Source of the DNA: Nocardia sp. CNY236
GTDB taxonomy: Bacteria; Actinomycetota; Actinomycetes; Mycobacteriales; Mycobacteriaceae
Direction: 5' to 3'
Assembly: GCF_000482385.1 (NCBI RefSeq)
Contig: NZ_AXVD01000003.1
Span: 124,001 to 188,000 of the forward strand
DNA: 64,000 bases
Positions within the stretch are counted from its first letter, which is position 1. Every line of letters begins with the position of its first letter. The notes under the pieces were generated by a model, which searched no databases, was not told the DNA's origin, and was given only the letters and a program-made list of their open reading frames with translations. The position numbers and the translations under genes were made by a program. Shown here piece by piece: positions 1 to 64,000 of the stretch.

Positions 1-1490
1 GCGGTCTTCGGATTGTAGTTGCCGGTTCCGATGTGGCAGTAGCGGCGGATGGTGGATCCCTCGCGCCGCACCACCAGGCAGGTCTTGCAATGGGTCTTGA
101 GGCCGATGAGACCGTAGACCACGTGTACCCCCGCCTGCTCCAATGCACGTGCCCACTTGATGTTGGCCTGCTCGTCGAACCTCGCCTTGATCTCTACGAG
201 GGCGACCACTTGCTTGCCCGCTTCGGCGGCATCGATCAGCGCATTGACGATGGGGGAGTCGCCGGAAGTGCGGTACAAAGTCTGTTTGATCGCCAACACC
301 TGGGGGTCGGCCGCGGCCTGTTCGATGAACCGTTGCACGCTGGTGGAGAACGAATCATAGGGATGGTGGACGAGCACGTCACCCTCGCGTAGTGCGGCGA
401 ACACGTTGCGTGGCGTCTCCCGCTCGCCGAACGCCGGCGGCGTGGCCGGGACGTATGGCGCGTCCTTGAGATTGGGTCGGTCCACGCCGTACACCTGCCA
501 CAGGCAGGACAGATCGAGCAGGCCGGGCACTTGGATCACGTCGGCGGGGTCGACATCGAGCTCGCGCAGCAACAGCTCGAGCATGTGCTCGGTCATGTCG
601 TCGGAGACCTCCAGCCGCACCGGCGATCCGAACCGGCGCCGAGCCAATTCGCGCTCCAGGGCTTGCAGCAGGTCCTCGTCGCGGTCCTCGTCGACCTCGA
701 AATCGGCGTTACGGGTAATCCGGAACGAGTGGTGTTCGACGACCTCCATACCGGGAAACAACAGATCCAGGTGGGCGGCGATGAGTGCCTCCATCGGCAG
801 GAAAGCGGCAATGGGAGAGTTGGTGTCGGTGCGCCGCACACGGACGAATCGGTCGACGTTGTCGGGCACCTTGACGCGGGCGAAATGCTCGCCACCGGTG
901 GCGGAATCCTTCACCGTCACAGCGAGGTTGAGACTCAAACCGCTGATGTAGGGAAAGGGGTGCGCCGGGTCCACCGCGAGCGGAGTGAGCACCGGGAACA
1001 CCTGGTCCTGGAAATACGCCGAGAGCCGGGGGCGCTCGGCGTCGTCCAGATCGGTCCAGTCGATGATGGCGATACCTTCGGTGGTCAGCGTGGGCAGCAC
1101 GCCGTCGAGAAAGACGCGGGCATGGCGCACAGCAATCTCTTGGGCGCGTGTCGCGATCAGTTCCAGTTGCTCGCTGGGGGAGCGGCCGTCGGCCGACCGC
1201 ACCAACAGGCCGGTCTCCGCCCGTCGCTTCAGGCCCGCCACTCGCACCATGTAGAACTCGTCGAGATTCGACGCGAAGATCGCCAAGAACTTCGCGCGCT
1301 CCAGCAACGGAAGCGAAGCGTCTTCCGCGAGCGCGAGCACACGAGCGTTGAAATCGAGCCAGCTCAATTCACGATTGAGGTAGCGATCATGGGGCAACCG
1401 TGGTGTCGACGCATCGGCGGGCGCGGGTGTCGCCGCCGGAGGAGGGGTGGGAAGCAGCGGCTGCTGCTCGACGGTTTCCGTATCGCTCAC
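1..1490 (-). CDS. ppk1: Polyphosphate kinase 1 (C-terminal end outside window)
   Basis: Makes inorganic polyphosphate reversibly from the ATP gamma-phosphate. About 496 N-terminal and central residues are visible; the C-terminus lies beyond the left edge (family about 700 residues). The N-terminus after a Pro/Ala-rich leader reads [20 protein letters not shown] and then [19 protein letters not shown], both typical of PPK1. Near the cut end [15 protein letters not shown] holds the KxHxK motif whose histidine is autophosphorylated in the family, followed by [11 protein letters not shown]. The GTG at 1490 is chosen because a GGGGGA tract lies about 10 nt upstream; an in-frame GTG at 1508 is the alternative. 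It lies 92 bp downstream of cofC on the same strand, as in mycobacteria. Confidence 0.97.
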
Positions 1491-1582
1491 CCAACGATCA
1501 TCCCCCACCGATGGGTAGGTGCGCAGCCCAGAGGAGGGATCGACCTGTGTCTCACACCACTGTGGCGACCGCCTAGCACACG

Positions 1583-2257
1583 TTAGTGAACGTTCGCGTG
1601 CACGCGAGGAGGCCAACCGATGTCGTGTAGGACAGCAGCGGTGGCACTGCCGGCTCCGAGCGCCAGCACACGGTCCAGATCGGCGGCGGTGTCCACATCC
1701 AGCCGTAGTCCCGGCCAGTCTCCGGAGAGGTCCACCGCCCCGGCTGCAATGTGGCTATGGGCCGATCCGGGGCCGAAACGGGGCGCAAGCGGAGCGAGCG
1801 GGTCACGAACGACCAGCGCGGCGGTGCCTCTTCCGGTGTGGTCGACGACGACGGAGCGCAGGCCACGCGGCGCGGTCGCGAGCATGTCCGACAGCTGTTC
1901 GGGTTGCATCGCGGGCAGGTCGGCTTGCAAGGCGAGCAGGTCGGTCGGCCCGTGCGCGAGGCGCACCGCGGTGGCGGTGGCGGCCAATGCAGTGTTGAGT
2001 CCGTCGGCGTCGGTCCCGCTCGGTTCCGGATACACCTCGGCGCCGAGTGTTCGGGCGAGTTCGGCGACAGTGGGGTCCGGGGTGACCACGGTGACCGCGA
2101 CGATCTCCTCGACTGCGGTCGCGGCGCGCACGGTGTCGGTGAGCATGGCCAGCACCAAGCGCGCCCGGTGTTGCGGACTCAAAGAATGGGACAGTCGGCT
2201 TTTGGCTCGGTCGAGGCTCTTGACCGCGATCACGGCATGCACGGCGTGCGAGCGCAT
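1583..2257 (-). CDS. cofC: 2-phospho-L-lactate / phosphoenolpyruvate guanylyltransferase (coenzyme F420 synthesis)
   Basis: 224 residues. CofC/FbiD uses GTP to activate 2-phospholactate, or phosphoenolpyruvate in actinobacteria, for transfer to the Fo chromophore during F420 synthesis. Family features are the N-terminal [17 protein letters not shown] and the later DADGLNTAL and LQADLPAM segments of this nucleotidyltransferase fold. The ATG at 2257 is preceded by AAGGA; the open frame continues upstream to 2425, but that part runs into gpsA on the other strand. It starts 31 bp from gpsA, divergently, so each promoter must lie partly inside the neighbouring gene. The product fits the F420-type oxidoreductase at 56142-57125. 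Confidence 0.93.
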
Positions 2258-2288
2258 GCAGCTAATCCTTCCATGGCATATTGAGCGG

Positions 2289-3284
2289 ATGACGAGGGCG
2301 GCAGTGCTGGGCGCAGGATCGTGGGGAACCGCGTTCGCGAAGGTGTTGGCGGACGCAGGAACCGATGTCACAATCTGGGCTCGACGGCCCGAGGTGGCCG
2401 CAGCACTGGCCTCCGACCATCGCAATCCCGATTACCTGCCGGATATTCCGCTGCCACCGATTGCGGCCACTCACGACCCTGCAGTGGCCCTCGACGGCGC
2501 CGATATCGCGGTGTTCGCGGTGCCGTCACAATCCCTGCGAGCGAACGCCACGGAATGGAAGGGGCTGATCGACCCCGATGCGACGTTGCTCAGCTTGGCA
2601 AAGGGGATCGAAACCGGGACATTGCTGCGGATGAGCGAGGTGATCGAGCAGGTGACCGGCGCCGATCGCAGCCGGATCGCTGTCTTGTCCGGACCGAATC
2701 TGGCGCGCGAAATCGCCGTCGGGCAGCCGGCGGCGAGTGTGATCGCCTGCTGTGACAACGATCGCGCCGTTGCGGTGCAGCATGCGAGCGCGACCGGATA
2801 CTTTCGGCCGTATACCAATGCCGATGTGGTCGGTTGCGAAATCGGCGGCGCGTGCAAGAACGTCATCGCACTGGCCTGCGGCATCGCCTCGGGTATGGGC
2901 CTGGGTGACAACTCGATCGCCAGCCTGATCACTCGAGGCCTCGCCGAGATCATCCGGCTGGGCGTGGTCCTCGGCGCGGATCCGGCCACACTGGCCGGCC
3001 TGGCCGGGATCGGCGACCTGGTGGCCACCTGCACCTCACCGTTGTCGCGCAATCGCTCCTTCGGCCACGTGCTCGGGGCTGGGGGATCGATGGATGCTGC
3101 ACAATCGGCTACTCATGGCCAGGTCGCCGAAGGTGTGAAGTCTTGCACATCGATTCGAGCATTGGCTGAGCGGCACGGTGTCGAGATGCCTTTGACGACG
3201 TCGGTGCATCAGGTCTGTCACGAGGGACTCTCGGTGCGCAAAGCAGTCGACAACCTGCTCGGGAGGCGGATCAAACCGGAGTGA
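2289..3284 (+). CDS. gpsA: NAD(P)H-dependent glycerol-3-phosphate dehydrogenase
   Basis: 331 residues. Cytosolic reduction of dihydroxyacetone phosphate to sn-glycerol-3-phosphate, the backbone of phospholipids. The Rossmann motif [10 protein letters not shown] starts at residue 8; the catalytic-domain motif [17 protein letters not shown] carries the conserved lysine; [13 protein letters not shown] is typical of the C-terminus. The ATG at 2289 starts directly at the Rossmann strand, which excludes the long upstream extension of the frame. Divergent from cofC; ddl follows 76 bp downstream after a GC hairpin. Confidence 0.97.
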
Positions 3285-3289
3285 TTCGC

Positions 3290-3306
3290 CGCCGCGTCAC
3301 GCGGCG
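3290..3306. terminator. GC-rich stem-loop between gpsA and ddl
   Basis: A perfect 7-bp inverted repeat (CGCCGCG, loop TCA, CGCGGCG) begins 5 nt after the gpsA stop. There is no T-run, as is usual for high-GC actinobacteria. It may terminate or attenuate gpsA transcription before ddl; inferred from structure only. Confidence 0.4.
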
Positions 3307-3360
3307 TGGCGGCGGCGGCGACGCCATGGTCGTGCGCCGACAACAGGTACCGTTCGGGGC

Positions 3361-4455
3361 ATGACGAACCGGATCAAGGTGGCTGTGGTGTTCGGCGGGC
3401 GCAGCAACGAGCACTCCGTGTCCTGCGTGTCGGCCGGTGCCGTGCTGCGCAACCTGGATCCGGACAAGTACGAGGGCGTGCCGATCGGTATCACCACAGC
3501 GGGCCGCTGGGTTCTGGGTGGTGTCGATGTGGCTTCTTTGGGAATCCGTGACCGCGCCCTGCCGTCGGTAGACGGCAGCGACACGGCATCGGCGGCGCCC
3601 GAGACGCGGCCGAGTGCGCCCCTGGCGCTCGCGGATCTGGGCTCCGCGTTGAGCTCGGTCGATGTGGTGTTCCCGCTGCTGCACGGACCGTTCGGCGAGG
3701 ACGGCACGATACAGGGCATGCTCGAGCTCGCCGGGATCCCCTACGTCGGCGCCGGCGTGCTGGCCAGTGCGGCCGGTATGGACAAGGAGTTCACCAAAAA
3801 GCTGCTTGCGGCCGAAGGATTGCCGGTCGGCACCCAGGTGGTGCTGCGGCCCGATGCCACAACCCTGTCCGAGCAGCAGCGGCAGCGCGTAGGGCTCCCG
3901 GCGTTCGTCAAACCGGCCCGCGGCGGGTCGTCGATCGGTATCTCCAAGGTGACCGACTGGAGTCGGTTGCCTGCAGCGATCGCTACGGCGCGGGAGCACG
4001 ACCCGAAGGTCATCGTGGAGGCAGCGATGGCTGGACGGGAAGTGGAGTGCGGTGTCCTGGAGTTCCCGGACGGGCGCGTCTCGGCGAGCGCAATCGCGGA
4101 GATCCGGATTCCGGACGACAACGACGCTCCCCAGCCGGACTTCTACGACTTCGACACCAAATACCTCGATGACGTCTGCGAATTCGATGTCCCGGCCAAG
4201 CTGGACGACGAGGTCTGCGACCAGATAAGAGAACTGGCGGTGCGCGCCTTCGCGGCGCTCGATTGCCAAGGGTTGGCGCGAGTGGATTTCTTCGTCACCG
4301 AACAGGGACCGGTGATCAACGAGGTGAACACCATGCCGGGGTTCACCGCGATCTCGATGTTCCCACGCATGTGGGAGGCCACCGGCCTCGACTTCGCGGA
4401 GCTGACCTCCGTCCTGGTCGAGACCGCGCTCGCCCGCGGCACCGGCTTGCGCTAG
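3361..4455 (+). CDS. ddl: D-alanine--D-alanine ligase
   Basis: 364 residues, normal for the family. ATP-grasp enzyme joining two D-alanines for the peptidoglycan pentapeptide; target of D-cycloserine. Visible motifs are [17 protein letters not shown] at the N-terminus, [20 protein letters not shown] (first substrate site), [14 protein letters not shown] (ATP-binding loop) and [12 protein letters not shown] near the C-terminus with the Mg ligands Glu and Asn. Start ATG at 3361. In the order gpsA, ddl, DUF3515, thiL it matches the mycobacterial ddlA neighbourhood. Confidence 0.97.
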
Positions 4456-4482
4456 CCTTGCTGGCCAGCGCTGCCGGCGGTA

Positions 4483-5091
4483 TCACTCGGGAAGTGGTCC
4501 AGGGTCGATCGGTTGGGCGGGCACGGCGGCGCTGATGGTATCGGAAACCACTTGCAGCGGGGTCGGGCCCGAGCCGTGCGCAATGGTGAGAGCGACGTAG
4601 GTTCCCCGATCGACAGCGAACCACGTGCTGACCTCGACGGTTGGGTCCCTGACCTCGAACCATTGGACACCGTTCACGATCTGCAATGCCGAGGCGCGGT
4701 TGAATTCCAGGGGCCGGTCCAATCCACAGCGAAGCACGATGGTGTCCTCGCCGCCGTCGTCACGCTGCCACGCGCGGGTCGCCGGCGGCGCCGGCTCGAC
4801 GATCGTCGATTCGGTGAACTCACTCAGAGTTGCCGGTAGCGCGGGCAGCAGCGCGGCGCATTCCGGGCCGTCGGCAGCAGGAGCCGGCACCGCCGGCAGT
4901 ACCAGCGGTTCACGCTCCACCGGTGCGCGGTTGGCCAGCACCGCGGCTACGATCACGCCGACGACCAGAGCGACGGGAAGGGCCGCGGCGGTGGCGATGC
5001 GCGCCGGAGAATAGGCAGTCGCCGGACGCGAGGAAGACGGGGCGTCAGGGCTGTCGGTCGTGTCTTGCGATGATTGCGCCACCGTGGTCAC
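4483..5091 (-). CDS. DUF3515 family membrane-anchored protein
   Basis: 202 residues, function unknown. A hydrophilic N-terminus is followed by one hydrophobic helix (about residues 32-53, ALPVALVVGVIVAAVLA) and an extracytoplasmic domain with CAALLPALPATL and VLRCGLDRP, whose two cysteines could pair outside the cell. The sequence resembles the Rv2980-type proteins that sit between ddl and thiL in mycobacteria. The GTG at 5091 has AAGGA 6-7 nt upstream; the longer open frame to 5769 is only a shadow of thiL. Transcribed convergently with ddl and divergently from thiL. Confidence 0.85.
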   Translation of the reverse strand: MTTVAQSSQDTTDSPDAPSSSRPATAYSPARIATAAALPVALVVGVIVAAVLANRAPVEREPLVLPAVPAPAADGPECAALLPALPATLSEFTESTIVEPAPPATRAWQRDDGGEDTIVLRCGLDRPLEFNRASALQIVNGVQWFEVRDPTVEVSTWFAVDRGTYVALTIAHGSGPTPLQVVSDTISAAVPAQPIDPGPLPE

Positions 5092-5215
5092 CTGTCCTTG
5101 TCGTCCGAGCCGAGCGGCAGCCCCCGGGAATGGCGAGAGCCGGCCCGGGTGGCGCTCGAGTGCCTTCGAAAGGGTACCGTCGGGCCCATTCCAGCAAACA
5201 CCGCGCCGGAGAGGA

Positions 5216-6259
5216 ATGGCGATCAGCGACAGCAGCGCTCCGAGGACAGTCCGCGAACTGGGGGAGTTCGCGCTGATCGATCGCATCAATGCCGGCCGGG
5301 TGCAGGCTCCTGCCGTCGTGCTCGGTCCGGGTGACGATGCGGCGCTCGTTATGGCGCCGGGCGGCCGGGTCGTGCTGACGACCGACATGCTGGTGCAGGA
5401 TCGCCACTTTCGACTGGACTGGTCCAGTCCCGCAGATATCGGCCGCAAGGCGATCGCACAGAATGCCGCCGATGTGGTGGCCATGGGGGCCATGCCAACT
5501 GCCTTCGTCGTCGCACTCGGTTGCCGCGCCGACACTCCGCTCGAGGTGATCGACGACCTGGTGGACGGTCTGTGGGCCGAGGCGATCCGAGCAGGTGGAT
5601 CCGTGGCGGGCGGAGATCTGGTGTGTAGCCGTGAGCTGATCGTCTCCGTCACGGCCATGGGCGCGTTGGTCTCCGGTTCGCCGATCGAGCGAGCCGGTGC
5701 CCGTGTGGGCGATGTGGTCGCGGTGTCGGGACGGCTCGGCTGGTCGGCTGCGGGGTTGGCCGCCTTCACCGCCGGGGTGACCGGAGCCGAGGTCGAGCAG
5801 GCGCTGGCCGCTCACCGGGTGCCGCAGCCGCCGTATGCGACGGTGCTGGACGCGCTACAGGATCGAGCAATCGATTCTCCTGCGGGGCAGCGGGTGCCCC
5901 AGCGACCGAACATCGGGCTGCACGCGTTGACCGACGTTTCGGATGGTCTGTTGGCCGACCTCGGACATATTGCCGGGGCCTCCGGCGTGGCCATCGCCCT
6001 CGATTCGGCAGCGCTGCACGATCCGGCGCTCGAGCCGATCGCGGCAGTGTTGGATGCCGATGCCGTGCAATGGATCCTGACCGGAGGCGAGGACCATGCC
6101 TTCGTCGGTACCTGGGCGCCGGACCGTCCGCTACCTGCCGGATGGCTCGCGATCGGTCGAGTCGAGGCTGGCGCGGGACTCACCGTGGACGGCGCGGCCA
6201 CCATCGGCGATGGTGGGTGGGAGTCCTTCCGCGCAACCGGGTCCGGCGCCCGATGGTGA
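5216..6259 (+). CDS. thiL: Thiamine-monophosphate kinase
   Basis: 347 residues. Phosphorylates thiamine monophosphate to the active cofactor thiamine diphosphate. Signature segments are ELGEFALIDRI, GPGDDAALV (metal/ATP site), TTDMLVQDRHF and DVSDGLLADLGHIA, with GGEDHAFVGTW near the end. The ATG at 5216 is chosen over an upstream frame because GGAGAGGA lies 3-10 nt before it and homology begins here. It is followed by ung after 21 bp; both are probably co-transcribed. Confidence 0.96.
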   Translation: MAISDSSAPRTVRELGEFALIDRINAGRVQAPAVVLGPGDDAALVMAPGGRVVLTTDMLVQDRHFRLDWSSPADIGRKAIAQNAADVVAMGAMPTAFVVALGCRADTPLEVIDDLVDGLWAEAIRAGGSVAGGDLVCSRELIVSVTAMGALVSGSPIERAGARVGDVVAVSGRLGWSAAGLAAFTAGVTGAEVEQALAAHRVPQPPYATVLDALQDRAIDSPAGQRVPQRPNIGLHALTDVSDGLLADLGHIAGASGVAIALDSAALHDPALEPIAAVLDADAVQWILTGGEDHAFVGTWAPDRPLPAGWLAIGRVEAGAGLTVDGAATIGDGGWESFRATGSGARW

Positions 6260-6280
6260 TCCAGACTAAGTTGTCCGGTC

Positions 6281-6964
6281 ATGGACGCGAAACCATTGTC
6301 GGATGTCATCGATCCCGCGTGGGCCAAAGCACTCGAACCGGTGGCCGATCGGATTGCCGCACTAGGCGATTTCCTGCGAGCCGAGAATGCGGCCGGCCGT
6401 GGTTACCTGCCCGCCGGGAACAATATTCTGCGGGCCTTCCAGCAGCCATTCGACGCGGTGCGCGTGCTCATCGTCGGCCAGGACCCCTATCCAACCCCTG
6501 GGCACCCGATGGGCTTGAGCTTCTCGGTTGCGCCGGACGTTTCCCCGGTGCCGCGCAGTTTGGTCAATATCTTCAGCGAATACAGCAAAGACCTCGGCTA
6601 TCCGACACCCGCGTGTGGTGACTTGAGTCCGTGGTCCGAGCACGGTGTGCTGTTGCTCAACCGCGTACTCACCGTGTCACCCGGCAAGCCCGCCTCCCAT
6701 CGGGGCAAGGGATGGGAAGCCGTCACCGAGCAGGCGATTCGCGCCTTGGTCGCCAGGGATGAGCCGTTGGTGGCGATTCTGTGGGGGAAGGACGCCGCGA
6801 CACTGAAGCCGTTGTTGGCCGAAGCTGAAGTCCCCGCTATCGAGTCCGCGCATCCATCGCCATTGTCCGCGTCACGCGGCTTCTTCGGTTCTCGACCCTT
6901 CTCGCGAGCAAATGAGCTATTGGACGAACTGGGTGCGGAACCGGTTGACTGGCTGCTGCCCTGA
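6281..6964 (+). CDS. ung: Uracil-DNA glycosylase, family 1
   Basis: 227 residues. Removes uracil from DNA to start base-excision repair, important in GC-rich genomes that suffer cytosine deamination. The water-activating loop reads [18 protein letters not shown] with the catalytic Asp; Pro instead of the E. coli His after Tyr is common in actinobacteria. The Leu-intercalation loop is [19 protein letters not shown] sequence GACTAAGTT about 13-20 nt before the ATG resembles a -10 element and may give ung its own short-leader transcript. Confidence 0.97.
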
Positions 6965-7011
6965 GTCGGGCTGCAAGGCCGGACCGGAAGCATCGAGTGA
7001 GGAGCTGTCCC

Positions 7012-7260
7012 ATGCACAACACCACCGCCCGCAGCGCGCTGCGGGCCACAACCGCGGCGGCCGCGATCTGCGCCGCGCTCACCACCGCCACCGGCGCGGC
7101 TGGTGCGGATTCGCAGCCGCTGCGGCTCGAGCCCGCCACCGAAGCCACGGTAGTTCCGGTTGGCCAGGAGGAATATACCTCCACAGGCTCGTCCACCATT
7201 TCCGCGACGGTCCATGCCAAGGTCGCATGCCTGCTCTTCGCGGGTAACCTCCGCTGCTGA
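7012..7260 (+). CDS. Small secreted protein, unknown function
   Basis: 82 residues. A signal peptide is evident: basic start (MHNTTARSALR), an alanine-rich hydrophobic core, and a probable AXA-type cleavage site near TGAAGADS, leaving a mature chain of about 48 residues. The mature part is Thr/Ser rich and ends in KVACLLFAGNLRC, with two cysteines nine residues apart that could form a disulfide. GAGGAG lies 7-12 nt before the ATG. I do not recognise the family; small exported proteins of this kind are common in Nocardia. Flanked by ung and an alpha/beta hydrolase on the same strand. Confidence 0.65.
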   Translation: MHNTTARSALRATTAAAAICAALTTATGAAGADSQPLRLEPATEATVVPVGQEEYTSTGSSTISATVHAKVACLLFAGNLRC

Positions 7261-7306
7261 ATCCTCCGGCCAGAGGTTCGTGTCGGCGGCTTTCGCGCAT
7301 TGTGCG

Positions 7307-8191
7307 ATGCTACAAATCGTGAGCAATGTGAATGATCTTCTCGAACCATCTCGGCTTCGATTACGCGGGGCGGGCGGGATCGAGCTGGCTGCCGACCAGT
7401 TCGGTCCCGCCGACGGCCCGCTCGTGGTGTTTCTGCACGGGGGTGGGCAGAACCGTCACTCGTGGAAACAGACCGGCGCGCAACTGGGTGCGACGGGGAT
7501 GCGGGTGATCACGATGGACGCGCGAGGACACGGTGACAGCCAATGGGCGCCCGACCGCGACTATCGGCGCCAGACCATGGTGCAGGACCTGTTGCTGGTG
7601 CTGGAACACCTCGACGCGCCCGCGGTGGTCGTCGGCGCCAGCATGGGGGGAGTCACCGGCTTGCTCGCCGCCGCGGAACCCGGCGGCAAGGCGATCAGTG
7701 CCTTGGTGCTCGTCGATATCGTTCCCCGGCCCGAGCAAGAGGGAATCAGTCGGGTGATGGATTTCCTCGGCAAGCATAGGGACGGTTTCGAGAGCATCGA
7801 GGAGGCAGCCGAAGCGGTCGCGGAGTATCTGCCGCATCGCCCACGGCCGAAGAACACCGATGGTCTGTTGCGCAACTTGCGCGAGCGCGATGGTCGGTGG
7901 TACTGGCATTGGGATCCGGATCTGCTCGGTGACTTCCGCAGCCGAGCCGAGGATCCGGCCTTGGTGGTCGAGCAGATGGAGCATGCCGCACGCCAGCTGA
8001 GCATTCCGGTGCTGTTGGTCCGCGGAATGCGTTCGGATGTAGTGAGCGACGAGGGCGCCGAGGCATTCCAGCAACTGGTGCCGCATGCCCAACTCGCGGA
8101 GATCGGCGGCGCCGCACACACTGCGGCAGGCGATGACAACGATTCTTTCAACGACGCGGTAGCGGAGTTCGTCCTGTCGATTCAGCGGTGA
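7307..8191 (+). CDS. Alpha/beta hydrolase
   Basis: 294 residues. Alpha/beta-hydrolase fold: oxyanion-hole segment VVFLHGGGQNRHSWK, nucleophile elbow VVGASMGGVTGLLAA (Ser), the strand LLVRGMRSD with the acid nearby, and a catalytic-histidine segment GGAAHTAAGDDND. The substrate cannot be read from sequence; ester, lactone or C-C hydrolases share this pattern. The start is uncertain: ATG at 7307 or GTG at 7319. TACAAAT at 7311-7317 looks like a -10 element, so a leaderless transcript from the GTG is possible. Its 3' end overlaps the convergent acetyltransferase gene by 10 bp. Confidence 0.9.
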   Translation: MLQIVSNVNDLLEPSRLRLRGAGGIELAADQFGPADGPLVVFLHGGGQNRHSWKQTGAQLGATGMRVITMDARGHGDSQWAPDRDYRRQTMVQDLLLVLEHLDAPAVVVGASMGGVTGLLAAAEPGGKAISALVLVDIVPRPEQEGISRVMDFLGKHRDGFESIEEAAEAVAEYLPHRPRPKNTDGLLRNLRERDGRWYWHWDPDLLGDFRSRAEDPALVVEQMEHAARQLSIPVLLVRGMRSDVVSDEGAEAFQQLVPHAQLAEIGGAAHTAAGDDNDSFNDAVAEFVLSIQR

Positions 8192-8745
8192 CGCGGGTTC
8201 GGGCCAACCCGCGAGCAATCGGTACCGGGCACTTCGAGGGGTACCGGCCCACGCACCATGCGCACTTCAGGTGTGCAGGTGAAGGGCTCGATCCTGCGGG
8301 TGCCATCGAATTCGAACCCGTGTTTGCGGTAGAACGCCTGCGCGCGTCCGTTGTGTTCGAAAACCCATAGAGAGCACGACTTCGCCGGGTCGAGCGCGGC
8401 CCGGAGGAGGTCGTCGGCCACGCCGGAGCCGTGCCAGGCCGAGCGCACGTAGAGCGCGTCCAGGTCCATGAGCGTGGCCGCGTGTGGCGCTCGGGAAGGA
8501 CCGCCGCTGGCGAATCCGATGACCGCCTGGTCGATCAACGCCACCTGCACGCGACCGGGAGTTCGGATGCGCTCGCGTTCCCACCGATCGGCGCAATGAG
8601 CGATATCGAACGCATCGAGTACGTGCCCGGGAACCAGGCGCCGATACGCTTCGCGCCAACACGCAATGTGGCACTGCGCGAGGCTGTATATATGTTCGGC
8701 GGCCAGCGACCGGACAAGCCACGGGCGCTGGTCCTGGGCTACCAC
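8182..8745 (-). CDS. GNAT-family N-acetyltransferase
   Basis: 187 residues. GCN5-related acetyltransferase that would move an acetyl group from acetyl-CoA to an unknown amine. The acetyl-CoA loop is visible in LDALYVRSAWHGSGVADDLL (an R-x-x-W-x-G-x-G variant of motif A), followed by the beta-strand LWVFEHNGRAQAFYRKHGF, typical of motif B. The GTG start at 8745 is assumed because no better start lies inside. Convergent with the hydrolase gene and overlapping its 3' end; upstream of it lies rpmB on the same strand. Confidence 0.88.
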   Translation of the reverse strand: MVAQDQRPWLVRSLAAEHIYSLAQCHIACWREAYRRLVPGHVLDAFDIAHCADRWERERIRTPGRVQVALIDQAVIGFASGGPSRAPHAATLMDLDALYVRSAWHGSGVADDLLRAALDPAKSCSLWVFEHNGRAQAFYRKHGFEFDGTRRIEPFTCTPEVRMVRGPVPLEVPGTDCSRVGPNPRHR

Positions 8746-8865
8746 GCTCGGCCGAAGCCGAGGAGTGTGCAGTCGGTCGTGATCGATCCGATCACAGCGA
8801 GGCCCCGGACAACCGAAGCAAGTCGCCGGGGCAGATGTCGACGAGGCGGGTGATCAGCGGCACGA

Positions 8866-9057
8866 TCAGCCGCGGACCACCTTGCCGGCCTTCAGGCAGG
8901 AGGTGCACACGTTCATTCTCCGGGTGTTTCCCGGCGCGACCTGCGCGCGAACCGTCTGGATGTTCGGGTTCCAGCGACGGTTGGTGCGCCGATGCGAGTG
9001 CGAGACCGACTTCCCGAAGCCGGGGCCCTTGGCGCAGACGTCGCAGACGGCAGCCAT
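8866..9057 (-). CDS. rpmB: 50S ribosomal protein L28 (zinc-binding, C+ form)
   Basis: 63 residues. L28 of the large ribosomal subunit. It carries two CxxC pairs, C5/C8 and C51/C54, so this is the zinc-ribbon (C+) version; many actinobacteria also have a cysteine-free paralogue used when zinc is scarce. The core [19 protein letters not shown] is characteristic. Divergent from the DAK2 gene, as in mycobacteria. Confidence 0.97.
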
Positions 9058-9339
9058 AGTCGCGAACTCCTTCATGTCATGGCGGGGTCGTCGCTTCGCG
9101 GCGCGGCGATCCCTGGATCGATGTCGTGACGTGCCTTGCTGGTCGCAGCCAGCACAGACCGCACCGGAAGCGCAAGGCAACCGTGTAAGGGTAGCCGTGG
9201 CAGCGCTGATCCACCAAACCGGTCCCCGGAACACCGGCGCGCAGTTGCCGGCTTCACACGGGGATTGCCCGCTAATCTGGCGGTGGTGGTGCGCGTGGCG
9301 TATGGGAAAGAGGTGACGGTGTCCGGAGCAGGGGATGTC

Positions 9340-11049
9340 ATGGACGGCGCGGCGTTGCTGCGTTGGGGTCACACCTGCGTTGCCGAGTTGGAACACCGAC
9401 GCGAGGAGATCAACGCACTCAATGTCTTTCCGGTCCCGGACGCGGACACCGGGACCAATCTCCTGGCCACCATGCGTTGCGCGCTCGGTGCGGCGCGCAC
9501 GGCCGAACGGGACGCGTATGGGGTCCTCGCCGCGATGGCGCACGGCGCCACGATCGGGGCTCGCGGGAATTCCGGGATCATTCTGTCCCAAGTGCTGCGC
9601 GGTCTTGCCGAGGCGGTGCGTGGCGGGCCACTGACCGCGGACAGGTTGCGCATTGCCCTCGCCAGAGCCGCCGAGTTGGTGCGCGAGTCGTTGAGTGTGC
9701 CCATCGAGGGGACCATCCTCACGGTATTGGACTGTGCGTCCGTTGCTGTGGCGGCCTGCCCGGACCATTCTTTGGCCGATGTAGCACTCGCGGCGGCCGA
9801 CGGCGCGGCCAAGGCGCTCGGTGATACGCCGTCTCAACTCGGTGTGCTGCGTGAGACCGGTGTTGTCGACGCGGGTGCACGGGGACTGGTAGTGCTCTTG
9901 GACAGTTTGGTGTCGATCACCCGTGGTGATGCGCCCACGCGACCGGAATACGCCCGACCCACGATGGGCGCGACTCGGCTGGTTCCGGGCGCCCATGCCG
10001 AGCCGTCCGCCGAGCCGCGGTACGAGGTGATGTATTCGTTGACCGGCGCCGACGAGTCGTCGGTGGCGCAGCTCCGAACGCGTCTCGGCGAGCTCGGCGA
10101 CTCGGTGGTGGTCGTCGGCGATGGCGATCGGTCCTGGTCGGCGCATGTGCACTGTGCGGATGCGGGCGCGGCAGTGGAGGCAGGGCTGGCGGCCGGCGCG
10201 CTGAGTCGAATCCGCATCGAGAACGTCGTGGTCGCATCGCAGCGCCCGGCTCTGGCTTCTCCCGAGGAAAGCCTGGCGGCTGCTGGCGATGACGCGTGGA
10301 TGAGCAGCACGGTCGAGATCGAAGGGATAGCGGAGTTCGACCCGGTGAGCGCATCGGTGGCCGCTACCCCTACGGAGCCTTCGTCGGTTGCCGCCGATCG
10401 GGGGGTGTTGGCGGTGGCGACCGGACGTGGCGCCACCGTCTTGTTCGAGGAAGCGGGTGCGAGGGTGCTCGTGGGCGCACCGTCGGTCACCGCAACCACG
10501 CTTCTGGGCGCCATCCGGCGCATGCCCAACCGTGAAGTACTGGTGTTACCCAACGGTGCGCTGCCTGCGCACGAGCTGCTCGCCGTCGGTGTCGCCGCCC
10601 GTGACGCGCAGCGCGATGTGCTGTTGTTGCCGAGTGCGTGCATGGTGCAGGGACTGGCCGCGTTGGCCGTACACGACCGCGGTCGGATCGCGGTGGACGA
10701 CGCGTTCGCCATGTCGGAGGCGGCCGCCACCACGCGGTGGGGCTCGTTGCGGGCCGCGTCCGGGCGGGCACTCACCATGGTCGGTATGTGCGAAGCGGGC
10801 GACGGGCTCGGGCTGGCCGGCCAGGATGTCGTCGTGATCGACCGCGATGTGCGCGCGGCCGGGCGGACGCTGCTCGATCGGCTGCTCGCGTTCGGTGGTG
10901 AGTTGGTCACCCTGCTGATCGGGGAGGCAGCGCCGAGCGAACTGGGCGACGAACTCGCTGCGCATGTCGAGCGGGAATTCCCCGGTGTCGAGGCGATCGT
11001 GTATTCCGGTGGGCAGCATGGTGATTTGGTGCAGATCGGAGTGGAGTAG
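9340..11049 (+). CDS. DAK2-domain (FakA-like) protein
   Basis: 569 residues. An N-terminal DhaL/DAK2 domain with [15 protein letters not shown] (residues 28-42; the Asp residues bind Mg-ATP) and [12 protein letters not shown], then FakA-type middle and C-terminal domains. The architecture matches FakA, the kinase half of the fatty-acid kinase that works with FakB carrier proteins, so acyl phosphorylation is a plausible role; actinobacterial members are little studied. The ATG at 9340 has a GGGG tract 5-9 nt upstream; GTG at 9313 or 9319 are alternatives. The stop is 3 bp from recG, so the two are probably co-transcribed. Confidence 0.88.
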
Positions 11050-11052
11050 GAC

Positions 11053-13332
11053 ATGGCGGTTCTGAGCGATCGGCTCGACCACATCTTGGGGGCGAAAGCG
11101 GCCGGCCAGTTGGCCGATGCCTTCGACATGCGCACCGTCGAGGATCTGCTGCGGCACTATCCGTTGCGCTATGCGACGCAGGGTCAGCCGCTCACCGAAG
11201 AGGCGCCCGAGGACGGTTCGCACATCACGGTCGTCGGGCGGATCACCAAAGCCGACTTGCGGCCGATGCGCAGCCGCCGCGGGTCTCTGCTGAAGGTGGT
11301 GCTCGACACCGGTTCGGGCCGCAATGTCGATGTCACATTCTTCAATGGTGACAAGGTGAAATACGTTGTGCGCGAGGGTATGCGGGCGATGATGTCGGGC
11401 ACGGTGAACTACTGGCGGCCCGGTCAATGGAATCTCAACCATCCCGGTTATCTGATTCTGCCGCAGGCCCCGGCCGACGACACGGCCGGCCCGTTGACCA
11501 CGGTGCGTGGGGGCGGAGATCTGCGCGGTCTTGCGCGGAGCGCGAAAGATGGTGATGGCGTGGATCTTTCGTTCATGGAGCGTGACCTCATCCCGATCTA
11601 TCCGGCGACTGCGAAGGTACAGAGCTGGGATGTGCTTGCGTGTGTGCGTCAAGTTCTCGACCAGCTCGACCTGGTCGAGGATCCGCTGCCGGAGCAGGTA
11701 CGGGCCGAGCGCGCCTTGCTGGACATATCCGATGCGTTGCGGTTGATTCATCTGCCCGATCACAAGACCGATGTCCCGAAAGCCAAGGATCGTCTTCGAT
11801 TCGACGAAGCGCTCGCCCTGCAATTGGTGCTGGCCGATCGGCGGCACGAGGTGTCCGGGCGTCGCGCACGCGCCTGTGCGCCCCGAGGCGATGGTATCGC
11901 GGCCGCGTTCCAACGCCGGCTGCCGTTCGACCTCACCGAAGGCCAGCAGCGGGTGATCGCGGAGATCTCCGCCGACCTGGAGCGCCACCAGCCGATGCAC
12001 CGGCTGTTACAAGGAGAGGTGGGTTCGGGCAAAACCATCGTCGCATTGCACGCCATGCTGCAGGTCATCGACGCGGGTCTGCAGTGTGCACTGCTGGCAC
12101 CGACGGAAGTGCTCGCCGCGCAACACTATCGATCGTTACGCGAGATGCTCGGCGAGCTCGGCGTCGCCGGAGAGTTGGGGGCAGCCGAGCATGCGACCCG
12201 CGTCGTGTTGGTGACCGGGTCGATGTCGGCGTCGGCCAAGAAAGCCGCGTTGCTGGAGGCAGTGACGGGCGGAGCGGGCATCGTGATCGGTACCCACGCG
12301 CTGATCCAGGACAATGTCGAGTTTTTCGATCTCGGCATGGTGGTGGTGGATGAGCAGCATCGTTTCGGGGTCGAGCAGCGTGATGCGCTGCGCGCCAAAG
12401 CGAAGGCCGACGCCAGTCCCCATCTTCTGGTGATGACTGCGACTCCGATTCCGCGCACCATCGCGATGACCACCCTCGGCGATCTGGAGACTTCCACACT
12501 GACCGAGCTGCCGAAGGGCCGCGCACCGATCGTCTCGAAAGTGGTTCCGCGAAAGGTGCATCCGAATTGGGTGGATCGCGCGTGGGAGCGGATCGCGGAA
12601 GAGGTCGCCGCCGGACGTCAAGCCTACGTGGTGTGTTCCCGCATCGGTGACGACGACAGCGGGGCGGACACCACGCGGACCGTGCGGAAGCAGTCCGGCG
12701 CCGGGGCGAAGGAGGGGCCGACCACCCAAGCGGTACTGGATGTGTACGAGACACTGCGCACCGGGCCGCTGTCGGAGGTTCGGGTCGGATTGCTGCACGG
12801 CAGATTGCCGGCGGACGAAAAAGACCAGGTGATGACCGCATTTCACGAAGGGACAGTGGATGTGCTGGTCTGTACCACAGTGGTCGAGGTCGGGGTCGAC
12901 GTGCCCAACGCGGCCGTGATGGCGATCGTCGACGCGGATCGGTTCGGCGTCAGCCAGTTACATCAGCTGCGTGGTCGGATCGGTCGGGGTGAGCATGCGG
13001 GTTTGTGTCTGTTGATCACCGATACCGCACCTGGCGGATCGGCGATGGCGCGGCTGAATGCGGTGGCGGCTACCAACGACGGTTTCGAACTCGCGGTGCT
13101 CGATCTGCGTACGCGCCGCGAGGGAGATGTGCTCGGGGCGGCACAGTCCGGCACGGTTCGTTCGCTGCGTCTGCTGTCGTTGTTGGACGATCTCGAGGTC
13201 ATAGCCGCCGCACAGGAATTCGCCCGCGCGGTGGTGGAATCCGATCCGGGTCTGGTTGGGCACCCGGGTTTGGCGGGCATGATGCGCGCCGCAGTCGATG
13301 CCGACCGAGTGGAATATTTGGCCAAGTCGTGA
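11053..13332 (+). CDS. recG: ATP-dependent DNA helicase RecG
   Basis: 759 residues. Branch-migration helicase that regresses stalled forks and processes recombination intermediates. An N-terminal wedge/OB region is followed by the superfamily 2 core: Walker A GEVGSGKT, DEQH box VVDEQHRFGVEQRDAL, motif III MTATPIPRTIA, and motif VI QLRGRIGRGEHAG. The ATG begins 3 bp after the DAK2 stop. Length is normal for actinobacterial RecG. Confidence 0.98.
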   Translation: MAVLSDRLDHILGAKAAGQLADAFDMRTVEDLLRHYPLRYATQGQPLTEEAPEDGSHITVVGRITKADLRPMRSRRGSLLKVVLDTGSGRNVDVTFFNGDKVKYVVREGMRAMMSGTVNYWRPGQWNLNHPGYLILPQAPADDTAGPLTTVRGGGDLRGLARSAKDGDGVDLSFMERDLIPIYPATAKVQSWDVLACVRQVLDQLDLVEDPLPEQVRAERALLDISDALRLIHLPDHKTDVPKAKDRLRFDEALALQLVLADRRHEVSGRRARACAPRGDGIAAAFQRRLPFDLTEGQQRVIAEISADLERHQPMHRLLQGEVGSGKTIVALHAMLQVIDAGLQCALLAPTEVLAAQHYRSLREMLGELGVAGELGAAEHATRVVLVTGSMSASAKKAALLEAVTGGAGIVIGTHALIQDNVEFFDLGMVVVDEQHRFGVEQRDALRAKAKADASPHLLVMTATPIPRTIAMTTLGDLETSTLTELPKGRAPIVSKVVPRKVHPNWVDRAWERIAEEVAAGRQAYVVCSRIGDDDSGADTTRTVRKQSGAGAKEGPTTQAVLDVYETLRTGPLSEVRVGLLHGRLPADEKDQVMTAFHEGTVDVLVCTTVVEVGVDVPNAAVMAIVDADRFGVSQLHQLRGRIGRGEHAGLCLLITDTAPGGSAMARLNAVAATNDGFELAVLDLRTRREGDVLGAAQSGTVRSLRLLSLLDDLEVIAAAQEFARAVVESDPGLVGHPGLAGMMRAAVDADRVEYLAKS

Positions 13333-13518
13333 GGCCCGAGCAAGAGGTTCGACCAGCTGGACTGCAGGCCGCATCGGTGGTGTTCATGAGCTCCGGTCCA
13401 GTGGTTGGAGGTGTTCGCATCCGGCGGCCACGACAATTCGAGTAGTCGAAGTGTCGCTCGCCTGGACCTTCCGCGCCTCGCCCGCCGAGAACCGGATCAC
13501 CATGATCGATGGGCAGCC

Positions 13519-13749
13519 ATGACGACGAAGCCGACCGCTCCGGGCTACCGCGATATCTCCGGTATCTCGCAGAGCCGGAACGAAATTCAGATCCGCAGTG
13601 CGGCTACGAGGCTCGGCTAGGATTTGGCCGAAACCAGCATCTGGCACCTCGACTCCTACGTGCCGGCCGAACTGGTCACGCTCGTCGTTGTGGGCACATC
13701 CCCGGTACGAACCTACTCGCGGCGGCTACCGAACCTGTTCGACACTTGA
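13519..13749 (+). pseudogene. Remnant of a small unknown-function gene, interrupted by TAG
   Basis: Translating from the ATG at 13519 gives TKPTAPGYRDISGISQ, then NEIQIRSAATRLG, a TAG at 13618-13620, then DLAET and, in the same frame, YVPAELVTLVVV and RTYSRRLPNLFDT before a TGA. From memory this resembles a family of short nocardial/streptomycete proteins with a GYRDI..GIS...EIQ.RSAATRLGYDLA N-terminus, where the TAG position is normally tyrosine; the remnant also looks shortened in the middle. The family assignment is recollection, not a search. It accounts for most of the 540-bp gap between recG and the MFS gene; no other gene is seen there. Confidence 0.45.
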
Positions 13750-13874
13750 CGGAGATCTGCCCACCAAGATGGCAATCGGAAGAAGGTGAGAACGTGGCGG
13801 TGAGATGCGACCCGGCGGTCCGACCTGGAACCGGCGGCCGGTGCGTTTCCGACCATCGCCGGTAGTGTCGGCGC

Positions 13875-15476
13875 ATGGCTAAGTCGGACGAGATGCGGTC
13901 GGACGAGATGCGGTCGGACGAGATGCGGTCGGACGAGATGCGGTCGGACGAGATGCGGTCGGACACCGTAGTCGTCGGGGTGCGTCGAGTATGGGGTGCG
14001 CCGATTTTTGTGCTCGGCGGGCTACAGTTGCTGGTGGTGTTGGACGGCACCGTGGTCGCGCTGGCGCTGCCGAGCATGCGTGCCGCCCTCGGATTGACCG
14101 AGTCGGCCGGTAGTTGGGTCATCACCGCATACGTACTGACATTCGGCGGCCTGATGCTCTTGGGCGGTCGGCTGGGTGACAGCTTCGGACGCAAGCGGGT
14201 GTTCGTCGCGGGTGTGGCGATGTTCACATCGACGTCGTTGCTCTGTGGAGTCGCCTGGGACCAACCCAGCTTGATCGTGGGACGTGCACTGCAAGGAATG
14301 TCGGCCGCGGTGGCTGCTCCGACTGCAATGGCGCTGATCGCCACCACGTACGCGCCCGGGAAGCCTCGCAGCCAGGCATTCGCCATCTGGGCGGCCTTGG
14401 CCGGTGTGGGCTCGGTAGCCGGACTCGTCGCAGGTGGAGTGCTCACCGAATTGTCGTGGCGGCTGGTGTTCTTGATCAATGTGCCCATCGGTGCTGTGGT
14501 GGCGCTCGGCGCGTTCGCCGTTCTGCGCGAATCGCAGGGACCGCGGACCGTGCTCGACCTGTCCGGCGCGGTGCTCGCGACCCTCGGCGTCACCGCGCTG
14601 ATCTTCGCGGTGAGCAAGGGGCCGGGCGGTTGGGGTCGCCCGATTGTTGTCGTCCCCCTGATCGCGGCAGTGGCGCTGGTGGTGGCTTTCGTCGTCGTGG
14701 AATCGCGCACCCCGAACCCGATCGTGCCGTTGACCATGTTCGGTAACCCCGATCGCGTCGCGGCCTTGGGCGCGATCGCGGTGGCCGGCGCGTTGATCAT
14801 GTGTTTGGCGGTGTACATCTCCTTGTATCTACAAGAGGTTCTTCGCTTCTCGCCGTTGTGGAGCGGGCTGGCCGTCGTACCATTCGCTGTCGGGCTCGGT
14901 GCGGCTGCGGCGCTGGCATCCAGGCTCGCTGTACGGTTTCAGCCTCGATGGCTGGTGATCATCGGGGGATCGATCGTTCTCGTCGGCTGCCTCTATGCCG
15001 CCGTTGTCGCAACCCGGCAGCCCGGCTACTTTCCCGGCATCGCTGGCGCCGTCATCGCAGTCGGGTTCGGCGTCGGACTGGCGATGGTCCCCTTGACTCT
15101 GTCCGTGGTTGCCGGTGTCGGCGCGACCGAGATCGGCCCCCTCACCGCGCTCGCGCAGGTCGCGCAGAACCTTGGTGGCGCCCTCGGGTTGGTCGCGGTC
15201 GGGGCGGTGGTTACCTCACAGACAGGCTCGTCTGGTGGCCCGACCGCTGGCGTCTCGGACTTGTCGCCCTCGGAAATCCAGGTATTGGCCGATGGATACG
15301 GGACCGCGTTCGCGTGCTGTGCGGCGATTGCGGTCTTTGCCGGCGTGGTCGTGCTGATGATGCGGTTCACTCCGAACGACATTGCGGAAGGACAGGCGGC
15401 GCGACAAGCCGCCTACGCCCAACCGGATCCCGCCGATGGAGGTCTTGGAAGGATTCAGCCCTTGTCTTCGGAATAG
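13875..15476 (+). CDS. DHA2-family MFS drug exporter
   Basis: 533 residues with 14 predicted hydrophobic helices, the layout of proton-driven DHA2 multidrug exporters. Motifs: LLVVLDGTVVALALPSM (motif D1), LLGGRLGDSFGRKRVF (motif A, cytoplasmic loop 2-3) and VAGLVAGGVLTELSWRLVFL (motif C region). The extreme N-terminus, before the first helix, is five copies of SDEMR encoded by a 15-bp tandem array. A cytosolic tail follows the last helix. The substrate is unknown. The 3' end overlaps the convergent gene at 15455-16210 by 22 bp. No dedicated TetR/MarR regulator is adjacent. Confidence 0.92.
   Translation: MAKSDEMRSDEMRSDEMRSDEMRSDEMRSDTVVVGVRRVWGAPIFVLGGLQLLVVLDGTVVALALPSMRAALGLTESAGSWVITAYVLTFGGLMLLGGRLGDSFGRKRVFVAGVAMFTSTSLLCGVAWDQPSLIVGRALQGMSAAVAAPTAMALIATTYAPGKPRSQAFAIWAALAGVGSVAGLVAGGVLTELSWRLVFLINVPIGAVVALGAFAVLRESQGPRTVLDLSGAVLATLGVTALIFAVSKGPGGWGRPIVVVPLIAAVALVVAFVVVESRTPNPIVPLTMFGNPDRVAALGAIAVAGALIMCLAVYISLYLQEVLRFSPLWSGLAVVPFAVGLGAAAALASRLAVRFQPRWLVIIGGSIVLVGCLYAAVVATRQPGYFPGIAGAVIAVGFGVGLAMVPLTLSVVAGVGATEIGPLTALAQVAQNLGGALGLVAVGAVVTSQTGSSGGPTAGVSDLSPSEIQVLADGYGTAFACCAAIAVFAGVVVLMMRFTPNDIAEGQAARQAAYAQPDPADGGLGRIQPLSSE
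13884..13964 (+). repeat. 15-bp tandem repeat inside the MFS gene
   Basis: Five exact copies of TCGGACGAGATGCGG (13884-13958) plus six bases of a sixth copy. Each unit encodes SDEMR, so gain or loss of units keeps the reading frame and changes only the cytosolic N-terminal tail length. Confidence 0.97.
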
Positions 15477-16210
15477 CAGATCTTCCACCGACCGTCCTCC
15501 TTGACCAGGTGCTCGGTCGAGGTGGTGTCTGTTTCGGGTCCCTCGCCGGGAAAGTCCACGGTGAATACGCCGGTGATTTCTGCGGTCGCCTTGTCGCGGG
15601 TGATCGTGATGTCCTCGACCGTGTCGATGTCGATGTCGAACGACGTGGAGCGGAACGCTTCCTTGTCAGTGGTGGACATCGCAGCGAATTCAGCGCGGTC
15701 GAGCGCGCAGGATTGCTCGACCGCCGCGCGGAACCCCTCGGAGTCGAGTGTGGCGTAGAAGTCACGAATCGCCGATTCGACCTTCTGCTCGTCGGAGGCC
15801 ACCGGATCGCCTTGTCGTGTGGTCGAATACACAGCTGCCGTCACCGCGCCGACGATCACCAATGCCGCGACCACGACTGCCCCGACGATCAGTCTGTTGT
15901 TACTGGTTTTCGGCGGTTGTGGTGGTAGCGACTGCGGCGGAGCGCCAGGGGGCGGATAGCCATGTGTCGGCGGATAACCAGGGGGCGGGTATCCCTGTGC
16001 CTGCGGTGCTCCAGCGGGTGAATACCCGTGAGCTTGCGGCACTCCAGTGGGTGAATACCCGTGAGCCTGCGGTGCTCCGAGGGGCGGATATCCCTGCCCC
16101 GGTGGCGCGTTGGGGGGCGGATTCCCCTGCCCCGATGGATAGCCAAATGATTGCTGTGGTGGGTGATGTGGTTGATTCTGCGGCGGTTGCCAACGTGGCG
16201 GATACGTCAT
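15455..16210 (-). CDS. Pro/Gly/Tyr-rich membrane-anchored protein with C-terminal DUF4878-like domain
   Basis: 251 residues. Residues 1-100 are a low-complexity P/Q/G/Y-rich cytosolic region containing an imperfect 11-residue repeat (GYSPxGxPQAH; 33 bp at DNA level, about 16000-16070). One membrane helix follows (about 107-128, RLIVGAVVVAALVIVGAVTA). The outer C-terminal 120 residues (VESAIRDFYATLDSEGFRAA, then VDFPGEGPE and LVKEDGRWKICYS) look like the NTF2-like DUF4878 domain found in actinobacterial exported proteins. Function unknown. The start ATG at 16210 is the first of the frame. Convergent with the MFS gene. Confidence 0.75.
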   Translation of the reverse strand: MTYPPRWQPPQNQPHHPPQQSFGYPSGQGNPPPNAPPGQGYPPLGAPQAHGYSPTGVPQAHGYSPAGAPQAQGYPPPGYPPTHGYPPPGAPPQSLPPQPPKTSNNRLIVGAVVVAALVIVGAVTAAVYSTTRQGDPVASDEQKVESAIRDFYATLDSEGFRAAVEQSCALDRAEFAAMSTTDKEAFRSTSFDIDIDTVEDITITRDKATAEITGVFTVDFPGEGPETDTTSTEHLVKEDGRWKICYSEDKG

Positions 16211-16627
16211 GTCGTCCTTTCGGCCCGATCCCCGGGGTGCCCGCCATTATGCACCAACGCACGGCAGCGGCCGGGAACCCAACCCTCGGTGTATCGCAAT
16301 ACCTTTGGGCACCTCGCAGCAAACGTTCCCGAACCGGAAACCGATCGAGGCGGAAAGTTCGTCGGCACCCTGTGACGCGAAGACTCACATCTGGACTTCG
16401 CGGTCGTCGGGCTCCCGACCGAGTGGTTGCTCATGGCTGGTTCGGTCACTGGGCCGAACGATCGCACGACCACGGCGCGTAGTCGCGGCATTCCGCGAGG
16501 CTCGACCATGGTCGGAACGATCACCTCGTCGGTGAAAACCTGTCGCGCGCACTCGACTGTCGCCAGCTGCAGGCTTTCCTTGTTCTCGAAGAGCGTCGCG
16601 ATACCACTGTTGTTGCGGCCGGGTCGA
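16211..16627. other. Intergenic gap between the Pro-rich gene and the RamB-like gene
   Basis: 417 bp with no convincing gene. It presumably holds the promoter of the Pro-rich gene and the 3' end of the regulator transcript. It contains one copy (16331-16369) of a 39-bp sequence that recurs, with 34 identities, at 19016-19054. Confidence 0.5.
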
Positions 16628-18049
16628 TCAACGGCCGACGCGTGGGTAGGGCAGGTCGGTGCTGGTGTGCTCGGGAACTGCCAACGGGCTGCCGATGTGT
16701 GGAAACGCCCGCTGCGCGCAGGTGGGTCGTTCACAGACCTTGCAGCCAGCACCGATCGGCACCGTCGCGGTCGGGTCGTCCAGCCGCAGGCGGGATGAAT
16801 ACACCAGCCGATCAGCGTATTCCACATCGCATCCGATAGCGATCGCGAAGTTCTTTGCCGCGCTGCCGAAGCCGTGTGGCATGACCGAAGTCGTGCGGGC
16901 GATCCACACGTAGCGGCGTCCGTCGGGCATTTCGGCGATTTGAGTGAGGGTGCGTCCGGGATGGGTGAATGCCTCGTACACCACCCATAGTGGGCAGCTG
17001 CCGCCGACTCGGGAGAAATGGAAAGCGGTGGCGGATTGGCGTTTGGAGATATTGCCGGCGCGGTCGGTGCGGACGAAGAAGAAGGGAACGCCGCGCTGCC
17101 CCTGCCTTTGGAGGGTGCTGAGTCGATGACAAATGGTTTCGAGACCGACTTCGAAACGTAGGCACAGCAAGTCGAGGTCATAGTGCAGTTCCTCGGCCGA
17201 ACGCAAAAATCGTCCGTAGGGCAGCACCAGCGCGCCGGCAAAGTACTTGGCCAGCCCCAACCGCGCCAGCGCCCGGGATTCCCCACTGAGTGAGGGGTTT
17301 TCGGACAGTACGGCATCCAATTCCGCCCCATAGACCAGGAAGGCCAGGGTGATGCCGATCTGGAACGCGCGCTGACCGGGGTGTAGGCGCCGGGCCAAGG
17401 TCAGTGTGCGGGTTTCCGGGTCGTAGTGCCGTCTGGGCACCGATGGGTCTGCGCCATCGCCCCGCACGAGGACCGTGACCCCGGCGCGTTCTTCCGCGAT
17501 CCGCGCCAGTTGCCGATCCAGTGAGCCGATGGTGAGGCCGGACTGCTCGAACAGGTGCTCGGCAGCGGTATCGAGTCGCGCGATGTGGTTGTGGTGGTCA
17601 TAGAAGAAGTCGCGCACGTCCTCGTAGGGAGTGGGTACCCCGGGTGCCCCCGTGGGCGTGGCCATTCGTGCCGAGAGCAGGTCGAGCTGATCGGTGGTGG
17701 CGCGTAGCCGGCGGTGCATCGCCACGACGACCTTGGCGAGTTCGGGTTGGCGGGTGGCGAGATCCTCCACCTCGGCCACCGGCGCGCTCTGTCCGCCCGC
17801 GGCATCCATGAGCACGTCGTGCAGGTCGGACACGAGGCGGGCGTCGGAATCGGCGGCGAAGAAATGGACGTCGAGGTCGAAGGTGGTGTTGAGTTTCAGC
17901 AGCACCGGAATGGTCAACGGACGCTGATCACGCTCGAGTTGATTGAGGTAGCTGGGCGACAGGTCCAACGACTTCGCCAGAGCCGCCTGGGTCAGCCGCC
18001 GCTCTTCGCGCAATCGCCGAAGTCGAGCCCCCGCATACATCTTGCGCAC
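16628..18049 (-). CDS. RamB/ScfR-type XRE transcriptional regulator
   Basis: 473 residues. An N-terminal XRE helix-turn-helix (residues 7-62, YAGARLRRLREERRLTQ and LDLSPSYLNQLERDQRPLT), a central region with a DUF955-like segment, and a C-terminal DUF2083-type domain ending in a cysteine cluster GCKVCERPTCAQRAFP, which holds an Fe-S cluster in the related PrpR. RamB, PrpR and ScfR control acetate, propionate and short-chain fatty-acid pathways in response to acyl-CoA; the ligand here is unknown. The GTG at 18049 is chosen because MRKMYAGARLR aligns with known RamB starts; GTG 18055 or TTG 18079 are possible. Divergent from the epoxide-hydrolase-like gene, with palindromic half-sites just upstream. 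Confidence 0.85.
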   Translation of the reverse strand: MRKMYAGARLRRLREERRLTQAALAKSLDLSPSYLNQLERDQRPLTIPVLLKLNTTFDLDVHFFAADSDARLVSDLHDVLMDAAGGQSAPVAEVEDLATRQPELAKVVVAMHRRLRATTDQLDLLSARMATPTGAPGVPTPYEDVRDFFYDHHNHIARLDTAAEHLFEQSGLTIGSLDRQLARIAEERAGVTVLVRGDGADPSVPRRHYDPETRTLTLARRLHPGQRAFQIGITLAFLVYGAELDAVLSENPSLSGESRALARLGLAKYFAGALVLPYGRFLRSAEELHYDLDLLCLRFEVGLETICHRLSTLQRQGQRGVPFFFVRTDRAGNISKRQSATAFHFSRVGGSCPLWVVYEAFTHPGRTLTQIAEMPDGRRYVWIARTTSVMPHGFGSAAKNFAIAIGCDVEYADRLVYSSRLRLDDPTATVPIGAGCKVCERPTCAQRAFPHIGSPLAVPEHTSTDLPYPRVGR

Positions 18050-18072
18050 GGACACGATGGTAGTGGCCAGAG

Positions 18073-18095
18073 TTCGCAATCATCGCAATATTGCG
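18073..18095. promoter_or_regulatory. Candidate operator upstream of the RamB-like gene
   Basis: Contains TTCGCAAT at 18073-18080 and, nine bases on, a perfect 12-bp palindrome CGCAATATTGCG at 18084-18095, giving three ATTGCGA-type half sites within 23 bp and 24 bp from the regulator start. RamB and PrpR proteins bind TTTGCAAA-like repeats, so autoregulation is plausible. The rest of the 310-bp divergent region shows no further gene. Confidence 0.45.
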
Positions 18096-18358
18096 GGCGT
18101 TTTTCGAAGGAATCCGCGTATGCGGAGGTGTCCCGGAACAGGGCGATCTGCGTAGCGTGCGAAGTGGGTGCCGCCGAGGCTCTCCGGAGCAGGATCGCAG
18201 GGTGGAATCGTGCAGCTTCCGACCCTGGTCGACCGGATGATTGCGCCGACGAAGCGACCGTGCCGGCGCGAGTCCGCCCTCTTCCCAAGCGAGCGGTTGC
18301 TTGGTTGAATTGGGTGGTCGGAAGCCCGACCCATGGCAGCAGGAAAGTGAGCCACTGA

Positions 18359-18730
18359 ATGTCCAGTCCTGATGAAATCGTGCGTGCGATGTGTCGAAGC
18401 TGGTCCGACCCGGATCCCGACCGGATCAGCTCGTACTTCGCCGCGGACGCCGTCTATCACAACATTCCGATGGAACCCCTCGTGGGGCGCGACGCCATCC
18501 GTGAATTCCTCGCAGGGTTCCTGACCACCTTCGAAGCCGTCGACTTCGACATTCACCACCAGATTTCGTCCGGAAGTGTCGTCATGAACGAACGCACCGA
18601 TACGTTGCGCGGCGCAGGTCGCACTACCGAGCTTCGGGTCATGGGCTACTTCGAGGTCACCGACGGCGCCATCAGCACATGGCGCGACTACTTCGACATG
18701 GGCGCCATCAATCGAGCATTCGGGCTCTAG
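18359..18730 (+). CDS. Limonene-1,2-epoxide hydrolase-like protein (SnoaL/NTF2 fold)
   Basis: 123 residues. The fold and active-site residues match the limonene-epoxide-hydrolase family, which adds water to epoxides in one step: Tyr33 and Asn35 (AVYHNIPMEP) would position the water, Arg79 and Asp81 (MNERTDTL) and Asp110 (STWRDYFD) form the Asp-Arg-Asp set. All five are present, so enzymatic activity is likely, though the substrate could be a lipid, sterol or xenobiotic epoxide. GGAAAGTGAG lies 9-18 nt upstream of the ATG. Divergent from the RamB-like regulator, which may control it. Confidence 0.85.
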   Translation: MSSPDEIVRAMCRSWSDPDPDRISSYFAADAVYHNIPMEPLVGRDAIREFLAGFLTTFEAVDFDIHHQISSGSVVMNERTDTLRGAGRTTELRVMGYFEVTDGAISTWRDYFDMGAINRAFGL

Positions 18731-19098
18731 GAAGCCCACACCATGGTGTGCTCGTGCAGCTACCGATTACGTCTGGGGCGCAGCAGAATTCGACACGTCC
18801 TGGGAACCGAATCGCGCGTGGGCGCGTCGAAGGTGAGTGAGGGGGAATACACGAGTCGTTCGATACCTGCGAGGAGGGGTTTGCCGATGGAGCGTTGTTC
18901 TGGCTGCCATACGGCGTGGCGGCGGGGGATGCGGTGGCGGGCGCGGGGGCTACCGGTCACACGAAGTCACGAGCCGTGTGATCGGTATACCTCGCGGCGG
19001 AAGCGGCCGCGGCCGGAACCGGAAACCGATTGAGGCGGACAGTTGTTCGGCGCCCCCAGTGCCACCAGGGGGCGCCGATCACCGCGAGGGGGAAGGTA
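18731..19098. other. Intergenic gap with degenerate sequence before metE 3' end
   Basis: 368 bp without an intact gene. On the minus strand 18802-18861 reads ERLVYSPSLTFDAPTRDSVP, 11 identities to DRLVYSSRLRLDDPTATVP in the RamB-like protein, so this may be a scrap of a second regulator of that type. 19016-19054 is the partner of the 39-bp repeat at 16331-16369. CGGAAGCGGCCGCGG at 18998-19012 recurs exactly at 19107-19121 inside the end of metE. Confidence 0.35.
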
Positions 19099-21366
19099 TC
19101 ACCGCACGGAAGCGGCCGCGGCAACCATGTTGCGTAGGGCTGGTTCTACCTCGGTGCGGCTTCTGGTCTTCAGCCCACAGTCTGGATTGACCCACAGGCG
19201 TTCGGCGGAAACGGCTTTCAACGCCTCCCGCAGCGATGCGGTGACCTCTTCCACGCTCGGCACCCGAGGTGAGTGAATGTCGTATACGCCAGGGCCGACA
19301 CCGAGATCGAAACCTGCGGCATTGAGGTCGTCGAGTACCTCCATGTGTGAACGCGCCGCCTCGATCGAGGTCACGTCGGCGTCCAACCCGGCGATCGAGT
19401 CGATCACGTCGCCGAACTCCGAGTAGCACAAGTGAGTGTGAATTTGCGTCGCGTCCGACACCCCGGACGTTGCGAGGCGGAACGATTGCACCGACCAGTC
19501 GAGATAGGCGGGGCGATCCACCGCGCGCAGGGGAAGCAGTTCACGCAGCGCCGGCTCGTCGACTTGGATGATCCGAATGCCGGTCGACTGCAGATCCACC
19601 GTCTCGTCCCGGATGGCCAGCGCCACCTGTCGTGCGGACTCGCCCAGCGGTTGATCGTCACGGACGAAGGACCACGCGAGAATGGTCACCGGACCGGTGA
19701 GCATGCCTTTGACCGGCTTGTCGGTGAGTGACTGCGCATAGTCGATCCACTCGACCGTCATTGGTTGCCGCCGCGTGACGTCGCCGAACAGGATCGGCGG
19801 GCGTACGCAGCGGGTCCCGTAGGATTGGACCCACCCCTGCTCGGTGGCCGCGAATCCCTCGAGTTGCTCGGCGAAATACTGGACCATGTCATTGCGCTCG
19901 GGTTCACCGTGCACCAAGACGTCCAGCCCCAGTTCTTCCTGCAGGGCGACGGTGTTCGCGATCTCGGCGCGCATCCGGGCAATGTATTCCGCTTCATCGA
20001 TCTGTCCGGTGCGCCGCGCGGCCCGTGCCAGGCGAATGGCCGAGGTCTGCGGGTAGGAACCGATGGTGGTGGTCGGCAGGGTCGGCAGTTGCAAGCGCTC
20101 CCGTTGCAGTTCGCGGCGCTGCTCGGCGGGAGCGCGGCGGAAGGCCTCCGGCTTCAGCGCGGCCACTTTGGCCCGTACCTGCGGATCGTGCAGTCGTGGA
20201 TCCGATCGTCGCGCAGCGAGCGCTGCACGCGCTGCGGCCAACGCGGTGTCGATCGACTCCGGACCGGCACGCAGCCCGCGCGCGAGCACGTTCACCTCGG
20301 CGACTTTTTCCGCGCCGAATGCCAGCCATGACCGCAACTGCTCGTCCAGTCGGGCTTCTGCGGTCAAGGTGTACGGCACGTGCAGCAGCGAGCACGAACT
20401 CGAAACTGCGACGTGCGCTGCGACTCGCGATAGCTCGCCGAGTGTGGACACAGCGAGGTCGAGGTCGGTGCGCCACACGTTGCGCCCGTCGACCACCCCG
20501 GCAACCACCAGCTTGTTCGCCAGCACTGGCACGTGTGCCAGCGCAGAAGGATCTGTGCCGGAGGTGAAGTCCAGGGCGATGCCCTCGATCTCGGTATCCG
20601 CCACCGCTGCGAGTGCGGCATCGGGATGTCCGAAGTAGGTCGCGACCAGGATCGCCGGGCGATCGCCGCCGGCCGACAGCTCGGTGTAGGCCGAGTGCAC
20701 CAGGTCCATCTCGGCGGCGGTCAGGTCGGTCACCAGGATGGGTTCATCGATCTGCACCCACTCGGCTCCGGCATTGGCGAGCCGACGCAGCAGCTCCCGA
20801 TACAGGGCAACCAGTTCGGGCAGTCGGGTCAGCGCCGACCCGTCGGCCGACTTCGCCAGCTTCAGGAACGTCAGGGGGCCGATCACCACCGGCCGCGCCG
20901 GCGCCCCTAGTTCGACTGCTTCCTGCAGCTCGTCCAGGGGCTTTTCTGGATGTAGCGAGAACGTGGTGTCCGGGCCGATTTCGGGCACCAGATAGTGGTA
21001 GTTGGTGTCGAACCACTTGGTCATCTCCAGTGGCTCGACCGTCTCGGTGCCGCGCGCCGCGGCGAAATACCGATCCAAGGGGTCGGCGATATCCGCCACC
21101 CGCGGCGGTAGCGCGCCGAGCAGGACGGCAGTGTCGAGCATCTGGTCGTAGTAGGAGAAGGTGCCCACTGGAATCGAGTCCAGGCCTGCTGCGCGTAACT
21201 CGGCGAGTTGAGTGCGGCGAAGCTCTCGTGCCGCGGTGTGCAACGCCTGCGCGTCGATCGTGCCGGCCCAATAGGCTTCGGTTGCTCGTTTGAGCTCGCG
21301 TCGCGGCCCCACCCGAGGTAACCCGAGAACCGTTGCGGTGAACTGCTTTTGCTGTGAAACAGTCAC
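19099..21366 (-). CDS. metE: Cobalamin-independent methionine synthase
   Basis: 755 residues from the chosen GTG. Transfers a methyl group from 5-methyltetrahydropteroyltri-glutamate to homocysteine without vitamin B12. N-terminal signature [19 protein letters not shown]; catalytic zinc ligands are in [12 protein letters not shown] (His, Cys), and [10 protein letters not shown] (Cys) near the C-terminus. The GTG at 21366 has GGAG six bases upstream; ATG at 21378 is the alternative and overlaps that Shine-Dalgarno. Preceded by a cobalamin riboswitch, so it should be shut off when B12 is available, which implies a B12-dependent MetH elsewhere in the genome. Confidence 0.97.
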
Positions 21367-21529
21367 AATATTCTCCATTGCTGAGGACGAAGCCACCGCC
21401 ATACGGTTGGGTGAACAACCGTGCGATCGGCCGGGCGTGTGCCCTGCGCAGGAGCCCGACGAATCTGCTGGTGATCCACCCGCCCAATCCACGGGGCGGT
21501 GACCGCCGGATACGGCGTACCCGGCACGG

Positions 21530-21760
21530 CTGGCAGGTTCCGGACTCGCAGGACCGCTCGGGTGCGGCTGCGGCGTACGCCGAGCGCCCCTTCAACCGGC
21601 TGTCGTCGCTGTTCGAACCGGGCCCGACGGCTCACGGGTTCGGCGCGGCTGACGACGGTTGTTCCTGCATACCGTTGCGGGACAGTCCCGGATTTTCACC
21701 GGGTTCCCTCTCGCCCATCGTGACGTTGCCGTATCGGTGGGCTCGGCCCGTAGCGCGACG
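21530..21760 (-). promoter_or_regulatory. Cobalamin (AdoCbl) riboswitch in the metE leader
   Basis: Read on the minus strand, 21676-21710 gives GAGGGAACCCGGTGAAAATC followed by CGGGACTGTCCCGCAAC, which is the conserved core of cobalamin riboswitches. About 130 nt further on, GAGTCCGGAACCTGCC (21532-21547) fits the 3' conserved box. The outer limits are approximate. A possible G/C hairpin (CCGCCC...GGGCGG, about 21480-21508) between the aptamer and metE may be the expression platform. Confidence 0.92.
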
Positions 21761-21806
21761 TCGGGGCTCCATCTCGTCGCGCGCCGGCGAACCAGCTGCG
21801 TTTCGC

Positions 21807-21812
21807 AGTATA
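21807..21812 (-). promoter_or_regulatory. Probable -10 element of the metE promoter
   Basis: TATACT on the minus strand, about 50 nt upstream of the riboswitch 5' boundary; TTGCCG lies 19 bp further upstream as a weak -35. It would start a leader of roughly 430 nt that contains the riboswitch. Confidence 0.5.
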
Positions 21813-21881
21813 GGACGCTCGGTGGTGGCACCGGCAACAGGCCCGCCATCCCGAAGTCGCACACATGTTTCCGAACCCAGT

Positions 21882-22022
21882 GGACTGACGCTGCTGGGCG
21901 CCCAACTCGAGGCGTTGACGCGACAGAACACTCGGCACCAGTTCGAGGTGATCGTCTCCGACAATGGCTCACCGGTCGAGGTGAGCTCCTTTGTCGCAAA
22001 TCATCCAGCGCGCGAACGACTA
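21882..22022 (+). pseudogene. Fragment of a family 2 glycosyltransferase
   Basis: The frame reads GLTLLGAQLEALTRQN, then HQFEVIVSDNGS and FVANHPARERLR. The order (L..QLEAL..Q...FEVIVVDNGS) is that of the nucleotide-binding N-terminal part of GT2 enzymes. There is no start codon with homology and nothing recognisable downstream, where a 29-bp tandem repeat begins. It is therefore a broken remnant, not a gene. Confidence 0.55.
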
Positions 22023-22090
22023 CGGCAGCGCCATGTCGATGCCTCCGGACACGGCAGCGCCATGTCGATGCCTCCGGACACGGCAGCGCC
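22022..22090. repeat. 29-bp tandem repeat, 2.4 copies
   Basis: Unit ACGGCAGCGCCATGTCGATG followed by CCTCCGGAC, present exactly at 22022-22050 and 22051-22079, with 11 bases of a third copy at 22080-22090. It abuts the glycosyltransferase remnant. No spacers, so not a CRISPR. Confidence 0.95.
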
Positions 22091-22165
22091 GCGTTCGCTG
22101 GGGATCGCCGTCGGCCAGCTTCGCGGTCGTGTCTCGAAGTCGCTAGCCACCGAGCAGTTCATCTT

Positions 22166-22189
22166 GCCTGCGCGGGGTACAGCGCAGGC
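22166..22189 (-). terminator. Stem-loop downstream of the ArsR-PPOX-AHSA1 operon
   Basis: Perfect 8-bp stem GCCTGCGC / GCGCAGGC with an 8-nt loop, 16 nt past the stop of the last gene of the operon. No T-run. Likely operon terminator. Confidence 0.55.
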
Positions 22190-22204
22190 TCCGAGAGTGC
22201 GGTG

Positions 22205-22651
22205 TCAGTCGCGCAGGACGCGTGCCAGGCGTTCGATGCTCTGCCCCCAGCCGTCTTCGGCGCCGTCCTGCGGGCTGAGTGGGCCCGGTGCGTGCAGATG
22301 GAAGTGCATGGTCGTGGTGCCATCGCCGGTATCGGTGAAGGTCACCGTGACCATGGACGCAGCAGCGGAGCCGTCGCCGGTCGGGTCGCCCCAGGCGAAC
22401 ACCAAGCGCTCGGGTGCGATGATCTCGCGAATCACGCCGGTGCTCGGATAGGCACTGGCGTCGCTGTCGGACACGTTCACCCATTCGTACCTGCCGTCGA
22501 CCCACGGCTCGATCAAAATTTGCTCGAGTGGCGTCGAGAAGCCGTGTGGGCCAGCCCATTCGGCGAACTGTTCCGGGTCCAGCCACGCTTGGAAAACCAG
22601 ATCGCGTGGTGCGTCGAACATACGGACTATGGTGAACTCGCGGTCGCTCAT
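22205..22651 (-). CDS. SRPBCC (AHSA1/START-like) domain protein
   Basis: 148 residues. Activator-of-Hsp90-ATPase-homologue fold: ARDIV-type start FTIVRMFDAPRDLVFQAWLD, EWAGPHGFSTPL, then STGVIREIIAPERLVFAW and the closing ARVLRD. Such proteins bind a small hydrophobic ligand in a helix-grip pocket and are very often paired with an ArsR regulator, as here. No catalytic function can be assigned. The ATG at 22651 shares one base with the stop of the preceding gene (TGATG), so translation is coupled. Confidence 0.88.
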   Translation of the reverse strand: MSDREFTIVRMFDAPRDLVFQAWLDPEQFAEWAGPHGFSTPLEQILIEPWVDGRYEWVNVSDSDASAYPSTGVIREIIAPERLVFAWGDPTGDGSAAASMVTVTFTDTGDGTTTMHFHLHAPGPLSPQDGAEDGWGQSIERLARVLRD

Positions 22652-23184
22652 CAGCGGATCGTCTCCTCGTGTGTAGGGTGCGGCGCCGGGTCGGCAGGAC
22701 CTTTCATCCATTCGGGCGCTGCTTCGGGGTAGCGGGTGCGAAAATCCATCAGGCCGGCCCAGGTAGGCCGTACTGCGATGCGCTCCATGCGGGGTGCGCG
22801 CGCCGACAGCAGGGCGAGATCCTGCTCGACTCGCTCGGATCCGCCTTTGCGCAGTGCCGCCGCATATTCCGGCAGCAGGCCGTGGACCTCGCTCACCTGC
22901 GCCGGCCCGCGGATCAGTAGCACCTCTGGCGGAGTGCTGTTGGTGTCGATCGTGATTGCGACCTCGGGCCGGGCACGCAGCATCCGCGATCGTTTGGACG
23001 GCGCAAAGCCGGCCATGACGATCTCGGAACCGTTCCACCAGAAGTTGACCGGTATCACCCGAGGTGTGCCGTCGGGGGCGGTGAAGGCGAGCCGTGCGGG
23101 AAGGTCGGCGGCGAGCAGGCGTTGCGCCAACTCGGTGTCGAGCAGACGTAGGTCGCCCTGTGGTGGCTCGAGCAGGTCGATCAT
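22651..23184 (-). CDS. Pyridoxamine 5'-phosphate oxidase-family (FMN/F420-type) protein
   Basis: 177 residues, split-barrel flavin-binding fold: LPARLAFTAPDGTPRVIPVN, NGSEIVMAGF, RARPEVAITIDTN and VLLIRGPAQV are the usual strands of PPOX-like proteins. In actinobacteria many bind F420 or haem rather than FMN, so the cofactor is open. It starts at ATG 23184, overlapping the ArsR stop by four bases (ATGA), and its own stop overlaps the next start by one base. It is the middle gene of a three-gene operon. Confidence 0.85.
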   Translation of the reverse strand: MIDLLEPPQGDLRLLDTELAQRLLAADLPARLAFTAPDGTPRVIPVNFWWNGSEIVMAGFAPSKRSRMLRARPEVAITIDTNSTPPEVLLIRGPAQVSEVHGLLPEYAAALRKGGSERVEQDLALLSARAPRMERIAVRPTWAGLMDFRTRYPEAAPEWMKGPADPAPHPTHEETIR

Positions 23185-23519
23185 TCGGGACTGTCCTTTC
23201 TCTGTATTCGGCGCAAGTGTTGGTCGAGGTGGTCGAAGCGGGTGTCCCAGAATTTCCGGTAGCCCTCCAGCCAGTCGGTGGCCGTACCGAGCGGCGCGGC
23301 TGCCAAGCGGCACGGGCGCCACTGGGCGTTGCGAGCGCGGACGACGAGCCCGGCGCCCTCGAGCACTTTCAGGTGCTTGGAGATCGCGGGCAAGCTCATC
23401 GCGAACGGTTCCGCGAGTTCGGTGACGGTCGCTTCACCCTCGGCCAAGCGGGTGAGGATCGCTCGCCGGGTGGGGTCGGCCAGTGCAGCGAAGATTCGGC
23501 TGAGTTCATCGTCCGCCAT
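23181..23519 (-). CDS. ArsR-family transcriptional repressor
   Basis: 112 residues. Winged-helix regulator: IFAALADPTRRAILTRLAEG, TVTELAEPFAMSLPAISKHL (recognition helix) and LKVLEGAGLVVRAR. There is no ELxVCDL metal site and only one cysteine, so it is not a classical metal sensor; ArsR proteins paired with AHSA1 proteins usually lack metal sites. The ATG at 23519 has no Shine-Dalgarno, and a large inverted repeat lies directly upstream, so the transcript is probably leaderless and autorepressed. Confidence 0.92.
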   Translation of the reverse strand: MADDELSRIFAALADPTRRAILTRLAEGEATVTELAEPFAMSLPAISKHLKVLEGAGLVVRARNAQWRPCRLAAAPLGTATDWLEGYRKFWDTRFDHLDQHLRRIQRKDSPE

Positions 23520-23520
23520 A

Positions 23521-23566
23521 CCGTTATTTAACCAACTGATCAATTAACATGATGGTTAAATAATGG
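23521..23566. promoter_or_regulatory. Large inverted repeat, probable ArsR operator
   Basis: TTATTTAACCA at 23524-23534 and its exact complement TGGTTAAATAA at 23553-23563 are separated by 18 bp; the arms extend to 14 bp with one mismatch. The A/T-rich sequence stands out in this GC-rich window and lies two bases from the ArsR start codon. Confidence 0.7.
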
Positions 23567-23715
23567 CCGTACCCGAGCACGCTGTCAAGTGGCCCACGAA
23601 ACTCGGGTGAGCGTGCACGACAGCCGCCCTGCCTGGACCGAACGCGTCGGTTGCGCTGTGTGGGATGCGTGCGGAGTGTTTCGGTGTCTTCGTGGCCCGC
23701 ACGGCCGGGTACCTT

Positions 23716-26700
23716 ATGTCAATGTTCTCGAAAGTCTTGGTCGCCAACCGGGGCGAGATTGCTATCCGGGCCTTCCGCGCGGCGTACGAACTCGGCATCG
23801 GGACGGTGGCGGTGTTCCCCTATGAGGACCGCAATTCGGTCCATCGGCTGAAGGCGGCGGAGTCCTACCAGATCGGTGAACCAGGCCATCCGGTCCGGGC
23901 GTATCTGTCGACCGAGGCGATCATCGAGGCGGCCAAGTCGTCGGGGGCGGATGCGATCTACCCCGGCTACGGATTCCTCTCGGAGAACCCGGAGCTGGCC
24001 GCAGCCTGCGCCCGCGAGGGCATCACCTTCGTCGGCCCCTCGGCCGAGGTGCTCGAACTCGCCGGCAACAAGGCCCGCGCTGTCGAAGCGGCCAAGGCTG
24101 CGGGTCTACCGGTAATGCGCTGCAGTGCGCCTTCGGCGAATGCCGATGAATTGATCGCCGCGTCGGCGGAGCTGACGTACCCGATCTTCGTCAAAGCGGT
24201 CGCCGGTGGCGGAGGCCGCGGCATGCGCAGGGTGGCCGCCGCCGAGCAGTTGCGCGAATCGATCGAGGCGGCCTCGCGGGAGGCGGAGTCGGCCTTCGGC
24301 GACCCCACGGTGTTCCTGGAACAGGCGGTGGTGAATCCGCGCCATATCGAGGTGCAGATCCTCGCCGACCAGCACGGCACCGTGATGCACCTGTTCGAGC
24401 GGGATTGCTCGGTGCAGCGCCGCCACCAGAAGGTGATCGAACTGGCTCCGGCACCGAACCTGGACCCGGCTCTGCGCGAACGGATCTGCGCCGACGCGGT
24501 GGCCTTCGCCCGGCAGATCGGCTACACCTGTGCGGGCACAGTCGAATTCTTGCTCGACGAGCACGGCGATCACGTCTTCATCGAGATGAATCCGCGCATT
24601 CAAGTCGAGCACACGGTGACCGAGGAGATCACCGATGTGGATCTGGTGCAAGCGCAGCTGCGCATCGCCGCGGGCGAATCGCTCGAGCAGCTGGGCTTGA
24701 GTCAGGACTCGGTCGCCATTCGCGGCGCCGCGCTGCAGTGCCGAATCACCACCGAGGATCCGGCCAACGGCTTCCGCCCCGACACCGGCCGGATCGCCGC
24801 CTACCGCACGCCGGGTGGCGCGGGCATACGACTGGACGGCGGGGCGAACCTCGGCGCCGAGATCGGCGCATATTTCGATTCGATGCTGGTCAAGCTCACC
24901 TGTCGGGGGCGCGATTTCGCCGCGGCACAGGCGCGCGCGAGCCGAGCTCTCGCGGAGTTCCGTATTCGCGGCGTGACCACCAACATCTCGTTCCTGCAGG
25001 CGGTGCTCGATGATCCCGATTTCGCTGCAGGGCGGGTGACCACGTCGTTCATCGACGAACGCCCGCAGTTGTTCACGCGGCCGGGTTCGGCTGATCGCGG
25101 CACCAAGATCCTCAACTACCTGGCCGACGTCACGGTCAACAAGCCACACGGGGAACGGCCCACAGCGGTGTATCCGCACGACAAGCTGCGCCCGATCGAT
25201 ACCAGCGCGCCGCCTCCGCCCGGCTCCCGGCAGCGGTTGTTGCGTCTGGGGCCCGAAGGTTTCGCGGACGCGCTGCGCCGCCAGCGGGCAGTCGGCATCA
25301 CCGACACCACCTTTCGCGACGCGCACCAGTCGCTGCTGGCCACCCGCGTACGCACCAATGGCTTGGTCGCCGTGGCCGGGCATGTCGCGCGAATGACACC
25401 GCAGTTGCTGTCGATCGAAGCGTGGGGCGGCGCCACCTACGATGTGGCTTTGCGCTTCCTGTACGAGGATCCGTGGGAGCGGCTGGCTGCGATGCGCGAG
25501 GCGGTGCCGAACATCTGCCTGCAGATGCTGCTGCGCGGCCGCAACACGGTGGGCTATACCCCGTACCCCGATCGGGTGACCCGGGCATTCGTCCAGGAAG
25601 CCACCGACACCGGTATCGACATCTTCCGCATCTTCGACGCGCTCAACAACGTCGACCAGATGCGCCCGGCCATCGACGCGGTGCTCGAAACCGGCACCGC
25701 GGTGGCGGAAGTCGCGATGAGTTACACCGGCGACCTGGCCGACCCCGACGAGTCGCTCTACACCCTCGACTACTACCTGAAGCTGGCCGAACAGATCGTC
25801 GGCGCTGGTGCGCACGTGCTCGCCATCAAGGACATGGCCGGACTGTTACGCGCCCCGGCCGCGACCAAGCTCGTCACCGCGTTGCGCAGCAACTTCGACG
25901 TGCCGGTGCATGTGCACACCCACGACACCCCGGGTGGACAGCTGGCGACCTACATGGCCGCTTGGCAAGCCGGCGCGGATGCCGTGGACGGCGCCAGCGC
26001 GGCCATGGCCGGCACGACCAGCCAACCCGCGTTGTCGGCGATCGTCGCGGCCGCGGCACACACCGAGTACGACACCGGCGTGAACCTGCGCAACGTTTGC
26101 GACCTGGAGCCCTATTGGGAGGCGCTGCGCAAGGTGTACGCGCCCTTCGAATCCGGGCTGCCGGCGCCGACCGGGCGGGTCTACACCCACGAAATCCCCG
26201 GTGGCCAGCTGTCCAATCTGCGTCAGCAGGCCACCGCCCTCGGACTCGGGGACCGGTTCGAAGAGGTCGAGGCGAACTATGCCGCCGCCGACCGCTTGCT
26301 GGGACGCCTGATCAAGGTCACACCGTCGTCGAAGGTCGTCGGAGATCTGGCCTTGTCGTTGGTCGGCGCCGGTGTCGACATCGAGGATTTCGCTGCCGAT
26401 CCGGGCCGGTACGACATCCCTGATTCCGTGATCGGTTTTCTGCGCGGCGAACTCGGCACGCCTGCGGGTGGATGGCCCGAGCCATTCCGTAGCAGAGCGC
26501 TGGCCGGGCGCAGTCCGGCCAAGCCGATGGCCGAGCTCACCGCCGCGGACGAAGCCGGATTGGCCGGCACATCACAGCAGCGTCGTGCGACCTTGAACCG
26601 CTTGCTGTTCCCGGGACCCACCGCCGAATTCCTCGCGCACCGCGAACGATACGGCGACACCTCTGGACTGTCGACCAATCAGTTCCTCTACGGCCTGCGG

Positions 26701-27111
26701 CGCGGTGAGGAGCACAGGGTGCAGTTGGAGCGGGGTGTCACCCTGCTCATCGGTCTGGAGGCGATATCGGAGCCGGACGAGCGGGGAATGCGTACGGTGA
26801 TGTGCATTCTCAACGGGCAACTGCGTCCGGTCGCGGTGCGTGACCGCTCCATCGCCAGCGACATTCCTTCCGCAGAGAAGGCCGACAAGGCCAATGCCGG
26901 CCACATCGCCGCACCTTTTGCGGGCGTGGTGACGCTCGCGGTCTCCGAGGGCGATACGGTCGGCGCCGGCGAAACCATCGGCACCATCGAGGCGATGAAA
27001 ATGGAAGCGGCGATCACCGCTGCACGCGCCGGTACCGTCGCTCGCGTCGCGATCGGCCCAGTGCAACAGGTCGAGGGCGGAGATCTGTTGATCGAGCTGA
27101 CGGTGACATGA
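23716..27111 (+). CDS. pyc: Pyruvate carboxylase
   Basis: 1131 residues, full length. Anaplerotic carboxylation of pyruvate to oxaloacetate. Order of domains: biotin carboxylase (about 1-450; VLVANRGEIAIRAFRA, KAVAGGGGRGMRRV, FIEMNPRIQVEHTVTE), carboxyltransferase (about 520-800; ITDTTFRDAHQSLLATRV, FRIFDALNNVDQM, HTHDTPGG), linker domain, and biotin carrier domain with the biotinylated lysine in EAMKMEAAIT. ATG 23716 is chosen; ATG 23722 is two codons inside. The stop overlaps the rsmD start by four bases. Confidence 0.98.
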   Translation: MSMFSKVLVANRGEIAIRAFRAAYELGIGTVAVFPYEDRNSVHRLKAAESYQIGEPGHPVRAYLSTEAIIEAAKSSGADAIYPGYGFLSENPELAAACAREGITFVGPSAEVLELAGNKARAVEAAKAAGLPVMRCSAPSANADELIAASAELTYPIFVKAVAGGGGRGMRRVAAAEQLRESIEAASREAESAFGDPTVFLEQAVVNPRHIEVQILADQHGTVMHLFERDCSVQRRHQKVIELAPAPNLDPALRERICADAVAFARQIGYTCAGTVEFLLDEHGDHVFIEMNPRIQVEHTVTEEITDVDLVQAQLRIAAGESLEQLGLSQDSVAIRGAALQCRITTEDPANGFRPDTGRIAAYRTPGGAGIRLDGGANLGAEIGAYFDSMLVKLTCRGRDFAAAQARASRALAEFRIRGVTTNISFLQAVLDDPDFAAGRVTTSFIDERPQLFTRPGSADRGTKILNYLADVTVNKPHGERPTAVYPHDKLRPIDTSAPPPPGSRQRLLRLGPEGFADALRRQRAVGITDTTFRDAHQSLLATRVRTNGLVAVAGHVARMTPQLLSIEAWGGATYDVALRFLYEDPWERLAAMREAVPNICLQMLLRGRNTVGYTPYPDRVTRAFVQEATDTGIDIFRIFDALNNVDQMRPAIDAVLETGTAVAEVAMSYTGDLADPDESLYTLDYYLKLAEQIVGAGAHVLAIKDMAGLLRAPAATKLVTALRSNFDVPVHVHTHDTPGGQLATYMAAWQAGADAVDGASAAMAGTTSQPALSAIVAAAAHTEYDTGVNLRNVCDLEPYWEALRKVYAPFESGLPAPTGRVYTHEIPGGQLSNLRQQATALGLGDRFEEVEANYAAADRLLGRLIKVTPSSKVVGDLALSLVGAGVDIEDFAADPGRYDIPDSVIGFLRGELGTPAGGWPEPFRSRALAGRSPAKPMAELTAADEAGLAGTSQQRRATLNRLLFPGPTAEFLAHRERYGDTSGLSTNQFLYGLRRGEEHRVQLERGVTLLIGLEAISEPDERGMRTVMCILNGQLRPVAVRDRSIASDIPSAEKADKANAGHIAAPFAGVVTLAVSEGDTVGAGETIGTIEAMKMEAAITAARAGTVARVAIGPVQQVEGGDLLIELTVT

Positions 27112-27671
27112 CGCGAATCGTCGCCGGGACGGCGGGTGGGCGGCGCCTTCGGGTGCCGCCGTCGGGCACCCGCCCGACCTCGGACCGAGTCCGGGAGGCG
27201 CTGTTCAGCGTCGTGACATCGCGGTGGGAGTTGGCTGGGGCACACGTGCTCGATCTGTACGCCGGCTCTGGCGCCCTTGGGCTGGAGGCGCTGTCGCGTG
27301 GCGCCGAGCGGGCACTGTTCGTCGAATCCGATCGCACAGCGGCGGCAGTGGTGCGGGGCAATATCGCCAACCTCGGCTTGTCGGGCGCCGAGGTATTGGT
27401 CGCCCCGGTGGCCAGGGTGCTGCATCGGGGCGAAACCGGCGCGTTCGACGTGGTCTTCTCCGACCCCCCGTACGCGATGGACGCCGCCGCCGTGGCAGCA
27501 GACCTGCGGGCATTGGTCGAGTACGGTTGGTTGCGTTCCGGCGCCGTGGTCGTGGTCGAACGCTCGACGCGCTCTCCCGAAACGCCATGGCCCACAGGAT
27601 TCGTTGTGGCGTCGCCACGGCGGTATGGAGAAACGCGCATCGATGTCGCCGTATTCGATCCGCACGAGTAG
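27108..27671 (+). CDS. rsmD: 16S rRNA (guanine(966)-N(2))-methyltransferase
   Basis: 187 residues. SAM-dependent methylation of G966 in 16S rRNA during small-subunit assembly. Typical start RIVAGTAGGRRLRVPP, then TSDRVREALFSV, the SAM-binding strand VLDLYAGSGALGLEALSRG, and the catalytic SDPPYAM motif. Overlaps the pyc stop by ATGA, indicating translational coupling; coaD follows after 52 bp, as in mycobacteria. Confidence 0.95.
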   Translation: MTRIVAGTAGGRRLRVPPSGTRPTSDRVREALFSVVTSRWELAGAHVLDLYAGSGALGLEALSRGAERALFVESDRTAAAVVRGNIANLGLSGAEVLVAPVARVLHRGETGAFDVVFSDPPYAMDAAAVAADLRALVEYGWLRSGAVVVVERSTRSPETPWPTGFVVASPRRYGETRIDVAVFDPHE

Positions 27672-27723
27672 GTGCGCTGCGGCCACTGCTGCCGGGCCAT
27701 CGCGATCCTGCTAGCGTCGGCTC

Positions 27724-28209
27724 ATGGCAGGAGCATTGTGCCCTGGGTCCTTCGACCCGGTGACCTACGGACACCTCGACATCTTCCAGCGGGCGGCGGC
27801 GCAGTTCGATGACGTCGTGATCACCGTCTTGGTGAACCAGAAGAAGCAGGGCATGTTCACCATCGACGAGCGCATGGAGATGCTGCGCGAGTCGACTGCC
27901 CAGCTGAGCACTGTCCGGGTGGAGTCTTTCGAGGGCCTGCTCGTGGACTTCGCGCGCCAGCAGGGCATCACTGCGATCGTCAAGGGGTTACGGGACGCGA
28001 GCGACTTCGGCTACGAGCTGCAGATGGCGCAGATGAACAAAACGCTCTCCGGCGTGGACACCTACTTCCTGGCCACCAACCCGTCACTCAGCTTTCTGTC
28101 CAGCTCGTTGGTCAAGGAGGTCGCCGCGCTGGGTGGCGACGTCACCGACATGCTGCCGCCGCCGGTGCACAAACGTCTGATCGACCGGCTCGCCGAACGC
28201 AAGCGCTGA
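27724..28209 (+). CDS. coaD: Phosphopantetheine adenylyltransferase
   Basis: 161 residues, normal length. Fourth step of coenzyme A synthesis: 4'-phosphopantetheine plus ATP to dephospho-CoA. Motifs: [20 protein letters not shown] with the T/HxGH nucleotidyl-transfer signature, [20 protein letters not shown], and [13 protein letters not shown] near the end. TGCTAGCGT just upstream of the ATG resembles a -10 element with a very short leader. Confidence 0.98.
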
Positions 28210-28334
28210 GCACGCCGGGGGGCGATTCCCCAGCGGCCGATGATCCCGGCGCCCGTCGAATTCGGCATCGCTCGGGACACTCGAACGTGGTTCCGTATCG
28301 GTGTCGGCAAGTGCGGACTCGGCCCGGTGTCGGC

Positions 28335-28841
28335 TCAGAAGACCAGACCGCGCAATGCCAAGAAGCGGATGCCGCCGACTGCGGCCGTGATGGCCAAGAT
28401 CGCGGCTGCTTGGGCGGTGTTGCCGAGGTCGGGTACCCAGTAGTCGAGGGCGGCCAGCGCGGTGGTCGTGATACCGAGACCGATCAACGCCAACCCGCCG
28501 CCTTCCCACTGCGCGGTGAACCAGCCGACCCGGTCCGCGGCATGGAAGGTGAGTTGGCGGTGCAATTCGTTGGCGATCAGGGTGCTGACCACGGAACCGA
28601 CGACGTTCGCGGCGAGTGGGCCGACGCTGTACAGGACATAGAACAACGCCACGTAGGCGATGTTGCTCGAACCGCCGACCAGGGCGAAACGGACCAACTG
28701 TGCCATTGCGCGGTCGCTGCGCACCCCGTGGATCAAGTGTGTCAACCTGCTCGCCACCGGGGGCGGGTACGAGGTTCCCTCTGGCCCGAAGGCGCTGGCA
28801 ACACCGATGTCCGTCGGTCGCGACAGCTCCAGAACAGTCAT
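28335..28841 (-). CDS. GtrA-family membrane protein
   Basis: 168 residues with four hydrophobic helices (from about residue 50): LVRFALVGGSSNIAYVALFY, LAANVVGSVVSTLIANELHR, then two more. GtrA-like proteins are thought to flip or help transfer polyprenyl-linked sugars used in cell-envelope glycosylation. RFALVGGSSN and FxF-like ending are family hallmarks. The ATG at 28841 is the likely start. Not part of the conserved backbone, so probably an insertion between coaD (convergent) and sepIVA (divergent). Confidence 0.85.
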   Translation of the reverse strand: MTVLELSRPTDIGVASAFGPEGTSYPPPVASRLTHLIHGVRSDRAMAQLVRFALVGGSSNIAYVALFYVLYSVGPLAANVVGSVVSTLIANELHRQLTFHAADRVGWFTAQWEGGGLALIGLGITTTALAALDYWVPDLGNTAQAAAILAITAAVGGIRFLALRGLVF

Positions 28842-29100
28842 CGTCCATCCGATCGGAACGCGTCGTCGGCCGGAAGACCGGCGTTGGTCACCGCCCACCT
28901 CTTCCGTCGACCCGCAGCAGGTTTCGTTGTGCAGTCCATACGGATGCTACATGAAGTGGAGCAACATTCTCCGTTTGATTACTGTGGCGTGGAAGACACC
29001 GGCACGACACACCGGAAAGTGCCTCGGTCCCAGCCGCAACCCGGGGCAGACTAGGCGTGGGCGGGGAGTGTCACCGTGAGTCCGCAGGAGGGTAGTGAGC

Positions 29101-29847
29101 ATGTATCGGGTATTCGAAGCGCTCGACGAACTGGTCGCCATCGTCGAGGAGGCACGCGGTATCCCGCCGACTCGTAGTTGCCTGGTACCTCGCGGTGACG
29201 TGCTTGAACTACTCGATGACGTCCGGGACGCCCTGCCTGGTGAGCTGGACGACGCCCAAGATGTGCTGGATCACCGTGACAAGATCGTTTCCGATGCCCG
29301 CACCGGGGCCGAGGACACCGTGGCCGGAGCGAACGAGCAGGCCGAGCATACGATCGGGACAGCGCGTGAGGAGGCGGACCGTATTTTGGCCGATGCCAAG
29401 GCGCACGCCGATCGCATGGTGGGCGAGGCCAGCGCACATGCCGACCACCTCGTCACCTCCGCCCGTGAAGAGGCCGACCGCGTGGTGGCCGAGGGCAAGG
29501 CCGAGTACGAAGCGGTGACCGGTCGAGCGCGCGCCGAGTCGGAGCGGATGGTCGAAGCGGGTAAGACCGCCTACGAACGCTCGGTGGCCGACGGTCTCGC
29601 CGAACAGGAACGCTTGGTCACGCAGACCGAGGTGGTGCGCGCCGCGCACGCCGAATCGGCCCGGGTGATCGACGCCGCTCACGCGGACGCCGATCAGTTG
29701 CGCGAGGAGTGCGACCGCTACGTCGATTCCCAGCTCGCCGATTTCGAGGACAAGCTCGGCAACGCGCTCCGTACCGTCGGGCGTGGACGCCAGCAGTGGC
29801 GGTCGGGGTCGGGGGTACCCGACTATGCCGCAGAGTTTCGTCGCTAG
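29101..29847 (+). CDS. sepIVA: DivIVA-like septum protein SepIVA
   Basis: 248 residues. The N-terminus MYRVFEALDELVAIVEEARG is followed by long alanine/glutamate-rich coiled coil (about 50-220). It corresponds to Rv2927c/MSMEG_2416, the DivIVA-like SepIVA needed for septation in mycobacteria, by length, N-terminal pattern and position before DUF177-rpmF-rnc. AGGAGGG lies eight bases before the ATG at 29101; GTG 29095 is too close to it. Confidence 0.88.
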   Translation: MYRVFEALDELVAIVEEARGIPPTRSCLVPRGDVLELLDDVRDALPGELDDAQDVLDHRDKIVSDARTGAEDTVAGANEQAEHTIGTAREEADRILADAKAHADRMVGEASAHADHLVTSAREEADRVVAEGKAEYEAVTGRARAESERMVEAGKTAYERSVADGLAEQERLVTQTEVVRAAHAESARVIDAAHADADQLREECDRYVDSQLADFEDKLGNALRTVGRGRQQWRSGSGVPDYAAEFRR

Positions 29848-29955
29848 CGGGACTGTCGTCGATCGCGCGATCGACGGCCAGCGGTTTGGGCAGCACCGCA
29901 TGTTCGCGTATTGTGGAGTGGTTGCCCATATCCCCCGAGTGTGAGCGAGTTCGTG

Positions 29956-30579
29956 ATGTCTGCCGGTTCCGCGTCGCGTCCGCATTCGGCCAAACGCCGT
30001 GCGCCGGATGTGGGTTTCGTGCTGGACATCCGCAGTCTCGGCCGTAGGCCGGGAACCATGCGAGAGGTGCACCGAGTCGTGACCACTCAGGAGCGAATCG
30101 GCTTGGATCTGATCGCGATTCCGGTGGGTGCGCCGGTCGACCTCGACCTTCGGCTGCAAGCGGTGTCCGAGGGAGTATTGATCACCGGGACCGTGTCCGC
30201 GCCCACCGAGGGAGAGTGTTCACGCTGCCTCGAGCCGTTCGCCGGCACCGCGCGCGTGGACCTCACCGAGTTGTTCGCCTACCCGGACAGCGCCACCGAG
30301 CGCACCACCGAAGACGACGAGATCTACCGGATGGTCGATGACACCATCGACCTCGAGCCCGTGGTGGTCGATGCTTTCGGTCTGGAGCTTCCACTGCGAC
30401 CGTTGTGTACTCCGGATTGCGCCGGATTGTGTCCGCAGTGCGGGGTACGGATGGCGATTGCGGGATCCGAACATCGGCATGAGATACTGGATCCTCGCTG
30501 GGCCGGACTGGCTGATTTCGCCGTCGAATCGCCCGGCGTCGGCGGCGCCGACAAGGATGCGGCCGACACAGACCACTGA
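29956..30579 (+). CDS. DUF177 (YceD) family protein
   Basis: 207 residues. YceD-like proteins are linked to 23S rRNA accumulation and sit upstream of rpmF in nearly all bacteria, as here. Conserved features are GECSRCLEPF and the C-terminal LCTPDCAGLCPQCG with cysteines that could bind zinc. The ATG at 29956 gives the usual family length; GTG 29941 lies five codons upstream in frame. It is followed by rpmF after 52 bp. Confidence 0.9.
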   Translation: MSAGSASRPHSAKRRAPDVGFVLDIRSLGRRPGTMREVHRVVTTQERIGLDLIAIPVGAPVDLDLRLQAVSEGVLITGTVSAPTEGECSRCLEPFAGTARVDLTELFAYPDSATERTTEDDEIYRMVDDTIDLEPVVVDAFGLELPLRPLCTPDCAGLCPQCGVRMAIAGSEHRHEILDPRWAGLADFAVESPGVGGADKDAADTDH

Positions 30580-30631
30580 AACGACCGAACAGCCGAATTG
30601 GCTCAGCGAGTAGGACAGAGGAGAAACTGTA

Positions 30632-30814
30632 GTGGCCGTTCCCAAGCGCCGGATGTCCCGTTCCAACACCCGATCGCGGCGCAGCCAGTGGAAGGCCACT
30701 GCGCCCGCCCTGATCACCTGCCCGAACCGTGGCTGTGGCGAGAAGACCCTGCCGCACATCGCATGTCCGTCCTGTGGCACCTACCGGGGTCGCCAGGTCA
30801 CCGCTGCGGTCTGA
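30632..30814 (+). CDS. rpmF: 50S ribosomal protein L32 (zinc-binding form)
   Basis: 60 residues from a GTG. Starts [20 protein letters not shown], the L32 signature, and has cysteines C30, C35, C45 and C48 forming a zinc ribbon. Co-transcribed with DUF177 upstream and rnc downstream, the classic order. Confidence 0.98.
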
Positions 30815-30836
30815 GCTGTGGGCTTGTCGTAGCGAC

Positions 30837-31550
30837 GTGACCGACGAAACCCACTCCCTCACCGAGCACGCGGACCTCATCGGTGCGCTGGGCGTCGACT
30901 TGCGGCCCGATCTGCTGCGCCTCGCGCTGACCCACCGGTCGTATGCCTACGAGAACGGCGGTCTGCCGACGAACGAGCGTCTGGAATTCCTCGGCGACTC
31001 CGTGCTCGGCCTGAGTATCACCGAACGGCTGTATCACGAACATCCCACCAAGTCCGAGGGTGAGCTGGCCAAGCTGCGCGCCAGTGTGGTCAATATGCGG
31101 GCGCTCGCGGAGGTCGCTCGCGGGCTCGGTGAGGGTGGTCTCGGTGCGCATCTACTGCTCGGCAAGGGGGAGGAGCTGACCGGAGGCCGGAACAAGGAGA
31201 GCATCCTCGCCGACGGCATGGAGTCGTTGCTCGGCGCGGTGCACCTGCAATACGGCATCGACGTGGCGCGCTCGCTCGTATTGCGATTGTTCGCCGAGTT
31301 GCTCGAGCGCGGTCCGCGGATGGGCGCTGGTCTGGATTGGAAGACGAGCCTGCAAGAGTTGACCGCGGAGCGCGGCCTCGGCGTGCCCAGCTACGAGATC
31401 ACCTCGACCGGACCCGACCATGACAAGGAATTCACCGCAACCACGGTGATCGGCAGCCGAGCGTACGGGCAGGGCGTCGGCCGGTCCAAGAAGGAAGCCG
31501 AGCAGAAGGCCGCGGGCGCCGCCTACGAAGCGCTGACCGCCGAACACTGA
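30837..31550 (+). CDS. rnc: Ribonuclease III
   Basis: 237 residues. Cuts double-stranded RNA, including rRNA precursors. The catalytic signature [16 protein letters not shown] is followed by the second acidic site [10 protein letters not shown]; the C-terminal dsRNA-binding domain ([14 protein letters not shown], then [20 protein letters not shown]) starts near residue 160. GTG start at 30837. Its stop is one base before the mutM start codon. Confidence 0.97.
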
Positions 31551-31551
31551 C

Positions 31552-32412
31552 GTGCCCGAGCTTCCCGAGGTCGAAGTTGTTCGCCGTGGCCTGGCTATGC
31601 GCGTGGTCGGTCGATTGGTGGAGTCGGTGGCGATCACCCACCCACGTGCGGTGCGCCGCCATCTCGAAGGCGCCGACGATCTCGCCGGTCGGCTCACCGG
31701 CCGGAAGTTCGAGTCGGCAGCCCGGCGTGGCAAGTTCCTGTGGCTGACCCTCGACGACCCGGAGATCGCTCTGGTGGTGCATTTGGGGATGAGCGGTCAA
31801 ATGTTGGTCCGGCCGGGTGGAACCCCCTTGGAGAAGCACACCCACATCCGCGTCGCACTCGGGGACGGCACCGAGTTGCGCTTCGTCGATCAGCGCACGT
31901 TCGGCGGCTGGGTACTCGCGCCGATGATCGAGGTGGACGCCACTGCCGTGCCGGAGTCGGTGGCACATATCGCGCGCGACCCACTGGATCCGCATTTCGA
32001 CCGCGAATCCGTGGTCGCACATGTGCGACGCAAGCACAGCGAGATCAAGCGCATCCTTCTCGACCAGCGCGTTGTGTCCGGCATCGGCAACATCTACGCC
32101 GACGAGGCGTTGTGGCGAGCCGGAATCCACGGGGGTCGATCCGGTGCAGGACTGTCCGCAGCTGCCGTGGGTCGGCTGTTGTCCGAAGTGGGCGCGGTCA
32201 TGAACGAAGCGTTGGACGCGGGCGGCACTTCCTTCGACTCGCTGTATGTCGACGTCAACGGCCGGTCCGGATATTTCGAGCGGTCGCTCGCCGTTTACGG
32301 TCGGGAGAACGAGCCCTGCGGCCGGTGTGGCGCGGCGATCGTTCGCGAGCGGTTCATGAACCGCTCGTCGTATTCCTGCCCGCGCTGTCAACCGCGCTCT
32401 CGCCGTCGCTAG
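31552..32412 (+). CDS. mutM: Formamidopyrimidine-DNA glycosylase (8-oxoguanine repair)
   Basis: 286 residues. Excises oxidised purines and nicks the abasic site. After removal of the initiator the chain begins [13 protein letters not shown] with catalytic Pro and Glu; HLGMSGQM and [12 protein letters not shown] are conserved; the C-terminal zinc finger has CGRCGA and SCPRC. GTG start one base after the rnc stop, so translation is coupled. Confidence 0.97.
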
Positions 32413-32524
32413 TGCCGCGGGTTACGGTTTTCTCGGAGCGGTTGGGAACAATACCCGGCCGTGAGGAAGAAAGTATGGGCACACTCATGTCACATACATC
32501 TCAACCGGCAGGGGGGTGCTGATC

Positions 32525-33106
32525 GTGCGCAAGCTCACCTACTACGTCGCCTCGACCGTCGACGGATTCATCGCTACCGACGACGGCTCGGTCGACTTCT
32601 TCCCGGTCGGGGGCGATCACGGTCCCGCGATCAACGCGCAGTACCCAGAGACGCTGCCGACCAAGGTCCGGGAAGCGATCGGCTTGCAGGACCGCAACCG
32701 CTACTTCGACACCGTGGTGATGGGACGCAAGACGCACGAATTCGGGGTGCGCACCGGCACGTCGAGTCCTTATGCGCATCTGCGGCAGTTCGTTGTGTCG
32801 AGGACCATGCCCGAAAGCCCCGATCCCGCGGTGGAGCTGATTTCCGCTGATCCGGTCCAGAAGGTCCGCGCACTCAAACGCGAACAGGGACTGGGGATCT
32901 GGTTGTGTGGCGGTGGGCAATTGGCGCAGGCGTTGATTCCGGAGATCGACCAGATCTTCCTCAAACTGCATCCCATCGTACTCGGGAGGGGTCGTCCACT
33001 CTTCGGCGCCGGGCCGCGGCTGCCGGAACCTGCCAGATTCCGGGTGATCACCAGCACGGTGTTCGAGGATGGGGTGGCCGTGGTGAAGTACAGCCGAATC
33101 CGATAG
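32525..33106 (+). CDS. Dihydrofolate reductase-like (RibD C-terminal domain) protein
   Basis: 193 residues. Reductase fold of the RibD-C/DHFR superfamily: VRKLTYYVASTVDGFIATDD at the N-terminus, TVVMGRKTHEFG, and IWLCGGGQLAQALIPEIDQI at the NADPH site. Members of this group are often of unknown substrate; a role in true folate or riboflavin synthesis is unlikely because those genes exist separately. GTG 32525 is chosen for the AGGGGGG 8 nt upstream; GTG 32516 is the alternative. It follows mutM by 112 bp and is not in the conserved backbone. Confidence 0.82.
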   Translation: MRKLTYYVASTVDGFIATDDGSVDFFPVGGDHGPAINAQYPETLPTKVREAIGLQDRNRYFDTVVMGRKTHEFGVRTGTSSPYAHLRQFVVSRTMPESPDPAVELISADPVQKVRALKREQGLGIWLCGGGQLAQALIPEIDQIFLKLHPIVLGRGRPLFGAGPRLPEPARFRVITSTVFEDGVAVVKYSRIR

Positions 33107-33557
33107 CGCGTTCTGCGCGCTCGAACCGGACTCGCGAGCCTTCTGGAGCTGGGTGCGCGGCGGCGCGTACCCGATCGAGACTTGTCACCGGCCCGAAGAG
33201 TACGGTCCGGTGTCATCCAGGGTTGACATTCGAGTTCGGCGGGCGCCGTTGCGCGTGCGAGGGGCGTCTTGCGTGGCTGGGCAGGCCAACTGGGCAACCG
33301 CACCAGCTATCGGCGGTCGGATGAACGCTGCTCGAGCGGGATATTTCCCTGAACGATTGGTTTGACCGCACCCGCTCGAGGTACTTCCCAATCGGCCCCC
33401 CTGATCACATCAGCAGCGTGACAGGCCAACCAAGCCCCATGGACGGCGGTGCAGCAAGGCTTCACCCCGCCGCGGCGGCCACCTGGTTCAGTTCGGCACC
33501 CGGTACTCCGAGTGCTGGGTGGATGCGGTTCTACTGGTTGTCCCTGGAAGGAGGGTC
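33107..33557. other. 451-bp gap before the glycosyltransferase operon
   Basis: No intact gene is seen. It contains a TTGACA hexamer at about 33224 without a clear -10 partner and the stem-loop listed separately. The last 200 bp read openly into the glycosyltransferase frame region without recognisable similarity. Confidence 0.4.
33331..33380. terminator. 10-bp inverted repeat in the gap
   Basis: CTCGAGCGGG at 33331-33340 is the exact complement of CCCGCTCGAG at 33371-33380, with a 30-nt spacer. Could terminate the upstream reductase-like transcript or act in the leader of the glycosyltransferase operon. Confidence 0.35.
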
Positions 33558-34769
33558 ATGAGCGCGATTCCGGTGCCGGGGGCGTCGTCCGACCTGCCGA
33601 TGGCGTCATCCGACTACCTGCCGACAGACCATTCCAGCGGTCCGTATCGGATCGCGATGGTGGTGCCGCCGTATTTCGATGTGCCGCCCAAAGCGTATGG
33701 CGGCGTCGAAGCAGTGGTCGCCGACTTGGTCGACGCATTGGTCGATCGTGGCCACGACGTCACCTTGTTCGGTGCCGGGGAGCCGGGCACCAAGGCCACG
33801 TTCGTGCCCGTGTGGGATCGGGTGCTACCCGATCGCCTGGGAGAGCCCTTCCCCGAGGTCGCACACGCGCTCCGGGTGCGACGAGCGATCGAAGAACATG
33901 CGGCCACATCGGGTCTGGACTTGGTGCACGACCATACCTTCGCAGGTCCGCTCAACGCGTTCGTCTTCCAGCAGCTCGGCTTGCCCACGGTGCTGACGGT
34001 GCACGGCCCGGTCAAGGACGACATCTTCCGGTACTACCAGGATTTGGGCAAAGAGGTGGCGCTGGTGGCGATCAGCGACCGCCAGCGCGCCTTGGCGCCG
34101 GGCTTGAATTGGTCCGGACGCGTGCACAATGCGTTGAAGGTCGACGAGTGGCCCTTCCGCGTCGAAAAGGACGACTACGCCTTGTTCCTCGGCCGATTCA
34201 ACGAATGCAAGGCTCCGCACCTGGCGTTGGAGGCCGCGCATGCCGCGGGCATCCCACTGGTACTCGCCGGCAAGTGTAGCGAGCGACCGGAACTGGCCTA
34301 CTTCGAGGAGAAGGTACGCCCGTTGCTCACCGACAACGACCACCTGTTCGGCCTCGCAGACGCGTCGGCCAAGCGTAAACTGCTTGCCAATGCACGCTGC
34401 CTGTTGTTCCCGATTCGCTGGGAGGAACCGTTCGGCATGGTGATGATCGAATCCATGGTGTGTGGCACGCCGGTCGTCGCGTTGCGCGGCGGGGCGGTGT
34501 CCGAAGTCATCGTCGAGGGCGTCACCGGTCGCGTGTGTGACGACCCGGCCGAACTGCCGGCGGCGATCGAGGAAGTTCGGACGATGGACCCGGCCGCGTG
34601 CCGAGCACACGTGCAAGCCAGCTTCGGGGCCGACACCCTGGGCTTCGGCTACGAGCAGGTATATCGCCGATTGGTGCGGGCCACCGCGCGGTTCGGCGCC
34701 ACGCCGACCGAAGCTCCGGCGCCCGCTGCCCCCGCCTCGATCCCAATCGCGGCGAGCGGAGTGGTGTGA
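33558..34769 (+). CDS. GT4-family glycosyltransferase
   Basis: 403 residues, GT-B fold. The N-terminal half has PPYFDVPPKAYGGVEAVV and LDLVHDHTFAG; the C-terminal nucleotide-sugar site has EEPFGMVMIESMVCGTPVV with the family's E-x7-E. An excellent ribosome-binding site (GGAAGGAGGG) precedes the ATG. It lies 14 bp upstream of a debranching-enzyme-like gene, so it may act in storage- or trehalose-type glucan metabolism; acceptor and donor are not visible from sequence. Confidence 0.9.
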   Translation: MSAIPVPGASSDLPMASSDYLPTDHSSGPYRIAMVVPPYFDVPPKAYGGVEAVVADLVDALVDRGHDVTLFGAGEPGTKATFVPVWDRVLPDRLGEPFPEVAHALRVRRAIEEHAATSGLDLVHDHTFAGPLNAFVFQQLGLPTVLTVHGPVKDDIFRYYQDLGKEVALVAISDRQRALAPGLNWSGRVHNALKVDEWPFRVEKDDYALFLGRFNECKAPHLALEAAHAAGIPLVLAGKCSERPELAYFEEKVRPLLTDNDHLFGLADASAKRKLLANARCLLFPIRWEEPFGMVMIESMVCGTPVVALRGGAVSEVIVEGVTGRVCDDPAELPAAIEEVRTMDPAACRAHVQASFGADTLGFGYEQVYRRLVRATARFGATPTEAPAPAAPASIPIAASGVV

Positions 34770-34783
34770 CCGGGAGCGCACCG

Positions 34784-36895
34784 ATGAGTACCGACCCCCT
34801 GGATTCCGGTGAGCCCACCGGGTTCGGGGGGTGCGGATCGGTCACCTTGGTCGAGGGGGGCACCTTTTGCTTGTCGAATCGACTCGGCGATGTCGAGCCG
34901 GGTAAGCCGCACGGCCTGTTCTTTCGGGACGCGCGGGTGCTGTCACGGTGGGAGTTGCTGGTGAACGGTAGACCCGCCGAAGCGCTGTCGGTCTTGAGTC
35001 CAGAGGCATTCGCTGCCAGGTTCGTGTTGCGCAGACCGCCCCGGGCGGGCCAGGCCGACAGCACGTTGCTGGTGGTGCGTGAACGGATCGTGGCCGACGG
35101 CATGCACGAATTGCTCACCTTGGAGAACATGGGCCGCGAACCCACGGCGGTACTGCTGGAATTGCATGTGGACGCCGATTTCATCGACCTGTTCGCGGTG
35201 AAGGAAGGCCGCGCCGGACACGCGAGAGCCGATGTGACGGTCGCCGACGGCGAACTGGTGTTGCACGACCATGCCGACCGGACCCGTGGCATCTCGGTCT
35301 CGACGACGGTGGAAGCAGAGGTGCTGCCCGGTACCCTGATCTGGCGGGTGATCGTGCCGGTCGGTGAGTGCTGGCAGACCGAGATCATTGCCCAACCGAC
35401 GCTGGGAAACCAGCGTTTTCAGGCGGTCGCCCCGGGGGAGCATTACGGAATCAGTGCCCCGGGCCGCAAGATCGAGGCCTGGCGAGACACCGCCACCGAC
35501 ATCGTCGCATCCGACCCGGTGCTCACCCGAGTGTTGCGCCGGACCGAAAGCGATCTGGGCGCGCTGCAGATCCATGACGAATCCGGGGGCGCCCGCCCGT
35601 TCGTGGCGGCGGGCGCGCCGTGGTTCATGACGCTGTTCGGTCGCGACAGCCTGCTCACCGCCTGGATGGCATTGCCGCTGGAAGTCGACCTGGCATTGGG
35701 CACGTTGCAACAGTTGGCGGAATTGCAAGGGCAGGAGGTGAATCCGCTCACCGAGGAAGAGCCGGGGCGCATCATGCACGAGATGCGTCGTGGCCCGGCG
35801 GGGGGACAGGTGCTCGGCGGCAATATCTACTACGGAAACGCCGACGCCACACCGCTGTTCGTGATGTTGCTTGCGGAATGCTACCGATGGGGCGCGGATC
35901 CGGAAGTGATCGGGCACTTGTTGCCCGCCGCCGACGCTGCGTTGAGCTGGATCACCGACTTCGGTGACCGTGACGGCGACGGGTTCGTCGAGTACCGTCG
36001 TGCGACCGACCGCGGACTGGTCAATCAGGGGTGGAAGGACAGTTTCGACGGAATAAACTACGCTACAGGTCATCTCGCCGAGGCGCCGATAGCGCTGTGT
36101 GAGGTCCAAGGGTACGTGCACGCGGCGCTGGTCGCCCGGGCCGAACTGGCCGACGCCCTCGACGATCCTCGGCTGGCTCAACGACTTCGGGACAGCGCGG
36201 CGCAGCTGCGAGTCAAATTCGCCGAGCAATTCTGGATGCCCGATCGTGGCTGGTACGCCGTTGCGCTCGATGGCGGCAAACGTCAAGTCGACGCGTTGAC
36301 CAGCAATGCGGCGCATTGCCTGTGGTCGGGGATCGCCACGGACGAGCATGCCACGGAACTGGTGTCGCATATGGCGGGCACGGAGATGGATTCCGGATTC
36401 GGGTTGCGTACGTTGGCTTCGAACATGGGCGCCTACAACCCGATGAGTTACCACTGCGGCTCGGTCTGGCCGCACGACACCGCGATCGCGGTGGCGGGCT
36501 TGTTGCGTTACCAGCACATCCCCGGCGCAGTCGAGCTGGCGACCCAACTCGCCACGGGATTGCTGGATGCGGCGGCAGCGTTCGACGGACGGTTGCCCGA
36601 ATTGTTCTGTGGCTTTCCGCGCGCGCGCTTCGCGACACCGGTGCCCTACCCGACTTCCTGCTCGCCGCAGGCATGGGCGAGCGCAGCACCGCTGCTGTTG
36701 GTGCGGGCGTTCCTCGGTCTCGACCCCCACGCTCCGACTCGGACCCTCACCGCGCGGCCGCGGTTGCCGGCAAGGTGGGGTCGAGTTTCGCTGCGATCAC
36801 TGCGCCTGGGTGCGACGACCATCGACGTGGAAGCGGAGGGTGAGCAGGTCATCGCCGCGCGCCTGCCCGATGATTGGCGTTTGCGCACGCAATGA
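34784..36895 (+). CDS. Glycogen-debranching-enzyme-like glucosidase (GDE N-terminal plus amylo-alpha-1,6-glucosidase domains)
   Basis: 703 residues. The first 200 residues form a beta-sandwich domain (TFCLSNRLGDVEPGKPHGLF, FFRDARVLSRWELLVNG) typical of bacterial GDE N-terminal bis domains; from about 280 an (alpha/alpha)6 barrel follows with WFMTLFGRDSLLTAWMALPL, NQGWKDSFDGI and MSYHCGSVWPHDTAIAVAGL. This layout is predicted to hydrolyse alpha-1,6 or related glucosidic bonds. The gene starts 14 bp after the glycosyltransferase, so the two probably form an operon; such pairs recur in actinobacteria. Confidence 0.9.
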   Translation: MSTDPLDSGEPTGFGGCGSVTLVEGGTFCLSNRLGDVEPGKPHGLFFRDARVLSRWELLVNGRPAEALSVLSPEAFAARFVLRRPPRAGQADSTLLVVRERIVADGMHELLTLENMGREPTAVLLELHVDADFIDLFAVKEGRAGHARADVTVADGELVLHDHADRTRGISVSTTVEAEVLPGTLIWRVIVPVGECWQTEIIAQPTLGNQRFQAVAPGEHYGISAPGRKIEAWRDTATDIVASDPVLTRVLRRTESDLGALQIHDESGGARPFVAAGAPWFMTLFGRDSLLTAWMALPLEVDLALGTLQQLAELQGQEVNPLTEEEPGRIMHEMRRGPAGGQVLGGNIYYGNADATPLFVMLLAECYRWGADPEVIGHLLPAADAALSWITDFGDRDGDGFVEYRRATDRGLVNQGWKDSFDGINYATGHLAEAPIALCEVQGYVHAALVARAELADALDDPRLAQRLRDSAAQLRVKFAEQFWMPDRGWYAVALDGGKRQVDALTSNAAHCLWSGIATDEHATELVSHMAGTEMDSGFGLRTLASNMGAYNPMSYHCGSVWPHDTAIAVAGLLRYQHIPGAVELATQLATGLLDAAAAFDGRLPELFCGFPRARFATPVPYPTSCSPQAWASAAPLLLVRAFLGLDPHAPTRTLTARPRLPARWGRVSLRSLRLGATTIDVEAEGEQVIAARLPDDWRLRTQ

Positions 36896-36989
36896 AGTGA
36901 GCGCGGGTGATGTGGCATTCGAGCGGGTATGTCGATGGCATCAGGAGATTGCCGACCTGTTGGCACCGATACCGGCACGGAGGCGCACC

Positions 36990-37244
36990 ATGCAGACTTC
37001 ATTGGATGTGCAGGACCTGTGGCGGATGCAATATCGAGATTGCGGCGCAGAACCGCCGCTGGATCTCGATACGGACCGTGCATTGTTCATTCGCAGTGTG
37101 CATGCCGGTCACGGCCCGGAGTGTCGTCAGTACCTCGCGGCCGTGGCGTATTGCCGCGCCCATGTCATCAGTGATCGACCCTCGGGCTCATACCGAGCCG
37201 TGCCCGCGGCGGCGCCACCGGAACCCGAAGTCGGCGTCGGTTAG
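36990..37244 (+). CDS. Small hypothetical protein
   Basis: 84 residues, not recognised. Sequence is soluble, with VQDLWRMQYRDCG, a central RALFIRSVHAGHGPECRQYL and a Pro/Ala-rich tail. GGAGG six bases before the ATG is an ideal ribosome-binding site, which is the main support for the gene. It lies 94 bp downstream of the debranching-enzyme gene on the same strand and may belong to that operon. Confidence 0.55.
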   Translation: MQTSLDVQDLWRMQYRDCGAEPPLDLDTDRALFIRSVHAGHGPECRQYLAAVAYCRAHVISDRPSGSYRAVPAAAPPEPEVGVG

Positions 37245-37284
37245 AGAATCGCGAAGGCGACGACCAGTTCCACAGCGGCTCGAT

Positions 37285-37571
37285 TTACATGGCCTGCGGC
37301 AGACCGGCGAGGACAACATCACGGCGGCCCAAGTGCAATTGCGCGGTGGGTAGCAGCCTGCGCAGGGCACCCCAACGTTCGACGGGCTGTTCGTGCAACG
37401 AGTTCCACTTAGCGCCGCCTGGGCACGATCACGCGCCGCCTGTGCGACCCGGACCTCGGCCACCGTCGGCGGGCGCGGTTGCGTCGTACCGGGCTCCTGT
37501 CGCCGAATACTGGCTGGACGCGGAGGGGGGTCCCAACGATTGTCGCCTTCAGGAATTCGGGTGCTCGCCAT
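37285..37571 (-). pseudogene. Frameshifted small gene downstream of acyP
   Basis: The ATG at 37571 follows a strong GGGAGGGGG site, 26 bp after acyP. Frame 1 reads RPPTVAEVRVAQAARDRAQ and then degenerates; shifting by one base near 37411-37422 opens AKWNSLHEQPVERWGALRRL followed by LHLGRRDVVLAGLPQAM and a TAA at 37287. Both halves have gene-like codon use, and one added base would give about 95 residues. Either a real frameshift or a sequencing error; the protein family is unknown to me. Confidence 0.55.
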
Positions 37572-37597
37572 CGTCCCCCTCCCTGCCCGCCCCTGAG

Positions 37598-37876
37598 CTA
37601 GCGTTCCTCGAACCCGATCAGGTTGTCCCGCACCGGTTCCCAGCTTTCCACAACAACGCTGACTCGACCAGGTGTATCACCCGAACGCAAGAGTTCCAGG
37701 AGCCGTGAACACGCGCTGTGCGGCCCTTCCGCCACGACGTGCACCCGGCCGTCTCTGGTGTTGGCGGCATACCCGACCAGACCCAGTTCGAGCGCACGCG
37801 ACCTGGTCCACCAGCGGAAACCCACGCCCTGTACGAGGCCGTGTACCCACGCGCTCAACCGGACGGTCGATCCCAT
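37598..37876 (-). CDS. acyP: Acylphosphatase
   Basis: 92 residues. Hydrolyses acyl phosphates such as carbamoyl- or acetyl-phosphate. Catalytic Arg21 is in VQGVGFRWW and Asn39 in GYAANTRDGRV, matching the family pattern. Its ATG shares one base with the stop of the OsmC gene (TGATG), so translation is coupled. In mycobacteria acyP lies next to smc; here a kdpDE block separates them. Confidence 0.95.
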   Translation of the reverse strand: MGSTVRLSAWVHGLVQGVGFRWWTRSRALELGLVGYAANTRDGRVHVVAEGPHSACSRLLELLRSGDTPGRVSVVVESWEPVRDNLIGFEER

Positions 37877-38337
37877 CAGCCATCGATATCGAACGAGAGC
37901 GTCACTTTCGATCCGGCCTCCAGCGTCCGTCCCACGGTGCACACTTTGTCGATCGCGCGTTGCACGGTGACCAACAGCCGCGCCCGCGCTTCGTCGTCGA
38001 GCTCGCTGAGATCCAGCTCGAACACCTCGTCCAGCTGCGGGTAGACCTCGTTGTCCCGGTCGGCGTCGCCGGAGACCCGGATGGTCGCGTCGAAGGTGTC
38101 GCCGAGCTTACGGGACAACGCGAAATCCGCACTCAGGCCCGAGCAGGCCGCCAAGGCGATCTTCAGTAGCTCACCCGGGCTGAACGCACCGGGAACTCCC
38201 TGCGAGCCGATCAGAACCTCGGCGCCACGGGAGCTGCGTCCGGTGTATGCCCTGGTTCCAGTGCGCTCGACCCACAATGTGGTCGGCTCCTGCACGGTCG
38301 GGGCCGCGGTGGTGGCGGTTGCGGTCTGTTCAGCCAT
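37876..38337 (-). CDS. OsmC-family peroxiredoxin-like protein
   Basis: 153 residues. OsmC/Ohr fold: GVPGAFSPGELLKIALAACS with the first redox cysteine and DKVCTVGRTLEAG with the second, the pair that reduces organic hydroperoxides. Start ATG at 38337; a frame extension to 38406 lacks homology. It corresponds in position to Rv2923c. Followed directly by acyP with a one-base overlap. Confidence 0.92.
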   Translation of the reverse strand: MAEQTATATTAAPTVQEPTTLWVERTGTRAYTGRSSRGAEVLIGSQGVPGAFSPGELLKIALAACSGLSADFALSRKLGDTFDATIRVSGDADRDNEVYPQLDEVFELDLSELDDEARARLLVTVQRAIDKVCTVGRTLEAGSKVTLSFDIDG

Positions 38338-38472
38338 GGGTTCGATCCTGCCATTCTCGTCGCATTCGGCTCGCGCGCCTGGCAACGCAGGATCGGTCCG
38401 CGACATTCCCCTGGTCCGCGTCGGACCCTGGATTCCGGCGACGCTCGCGCCGAACCACCGATTCGACAGACA

Positions 38473-39186
38473 CTACTGCTGGAACCGATAGCCCATGCGG
38501 GCCTCGGTGAGCAGGTGTTTCGGCCGTGAGGGGTCGTCCTCGAGTTTGCGGCGTAGTTGCGCTAGATAGACCCGGAGATAGTGCGTTTCGGTGGCATAGG
38601 ACGGGCCCCATACCTCGCGCAGCAGCTCGCGCTGTCCGACCAGCTTGCCTCGATTGCGCACCAGCATTTCGAGCATGCCCCACTCGGTAGGCGTCAGATG
38701 GACGGCTCGGCCGTGCCGGGTGACTTGTTTGGCGGCAAGGTCGACGGTGAACGACGACGTCGTCACGACCGGAGCCGACGAGTCGCCGCGCCGGCGCACC
38801 GCCGCCCGCAGCCGTGCCAGCAACTCGTCCATGCCGAACGGCTTGGCGACATAGTCGTCGGCGCCGGCGTCGAGCGCCTCGACCTTGTCGGCGGAGTCGG
38901 TGCGCGCCGACAGCACGATCACCGGCGCCGAGGTCCAGCTCCGCAGGCGCGTCAGTACCTCGACGCCGTCCATATCGGGGAGGCCGAGGTCGAGGATCAC
39001 CACGTCCGGAGTTCGGTCGGCCGCCGCACGCAAGCCTGCGTCACCGGTGGCTGCGGTCACCACCTCGTATCCACGGACCGACAGATTGATGCGCAGTGCG
39101 CGCACGATCTGCTGTTCGTCGTCCACCACGAGCACCGTCGCCGGCGACGTCTCGGGCGTGGGCGCACTTGTCGCCTTCTGCGTCAT
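38473..39186 (-). CDS. kdpE: Response regulator KdpE
   Basis: 237 residues. OmpR/PhoB-type regulator: receiver domain with acidic pair VVDDEQQ, phosphorylation site Asp66 (VVILDLGLPDMDG) and Lys in DDYVAKPFGMDE, then a winged-helix DNA-binding domain (LTPTEWGMLEMLVRNRGKL, and ETHYLRVYLAQLRRKLEDDP). The sequence is close to KdpE, which turns on the KdpFABC potassium pump. It starts 10 bp after kdpD with a GAGGTG site. No kdpFABC genes lie in the window. Confidence 0.93.
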   Translation of the reverse strand: MTQKATSAPTPETSPATVLVVDDEQQIVRALRINLSVRGYEVVTAATGDAGLRAAADRTPDVVILDLGLPDMDGVEVLTRLRSWTSAPVIVLSARTDSADKVEALDAGADDYVAKPFGMDELLARLRAAVRRRGDSSAPVVTTSSFTVDLAAKQVTRHGRAVHLTPTEWGMLEMLVRNRGKLVGQRELLREVWGPSYATETHYLRVYLAQLRRKLEDDPSRPKHLLTEARMGYRFQQ

Positions 39187-39196
39187 CGTGGGCACC

Positions 39197-41635
39197 TCAT
39201 TCCTCTGCGCTCGTGGTGTCGTGCACGTCCGCCCCCTCGGATTCGGCCCGGTCGTCATCGGCGGGCAAGTCGACCAGCATGGTCAGTCCGCCCCCTGGAG
39301 TCGGTTGCGCGCGAACGGTGCCGCCCATGGCCTCCACGAATCCGCGCGCTACCGAGAGACCGAGCCCGACACCGGAGGTGCTGTCTCCGAGGCGTTGGAA
39401 TGGTTCGAACAGTTGATGCTCGGCGCCCTGCGGTACACCGGGACCGGAATCCACCACGGCGATGAATACTCGGTCGCCGGCGTAGTCGGCTGTGACGTGC
39501 ACCGTGGTCGGGTGCGGGGTATGCCGCAGAGCGTTGTCGATCAGGTTGGCAAGCACCCGTTCCAACAAGCCGTCGTCGGCGAGTACCGCGACGTCGCCGA
39601 CCTCGACCCGGACTCGGGCCATCGCCGCGTGCCGCGTTCCCATGCCGATACTCACCAGCGCGCGATGCACTGTCTCGTCCAGATAGACCCGTCGCACCCG
39701 CGGCGTGACCACACCGACCGCGAGGCGTGAGGAGTCCAGCAGATTGCCGACCAGCGCAGTGAGCTGATCGACCGACTGTTCGATCGTCTCCAGCAGTTGG
39801 GCGGTGTCGTTCGGGGAGAACTCGATGTCGTCGCTGCGCAGACTGGAAACCGCTGCTTTGGCTCCGGCCAATGGCGTGCGCAGGTCGTGGCTGACCGCGG
39901 AAAGCAGTGCCCGCCGCAAACGGTCGGCTTCTTGCAGGGCTGCAGCGGCGTTCGCCTCCTCGGCCAGCCGCGTCTGTCGCACCAACGCCACGGCCTGGTT
40001 GGCCACCGCGCTCAGCACAGGCCGGTCGGTTGCCGCCAAGGCAGGACCGGCCAGCAACAGCCAGTGGCTGGCATCACCTGCCTCGATCACGGTGCTCGCT
40101 TCCGAGGGCGCATAGGGAGGATCGACCCCGATCGTGGCGAGCACCTGGTCGCCGGCAGTCAGGCTCACAGCCCGCTGGGCGAAGACCTCCCTGATCTGCC
40201 GTAGCAACCCGGGCAGGTCGGTGCCGTGCAGTATGGCGCCAGAGAACATGGTCAGCAGCTCGGCTTGTCGAGCTGCCTTTCGCGCTTGCCGGGTTCGTTT
40301 CGTGGCCACGTCGACCAACCCGGCCACTGCGACACCGACGATGAGCAACACGCTCGCAGTGATCATGTCGTTCAACTCTGCGACCGCGAGGTTGTAGCGC
40401 GGTGGCGCGACGAACCAGCTCATCAACACCCCGGACAACAATGCGGCACACGCCGCGGGCACGATCCGGCCCAACAGGGCCACGGCGACGACACCGACGA
40501 CGAACAGTGCGCTGACCCCGCCGAGCCCCAGTGCGTCGTTCAACAGAGTCACAGCCAGGGTGAACACGACGGCGGGGATCAGGAATGCCGCCAGCCAGGC
40601 GCCCATGCGGCGGCGTGAACGCGACGCAGTGCGTCGGGAGCCACGACGCGCGTGCTCGTGAGCCACCACGTGAATGTCGATCGCGTCGGACAGGCTCACC
40701 ACCGTAGAGCCGACGTCTTCGTCCAGTATCCGTGCCCAGCGTGCACGTCGTGATCGTCCGATCACGAGCTGGCCGGCGTTCGCTTCCCGAGCGAACGCCA
40801 GCAGAGTCTGGGCCACGTCATCGCTGGTGACAGTGTGCAGCGTCGTTCCCAAGGCTGCGGTGAGCTCGCGCAGCCGGGCAAGCCGCTCGGCGGCGCCGGC
40901 AGCCGGGCGAACACTACGGACGACGTGGACGACGGCCAGGTCGGCATCGGCATCGGCGGCGATCCGGTATGCCTTGCGGATGATGGTCTCCGACTCCGGG
41001 CCGCCGGTCACTCCCGCGACCACACGTGACTGCCGGACAGGCTCGGAGATCGGGAGATCGGCCCGGAACTCGGCTGCGGCAGCGAACTCGGCTGCGGAGT
41101 CGACTTCGGTGGTCAGCCACCGGACGGTCAATTCTCGCAGCGCGTCCGGCGTCATGCCGACCAGTTCCACTTCGTCCGCGTAGCGCACCACGACCTCGGG
41201 AACGGTCTTGCGCTGGTGACCGAGCCGCGTTGCGGCCTGTTCCAGTCCCTCCAGTTGTTGTAGGCCGACCGTCGAGATCACGTCGATGCCGGCGTCGAGC
41301 AGCTCGCCGACGTCTTGCCACCGCTCGGTGTGTCCGCTGCCCGTCGTGTCGGTGTGGGCCAGCTGGTCGATCAGCACCGCGGCGGGTGCACGCCGTAACA
41401 CCGCCTCGACGTCCAGTTCGCACCAGGTGGCGTTGTTCACCTCGACCTGTTTCGGCGGAATCCGTTCGATGCCGTCGAATGCTCGTGCGGCCTGTTCTGG
41501 GCCGCACGTTCCGCCGAGCGCGGCCACGACGTCGCGCCCACGTCGCAGCTGTCGGCGCGCCTCGTTCAGCATGGCGTCGGTTGTGTCGACTCCCGGTGCG
41601 ACGCCGAGGCAAATACGCAGCTGACCGCGTTTCAC
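39197..41635 (-). CDS. kdpD: Sensor histidine kinase KdpD with degenerate N-terminal ATP site
   Basis: 812 residues. Order: KdpD N-terminal domain (1-200), universal-stress-like domain (about 210-340), four membrane helices (DUF4118, about 350-470), GAF-like region, then kinase core with SAVSHDLRTPLAGAK (phospho-His), NLIDNALRHTP and GVGLGLSVARGF. The N-terminal P-loop, normally GAAPGVGKT, reads GVAPGVDTT (residues 11-19): the Gly-Lys is lost. The Walker B-like DELAHTN reads DQLAHTD (90-96). So the regulatory ATP-binding site is probably non-functional while the kinase domain looks intact. Start GTG 41635 has a poor ribosome site. It lies next to kdpE. Confidence 0.95.
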   Translation of the reverse strand: MKRGQLRICLGVAPGVDTTDAMLNEARRQLRRGRDVVAALGGTCGPEQAARAFDGIERIPPKQVEVNNATWCELDVEAVLRRAPAAVLIDQLAHTDTTGSGHTERWQDVGELLDAGIDVISTVGLQQLEGLEQAATRLGHQRKTVPEVVVRYADEVELVGMTPDALRELTVRWLTTEVDSAAEFAAAAEFRADLPISEPVRQSRVVAGVTGGPESETIIRKAYRIAADADADLAVVHVVRSVRPAAGAAERLARLRELTAALGTTLHTVTSDDVAQTLLAFAREANAGQLVIGRSRRARWARILDEDVGSTVVSLSDAIDIHVVAHEHARRGSRRTASRSRRRMGAWLAAFLIPAVVFTLAVTLLNDALGLGGVSALFVVGVVAVALLGRIVPAACAALLSGVLMSWFVAPPRYNLAVAELNDMITASVLLIVGVAVAGLVDVATKRTRQARKAARQAELLTMFSGAILHGTDLPGLLRQIREVFAQRAVSLTAGDQVLATIGVDPPYAPSEASTVIEAGDASHWLLLAGPALAATDRPVLSAVANQAVALVRQTRLAEEANAAAALQEADRLRRALLSAVSHDLRTPLAGAKAAVSSLRSDDIEFSPNDTAQLLETIEQSVDQLTALVGNLLDSSRLAVGVVTPRVRRVYLDETVHRALVSIGMGTRHAAMARVRVEVGDVAVLADDGLLERVLANLIDNALRHTPHPTTVHVTADYAGDRVFIAVVDSGPGVPQGAEHQLFEPFQRLGDSTSGVGLGLSVARGFVEAMGGTVRAQPTPGGGLTMLVDLPADDDRAESEGADVHDTTSAEE

Positions 41636-41741
41636 GCCTCAATCATCGCGCGCCACACCCACTGGGCGGAACAATCTCGATCGACTGCTGGGCGTTGTGG
41701 CCCACCCGGTTGGGTCACGCGAGCCGTGATCCGGCGTACGA

Positions 41742-41840
41742 CTACCGCGCCTGTGGGCGGCCGGAGCGCGCTCGGACCCCGAGGGCGCGAACGACCAGCA
41801 TGCAGCAGACGAATCCCACGATGAGGGTTAGCGCTGACAT
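41742..41840 (-). CDS. Possible small single-helix membrane peptide
   Basis: 32 residues: MSALTLIVGFVCCMLVVRAL then a basic tail. One membrane helix; AGGACG lies six bases before the ATG. It sits 107 bp upstream of kdpD on the same strand, and size and topology recall KdpF, the 30-residue subunit of the K+ pump, but the sequence is not diagnostic and the rest of the pump is absent here. Confidence 0.35.
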   Translation of the reverse strand: MSALTLIVGFVCCMLVVRALGVRARSGRPQAR

Positions 41841-42246
41841 CACAGCGTCCTAGTCCTTGCCGAGCGGTCGGCATCGAGCGTTGTGGAGCTGTTCGACAGC
41901 ACCCGTTCGCTGTTCCTACCTTCGACGCGCACGTCGACCTCGATTCTGTGTGAATGAAGACATCACCTGGACGAATGTGCCAGCAGTAGGTCCGGAAATT
42001 CTCTTGTGGGCCGCGGCCCGACTTCCGACGGCTGGCTGATGGTCCTGGTATCGCGGCTACTGCGCAGTCGTCGGTGGCCGCACGAAGCACGGTATGCCAG
42101 CCGATACCGTGACTCAGTCTGCACCGCAATCGGAGCAAATGCAATGGATCCAACGAGGGATTCGGGGGACGAGTCGATAGTCTTGGCTCTCGGATACCAC
42201 TGCCGCGTCGAACAGACCGACGACCATATGAACCGAAAGGTCGAAT
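41841..42246. other. Divergent intergenic region between kdpDE block and smc
   Basis: 406 bp without a convincing gene. It must hold promoters for both directions. A perfect 8-bp stem (CACGGTAT / ATACCGTG, 42088-42111) with an 8-nt loop is the only structure noticed. Confidence 0.4.
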
Positions 42247-45200
42247 TTGCACCTGAAGAGTCTGACGTTGAAGGGCTTCAAGTCCTTCGCGTCCGCGACG
42301 ACGCTGCGATTGGAGCCCGGCATCACCTGTGTCGTCGGTCCGAATGGATCGGGTAAATCGAATGTCGTCGACGCGCTCACCTGGGTAATGGGCGAGCAAG
42401 GTGCGAAGGCGCTGCGTGGCGGCAAGATGCAGGATGTGATTTTCGCCGGCACCTCGGGTCGTGCCCCGTTGGGTCGTGCCGAAGTCACGTTGACCATCGA
42501 CAATTCCGATGGTGCGCTGCCCATCGATTACGCCGAAGTATCCATCACCCGGCGCATGTTCCGCGATGGTGCCGGCGAGTACGAGATCAATGGCGGCGGA
42601 TGTCGCCTGATGGACGTACAGGAACTTCTGAGCGATTCCGGCATCGGACGCGAGATGCACGTCATCGTCGGGCAGGGCCGATTGTCGGCCATCCTGGAAT
42701 CGCGCCCGGAGGATCGCCGTGCCTTCATCGAGGAGGCGGCCGGCGTGCTCAAGCATCGCAAACGCAAGGAAAAAGCACTGCGCAAGCTCGATGCCATGCA
42801 AGCCAACCTGGCCCGTCTCACCGATCTCACGAGCGAACTCCGTCGCCAGCTCAAACCATTGGGCAGACAAGCCGAGGCCGCCCGCAGAGCCGCAACCGTG
42901 CAGGCCGACCTGCGCGACGCGCGCTTGCGCCTGGCGGCCGACGACCTGGCGGCTCGTCGCGGCGAGTTGCAAAGCCAACAGAGCAAGGAAGCCTACGCTC
43001 GTGAGCAGCAGCTCACGGTGCAGTCGGAGTTGGATGCCGCCAATGCCGCACTGGCCGAGCACGAATTCCAGCTGTCGCGTCTGGCGCCCAGGGCCGAGGC
43101 AGCCGCACAGCTGTGGTTCGACCTGTCGGCGTTGTCCGAGCGGGTCGGCGCAACCATTCGCATCGCTACCGACCGGGCACGCCACCTCGACACCGCGGTC
43201 CCGGTGGGCACCGGGCGCGACCCCGAGCAGCTCGAAATCGAAGCGCAGGCGATCGAGGCGCAGGAGAGCGAGCTGCGAGCTGCGGTCGAGATGGCGATCG
43301 AGCTGTCGGCGGCGGCGGGTGACCAGGTGGCCGAACGCGAGATGGCCGCGAAGGCCGCCGAACAGGCGCATCTGGCTGCTGTGCGTGCGGTCGCCGACCA
43401 CCGAGAGGGGGTGGCTCGGTTGTCCGGCAGGGTCGACACCGTGCGCGCCGGAGCTCAGACGGTGGACGCGGAGATCGTCAGGCTCTCGGCCGCCGTCGAG
43501 GACGCGAGGCGACGCGCGGAGGTCGCACACGCCGAATTCGACGCGGCGCAAGCCGAACTCGCCGAACTGGAGGCGAGTGAGGCAGGTCTGGACGCACAAT
43601 CCGAGCACGCTGCGCAGGCACTGGAATTGGCCGATCGACGCGTCGACGAACTGCGCGAGGAGGACCGCGAGGCGGGCAAGCGGGTGGCGTCGTTGGATGC
43701 GCGTATCGAAGCGCTTGCCATGAACCTCACTCGCCGCGACGGGGCTGCCTGGCTGGCACAGCACCGCGAACAGGACGTACGCGGTGCGCTATCGACGTTG
43801 CTGCGGGTGCACAGCGGTTACGAAGCGGCGGTCGCCGCCGCCCTCGGTCTGCTGGTGGATGCAGTGACGACCGACACCGGCGAGTCCGCCCACGCCGCGA
43901 TCTCTGCGCTCAAAGAGTCCGATCAGGGGCGCGCCGCAGTGGTGTTCGGCGCTGAGGCCATCGACCGGCAGCGGCTCGGTGCGCCGCCCTCCGGCGGCCG
44001 CTGGCTGATCGACGTGGTCGAGTGCCCCGATGCGGTCCGGGGCGCGCTCGAGGCGCTGACGTCGGGCACCGCCGTGGTCGACGATCTGCCCGCCGCTCGG
44101 GTGGCCCTCACGATTCGGCCCGACATCCGTGTGGTCACCCGCGACGGCGACCTCGCTGGAAACGGTTGGCTGCTGGGCGGTTCCGACCGCGCACCGAGCC
44201 AACTCGAAATCCGTTCCGACATCGATACCGCCGAGAACGATCTGGTCGCGGCGCGGCGCCGCGCCGAGGAACTCGAGGCAGCGCTGTCGGGTGCACTGGC
44301 CGAACAAACCGACCGCAAGCACGCCGTCGACCACGCGCTGCTCGCCTTGCACGAATCCGATCAAGCGCTGACTGCGATCTATGAACGCCTCGGCCGGCTC
44401 GGTCAGACCGCTCGCGCAGCGCATGCGGAGGGTGAGCGCCTGCAGGCCCAGCGCACCGCTGCCGAAGACAGCAGAAAGGAAGCGCTCGCCGGTCTCGCCG
44501 AATTGGAAGAGCGCCTCCGGCATGCCGAAGCCGATCGACTCGACGGCGACAGCGCGGGCGCGGCGGGCGCAGAAACAGCGAGCCGGCTGCGCGAAGAAGC
44601 GGCGGCCGCGCTGGCCGAGGCGCGGGCGCGGGAGGTCGAGGCCCGGCTCGCGGTTCGCACTGCCGAAGAACGTGCGGAATCGGTACGCGGGAAAGCGGAT
44701 TCGCTGCGCCGCGCCGCGCATGCCGAGAAGGAAGCGCGCGCTCGCGCGGAGCGCGCTCGCGCTGCGCGCACCAAGGCCGTCGAGGTCGCGGTCGCCGTCG
44801 CCGCGTCCGGCGGAAAGATCGCCGCGGAGTTGGAGGTCGTGGTCGGCGCGGCGGCTGATCGCCGTGATGGCCTGGTACGCCGGCGCTCCGAATGCGCCAC
44901 ACAGGTCGAGCAGATCAAGGAGCGGGTGCGGGTGCTCACCGGGCAGCTGTCCGACCTCACCGATGCGGTGCACCGCGACGAGGTGGCCAGGGCGCAGGCG
45001 GCACTGCGCATCGAACAGGTGCAGACGACCATCACCGAGCAGTTCGGAATCGCGTTCGACGATCTGATCGCCGAGTACGGACCCGATGTCCCGGTCCCGC
45101 CGTCCGCACTGGAGTTGCAGGAATACGAGCAGGCCACGCAGCGTGGCGAACAGGTCACCGCACCGGTTGCCATGCCCTACGATCGGCCGACTCAGCAGCG

Positions 45201-45861
45201 GCGCGCCAAACGTGCGGAGAAGGATCTGGCGACCCTGGGTAAGGTCAATCCGCTCGCGCTGGAAGAGTTCGCAGCACTCGAGGAACGCTACAACTTCTTG
45301 TCCACCCAACTCGATGACGTCACCAATGCTCGCAGCGACTTGTTGGGCGTGGTCGCCGAGGTCGATGCGCGCATCCTTCAGGTGTTCACCGACGCCTACG
45401 CCGATGTCGAGCGTGAGTTCGTCGACGTGTTCGCGACATTGTTCCCTGGCGGTGCGGGCAGACTGTTGCTGACCGACCCTGCCGACATGCTCACTACCGG
45501 CATAGAAGTGGAGGCTCGTCCACCGGGTAAGAAGGTCAAGCGGTTGTCACTGTTGTCGGGCGGGGAGAAGTCGCTGACTGCCGTTGCGCTCCTGGTGGCC
45601 ATCTTCCGCGCGCGACCGTCACCGTTCTATGTGATGGACGAGGTCGAGGCGGCGTTGGACGACACCAACCTGCGCCGGCTACTCGGATTGTTCGAGCAGC
45701 TTCGGGAGAAGAGCCAGCTGATCGTGATCACCCATCAGAAGCCGACGATGGAGATCGCCGACGCTCTCTACGGTGTCAGTATGCGTGGTGACGGAATCAC
45801 ACAGGTGATATCTCAGCGACTGCGGGGTCACAACCTGGCTGCGGCCGGTACGACGGGGTGA
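42247..45861 (+). CDS. smc: Chromosome segregation ATPase SMC
   Basis: 1204 residues. SMC dimer with ScpAB organises and segregates the chromosome. Head N-part: [20 protein letters not shown] with Walker [14 protein letters not shown]; long coiled coils flank the hinge (about 510-680); head C-part has the ABC signature [17 protein letters not shown] and Walker [14 protein letters not shown]. The TTG at 42247 is accepted because GAAAGG lies nine bases upstream and SMC homology begins with [14 protein letters not shown]. Followed convergently by the DUF2237 gene. Confidence 0.97.
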
Positions 45862-45877
45862 GCGAGCGCCGTCGCGA

Positions 45878-46267
45878 TCAGAGCAGGTCGCTGACGTCGT
45901 CGGGCACGTCGACGGCATACTTGCGCAGGATATCCATCGAGATCACCTCCAGCGCGTTCTCGTGCGTGGCTGCCAACACAACCGGGGCCGCGACCCCGTC
46001 TTCGTGCGCGTGCAACCATCGAACGGCCACCACACACCATCGGTCGCCCGGCTGCAGGCCTGGAAAGTTGTTCTCTGGGCGCGGTGTACTCAGATCGTTG
46101 CCTATCGATGCTTGGTGTTCCAGAAACTCTGCCGTGACGACGGTGCACACGGTGTGGCTGCCCAAGTCGTCCGGTCCCGTACTGCAGCAGCCGTCCCGGT
46201 AGAAGCCGGTCAGAGGATCGGTGCCGCACTCTTGCAGCGGCCCCCCAAGCACGTTTCGATCGGTCAC
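45878..46267 (-). CDS. DUF2237 family protein
   Basis: 129 residues. Very conserved small protein of unknown function: NVLGGPLQECGTDPLTGFYR, then DGCCSTGPDDLGSHTVC, ENNFPGLQPGDRWCVVAVRW and APVVLAATHENALEVI. The many conserved cysteines suggest metal or redox chemistry, but no activity is established. It is an insertion between smc and ftsY relative to mycobacteria and runs against both. Confidence 0.9.
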   Translation of the reverse strand: MTDRNVLGGPLQECGTDPLTGFYRDGCCSTGPDDLGSHTVCTVVTAEFLEHQASIGNDLSTPRPENNFPGLQPGDRWCVVAVRWLHAHEDGVAAPVVLAATHENALEVISMDILRKYAVDVPDDVSDLL

Positions 46268-46437
46268 GTCGCTGATCCTATTGATACTTGGCGAGAAGTT
46301 CCGCAGGACAAGAAATCTCGAGGGGGTGTCGGCGCCCGAACGGCCCGCGCCTGCCTACCGTCTGCCGAGGTCGTGGAATTCGGAGAGTGTCCCTGTCGCT
46401 GTGGCGCGCTCGTCCGGGCGGGGCCGGCGCTCGGCCC

Positions 46438-46503
46438 GATGTGGCTGGGCGCCGGGGCGGATGTGGCTGGGCGCCGGGGCGGATGTGGCTCGGCGCCCAG
46501 GCG
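46438..46503. repeat. 22-bp tandem repeat, three copies, upstream of ftsY
   Basis: GATGTGGCTGGGCGCCGGGG plus CG at 46438-46459, an exact second copy at 46460-46481, and a third with three changes at 46482-46503. It ends 30 bp before the ftsY start, within the only space available for its promoter. Confidence 0.95.
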
Positions 46504-46532
46504 GCGATGGACGATCTGCAAGGATGGTCCGC

Positions 46533-48128
46533 GTGAGTCCTGACGTGTGGATCCTGATCGCCGTGGTCGCCGCAGTGCTACTCCTGGTGGCGCTCGTCGG
46601 CGGTTTCGTTCGATACCGGCGCGGCCGGGTGTCGCTCGCCCCGGGTACACAGGACAAGGAGGTAGCCGATCGGTCCGGTGGCTATACCGCCTCCGGCAGC
46701 TTCAACTTCAGTCGGGGCGGCGTCGTAGCCGAACCGCGGCTGGACGAGCCCACCGGTGCGCAAGCAGAGCCGCACATCGGCGATGATGCCGCGATCCCAC
46801 GCGACGCACCCAGACGCGGCATCACCAATGTTCCGTTGCCAGAAGCGGATGTCACCGAGGCGCCCGCAGCGTCGGGTTCCGCATCGGCCCCGCCCACACT
46901 CGCGGAGCAGGAAGCGCCCACCGTACCCGCAGAGCCGAAAGCCACGGTGGTACCCGACGCGCCGGCTGCAGCGGCCGACCATGCGCCGGCGCCATCGGTC
47001 GATACCGGCGCGGCGTCGGTCGAATCGGGAGCGGCGGATTCCGTGACGAAGGCGACCGTTGCCCCCACCGAGACCGTCGCGTCGGATACCCCTGTCGAAA
47101 CCGATAGCAGCGTTGAGACTGCCGCCGGCACCGCGATTGCCGGCGGAGAGATTGCTCCCGGAGCAGAGGTCGCGGCAGGCCCCGGTGGCACCGCGCTCGA
47201 AGAGATCGAACCGTCCGCCGGGCGTCTGGTCCGGCTGCGCGGACGCCTGTCCCGCTCGCAGAACGCGGTGGGCAAGAGCCTGCTCGGCCTGCTCGGCGGC
47301 GGCGACCTCGACGATGATTCGTGGGAGGAAATCGAAGACACTCTCGTTCTGGCCGACCTCGGCACCGCGAGCACCACGGCCGTGGTCTCGCGCTTGCGTG
47401 CCGAAATAGCGGCTCGAAGCGTGCGCACCACCGACCAGGCCCGAGCGGTTGTGCGCGATGTGCTCGTCGAGCAGTTGCGGCCGGAACTCGACCGCTCGGT
47501 TCGGGCGTTGCCGCACCCCGATCACCCGTCGATCTTGCTGGTGGTCGGGGTGAACGGAACCGGCAAGACGACCACGACCGGCAAGCTGGCTCGTGTACTC
47601 GTCGCCGACGGTCGTCGCGTATTGCTCGGTGCGGCCGACACCTTCCGTGCCGCTGCGGCCGATCAATTGCAGACGTGGGGAGAGCGCGTCGGCGCGGAGA
47701 CCGTCCGTGGCCGCGAGGGCGCCGACCCCGCGGCGGTCGCGTTCGACGCGGTCGCCGCAGGGGTCGATCGCGGTGTCGATGCCGTCCTGATCGACACCGC
47801 CGGCAGGCTGCACACCAAGACCGGGTTGATGGACGAGTTGGGCAAGGTCAAGCGGGTCGTGCAGAAGAAGGCGGCGGTGGACGAAGTCCTGCTGGTGCTG
47901 GATGCGACCATCGGTCAGAACGGATTGGCCCAGGCTCGCGTGTTCGCCGAAGTGGTCGATATCACCGGTGTCGTGCTGACCAAGCTGGATGGGACCGCCA
48001 AAGGCGGCATCGTCTTCCAGGTCCAGCACGAACTCGGGGTACCGGTAAAGCTGGTCGGCCTCGGCGAGGGCGCCGACGACCTCGCCCCGTTCGAGCCCGC
48101 GGCGTTCGTGGACGCCCTGTTGGGCTGA
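46533..48128 (+). CDS. ftsY: Signal recognition particle receptor FtsY
   Basis: 531 residues. SRP receptor GTPase that delivers ribosomes carrying membrane proteins to the translocon. One N-terminal membrane helix (about residues 5-27), typical of actinobacterial FtsY, then a low-complexity Ala/Glu/Pro-rich A region, then the NG domain: GVNGTGKTTTTGKLARVL (G1), LLGAADTFRAAAADQL, VLIDTAGRLHTKTGLMDEL, VLTKLDGTAKGG. GTG 46533 is chosen (AAGGATGG upstream); ATG 46524 is the alternative. Confidence 0.96.
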   Translation: MSPDVWILIAVVAAVLLLVALVGGFVRYRRGRVSLAPGTQDKEVADRSGGYTASGSFNFSRGGVVAEPRLDEPTGAQAEPHIGDDAAIPRDAPRRGITNVPLPEADVTEAPAASGSASAPPTLAEQEAPTVPAEPKATVVPDAPAAAADHAPAPSVDTGAASVESGAADSVTKATVAPTETVASDTPVETDSSVETAAGTAIAGGEIAPGAEVAAGPGGTALEEIEPSAGRLVRLRGRLSRSQNAVGKSLLGLLGGGDLDDDSWEEIEDTLVLADLGTASTTAVVSRLRAEIAARSVRTTDQARAVVRDVLVEQLRPELDRSVRALPHPDHPSILLVVGVNGTGKTTTTGKLARVLVADGRRVLLGAADTFRAAAADQLQTWGERVGAETVRGREGADPAAVAFDAVAAGVDRGVDAVLIDTAGRLHTKTGLMDELGKVKRVVQKKAAVDEVLLVLDATIGQNGLAQARVFAEVVDITGVVLTKLDGTAKGGIVFQVQHELGVPVKLVGLGEGADDLAPFEPAAFVDALLG

Positions 48129-48161
48129 ATCATTGCAAGCCCTGTTGGGCTTGCAATGATT
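48128..48161 (+). terminator. First of two very strong stem-loops after ftsY
   Basis: A perfect 15-bp inverted repeat (arms 48128-48142 and 48147-48161, core CATTGCAAGCCC) with the 4-nt loop TGTT, beginning at the last base of the ftsY stop. Probable terminator. Confidence 0.8.
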
Positions 48162-48173
48162 GCAAGTCCTGTT

Positions 48174-48210
48174 GGGGTGATCGGCCCTGCCCTGTTGGGC
48201 CGATCACCCC
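48174..48210 (+). terminator. Second strong stem-loop after ftsY
   Basis: A perfect 14-bp inverted repeat, GGGGTGATCGGCCC and GGGCCGATCACCCC, with a 9-nt loop. It lies 12 nt after the first stem-loop and probably backs it up, isolating amt from ftsY. Confidence 0.8.
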
Positions 48211-48343
48211 GCGGCGACTCTCGGATTCGCTGTTGCGGCACCACAGGTAGCGAATGTCGGATTTTTCGAACCTCCTGCTCACAGCGCCCTGACAATTCTT
48301 GTGCGCGGTTCGAAATATGTCGGCAACACATATGCGCAATCCG

Positions 48344-48381
48344 TTCACGTAGGTGAAACGTGTCAGCTCTATGGATGAAAC
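48344..48381. promoter_or_regulatory. GlnR box upstream of amt
   Basis: TTCAC-n6-GAAAC-n6-GCTCT-n6-GAAAC: the two GAAAC elements are exactly 22 bp apart, the spacing of the actinobacterial GlnR a-b box. It ends 72 bp before the amt start, so GlnR probably activates amt-glnB-glnD under nitrogen limitation. The remainder of 48211-48453 shows no gene. Confidence 0.75.
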
Positions 48382-48453
48382 ACCGAGTAAGGACCCTTCT
48401 CTGCAGGTCCATTTGCCGGAAGCGGCTGGGCTCGAGATGAGGAGGACAACAAG

Positions 48454-50141
<1,688 letters not shown>

Positions 50142-50171
50142 CGGATCGCTGGAGTAGAGACACGTCGAGCA

Positions 50172-50212
50172 GCGGCCCCGCTCCAACCGGGATACCGGTC
50201 GGGCGGGGCCGC
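50172..50212 (+). terminator. Hairpin between glnB and glnD
   Basis: A perfect 10-bp outer stem (GCGGCCCCGC / GCGGGGCCGC) encloses an inner 5-bp hairpin (ACCGG / CCGGT). It ends just before the glnD start region and may lower glnD expression relative to amt-glnB. Confidence 0.6.
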
Positions 50213-50231
50213 GGTCGTGAGGTGGTGGATA

Positions 50232-52694
50232 GTGGGTAGGTACGACGAGCGCGAGACGAACTCGACCGTGGTCGACTCTGCTGATGGTCGGATGGCCAGC
50301 GGGGCGGCAGATCTGGTTCGTGCGCGCGGGCGACTTCTCGACGGCGGTCAACCAGGTAGCCCGCGGCTCGACGCCGAGTCGCTGCGTGCGGCGTTGGTCG
50401 ACCTGCACGAACTGTGGTTGACCAACAAGGGCGGCGAGTTGGGTATCGCCGAGGGCAGCGGGTTGGCGGTGATGGCAGTCGGCGGTCTCGGTCGCGGTGA
50501 GATGCTGCCGTATTCTGATCTCGATCTGGTGCTGGTGCACGCCGAAGTCGCAGCCGCGCAGGTCGCCGAGATCGCGGACCGGCTCTGGTACCCACTGTGG
50601 GACGCGCACATCAAACTCGACCACAGTGTTCGAACCGTGTCGCAGGCGGTGGAGGTGGCCGCCGGTGACCTCATCGCCGCGCTCGGTATGCTCGAAGCTC
50701 GGCATATCGTGGGCGATCAGGAGTTGAGCTCTCGACTGATCGGCGCCGTGCGGCGCGAATGGCGTTCCGGAATCCACTCGCGCTTCGACGAACTCGTCGA
50801 CCACACCAGGGCCCGATGGCAGCGGGCAGGTGAGATCGCGCATCGCGCCGAACCGGATCTGAAGAACGGGCGCGGGGGTTTGCGCGATATTCAGCTGCTC
50901 GATGCCCTGGCCATCGCCCAGCTGACCGACCCGATACCCGGACTGGGACCGGAAACACCCGGGGGCGGACTACGATCGGCCCACCGGCGTTTGCTGGATG
51001 TGCGTACCGAACTGCATCGGGTGGCCGGCCGCCCGCGTGACCAGCTGCACGCGCAAGACGCGGACGAGATCGGCGCGGCGCTGCGCCTCGGCGATCGTTT
51101 CGACTTGGCTCGCACGCTCAGCGATGCGGCCCGCACGGTCGGCTATTCGGTGGATGTGGGTCTACGCACCGCGGGCAATGCTCTTCCTCGCCGCGGATTG
51201 GCACGGCTTCGTCGCAAACCGCTGCGCCGACCACTCGATGAGGGGGTGGTCGAACACGCGGGTGAAGTGGTGCTCGCCCGGGATGCTCGTCCGCACCGCG
51301 ATCCCGGGCTCGTTCTCCGGGTTGCTGCGGCTTCGGCCCGGACCGCGCTGCCGATTTCGGCGACCACCCTCAACCGACTGTCGGAGGACGCTCCGGAGCT
51401 ACGCGAACCGTGGCCCACGGATGCGCTCGACGATCTGTTGGTTCTCTTGGGGGCGGGCCGCGGCGCCGCCGATGTGATCGAGGCGCTCGACCGTACGGGA
51501 TTGTGGGGCCGGCTGTTGCCCGAATGGGGCGCAGTGCGTGATCTGCCCCCGCGTGATGCCATGCATACCTGGACCGTCGATCGCCATCTCGTGGAGACGG
51601 CCGCCCAGGCCAGCACGATGAGCACCCGGGTAGCACGTCCGGACCTGCTGTCGCTCGGCGCCGTACTGCACGACATCGGCAAAGGACGTGCGGGCGATCA
51701 CAGCGTCGTCGGTGCGGAATTGGCCACCCGCATCGGTCGCCGCCTCGGCCTGCGACCGTCGGATGTGCACACCCTCGGCACCATCGTCCGGCATCACTTG
51801 TTGCTGCCGGAGGTCGCGACTCGGCGCGACCCGTCCGATCCCGAGACGGTTCGCCAGGTGGTGGATGCACTCGAGGGTGATCCGCAGGCGCTGGAGGTAC
51901 TGCACGTTTTGGCCGAGGCCGATTCCCTGGCCACCGGTCCCGGCGTGTGGGGCGACTGGAAGTCATCGCTGATCGGCGAGTTGGTCCGGCGCTGCCGCAT
52001 GGCCATGGCGGGCGATCCGGCGCCGATGCCGGCGCCGATCTCACCGGAGATGGCCGAGCGTGCGCGGGCAGGCGGGGTACACGTCGACCTGGCGCGCGGC
52101 GAGAATATACATGCCTACACGGTGACCGTGGTCGTGCCCGACGGCCCGGATGTTCTTTCGGCCGCTGCGGGTGTACTCGCCTTGCACTCGTTGCAGGTGC
52201 TGTCGGCCTCGCTCGGCGTCGAGGGCGATTGCATCGTCGCTGTTTTCGGCGTCACGCCCACGTTCGGCGACCCGCCGGAGGTCGGTCTGTTGCGCCAGGA
52301 CGTGATCCGCGCGACAGCTGGGAATCTGGATGTTTCCGCGGCGCTGGCCAAGCGCGAGCGGGCGGCGGGCGATGTCGGACGGCGTCTGTATGCCCACGCT
52401 CGACCGCGGGTCATCTGGTCGGATACCTCGGCGCCCGGCCCAGCAGTCCTGGAGCTGCGCGCCGAGGACCGGGTCGGCTTGTTGAGCCGTCTCGCCGCCG
52501 AGTTGGCCCGATGCGGCGCGAACGTCCGGTGGGCCTCGGTGGTCACATGGGGGGCTGCAGTTGTGGACCGTTTCGGCCTCGATGTGGGCGCCGAGGACGG
52601 ACCTGCGCGTCGGGAAGCGATTGCCGATGCGCTTCTGGCTGTGGTTCCCGGTCCAGCGCCCAAGCCGTCGGAGAACGCTGTCGAGACGGTCTAG
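50232..52694 (+). CDS. glnD: PII uridylyl/adenylyltransferase GlnD
   Basis: 820 residues. Modifies and demodifies PII according to glutamine. Nucleotidyltransferase motif [20 protein letters not shown] (residues about 80-100), HD domain with [19 protein letters not shown], and two C-terminal ACT domains ([14 protein letters not shown], and [19 protein letters not shown]) that bind glutamine. GTG 50232 has GAGGTGG upstream; GTG 50217 is an alternative. Third gene of the amt cluster. Confidence 0.95.
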
Positions 52695-52829
52695 AAACAG
52701 GCTTGGACCTGCAAGTTTACCGAGTGATCAACCTGTTGCAGTATGTTTGCTACATCTGTACTCCAGTCCAGCGACCGGCCTTTACGATCTAGAGCGTCCG
52801 GCTATCGTAAGCACGAGGGGAGCAGGTCG

Positions 52830-53144
52830 GTGGCAATCGAGGTTGTTTCCGCGTCGACAATGACGAGCGACGAGACCACCCATATGGCGCGATGCGTCGG
52901 CGGAGACCGCTGGGTGGTCACGTGGCTGCCCGGCCGGACCTTGACCGGACAGCAGGCTGTGACGGCGATGACGATCGCGTCCACGGTGGCCAGCTCACCT
53001 GCGTCGAGCGCTGAGGAATGGGCTGTTCTCGACGACTTGGCGCTGGAGCTCGGGCTGACCGCCAACGAAGCGGTGTTCATGGTGGCCGAAGAGCATCACG
53101 ACTATCGACGGCAGCCGAGCCCTCGTCGCCGGGTTCTGGAATAG
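52830..53144 (+). CDS. Hypothetical protein between glnD and ffh
   Basis: 104 residues, family not recognised. Mixed alpha/beta with RCVGGDRWVVTWLPGRTLTG, an alanine/serine-rich segment and a helical VLDDLALELGLTANEAVFMV before a basic tail. GAGGGGAG lies 7-14 nt before the GTG, and TATCGTAAGC upstream may hold a -10. The frame shows gene-like codon use and no overlap with another gene, which supports it. Confidence 0.65.
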   Translation: MAIEVVSASTMTSDETTHMARCVGGDRWVVTWLPGRTLTGQQAVTAMTIASTVASSPASSAEEWAVLDDLALELGLTANEAVFMVAEEHHDYRRQPSPRRRVLE

Positions 53145-53243
53145 CCGCTCGCTTCGCACAGGTGCACCGCCCGCACGGCTGCCCAGGTGATCCCACTACC
53201 CTGGGAGGGAATGTGACGTCCCCCGAGTTCAGGAGCGCGATCG

Positions 53244-54809
53244 GTGTTCGAATCCCTGTCCGACCGGCTTACCGGTGCCCTCAAGGATCTGCGCGGAAAG
53301 GGACGTCTGTCACCGGCCGACATCGACGCGACCGGCCGCGAGATCCGCCTGGCCCTGCTCGAGGCCGATGTCGCGCTACCGGTGGTGCGCGGTTTCATCG
53401 GCAGGGTCAAGCAGCGTGCGAAAGGCGCCGAGGTCTCCGCAGCGCTGAACCCGGCCCAGCAGGTCGTCAAGATCGTCAACGAGGAACTCGTGGGGATTCT
53501 CGGCGGCGAAACTCGGCGCCTGCACCTGGCCAAGAATCCACCGACGGTGGTCATGCTCGCTGGCCTGCAGGGTTCGGGAAAGACGACACTGGCCGGCAAG
53601 TTGGCGAAATTGCTCAAGGGGCAGGGACATCAGCCGCTCCTGGTGGCCTGTGACCTCCAGCGTCCCGGCGCCGTGACCCAGTTGCAAGTGGTCGGCGACC
53701 GTGCGGATGTGCCGGTGTTCGCTCCGCATCCTGGGACCTCCATCGGTGGTGGCGACAATCCGCTGGGCATCTCGGCTGCCGATCCGGTGAACGTGGCCCG
53801 CCGCGGAGTCGAGGAAGCGCGGCAGAAGCAATACGACGTGGTCATCGTCGACACCGCAGGTCGCCTCGGTATCGACGAGGAACTCATGCAGCAGGCCGCA
53901 GGCATCCGCGACGCCGTGCAACCGGATGAGACGTTGTTCGTGCTGGACGCGATGATCGGTCAGGACGCGGTCACCACGGCCGAGGCGTTCCGCGACGGTG
54001 TCGGTTTCACTGGGGTTGTGCTCACCAAGCTCGATGGCGATGCCCGCGGTGGCGCAGCCTTGAGCGTTCGTGAGGTCACCGGTGTCCCGATCCTGTTCGC
54101 CTCCACCGGCGAGAAGCTCGAAGACTTCGACGTATTCCATCCCGATCGGATGGCCAGCCGCATTCTCGGAATGGGTGACGTGCTCACCCTGATCGAGCAG
54201 GCCGAGCAGGTCTACGACGCACAACAGGCCGAGGTCGCTGCGCGCAAGATCGGCAGCGGCGAGCTGACCCTCGAGGACTTCTTGGACCAGATGTTGGCCA
54301 TCCGCAAGATGGGGCCGATCGGCAACCTGCTGGGCATGCTGCCGGGCGCCGGGCAGATGAAGGACGTCCTTGCTCAGGTCGACGACAAGCAACTCGATCG
54401 TGTGCAGGCGATCATTCGTGGCATGACCCCCGCCGAGCGGGACAATCCCAAGATCATCAATGCATCCCGTCGACTGCGCATCGCCAATGGTTCCGGAGTC
54501 CAGGTATCCGAGGTCAACCAACTCGTCGACCGATTCTTCGAGGCCAAGAAGATGATGGCGATGATGGGGCGCCAGATGGGGCTGCCCGGTTCCCGTCGTA
54601 GCACCAAGAAGAAAGGCAAGAAGGGCAAGAAGAGCGGTCGCGGCCCGACGCCGCCGAAGGTGCGTGGCGGCTTCCCACCCATGGGCGGGATGCCCGGCAT
54701 GCCCGCTGAGATGCCCGATCTGTCCGATATGCCCACGGGTCTGGACCAGTTGCCTCCGGGATTGGCGAATTTCGACCTCTCCAAGCTGGACTTCCCGAAG
54801 AAGAAGTAG
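53244..54809 (+). CDS. ffh: Signal recognition particle protein Ffh (SRP54)
   Basis: 521 residues. Binds signal sequences on the ribosome and pairs with FtsY. N domain FESLSDRLTGALKDLRGKG; G domain AGLQGSGKTTLAGKLA, DTAGRLGIDEELM, TKLDGDARGG; M domain from about 330 with QMLAIRKMGPIGNLLGMLPG and many methionines, ending in a basic and Met/Gly/Pro-rich tail. GTG start at 53244. Partner ftsY lies 5 kb upstream and signal peptidase lepB at the right end. Confidence 0.98.
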   Translation: MFESLSDRLTGALKDLRGKGRLSPADIDATGREIRLALLEADVALPVVRGFIGRVKQRAKGAEVSAALNPAQQVVKIVNEELVGILGGETRRLHLAKNPPTVVMLAGLQGSGKTTLAGKLAKLLKGQGHQPLLVACDLQRPGAVTQLQVVGDRADVPVFAPHPGTSIGGGDNPLGISAADPVNVARRGVEEARQKQYDVVIVDTAGRLGIDEELMQQAAGIRDAVQPDETLFVLDAMIGQDAVTTAEAFRDGVGFTGVVLTKLDGDARGGAALSVREVTGVPILFASTGEKLEDFDVFHPDRMASRILGMGDVLTLIEQAEQVYDAQQAEVAARKIGSGELTLEDFLDQMLAIRKMGPIGNLLGMLPGAGQMKDVLAQVDDKQLDRVQAIIRGMTPAERDNPKIINASRRLRIANGSGVQVSEVNQLVDRFFEAKKMMAMMGRQMGLPGSRRSTKKKGKKGKKSGRGPTPPKVRGGFPPMGGMPGMPAEMPDLSDMPTGLDQLPPGLANFDLSKLDFPKKK

Positions 54810-54937
54810 CCGCACGTAGCGTCGTCCCGGCCCTCGAACGCCGGGGCGATCTCGTCGCTGGGCCGGGTGGGCGCACCAGTGACGCGTCTCCGAATGTGGG
54901 CGCTACGGTGGAACCAGTCGATGTGCAGGAGGTTATG

Positions 54938-56032
54938 GTGCATCTGCGGGGTGTGATCCTCCCAGAGGGCGAGGTGCGCGATATATGGGTGCGCGACGGC
55001 TCGATCACCTTCGACCCCGTGCCGGGCGCCGAAACGCTGTGCCGCCAGGGATGGATCGTTCCCGGCTTGGTCGACGCGCACTGCCATGTCGGTATCCGGC
55101 ACGGCGGCGGTCACGAGGACCGTGCGGGCGCCGTCGCCCAGGCGGAGAGTGAGCGGGCGGCCGGCGCGTTGTTGCTGCGCGATGCAGGCTCACCGATCGA
55201 TACCCGCTTCATCGACGACCACGACGAGCTGCCGCGAATCATCCGCGCGGGACGGCACATCGCCCGACCGAAGCGCTACATTCGCGAGCTGGGGATCGAA
55301 CTCGACGACGAGCGCGATCTACCGGAGATCGTTGCCGAACAGGCCCGACTCGGTGACGGCTGGGTGAAGATCGTCGGTGACTGGATCGACCGCTCCGCGG
55401 GCGACCTGACCCCGCTGTGGAGTGACGCGATTCTGAAGGAGGCCATCGACGCCGCGCACGCCAATGGCGCGCGGGTCACCGCGCACGTGTTCGGAGAGGA
55501 CGCACTCCCGGGGTTGATCGGTGCGGGTATCGATTGCCTGGAACACGGCACCGGCCTCACCGACGACGCCATCGAGATGATGGTCGCCCACGGCACGGCG
55601 TTGGTTCCGACCCTGATCAATATCGACACCTTTCCCGAGATCGCCGACAAGGCCGGCAAGTTCCCGGTCTATGCCGCGCACATGCGTGATCTGCACCGTC
55701 GGGTGCGAGGTACCGTCGCTGCGGCACACGAGGCCGGTGTACCGCTGTTCGCAGGTACCGATGCGGGGGGGTCCATTCGGCACGGGCGCATCGCCGACGA
55801 GATCGCGGCGCTGACCGGCGCGGGCCTGTCCGCGCACGATGCGCTCGGCGCAGCCTCGTGGGATGCCCGTGCCTGGCTCGGCCGACCGGGGATCGAGGAC
55901 GGCGCACCGGCGGACTTCGTTGTCTACCAGCAGGACCCGCGCATTCATCCGGACACGCTCACCGCGCCCTACGCCGTGGTGCTGCGTGGGCGCGTGTATC
56001 GCACACACGATCCGGTGACCGGTCACCGCTGA
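54938..56032 (+). CDS. Amidohydrolase-family metal-dependent hydrolase
   Basis: 364 residues. TIM-barrel amidohydrolase: metal ligands in VPGLVDAHCHVGI (HxH), a lysine in GWVKIVGDW, histidines in ARVTAHVFGE and CLEHGTGLTDD, and Asp in LFAGTDAGGS. This is the imidazolonepropionase/prolidase-like group (as Rv2915c); the substrate is unknown. GTG 54938 has AGGAGG five bases upstream; ATG 54935 and GTG 54896 are alternatives. Follows ffh, as in mycobacteria. Confidence 0.88.
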   Translation: MHLRGVILPEGEVRDIWVRDGSITFDPVPGAETLCRQGWIVPGLVDAHCHVGIRHGGGHEDRAGAVAQAESERAAGALLLRDAGSPIDTRFIDDHDELPRIIRAGRHIARPKRYIRELGIELDDERDLPEIVAEQARLGDGWVKIVGDWIDRSAGDLTPLWSDAILKEAIDAAHANGARVTAHVFGEDALPGLIGAGIDCLEHGTGLTDDAIEMMVAHGTALVPTLINIDTFPEIADKAGKFPVYAAHMRDLHRRVRGTVAAAHEAGVPLFAGTDAGGSIRHGRIADEIAALTGAGLSAHDALGAASWDARAWLGRPGIEDGAPADFVVYQQDPRIHPDTLTAPYAVVLRGRVYRTHDPVTGHR

Positions 56033-56141
56033 CCCGGGGGGGGGCTCACCGCCGGAGCTGGCGCCAGCCGAGGTCCGGATGAGGGCGGCGTTCGGGCGTA
56101 GTGCCGCGCTGCGCATCCGAAACTGGCGTAAGGTCGATTCG

Positions 56142-57125
56142 GTGACCATTCGCCTCGGGTATCAGATTCCCAACTTCAGCTATGGCACGTCGATGCGGGA
56201 GTTGTTCCCTACCGTCGTCGCACAGGCCAGGGCCGCCGAGCAGTCGGGTTTCGACACGGTCTTCGCGATGGACCACTTCTATCAACTGCCCGCGATCGGC
56301 AGTCCCGATGAGCCGATGCTCGAGGCGTACACCACGCTGAGCGGGCTTGCCGCAGCGACGGAGCGAGTTCAGCTGTCGGCATTGGTGACCGGGAACACCT
56401 ATCGTAACCCGGCCATGCTCGCCAAGACCGTCACCACGCTGGACATGGTCAGCGGCGGGCGCGCAGTGCTGGGCATCGGCGCCGGATGGTTCGAACTCGA
56501 GCACCAGTCCTACGGCTACGAGTTCGGTACTTTCGCCGACCGGTTCGAACGGCTCGAGGAGGCGCTGCAGATCATCGAGCCGATGTTGCGTGGCCAGCGC
56601 CCGAGCTTCCGGGGCAGCTGGTATCAAGTGGACAATGCGATGAACGAACCTCGCATTCGAGACGATCTGCCGATCATGATCGGCGGCGGCGGGGAGAAGA
56701 AGACGTTCCGCTTGGCTGCCCGCTACGCCGATCACCTCAATATTCTCTGCAATGCCTCGGAGTTGCCGCGCAAGCTCGACGCACTACACGAGCGCTGTGC
56801 CGAGGTCGGCCGCGATCCACAGACCCTGGAGACGAGCTACCTGTGTTTCCTGGTGATGGACGACGATGCAGATCTGGCCCGCAAACGCTTGCAGGCCCTA
56901 CTCGACCGGATGGGTATCGATCTGTCGACGATGTCGGCGCAGGAGATCGAACAAAGCATGGCCGACCGCGTGTTCGTCGGCACCCCGGACGACATCGCCG
57001 AGCAGCTGAAGACGCGAGTACTCGACCTCGGTGTCGACGGATTGACGATCAATTTGACCAGCAATGGGCACCAGCCGGGCGTGATAGAACTCGCCGGTCG
57101 TGCCCTGGCGCCATTGGTGCGTTGA
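56142..57125 (+). CDS. LLM-class F420-dependent oxidoreductase
   Basis: 327 residues. Luciferase-like TIM barrel: IRLGYQIPNFSYG, AMDHFYQLP, LSALVTGNTYRNPAMLAKTV (typical of the F420/FMN-binding group), VSGGRAVLGIGAGWFELEH, and DLPIMIGGGGEKKTFRLAA. The substrate is unknown. The cofactor is probably F420, and cofC in the same window makes F420. GTG 56142 lies 11 nt after TAAGGT, a possible -10, so the mRNA may be leaderless or nearly so. Confidence 0.88.
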   Translation: MTIRLGYQIPNFSYGTSMRELFPTVVAQARAAEQSGFDTVFAMDHFYQLPAIGSPDEPMLEAYTTLSGLAAATERVQLSALVTGNTYRNPAMLAKTVTTLDMVSGGRAVLGIGAGWFELEHQSYGYEFGTFADRFERLEEALQIIEPMLRGQRPSFRGSWYQVDNAMNEPRIRDDLPIMIGGGGEKKTFRLAARYADHLNILCNASELPRKLDALHERCAEVGRDPQTLETSYLCFLVMDDDADLARKRLQALLDRMGIDLSTMSAQEIEQSMADRVFVGTPDDIAEQLKTRVLDLGVDGLTINLTSNGHQPGVIELAGRALAPLVR

Positions 57126-57191
57126 CCCGGGCAGTGGGAGCGAAGGTCCCGACCTCGAGGGCGTGATTTTCGGCTGTGGCGTCATCTCTGG

Positions 57192-57197
57192 CACAAT
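57192..57197 (+). promoter_or_regulatory. Possible rpsP operon -10 element
   Basis: CACAAT in the context CTGGCACAATGAAC, 148 bp before rpsP. The same context CTGACACAATGCAC occurs at 62931-62940 before rplS. The 57126-57344 gap otherwise shows only a leader. Confidence 0.4.
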
Positions 57198-57344
57198 GAA
57201 CCACTGTCCTTCTGGACATCGTGTCAGCCCGTCTCCGGTTACGCACCGCACGGCGGTCACACACTTCAGAGCGCGAAACCGGGCTCGCAGACCATGCGAG
57301 TCGCCGAATTGCGTCGTGACCAACCTAGGAAAGGCAGATCAGCA

Positions 57345-57761
57345 GTGGCTGTTCGCATCAAGCTCACCCGCCTGGGCAAGATCCGCAACCCGCAATACCG
57401 CGTCGTCGTCGCGGATGCCCGTACGCGCCGCGACGGCCGGGCCATCGAGTCCATCGGCAAGTACCACCCGAAGGAAGAGCCCTCGCTCATCGAGATCGAT
57501 TCCGAGCGTGTCCAGTACTGGCTGGGCGTCGGCGCGCAGCCGACCGAACCGGTCCTGCAGCTGCTGAAGATCACCGGTGACTGGCAGAAGTTCAAGGGCC
57601 TCGACGGCGCCGAAGGCACACTGAAGGTCAAGCCGTCCAAGCCGTCCAAGCTGGACCTGTTCAACGCCGCGCTGGCCGCCGCCGACAACGAACCCGTCGC
57701 ACAAGCGGTCACGCCGAAGAAGAAGGCCGCCAAGAAGGACGCCGACGAGGCGGCCGAGTAA
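57345..57761 (+). CDS. rpsP: 30S ribosomal protein S16
   Basis: 138 residues. S16 core (first 85): [20 protein letters not shown] and [19 protein letters not shown], followed by an actinobacterial Lys/Ala-rich tail ([16 protein letters not shown]). GTG 57345 has AGGAAAGG about eight bases upstream. First gene of the rpsP-khpA-rimM-trmD operon. Confidence 0.98.
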
Positions 57762-58003
57762 TGAGCACTGTTGTCGCCGATGCCGTCGAGCACCTGGTGC
57801 GCGGCATCGTCGCCAATCCGGAAGACGTCCGCGTCGACTTGATCACCGGCCGACGTGGCCGCACCGTCGAGGTACATGTCCATCCCGACGATCTGGGCAA
57901 AGTGATCGGCCGCGGCGGACGTACCGCGACCGCACTGCGTACCCTCGTCGCCGGCATCGGTGGCCGAGGCATCCGGGTGGACGTAGTCGACACCGACCGG
58001 TAG
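57761..58003 (+). CDS. khpA: KH-domain RNA-binding protein
   Basis: 80 residues. Single KH domain with the RNA-binding loop GKVIGRGGRTATALRTLV. Corresponds to KhpA, which acts with KhpB/Jag on RNA and cell growth in Firmicutes; here the position after rpsP is the usual one. The start ATG overlaps the rpsP stop by one base (TAATG). Confidence 0.95.
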   Translation: MSTVVADAVEHLVRGIVANPEDVRVDLITGRRGRTVEVHVHPDDLGKVIGRGGRTATALRTLVAGIGGRGIRVDVVDTDR

Positions 58004-58527
58004 TGGAACTGGTCATCGGGCGAGTCGCCAAGGCGCACGGTGTGCGTGGTGAACTCGTCGTCGAGGTGCGTACCGACGAGCCCGACGCACGGTTCGCTGC
58101 CGGCGTCACGCTACGCGGGCGCCTTCCTCGATCGAGCGACCTACGTGACTTCACGGTGCGATCGGCCCGCGAGCACTCCGGTCGGCTACTGGTGGCCCTC
58201 GCCGGCGTCGACGACCGAACCGCCGCAGACGCGCTACGTGGCGCGCTGTTCGTGGTCGACAGTGCGGACCTTCCGCCACCGGACGATCCGGACGAATTCT
58301 ACGACCACGAGTTGGAGGGTCTTCAGGTCGGGCTCACCGACGGCGCCTCGGTCGGATCCGTCCACGAGGTGCTGCACTCTGCGGCCGGTGAATTGCTCGT
58401 GGTGCGGGCCGACAGCGACGGACGGGAGATTTTGATTCCTTTCGTCGCCGCTATCGTGCTCACGGTGTCGACGGCCGACGGCACCATCGTCATCGACCCG
58501 CCGGCAGGTCTTCTCGACCCGGAATAG
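58003..58527 (+). CDS. rimM: Ribosome maturation factor RimM
   Basis: 174 residues. Assists assembly of the 30S head through S19. Begins VELVIGRVAKAHGVRGELVV, and has the PRC-barrel segment EFYDHELEGLQV and the ending ILIPFVAAIVLTV. The GTG overlaps the khpA stop by one base (TAGTG). Confidence 0.96.
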   Translation: MELVIGRVAKAHGVRGELVVEVRTDEPDARFAAGVTLRGRLPRSSDLRDFTVRSAREHSGRLLVALAGVDDRTAADALRGALFVVDSADLPPPDDPDEFYDHELEGLQVGLTDGASVGSVHEVLHSAAGELLVVRADSDGREILIPFVAAIVLTVSTADGTIVIDPPAGLLDPE

Positions 58528-58581
58528 GGACTACGCGGCTCGACCGTGGGAGCGGGGACCTGGCGTCGAGAGGAGACAGTC

Positions 58582-59289
58582 ATGAAGCTCGATGTCGTCA
58601 CGATATTCCCGGAGTACCTGCAGCCGTTGCGGACGGCGCTGCTGGGGAAGGCGATCGACCGAGGGCTGATTTCGCTCGGGGTGCACGATTTGCGCCGGTG
58701 GACACACGATGTGCACAAGTCCGTAGACGATGCCCCCTACGGTGGCGGGCCCGGAATGGTCATGAAGCCGACGGTATGGGGCGACGCTCTGGACGAGGTA
58801 TGCCCCGATGACGCGTTGCTCGTCGTTCCCACCCCGGCCGGACTGCCGTTCACCCAGGCCACCGCGCAGCGCTGGGCCGCGCAAGAGCATCTCGTCTTCG
58901 CGTGCGGCCGCTACGAGGGCATCGATCAGCGAGTGGTCGAGGACGCCGCCCGCAGGGTGCGGGTGGAGGAGGTCAGTATCGGTGACTATGTGTTGATCGG
59001 CGGGGAGGCGGCGGTGCTGGTCATGACCGAGGCGGTGGTCCGGCTCTTGCCGGGAGTGCTCGGTAATCAGCAGTCACACGAGGAGGATTCCTTCTCCGAG
59101 GGTCTGCTCGAGGGGCCGAGCTACACTCGTCCGGTCTCCTGGCGTGGGCTCGACGTTCCGCAGGTGCTGTTGTCGGGCGACCACGCGAAGGTCGCGGCAT
59201 GGCGGCGCGAGCAAGCGCTGGCACGCACGCGCGAGCGCCGTCCCGATCTTCTTTCGGACCAGGACGCGCAGGCGCCTCCGCAGCGGTGA
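58582..59289 (+). CDS. trmD: tRNA (guanine(37)-N(1))-methyltransferase
   Basis: 235 residues. Methylates G37 next to the anticodon to prevent frameshifting. SPOUT-knot motifs: [44 protein letters not shown] and [16 protein letters not shown] 58582 has GAGAGGAGA upstream; an in-frame extension to 58546 lacks homology. Last gene of the rpsP operon. Confidence 0.97.
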
Positions 59290-59398
59290 TCCGCCGGAGC
59301 CGCGCGGCGGTGAGACCGCGCACGGTGGACCAGCGAACACGCATCGGTTCGCCTGGGCAGCGACCGGGTGTCCGAAGGCGACGGTAGTGTCTGCGGGC

Positions 59399-61861
59399 GT
59401 GACGACAGCTCCCGAGACCGCCAAGACCGAGTCGGACACAACCGAGTCCGACACCGAATTCGCTTCGACCGATTCCGCCGCTGGCGGCAGCATGGGCGTG
59501 AACCGCCGTCTTGCCGAGGAGCTCGCGGTACCCGAGGCCCAGGTGCGTGCTGCCGTCGAACTACTCGACGCCGGATCTACAGTGCCCTTCATCGCGCGGT
59601 ACCGCAAGGAGGTCACCGGCGGTTTGGACGACGCGCAGCTGCGGGTTCTCGATGAGCGTCTGCACTACCTGCGCGAACTCGACGAACGCCGGGCCACAAT
59701 CGTGGAATCCATCCGAGCCCAGGGCAAGCTCGATGAAGCTTTGCACCGGCAGCTCCTGCTCGCCGAGACCAAGGCCAGGCTCGAGGACATCTACCTGCCG
59801 TACAAGCCGAAGCGGCGCACCAGAGCTCAGATCGCGCGAGAGGCCGGGCACGAGCCGGTGGCCGACGCCCTGATCGCAGATCCGACCGTCGACCCCGAGC
59901 GCTACACTGCCGAGCAGCTCGACGGCGCACGAGCCATCCTGGTCGAGCGGTTCGCCGAAGACGCCGATTTGGTCGGCGAGTTGCGTGAATTGATGTGGCA
60001 GCGCGGGCAGGTCACCTCGGCGGTCCGCGCGGGCAAGGAAGACGCGGGCGCCAAGTTCGCCGACTACTTCGACTTCGCCGAGCAGTTCGAGACGCTGCCG
60101 TCTCACCGGGTGCTCGCACTGTTGCGCGGGGAGAAGGAAGGCGTGCTCAATGTGCAGCTCGAGCCGGACACCGAGCAGCCGCAACCAGGTGAGCGCACCC
60201 TCTACGAGGGCCGTATCGCCTTCCGCTTCGGAATCGCCGACCGCGGCCGTCCGGCCGACTCGTGGCTGCTGGAGACGGTGCGCTGGGCGTGGCGCACGAA
60301 ACTTCACGTCGGCCTTGGCATCGACATCAGAATGCGACTGCGTCAAGCGGCCGAGAAGGACGCGGTGGACGTGTTCGCCGCGAATCTGCGGGACCTACTG
60401 CTGGCCGCACCCGCCGGCACCCGCCCGACCATGGGCCTCGATCCCGGCTACCGCACCGGGGTGAAGGTTGCGGTTGTCGACGCCACCGGCAAGCTGGTCG
60501 CCACCGAGGTCGTCTACCCGCACAAACCGCAGGGCCGAACCGAGAAGTCACTGGCGGTGCTGGGTGCCTTGGTCACCAGGTTCGGGGTGGAGCTCATTGC
60601 GATCGGCAACGGCACCGCGTCCCGGGAGACCGATGCCCTTGCCACCGAGCTCATCTCACGGATCACCGCGGCGTCGGACACCACGCCTGCGCCGACCAAG
60701 ATCGTGGTCTCCGAGGCGGGCGCCTCGGTGTACTCGGCCTCGGCCTATGCCACTCAGGAGCTGCCCGAGGTGGATGTGTCGTTGCGTGGTGCAGTCTCCA
60801 TCGCCCGCCGTCTGCAGGACCCGTTGGCCGAGCTGGTGAAAATCGATCCGAAGTCCATCGGTGTCGGTCAATACCAGCACGACGTGTCCGAAACCCTGCT
60901 GGCTCGCTCGTTGGGCGGGGTCGTGGAAGATGCGGTGAACGCGGTCGGCGTCGATGTGAACACGGCGTCGGTGCCGCTGCTGTCTCGGGTGTCCGGCATC
61001 GGCGGCGCCGTGGCGGAAAGCATTGTGACGTATCGGGATCACAATGGCCCGTTCCGCACCAGGACCGCGCTGTTGGACGTGCCGCGGCTGGGACCGAAGG
61101 CATTCGAGCAGTGTGCCGGCTTCTTGCGTATTCGCGAGGGCGACGACCCGTTGGATACCTCTGCGGTACACCCGGAGGCCTACCCGGTGGTGCGACGGAT
61201 CCTGGAAACGACTGGTAGCTCCGTCGCGGAGGCCATCGGAAACACGGCGCTGCTGCGGTCGCTGCGTGCCGACGACTTCACCGACGAGCGCTTCGGTGTG
61301 CCCACTGTCACCGATATCATCGCCGAACTGGAGAAGCCGGGTCGTGATCCGCGTCCCGAATTCAAGACCGCGGAGTTCGCCGCGGGCGTGGAGAAGGTCG
61401 CCGACCTGAAGCCGGGCATGGTGCTCGAGGGTGTGGTCACCAATGTGGCCGCTTTCGGCGCGTTCGTCGATGTCGGGGTACATCAGGACGGATTGGTGCA
61501 TGTCTCGGCGATGTCGCGCAGCTTCGTGAAAGATCCGCGCGCGGTGGTCAAATCCGGCGACGTGGTGAAGGTGAAGGTACTCGACGTCGACGTTGTTCGA
61601 CAGCGCATCGGGCTTTCGTTGCGGTTGGACGACGAGCCGGACGGGGCAGGCAACAGCGGCCAGAATCAACAGCACGGCCGATCCAGCGGTGGCGAGCGGC
61701 GGCAGAATGGTCAAGGTAGGCAGCAGGGCCGGGGCCAGGGTAAGGGCGCCCACAGCAAGGGAGGCCAAGGTCAAGGCCGCGACGGCAACCGGCGGCGTGC
61801 CGCCCCTGCCCCGAGCGGTGCGATGGCGGATGCGTTGCGCAGGGCAGGGTTCGGCCAGTAG
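59399..61861 (+). CDS. tex: Tex-type RNA-binding transcription accessory protein
   Basis: 820 residues. Order: helical N-terminus with VPFIARYRKEVTGGLDD and LRELDERRATIVESI, YqgF-like RNase H domain with GLDPGYRTGVKVAVVD, helix-hairpin-helix with LLSRVSGIGGAVAESIV, and an S1 RNA-binding domain from about 660 (LKPGMVLEGVVTNVAAFGAF), then a long Gly/Gln/Arg-rich tail. Tex influences transcription and expression of virulence genes in other bacteria. GTG 59399 lies nine bases after TAGTGT, a possible -10, so a leaderless mRNA is likely. Confidence 0.95.
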   Translation: MTTAPETAKTESDTTESDTEFASTDSAAGGSMGVNRRLAEELAVPEAQVRAAVELLDAGSTVPFIARYRKEVTGGLDDAQLRVLDERLHYLRELDERRATIVESIRAQGKLDEALHRQLLLAETKARLEDIYLPYKPKRRTRAQIAREAGHEPVADALIADPTVDPERYTAEQLDGARAILVERFAEDADLVGELRELMWQRGQVTSAVRAGKEDAGAKFADYFDFAEQFETLPSHRVLALLRGEKEGVLNVQLEPDTEQPQPGERTLYEGRIAFRFGIADRGRPADSWLLETVRWAWRTKLHVGLGIDIRMRLRQAAEKDAVDVFAANLRDLLLAAPAGTRPTMGLDPGYRTGVKVAVVDATGKLVATEVVYPHKPQGRTEKSLAVLGALVTRFGVELIAIGNGTASRETDALATELISRITAASDTTPAPTKIVVSEAGASVYSASAYATQELPEVDVSLRGAVSIARRLQDPLAELVKIDPKSIGVGQYQHDVSETLLARSLGGVVEDAVNAVGVDVNTASVPLLSRVSGIGGAVAESIVTYRDHNGPFRTRTALLDVPRLGPKAFEQCAGFLRIREGDDPLDTSAVHPEAYPVVRRILETTGSSVAEAIGNTALLRSLRADDFTDERFGVPTVTDIIAELEKPGRDPRPEFKTAEFAAGVEKVADLKPGMVLEGVVTNVAAFGAFVDVGVHQDGLVHVSAMSRSFVKDPRAVVKSGDVVKVKVLDVDVVRQRIGLSLRLDDEPDGAGNSGQNQQHGRSSGGERRQNGQGRQQGRGQGKGAHSKGGQGQGRDGNRRRAAPAPSGAMADALRRAGFGQ

Positions 61862-61882
61862 TCGAATACACGAGAGTGAGCG

Positions 61883-62812
61883 GTGGCGATGGGACCGTGG
61901 CTCGACGAGGAGCTGATCGCTCGAGAACGGCTACCGTTGCTGTGGTTTCTCCTCGGATTCATCGTCGGCTTCTTGTTCATTCGGCTCAGCGTGCGACTGA
62001 TTCGCGCGCGGGTGCGCTGGTGGCCGGGGAATCTGCGCGCCGGTGACACCCATATCCATCACATGGTGTTCGGGGTGATCCTGGTGCTGGTGTCCGGCAT
62101 CGGCATGGTCGCGGCGTTCCCCAACGTGAGTTCGGCCACGGCGGCGGCGCTGGCCGCTGCCTTCGGCGTTGGGGCCGCGCTGGTCTTGGACGAGTTCGCT
62201 TTGATCTTCTATCTGCGGGACGTGTACTGGGAGGAGCAGGGACGCACCTCGGTGGACGCGGTGTTCGTCGCCGTCGCGGTGACCGGATTGTTGCTGCTGG
62301 GTTTCCATCCGCTGTGGATGCTGGACATCAACGACTTTCGGCGAGGTTCCAGCGCCGCGGTCGATATTTTCGTGATCGTGTTCGCGGCGGCCAACCTGGC
62401 GTTGGCTGCGGTCGTCATCGCAAAGGGGAAGATTTGGACCGGCCTGTTCGGCATGTTCTTCTTGCCGCTTCTCGTGGTGGGGGCGTTGCGGTTGAGCCGA
62501 CCCGGTGCGCCGTGGGCGCGCTGGCGCTATGCCGACCGCCGGCGTCTGATGTATCGGGCCATCGTCCGAGAACGACGCTATCGTCGGCCGGTGATTCGCG
62601 CGAAGATCTTCGTGCAGGATCTGGTGGCGGGCAAACCCGATGTCGAGCATGTGCGCGAGGCGGCCGAGGCCGAGCTCGCCCGGCGAGTAGTGCCCGCGCC
62701 ACCGGCGCCGCACCGTCACCACTCGTTGTGGCATGCCGCCGGTCACAGCGGCCCGACCTCTTCCGAACAGCCTGCCCCGCGGGACACGGTATCCGGCGAC
62801 GAGAAGCATTGA
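61883..62812 (+). CDS. Polytopic membrane protein, unknown function
   Basis: 309 residues with about six hydrophobic helices between residues 18 and 205, a conserved-looking [16 protein letters not shown] stretch after the first helix, and a basic cytosolic tail with [14 protein letters not shown] do not recognise a functional family. The GTG at 61883 gives [20 protein letters not shown]. It starts 21 bp after tex and may be co-transcribed. Confidence 0.8.
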
Positions 62813-62932
62813 TCGGTCCGCCAGCGCGCGAAACACGGCCGCGACCTGGGTCGGGCTGTGGTTACTCGATCGGACGATCGTCATCGCGGGGTGGGGAGCG
62901 CGGGTCGATTTTTCTCGTCTCGGTCGATCTGA

Positions 62933-62938
62933 CACAAT
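62933..62938 (+). promoter_or_regulatory. Possible rplS -10 element
   Basis: CACAAT in CTGACACAATGCAC, about 119 bp before rplS, closely matching the element before rpsP and with a T-run 18-22 bp upstream in both. Confidence 0.4.
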
Positions 62939-63056
62939 GCACAGGTTGCCTGGGACGGTTCTCGGCCCGGAGCACCGCTATTCGGAGCATGAACCGGCCG
63001 AGCGCACACAGTGCCGCCAGGGTCCTCTGTTCGCGCGAAACCATGAAGGATGGACA

Positions 63057-63398
63057 ATGAACACCCTTGACTTCGTCGACGAGAAGTCGTTGCGCAGCGA
63101 CGTTCCCGACTTCCGACCGGGCGACACGCTGAACGTGCACGTGAAGGTCATCGAGGGCTCGAAGGAGCGCATCCAGGTCTTCAAGGGCGTCGTGATCCGC
63201 CGGCAGGGTGGTGGCATCCGGGAGACCTTCACCGTCCGCAAGGTGTCGTTCGGTGTCGGCGTGGAACGCACCTTCCCGGTACACAGCCCGAATATCGACC
63301 ACGTCGATGTCGTGACCCGTGGCGACGTCCGCCGCGCCAAGCTGTACTACCTGCGCGGCCTGCGCGGCAAGGCGGCCAAGATCAAAGAAAAGCGCTGA
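63057..63398 (+). CDS. rplS: 50S ribosomal protein L19
   Basis: 113 residues. L19 sits at the 30S-50S interface. Characteristic [40 protein letters not shown] and the C-terminal [22 protein letters not shown] 63057 with a weak AAGGATGG upstream. Precedes lepB, as in mycobacteria. Confidence 0.98.
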
Positions 63399-63428
63399 AC
63401 AGGCTGACTGTCCAGTAGATTCTTCTCG

Positions 63429-63462
63429 GCCCGGCGGGCGGACATGGGTTCGACCGCCGGGC
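63429..63462 (+). terminator. Stem-loop between rplS and lepB
   Basis: A perfect 9-bp stem GCCCGGCGG / CCGCCGGGC with a 16-nt loop, 30 nt after the rplS stop. Likely terminator; lepB would then use its own promoter. Confidence 0.55.
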
Positions 63463-63475
63463 TACTCTGTTCGCC

Positions 63476-64000
63476 GTGGCAGACGAAAGTGGGTCGGTGT
63501 CGATGTCCGAATCCGGCGACGACGGGGCGCGGCATGCGCGTGCCAAACGTACGCGGAAGAAGAAGCAGCGCCCGTTCTGGCAGGAGCTGCCGATCCTGAT
63601 CGTGATCGCGGGGGTGATCGCCGCACTGATGGTCACCTTCGTCGGCAGGCCGTATGTGATTCCGTCGGAGTCGATGCAGCCCACCCTGCACGGGTGCGCC
63701 GGATGTACCGGCGATCGCATATATGTGCAGAAGCTGAGCTACTACTGGGGTGACCCGCAGCCGGGCGATGTGGTGGTGTTCGTCGGCCCCCCTTCCTGGA
63801 ACACCCACTATCAGTCGATTCGTTCCGACAACACGGTCGTTCGCGGCGTGCAGAATTTCTTCGCCTTCTTCGGCTTCGTGCCGCCCGACGAGAACGATCT
63901 GGTCAAGCGAGTGATCGCGGTCGGCGGCCAGACTGTCGAGTGTTGCGATGCGCAGGGGCGGGTCATCGTCGACGGCAAGCCGCTCGATGAACCCTATGCC
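63476..64000 (+). CDS. lepB: Signal peptidase I (C-terminal end outside window)
   Basis: First 175 residues. Cleaves signal peptides at the outer face of the membrane. A basic N-terminus and one membrane helix (about 38-56) are followed by IPSESMQPTL with nucleophile Ser66 and NDLVKRVIAVGG with the general base Lys144. An insertion with Cys74 and Cys77 (GCAGCTGDR) follows the first motif, as in other actinobacteria. GTG 63476 lies seven bases after TACTCT, a good -10, so the mRNA is probably leaderless. The end of the gene lies beyond the right edge. Confidence 0.95.
   Translation, partial: MADESGSVSMSESGDDGARHARAKRTRKKKQRPFWQELPILIVIAGVIAALMVTFVGRPYVIPSESMQPTLHGCAGCTGDRIYVQKLSYYWGDPQPGDVVVFVGPPSWNTHYQSIRSDNTVVRGVQNFFAFFGFVPPDENDLVKRVIAVGGQTVECCDAQGRVIVDGKPLDEPYA

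Follow-up and report, generated by a model that had tools for sequence, protein, structure and literature searches.

What becomes of a potassium sensor when the pump that it serves has gone? The question is raised by Nocardia sp. CNY236, whose kdpD gene (39197..41635, minus strand, 812 codons; all positions are those of the window, the whole 64,000-nucleotide stretch of DNA that was analysed, at 124001-188000 of contig NZ_AXVD01000003.1) encodes a sensor histidine kinase whose N-terminal serine-kinase site is dead, in a genome in which we detect no Kdp pump. The N-terminal domain of E. coli KdpD was described in 2024 as an atypical serine kinase whose phosphorylation of KdpB at S162 holds the pump back when K+ is high (PMC11018627). 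By that account, KdpB phosphorylation disappears, or almost disappears, on mutation of Walker A, W39/R190, D109 or E110, and it withstands removal of the DHp and CA domains (PMC11018627). The E. coli core has been shown by others to phosphorylate and dephosphorylate KdpE. The serine-kinase function was described in E. coli and one short relative, and the accompanying survey was restricted to species annotated as having a Kdp pump, 5495 in all, and so did not cover KdpDs without one (PMC11018627). The N-terminal ATP site may thus serve the pump alone, as the 2024 work favors, or also the sensor's own switching, as older E. coli work favors, in which truncations covering Walker A deregulate the phosphatase (cited in PMC2714519).

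The N-terminal ATP site is lost and the histidine-kinase core is kept

The 812-codon frame is open, and a profile search finds the domain order KdpD, Usp, DUF4118 (TM), HisKA, HATPase_c, with HisKA and HATPase_c above cut-off. The KdpD domain (PF02702; residues 2-168, 41132..41632, minus strand) scores 165.3 bits against a cut-off of 26.1 and matches model positions 1-169 of 210, the last 41 being unmatched. Among the PF02702 matches listed for 148 genomes drawn from the genus, the CNY236 domain comes last at 168.7 bits, the others scoring 312-339 apart from one at 264.7, a divergence far beyond chance.

The first-pass annotation of this DNA had proposed that the N-terminal ATP site is lost, and the translation agrees. 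Walker A (residues 11-19; 41579..41605, minus strand) reads GVAPGVDTT where relatives have GAAPGVGKT, and Walker B (residues 90-96; 41348..41368, minus strand) reads DQLAHTD, as had been claimed, where relatives have DELAHTN, with Q at the position of the catalytic E110 of E. coli. In the alignment with 20 relatives, Gly-Lys has become D-T at residues 17-18 and D-E has become D-Q at residues 90-91. The codons GGC-AAG (G-K) and GAG (E) of the three relatives compared are GAC-ACA (D-T) and CAG (Q) in CNY236; as these replacements need several base changes, a single miscall is not their cause. The residue that follows the P-loop is D in CNY236, Y in the relatives compared and W39 in E. coli. Between residues 164 and 165 (41141..41146, minus strand), 31 residues are deleted in frame; in the alignment with 20 relatives this takes out the segment ALRRRLSHGNVY...GNLT and with it the equivalent of E. 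coli R190, so that neither member of the adenine pair W39/R190 is present. We mapped G36, K37, W39, D109, E110 and R190 of E. coli onto the N-terminal domain residue by residue, and the positions lost, in E. coli K-12 KdpD numbering from pairwise alignment, are G36, K37, W39, E110 and R190.

The claim that the histidine-kinase core is intact is likewise borne out by the sequence. The HisKA/DHp domain (residues 574-638; 39722..39916, minus strand) is conserved and the HATPase_c/CA domain (residues 687-792; 39260..39577, minus strand) keeps its motifs, the alignment containing SHDLRTPL, DNALRH, DSGPGV, FEPFQR and GVGLGL, which we take to be the H, N, G1, F and G2 boxes. Together, DHp and CA have lost 3 of 107 residues that are invariant in 20 relatives (1/55 and 2/52, respectively), compared with 60 of 135 in the KdpD domain (37 replaced and 23 deleted), 31 of 91 in Usp, 9 of 52 in TM and 2 of 32 in GAF; the domain borders for these counts, and for the identities that follow, were set by us.

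Mean identity to 14 near relatives, with the identity among those relatives in brackets, is 63.1% (94.8%) in the KdpD domain, 61.0% (93.4%) in Usp, 66.9% (91.4%) in TM, 74.4% (87.5%) in GAF, 92.9% (97.1%) in DHp and 78.3% (92.4%) in CA, set beside 83.0% (94.4%) for the control SMC and 89.6% (94.5%) for AGL and OsmC together. As the Usp domain (residues 204-316; 40688..41026, minus strand) has diverged as strongly as the KdpD domain, the decay is not limited to the serine kinase.

Selection on the CNY236 branch was compared with that on the rest of a nine-taxon tree by a purpose-written codon branch model, the tree being taken from AGL and OsmC, in which the branch uniting the near relatives without CNY236 has a support of 63. 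The CNY236 branch is long and its values are rough, with omega (background second) of.287 against.043 in the KdpD domain (p 3e-9),.123 against.032 in Usp (p.002),.101 against.069 in TM and GAF together (p.26),.053 against.011 in DHp (p.011) and.174 against.053 in CA (p.005). An omega of 1 is rejected in all five parts. The controls AGL (.038 against.044, p.53) and OsmC (.058 against.031, p.39) show no significant shift.

The partner gene kdpE (38473..39258, minus strand) adjoins kdpD and is intact, its true start probably lying later than the called ORF, which overlaps kdpD. Response_reg and Trans_reg_C domains are found, the receiver and DNA-binding domains align closely to those of pump-bearing relatives at a mean identity of 83.9% to 10 relatives (95.3% among the relatives), and omega on the CNY236 branch is.053 against a background of.050 (p.92). 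Since KdpE, AGL and OsmC show no significant shift in omega, the change in KdpD does not look like a general trait of this small genome.

The Kdp pump is missing from the genome

The first-pass annotation had remarked that the pump genes are not adjacent to kdpD, which is true and understates the case. In the CNY236 genome, a 5.30-Mb draft in 74 contigs that is rated 100% complete, KdpA (PF03814) has no match anywhere and KdpB (TIGR01497) has none above cut-off, the best match reaching 208 bits against 527.9; such sub-threshold matches are expected from other P-type ATPases. A single KdpD lies above cut-off, and thus no intact second kdpD beside kdpFABC, an arrangement that the annotation had allowed for, is found by these profiles. 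Within the genus draw, KdpA is present in 143 of 148 genomes and missing from CNY236, G026, G055, G098 and G137. The latter four have no KdpD above cut-off either, which leaves CNY236 as the only one of the five to retain the sensor.

The neighborhood of kdpD suggests where the pump genes once stood. For 12 near relatives the DNA compared covers the starts of both genes (in G039 and G023 it lacked that of smc); in all 12, smc and kdpD are oriented as in CNY236, their starts are 9.8-10.5 kb apart and kdpA stands between them. In G007 the interval contains, in addition to KdpA, genes for KdpC, an ADH-like protein and, at the place of KdpB, a P-type ATPase. The gap between smc (42247..45861, plus strand), which marks the flank of the former kdpFABC place, and kdpD is 611 bp in CNY236. 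Homology to relatives extends upstream of kdpD to about 41965 and begins again near the start codon of smc, leaving a segment without clear homology (41965..42246, borders read by eye) that we read as the scar of the lost smc-to-kdpD segment. The simplest account of this arrangement is that the pump operon was lost in place between smc and kdpD. In farther relatives, namely G094, G114 and G123, smc is found at the opposite flank of kdpD, at a distance of about 7 kb, and kdpA is still a neighbor of kdpD; the order of these genes has thus not stayed constant in the genus.

Upstream of the CNY236 kdpD we found none of the elements that relatives conserve towards kdpF. A small hydrophobic ORF in this region (41742..41843, minus strand; 33 amino acids, 41 in relatives), conserved in relatives, was considered as a remnant of kdpF and set aside, as the kdpF-like ORF of relatives is on the opposite strand and relatives carry a separate conserved small ORF here on the kdpD strand.

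Serine-kinase residues are lost in other KdpDs without a pump

Whether a clade shares the loss has a divided answer. Within the genus, no sister species sharing the decay was found: among 150 genomes the CNY236 KdpD has no close relative, the best other match being 65% identical over residues 1-169, the motifs are intact in all 50 genus loci read, and a locus search with the whole protein as query yielded a single match, to a distant histidine kinase. Elsewhere in the actinobacterial class, similar losses recur. A class draw of 394 genomes contained 227 with KdpD above cut-off and 195 with a KdpA match, 193 of them having both and 34 (CNY236 included) KdpD alone. G248, whose KdpA match is a weak fragment (E 5.8e-5), was counted as pump-less, giving 35 pump-less genomes (CNY236, G248 and 33 others), all of which were read. 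On the pump-bearing side, 140 of the 192 genomes with full KdpD and KdpA (193 counting G248) were read and 52 left out, the sample consisting of 40 loci from the best-scoring rows, 64 of the 66 lower-scoring genomes (without G282 and G420) and 40 further loci.

At least one KdpD with both K37 and E110 is kept in 140 of 140 pump-bearing genomes read and in 18 of 35 pump-less ones, leaving 17 with none; in this way, genomes that have the sensor but no longer the pump offer evolutionary evidence on what the N-terminal ATP site is for. By row, 146 of 151 pump-bearing KdpDs are intact (144 of 149 distinct sequences). The five exceptions (L220, the second copy of L233, L234, L235 and L236, from genomes G378, G493, G481 and G447) are second copies, and the KdpD nearest to kdpA is intact in all four genomes. 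An earlier pump-bearing comparison had found 90 of 90 loci intact, 50 of them genus loci, all with intact Walker motifs, that come from only 37 genomes. Pump-less rows divide into 24 intact and 26 not when doubles are included, and into 18 intact among 38 distinct domain sequences with CNY236 excluded; 12 pump-less genes had been fetched twice and were counted once in trees. Two pump-bearing genomes with low KdpD scores, G439 and G420, were suspected as counter-examples and dismissed, the low scores coming from matches cut at contig ends; the G439 fragment has intact Walker motifs. In the genomes read, then, loss of serine-kinase residues is confined to KdpDs whose genome lacks the pump and to second copies that accompany an intact KdpD.

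The commonest change is E110 to D, a conservative change at Walker B for which loss of activity is putative. One clade also has K37 changed to T or S, and E110 is retained in two rows of that clade. Eight clades of loss are seen on a 188-row tree built without the KdpD domain, from which rows with fewer than 150 residues after that domain were left out, and seven changes are needed on an 86-row tree. A sign test on independent pairs gave 4.8 with the hypothesis and 0 against on the 86-row tree (median p 0.0625, not significant); for the 188-row tree, with second copies in pump-bearing genomes labelled as pump-bearing, the corresponding figures were 3.9 and 1.0 (median p 0.375, not significant). 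In a branch-length test, which supposes that losses strike branches in proportion to their length, all eight losses fall on branches that lead only to pump-less or multi-row genomes and make up 20.9% of tree length (p 3.6e-6, for a set of branches chosen after the data were seen). We take the association of site loss with pump loss to be real, but no law, given the 18 pump-less genomes that keep the site, which show that pump loss does not always remove it, and the second copy in G493. Only 8.6 kb separate that dead copy from kdpA, and remoteness from the pump therefore does not govern the loss. Outside the class, among 80 pump-less genomes taken in order from a phylum draw, we found one full KdpD, with intact motifs.

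Fifteen rows of the clade with K37 changed to T or S have a mean identity of 77.4% in the N-terminal domain and 82.1% over the next 600 residues, which indicates that the dead-site domain probably still does something there. That clade keeps the dead site as a stable domain, whereas in the CNY236 KdpD the domain itself is breaking down.

Discussion

We propose, with a probability of roughly 0.7, that KdpD in CNY236 shed its serine-kinase site after its known substrate was gone, and that signaling to KdpE persists. KdpD is two kinases in one chain, a C-terminal K+-sensing histidine kinase and phosphatase for KdpE and an N-terminal serine kinase that turns the pump off through KdpB, both demonstrated by others in E. 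coli. The loss of the pump would have come first, kdpFABC having been deleted from its place between smc and kdpD, as synteny suggests; the serine kinase would then have been left with no known substrate, and its active site would have decayed. Most likely, KdpDE continues to respond to K+ or turgor and acts on genes outside kdpFABC; it would signal without ATP-dependent N-terminal input, that to the phosphatase included.

Three other readings compete with substrate loss. The one given by the first-pass annotation, in which the N-terminal ATP site was lost to fix or re-tune the balance of kinase and phosphatase independently of the pump, draws on analogy with the E. coli truncations over Walker A that deregulate the phosphatase (PMC2714519), and the clade with K37 changed to T or S indicates that dead-site KdpDs can be kept for long. 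We nevertheless regard re-tuning as unlikely: it leaves unexplained why the loss is seen only in pump-less genomes or second copies, and the CNY236 domain has broken down broadly rather than changed at one site. Loss of the pump, combined with a serine kinase that acts on KdpB, is the better-supported cause. It could also be that, with the pump lost, kdpD and kdpE are both turning into pseudogenes, the N-terminus decaying first and the rest to come, and omega is indeed raised in DHp and CA, the other four pump-less genomes of the genus have no KdpD above cut-off, and the conserved elements of relatives towards kdpF are not found upstream of the CNY236 kdpD. Yet the 812-codon frame is open, omega of 1 is rejected in each of the five parts of the protein that were compared, the core has lost 3 of 107 invariant residues against 60 of 135 in the KdpD domain, and KdpE evolves at background omega with domains that align closely to those of pump-bearing relatives, and we consider a dying pair improbable. 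An error of sequencing or assembly, or a kdpFABC missed in a gap, would find room in a draft of 74 contigs, but it is scarcely credible, for the motif changes need several base changes and belong to alterations at 60 invariant positions that leave the reading frame undisturbed, kdpD sits within a contig of 287,601 bases and neighbors smc, from which kdpA separates it in near relatives, and KdpA and KdpB are both missing at an estimated completeness of 100%.

We are evenly divided on the wider proposal that KdpDs no longer serving a Kdp pump are a separate and recurrent kind of sensor, a tandem kinase which sheds the serine kinase once the substrate of that kinase has gone and lives on as a plain K+-sensing histidine kinase with new targets; KdpB would then be the main substrate that conserves the site, and histidine-kinase signaling would need no such site. 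For annotators, these findings suggest a sequence test, in which a KdpD without K37 or E110 probably serves no Kdp pump. Among the papers listed by our literature search, which left most subscription papers outside its scope, none dealt with pump-less species whose KdpD has lost the serine-kinase site.

The CNY236 protein shares its domain order and its partner KdpE with E. coli KdpD as described there (PMC11018627), and differs in having lost G36, K37, E110 and R190 and in the absence of the pump. Pump-bearing relatives in the genus have the same kdpD-kdpE order in the same orientation to smc; they differ in keeping kdpA between smc and kdpD and in their intact motifs. The short KdpD of the D. 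geothermalis type, reported to keep the serine kinase and to have no histidine kinase, is the mirror image of the CNY236 protein and likewise shows that the two activities are separable in evolution (PMC11018627). KdpDE of Francisella is likewise partly broken, kdpA being described as a pseudogene in one strain where kdpD remains, although there, unlike in CNY236, KdpE is a pseudogene in some strains (PMC6584805).

These results raise the question of which genes pump-less KdpDE pairs regulate, and some pairs adjoin genes for K+ transporters of the TrkH/TrkA type, which may be new regulatory targets, or even substrates, of pump-less KdpDs. Beside TrkH and TrkA genes stand the kdpD of G218, with E110 changed to D, and that of G278, with an intact site; in two further pump-less genomes with intact sites, G515 and G502, a TrkA gene lies about 1-2 kb from kdpD.

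Loss and rearrangement of the kdp genes

Across the genus, KdpA is absent and no KdpD exceeds the cut-off in four further genomes (G026, G055, G098 and G137), and in these the Kdp system is lost. Gene order has also changed: in three loci from farther relatives within the genus (L056 from genome G114, L059 from G094 and L061 from G123), kdpDE has smc on its kdpE side rather than on its kdpA side, and the kdpDE neighbourhood is thus rearranged within the genus. Where KdpD persists in genomes lacking the pump, genes for TrkH/TrkA-type K+ transporters lie near it at four loci (L114 in G218, L119 in G278, L124 in G502 and L126 in G515), a proximity that suggests that these sensors have switched their regulatory target. 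A different arrangement is found at L233 in genome G493, where two kdpD genes on opposite strands, approximately 5 kb apart, accompany a single kdpA; one encodes DE at Walker B and the other DD, the latter being followed by a response regulator gene and neighboured by genes that, from the look of their sequence, we take to be PPE-like.

Small open reading frames and the start of kdpE

Immediately 5' of kdpD in the window, and on the same strand, lies a small hydrophobic open reading frame (41742-41843, minus strand), still present despite loss of the pump. It encodes 33 aa, compared with approximately 41 aa in relatives (L046, L047, L049, L050, L052 and L053), and shares with them a conserved FVCC core; it may represent an unannotated membrane peptide belonging to the kdpDE operon. 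Many relatives (L044, L046, L047, L049 and others) carry a 27-aa open reading frame of the MSVVVFTALTVAVFALLGLVQRGVEKL type between kdpD and kdpF, ahead of kdpF and on the same strand as kdpFABC. At the other end of kdpD, the kdpE frame as called (38473-39258, minus strand) shares 62 bases with the end of that gene, and alignment with relatives suggests that the true start of kdpE lies downstream of the called one.
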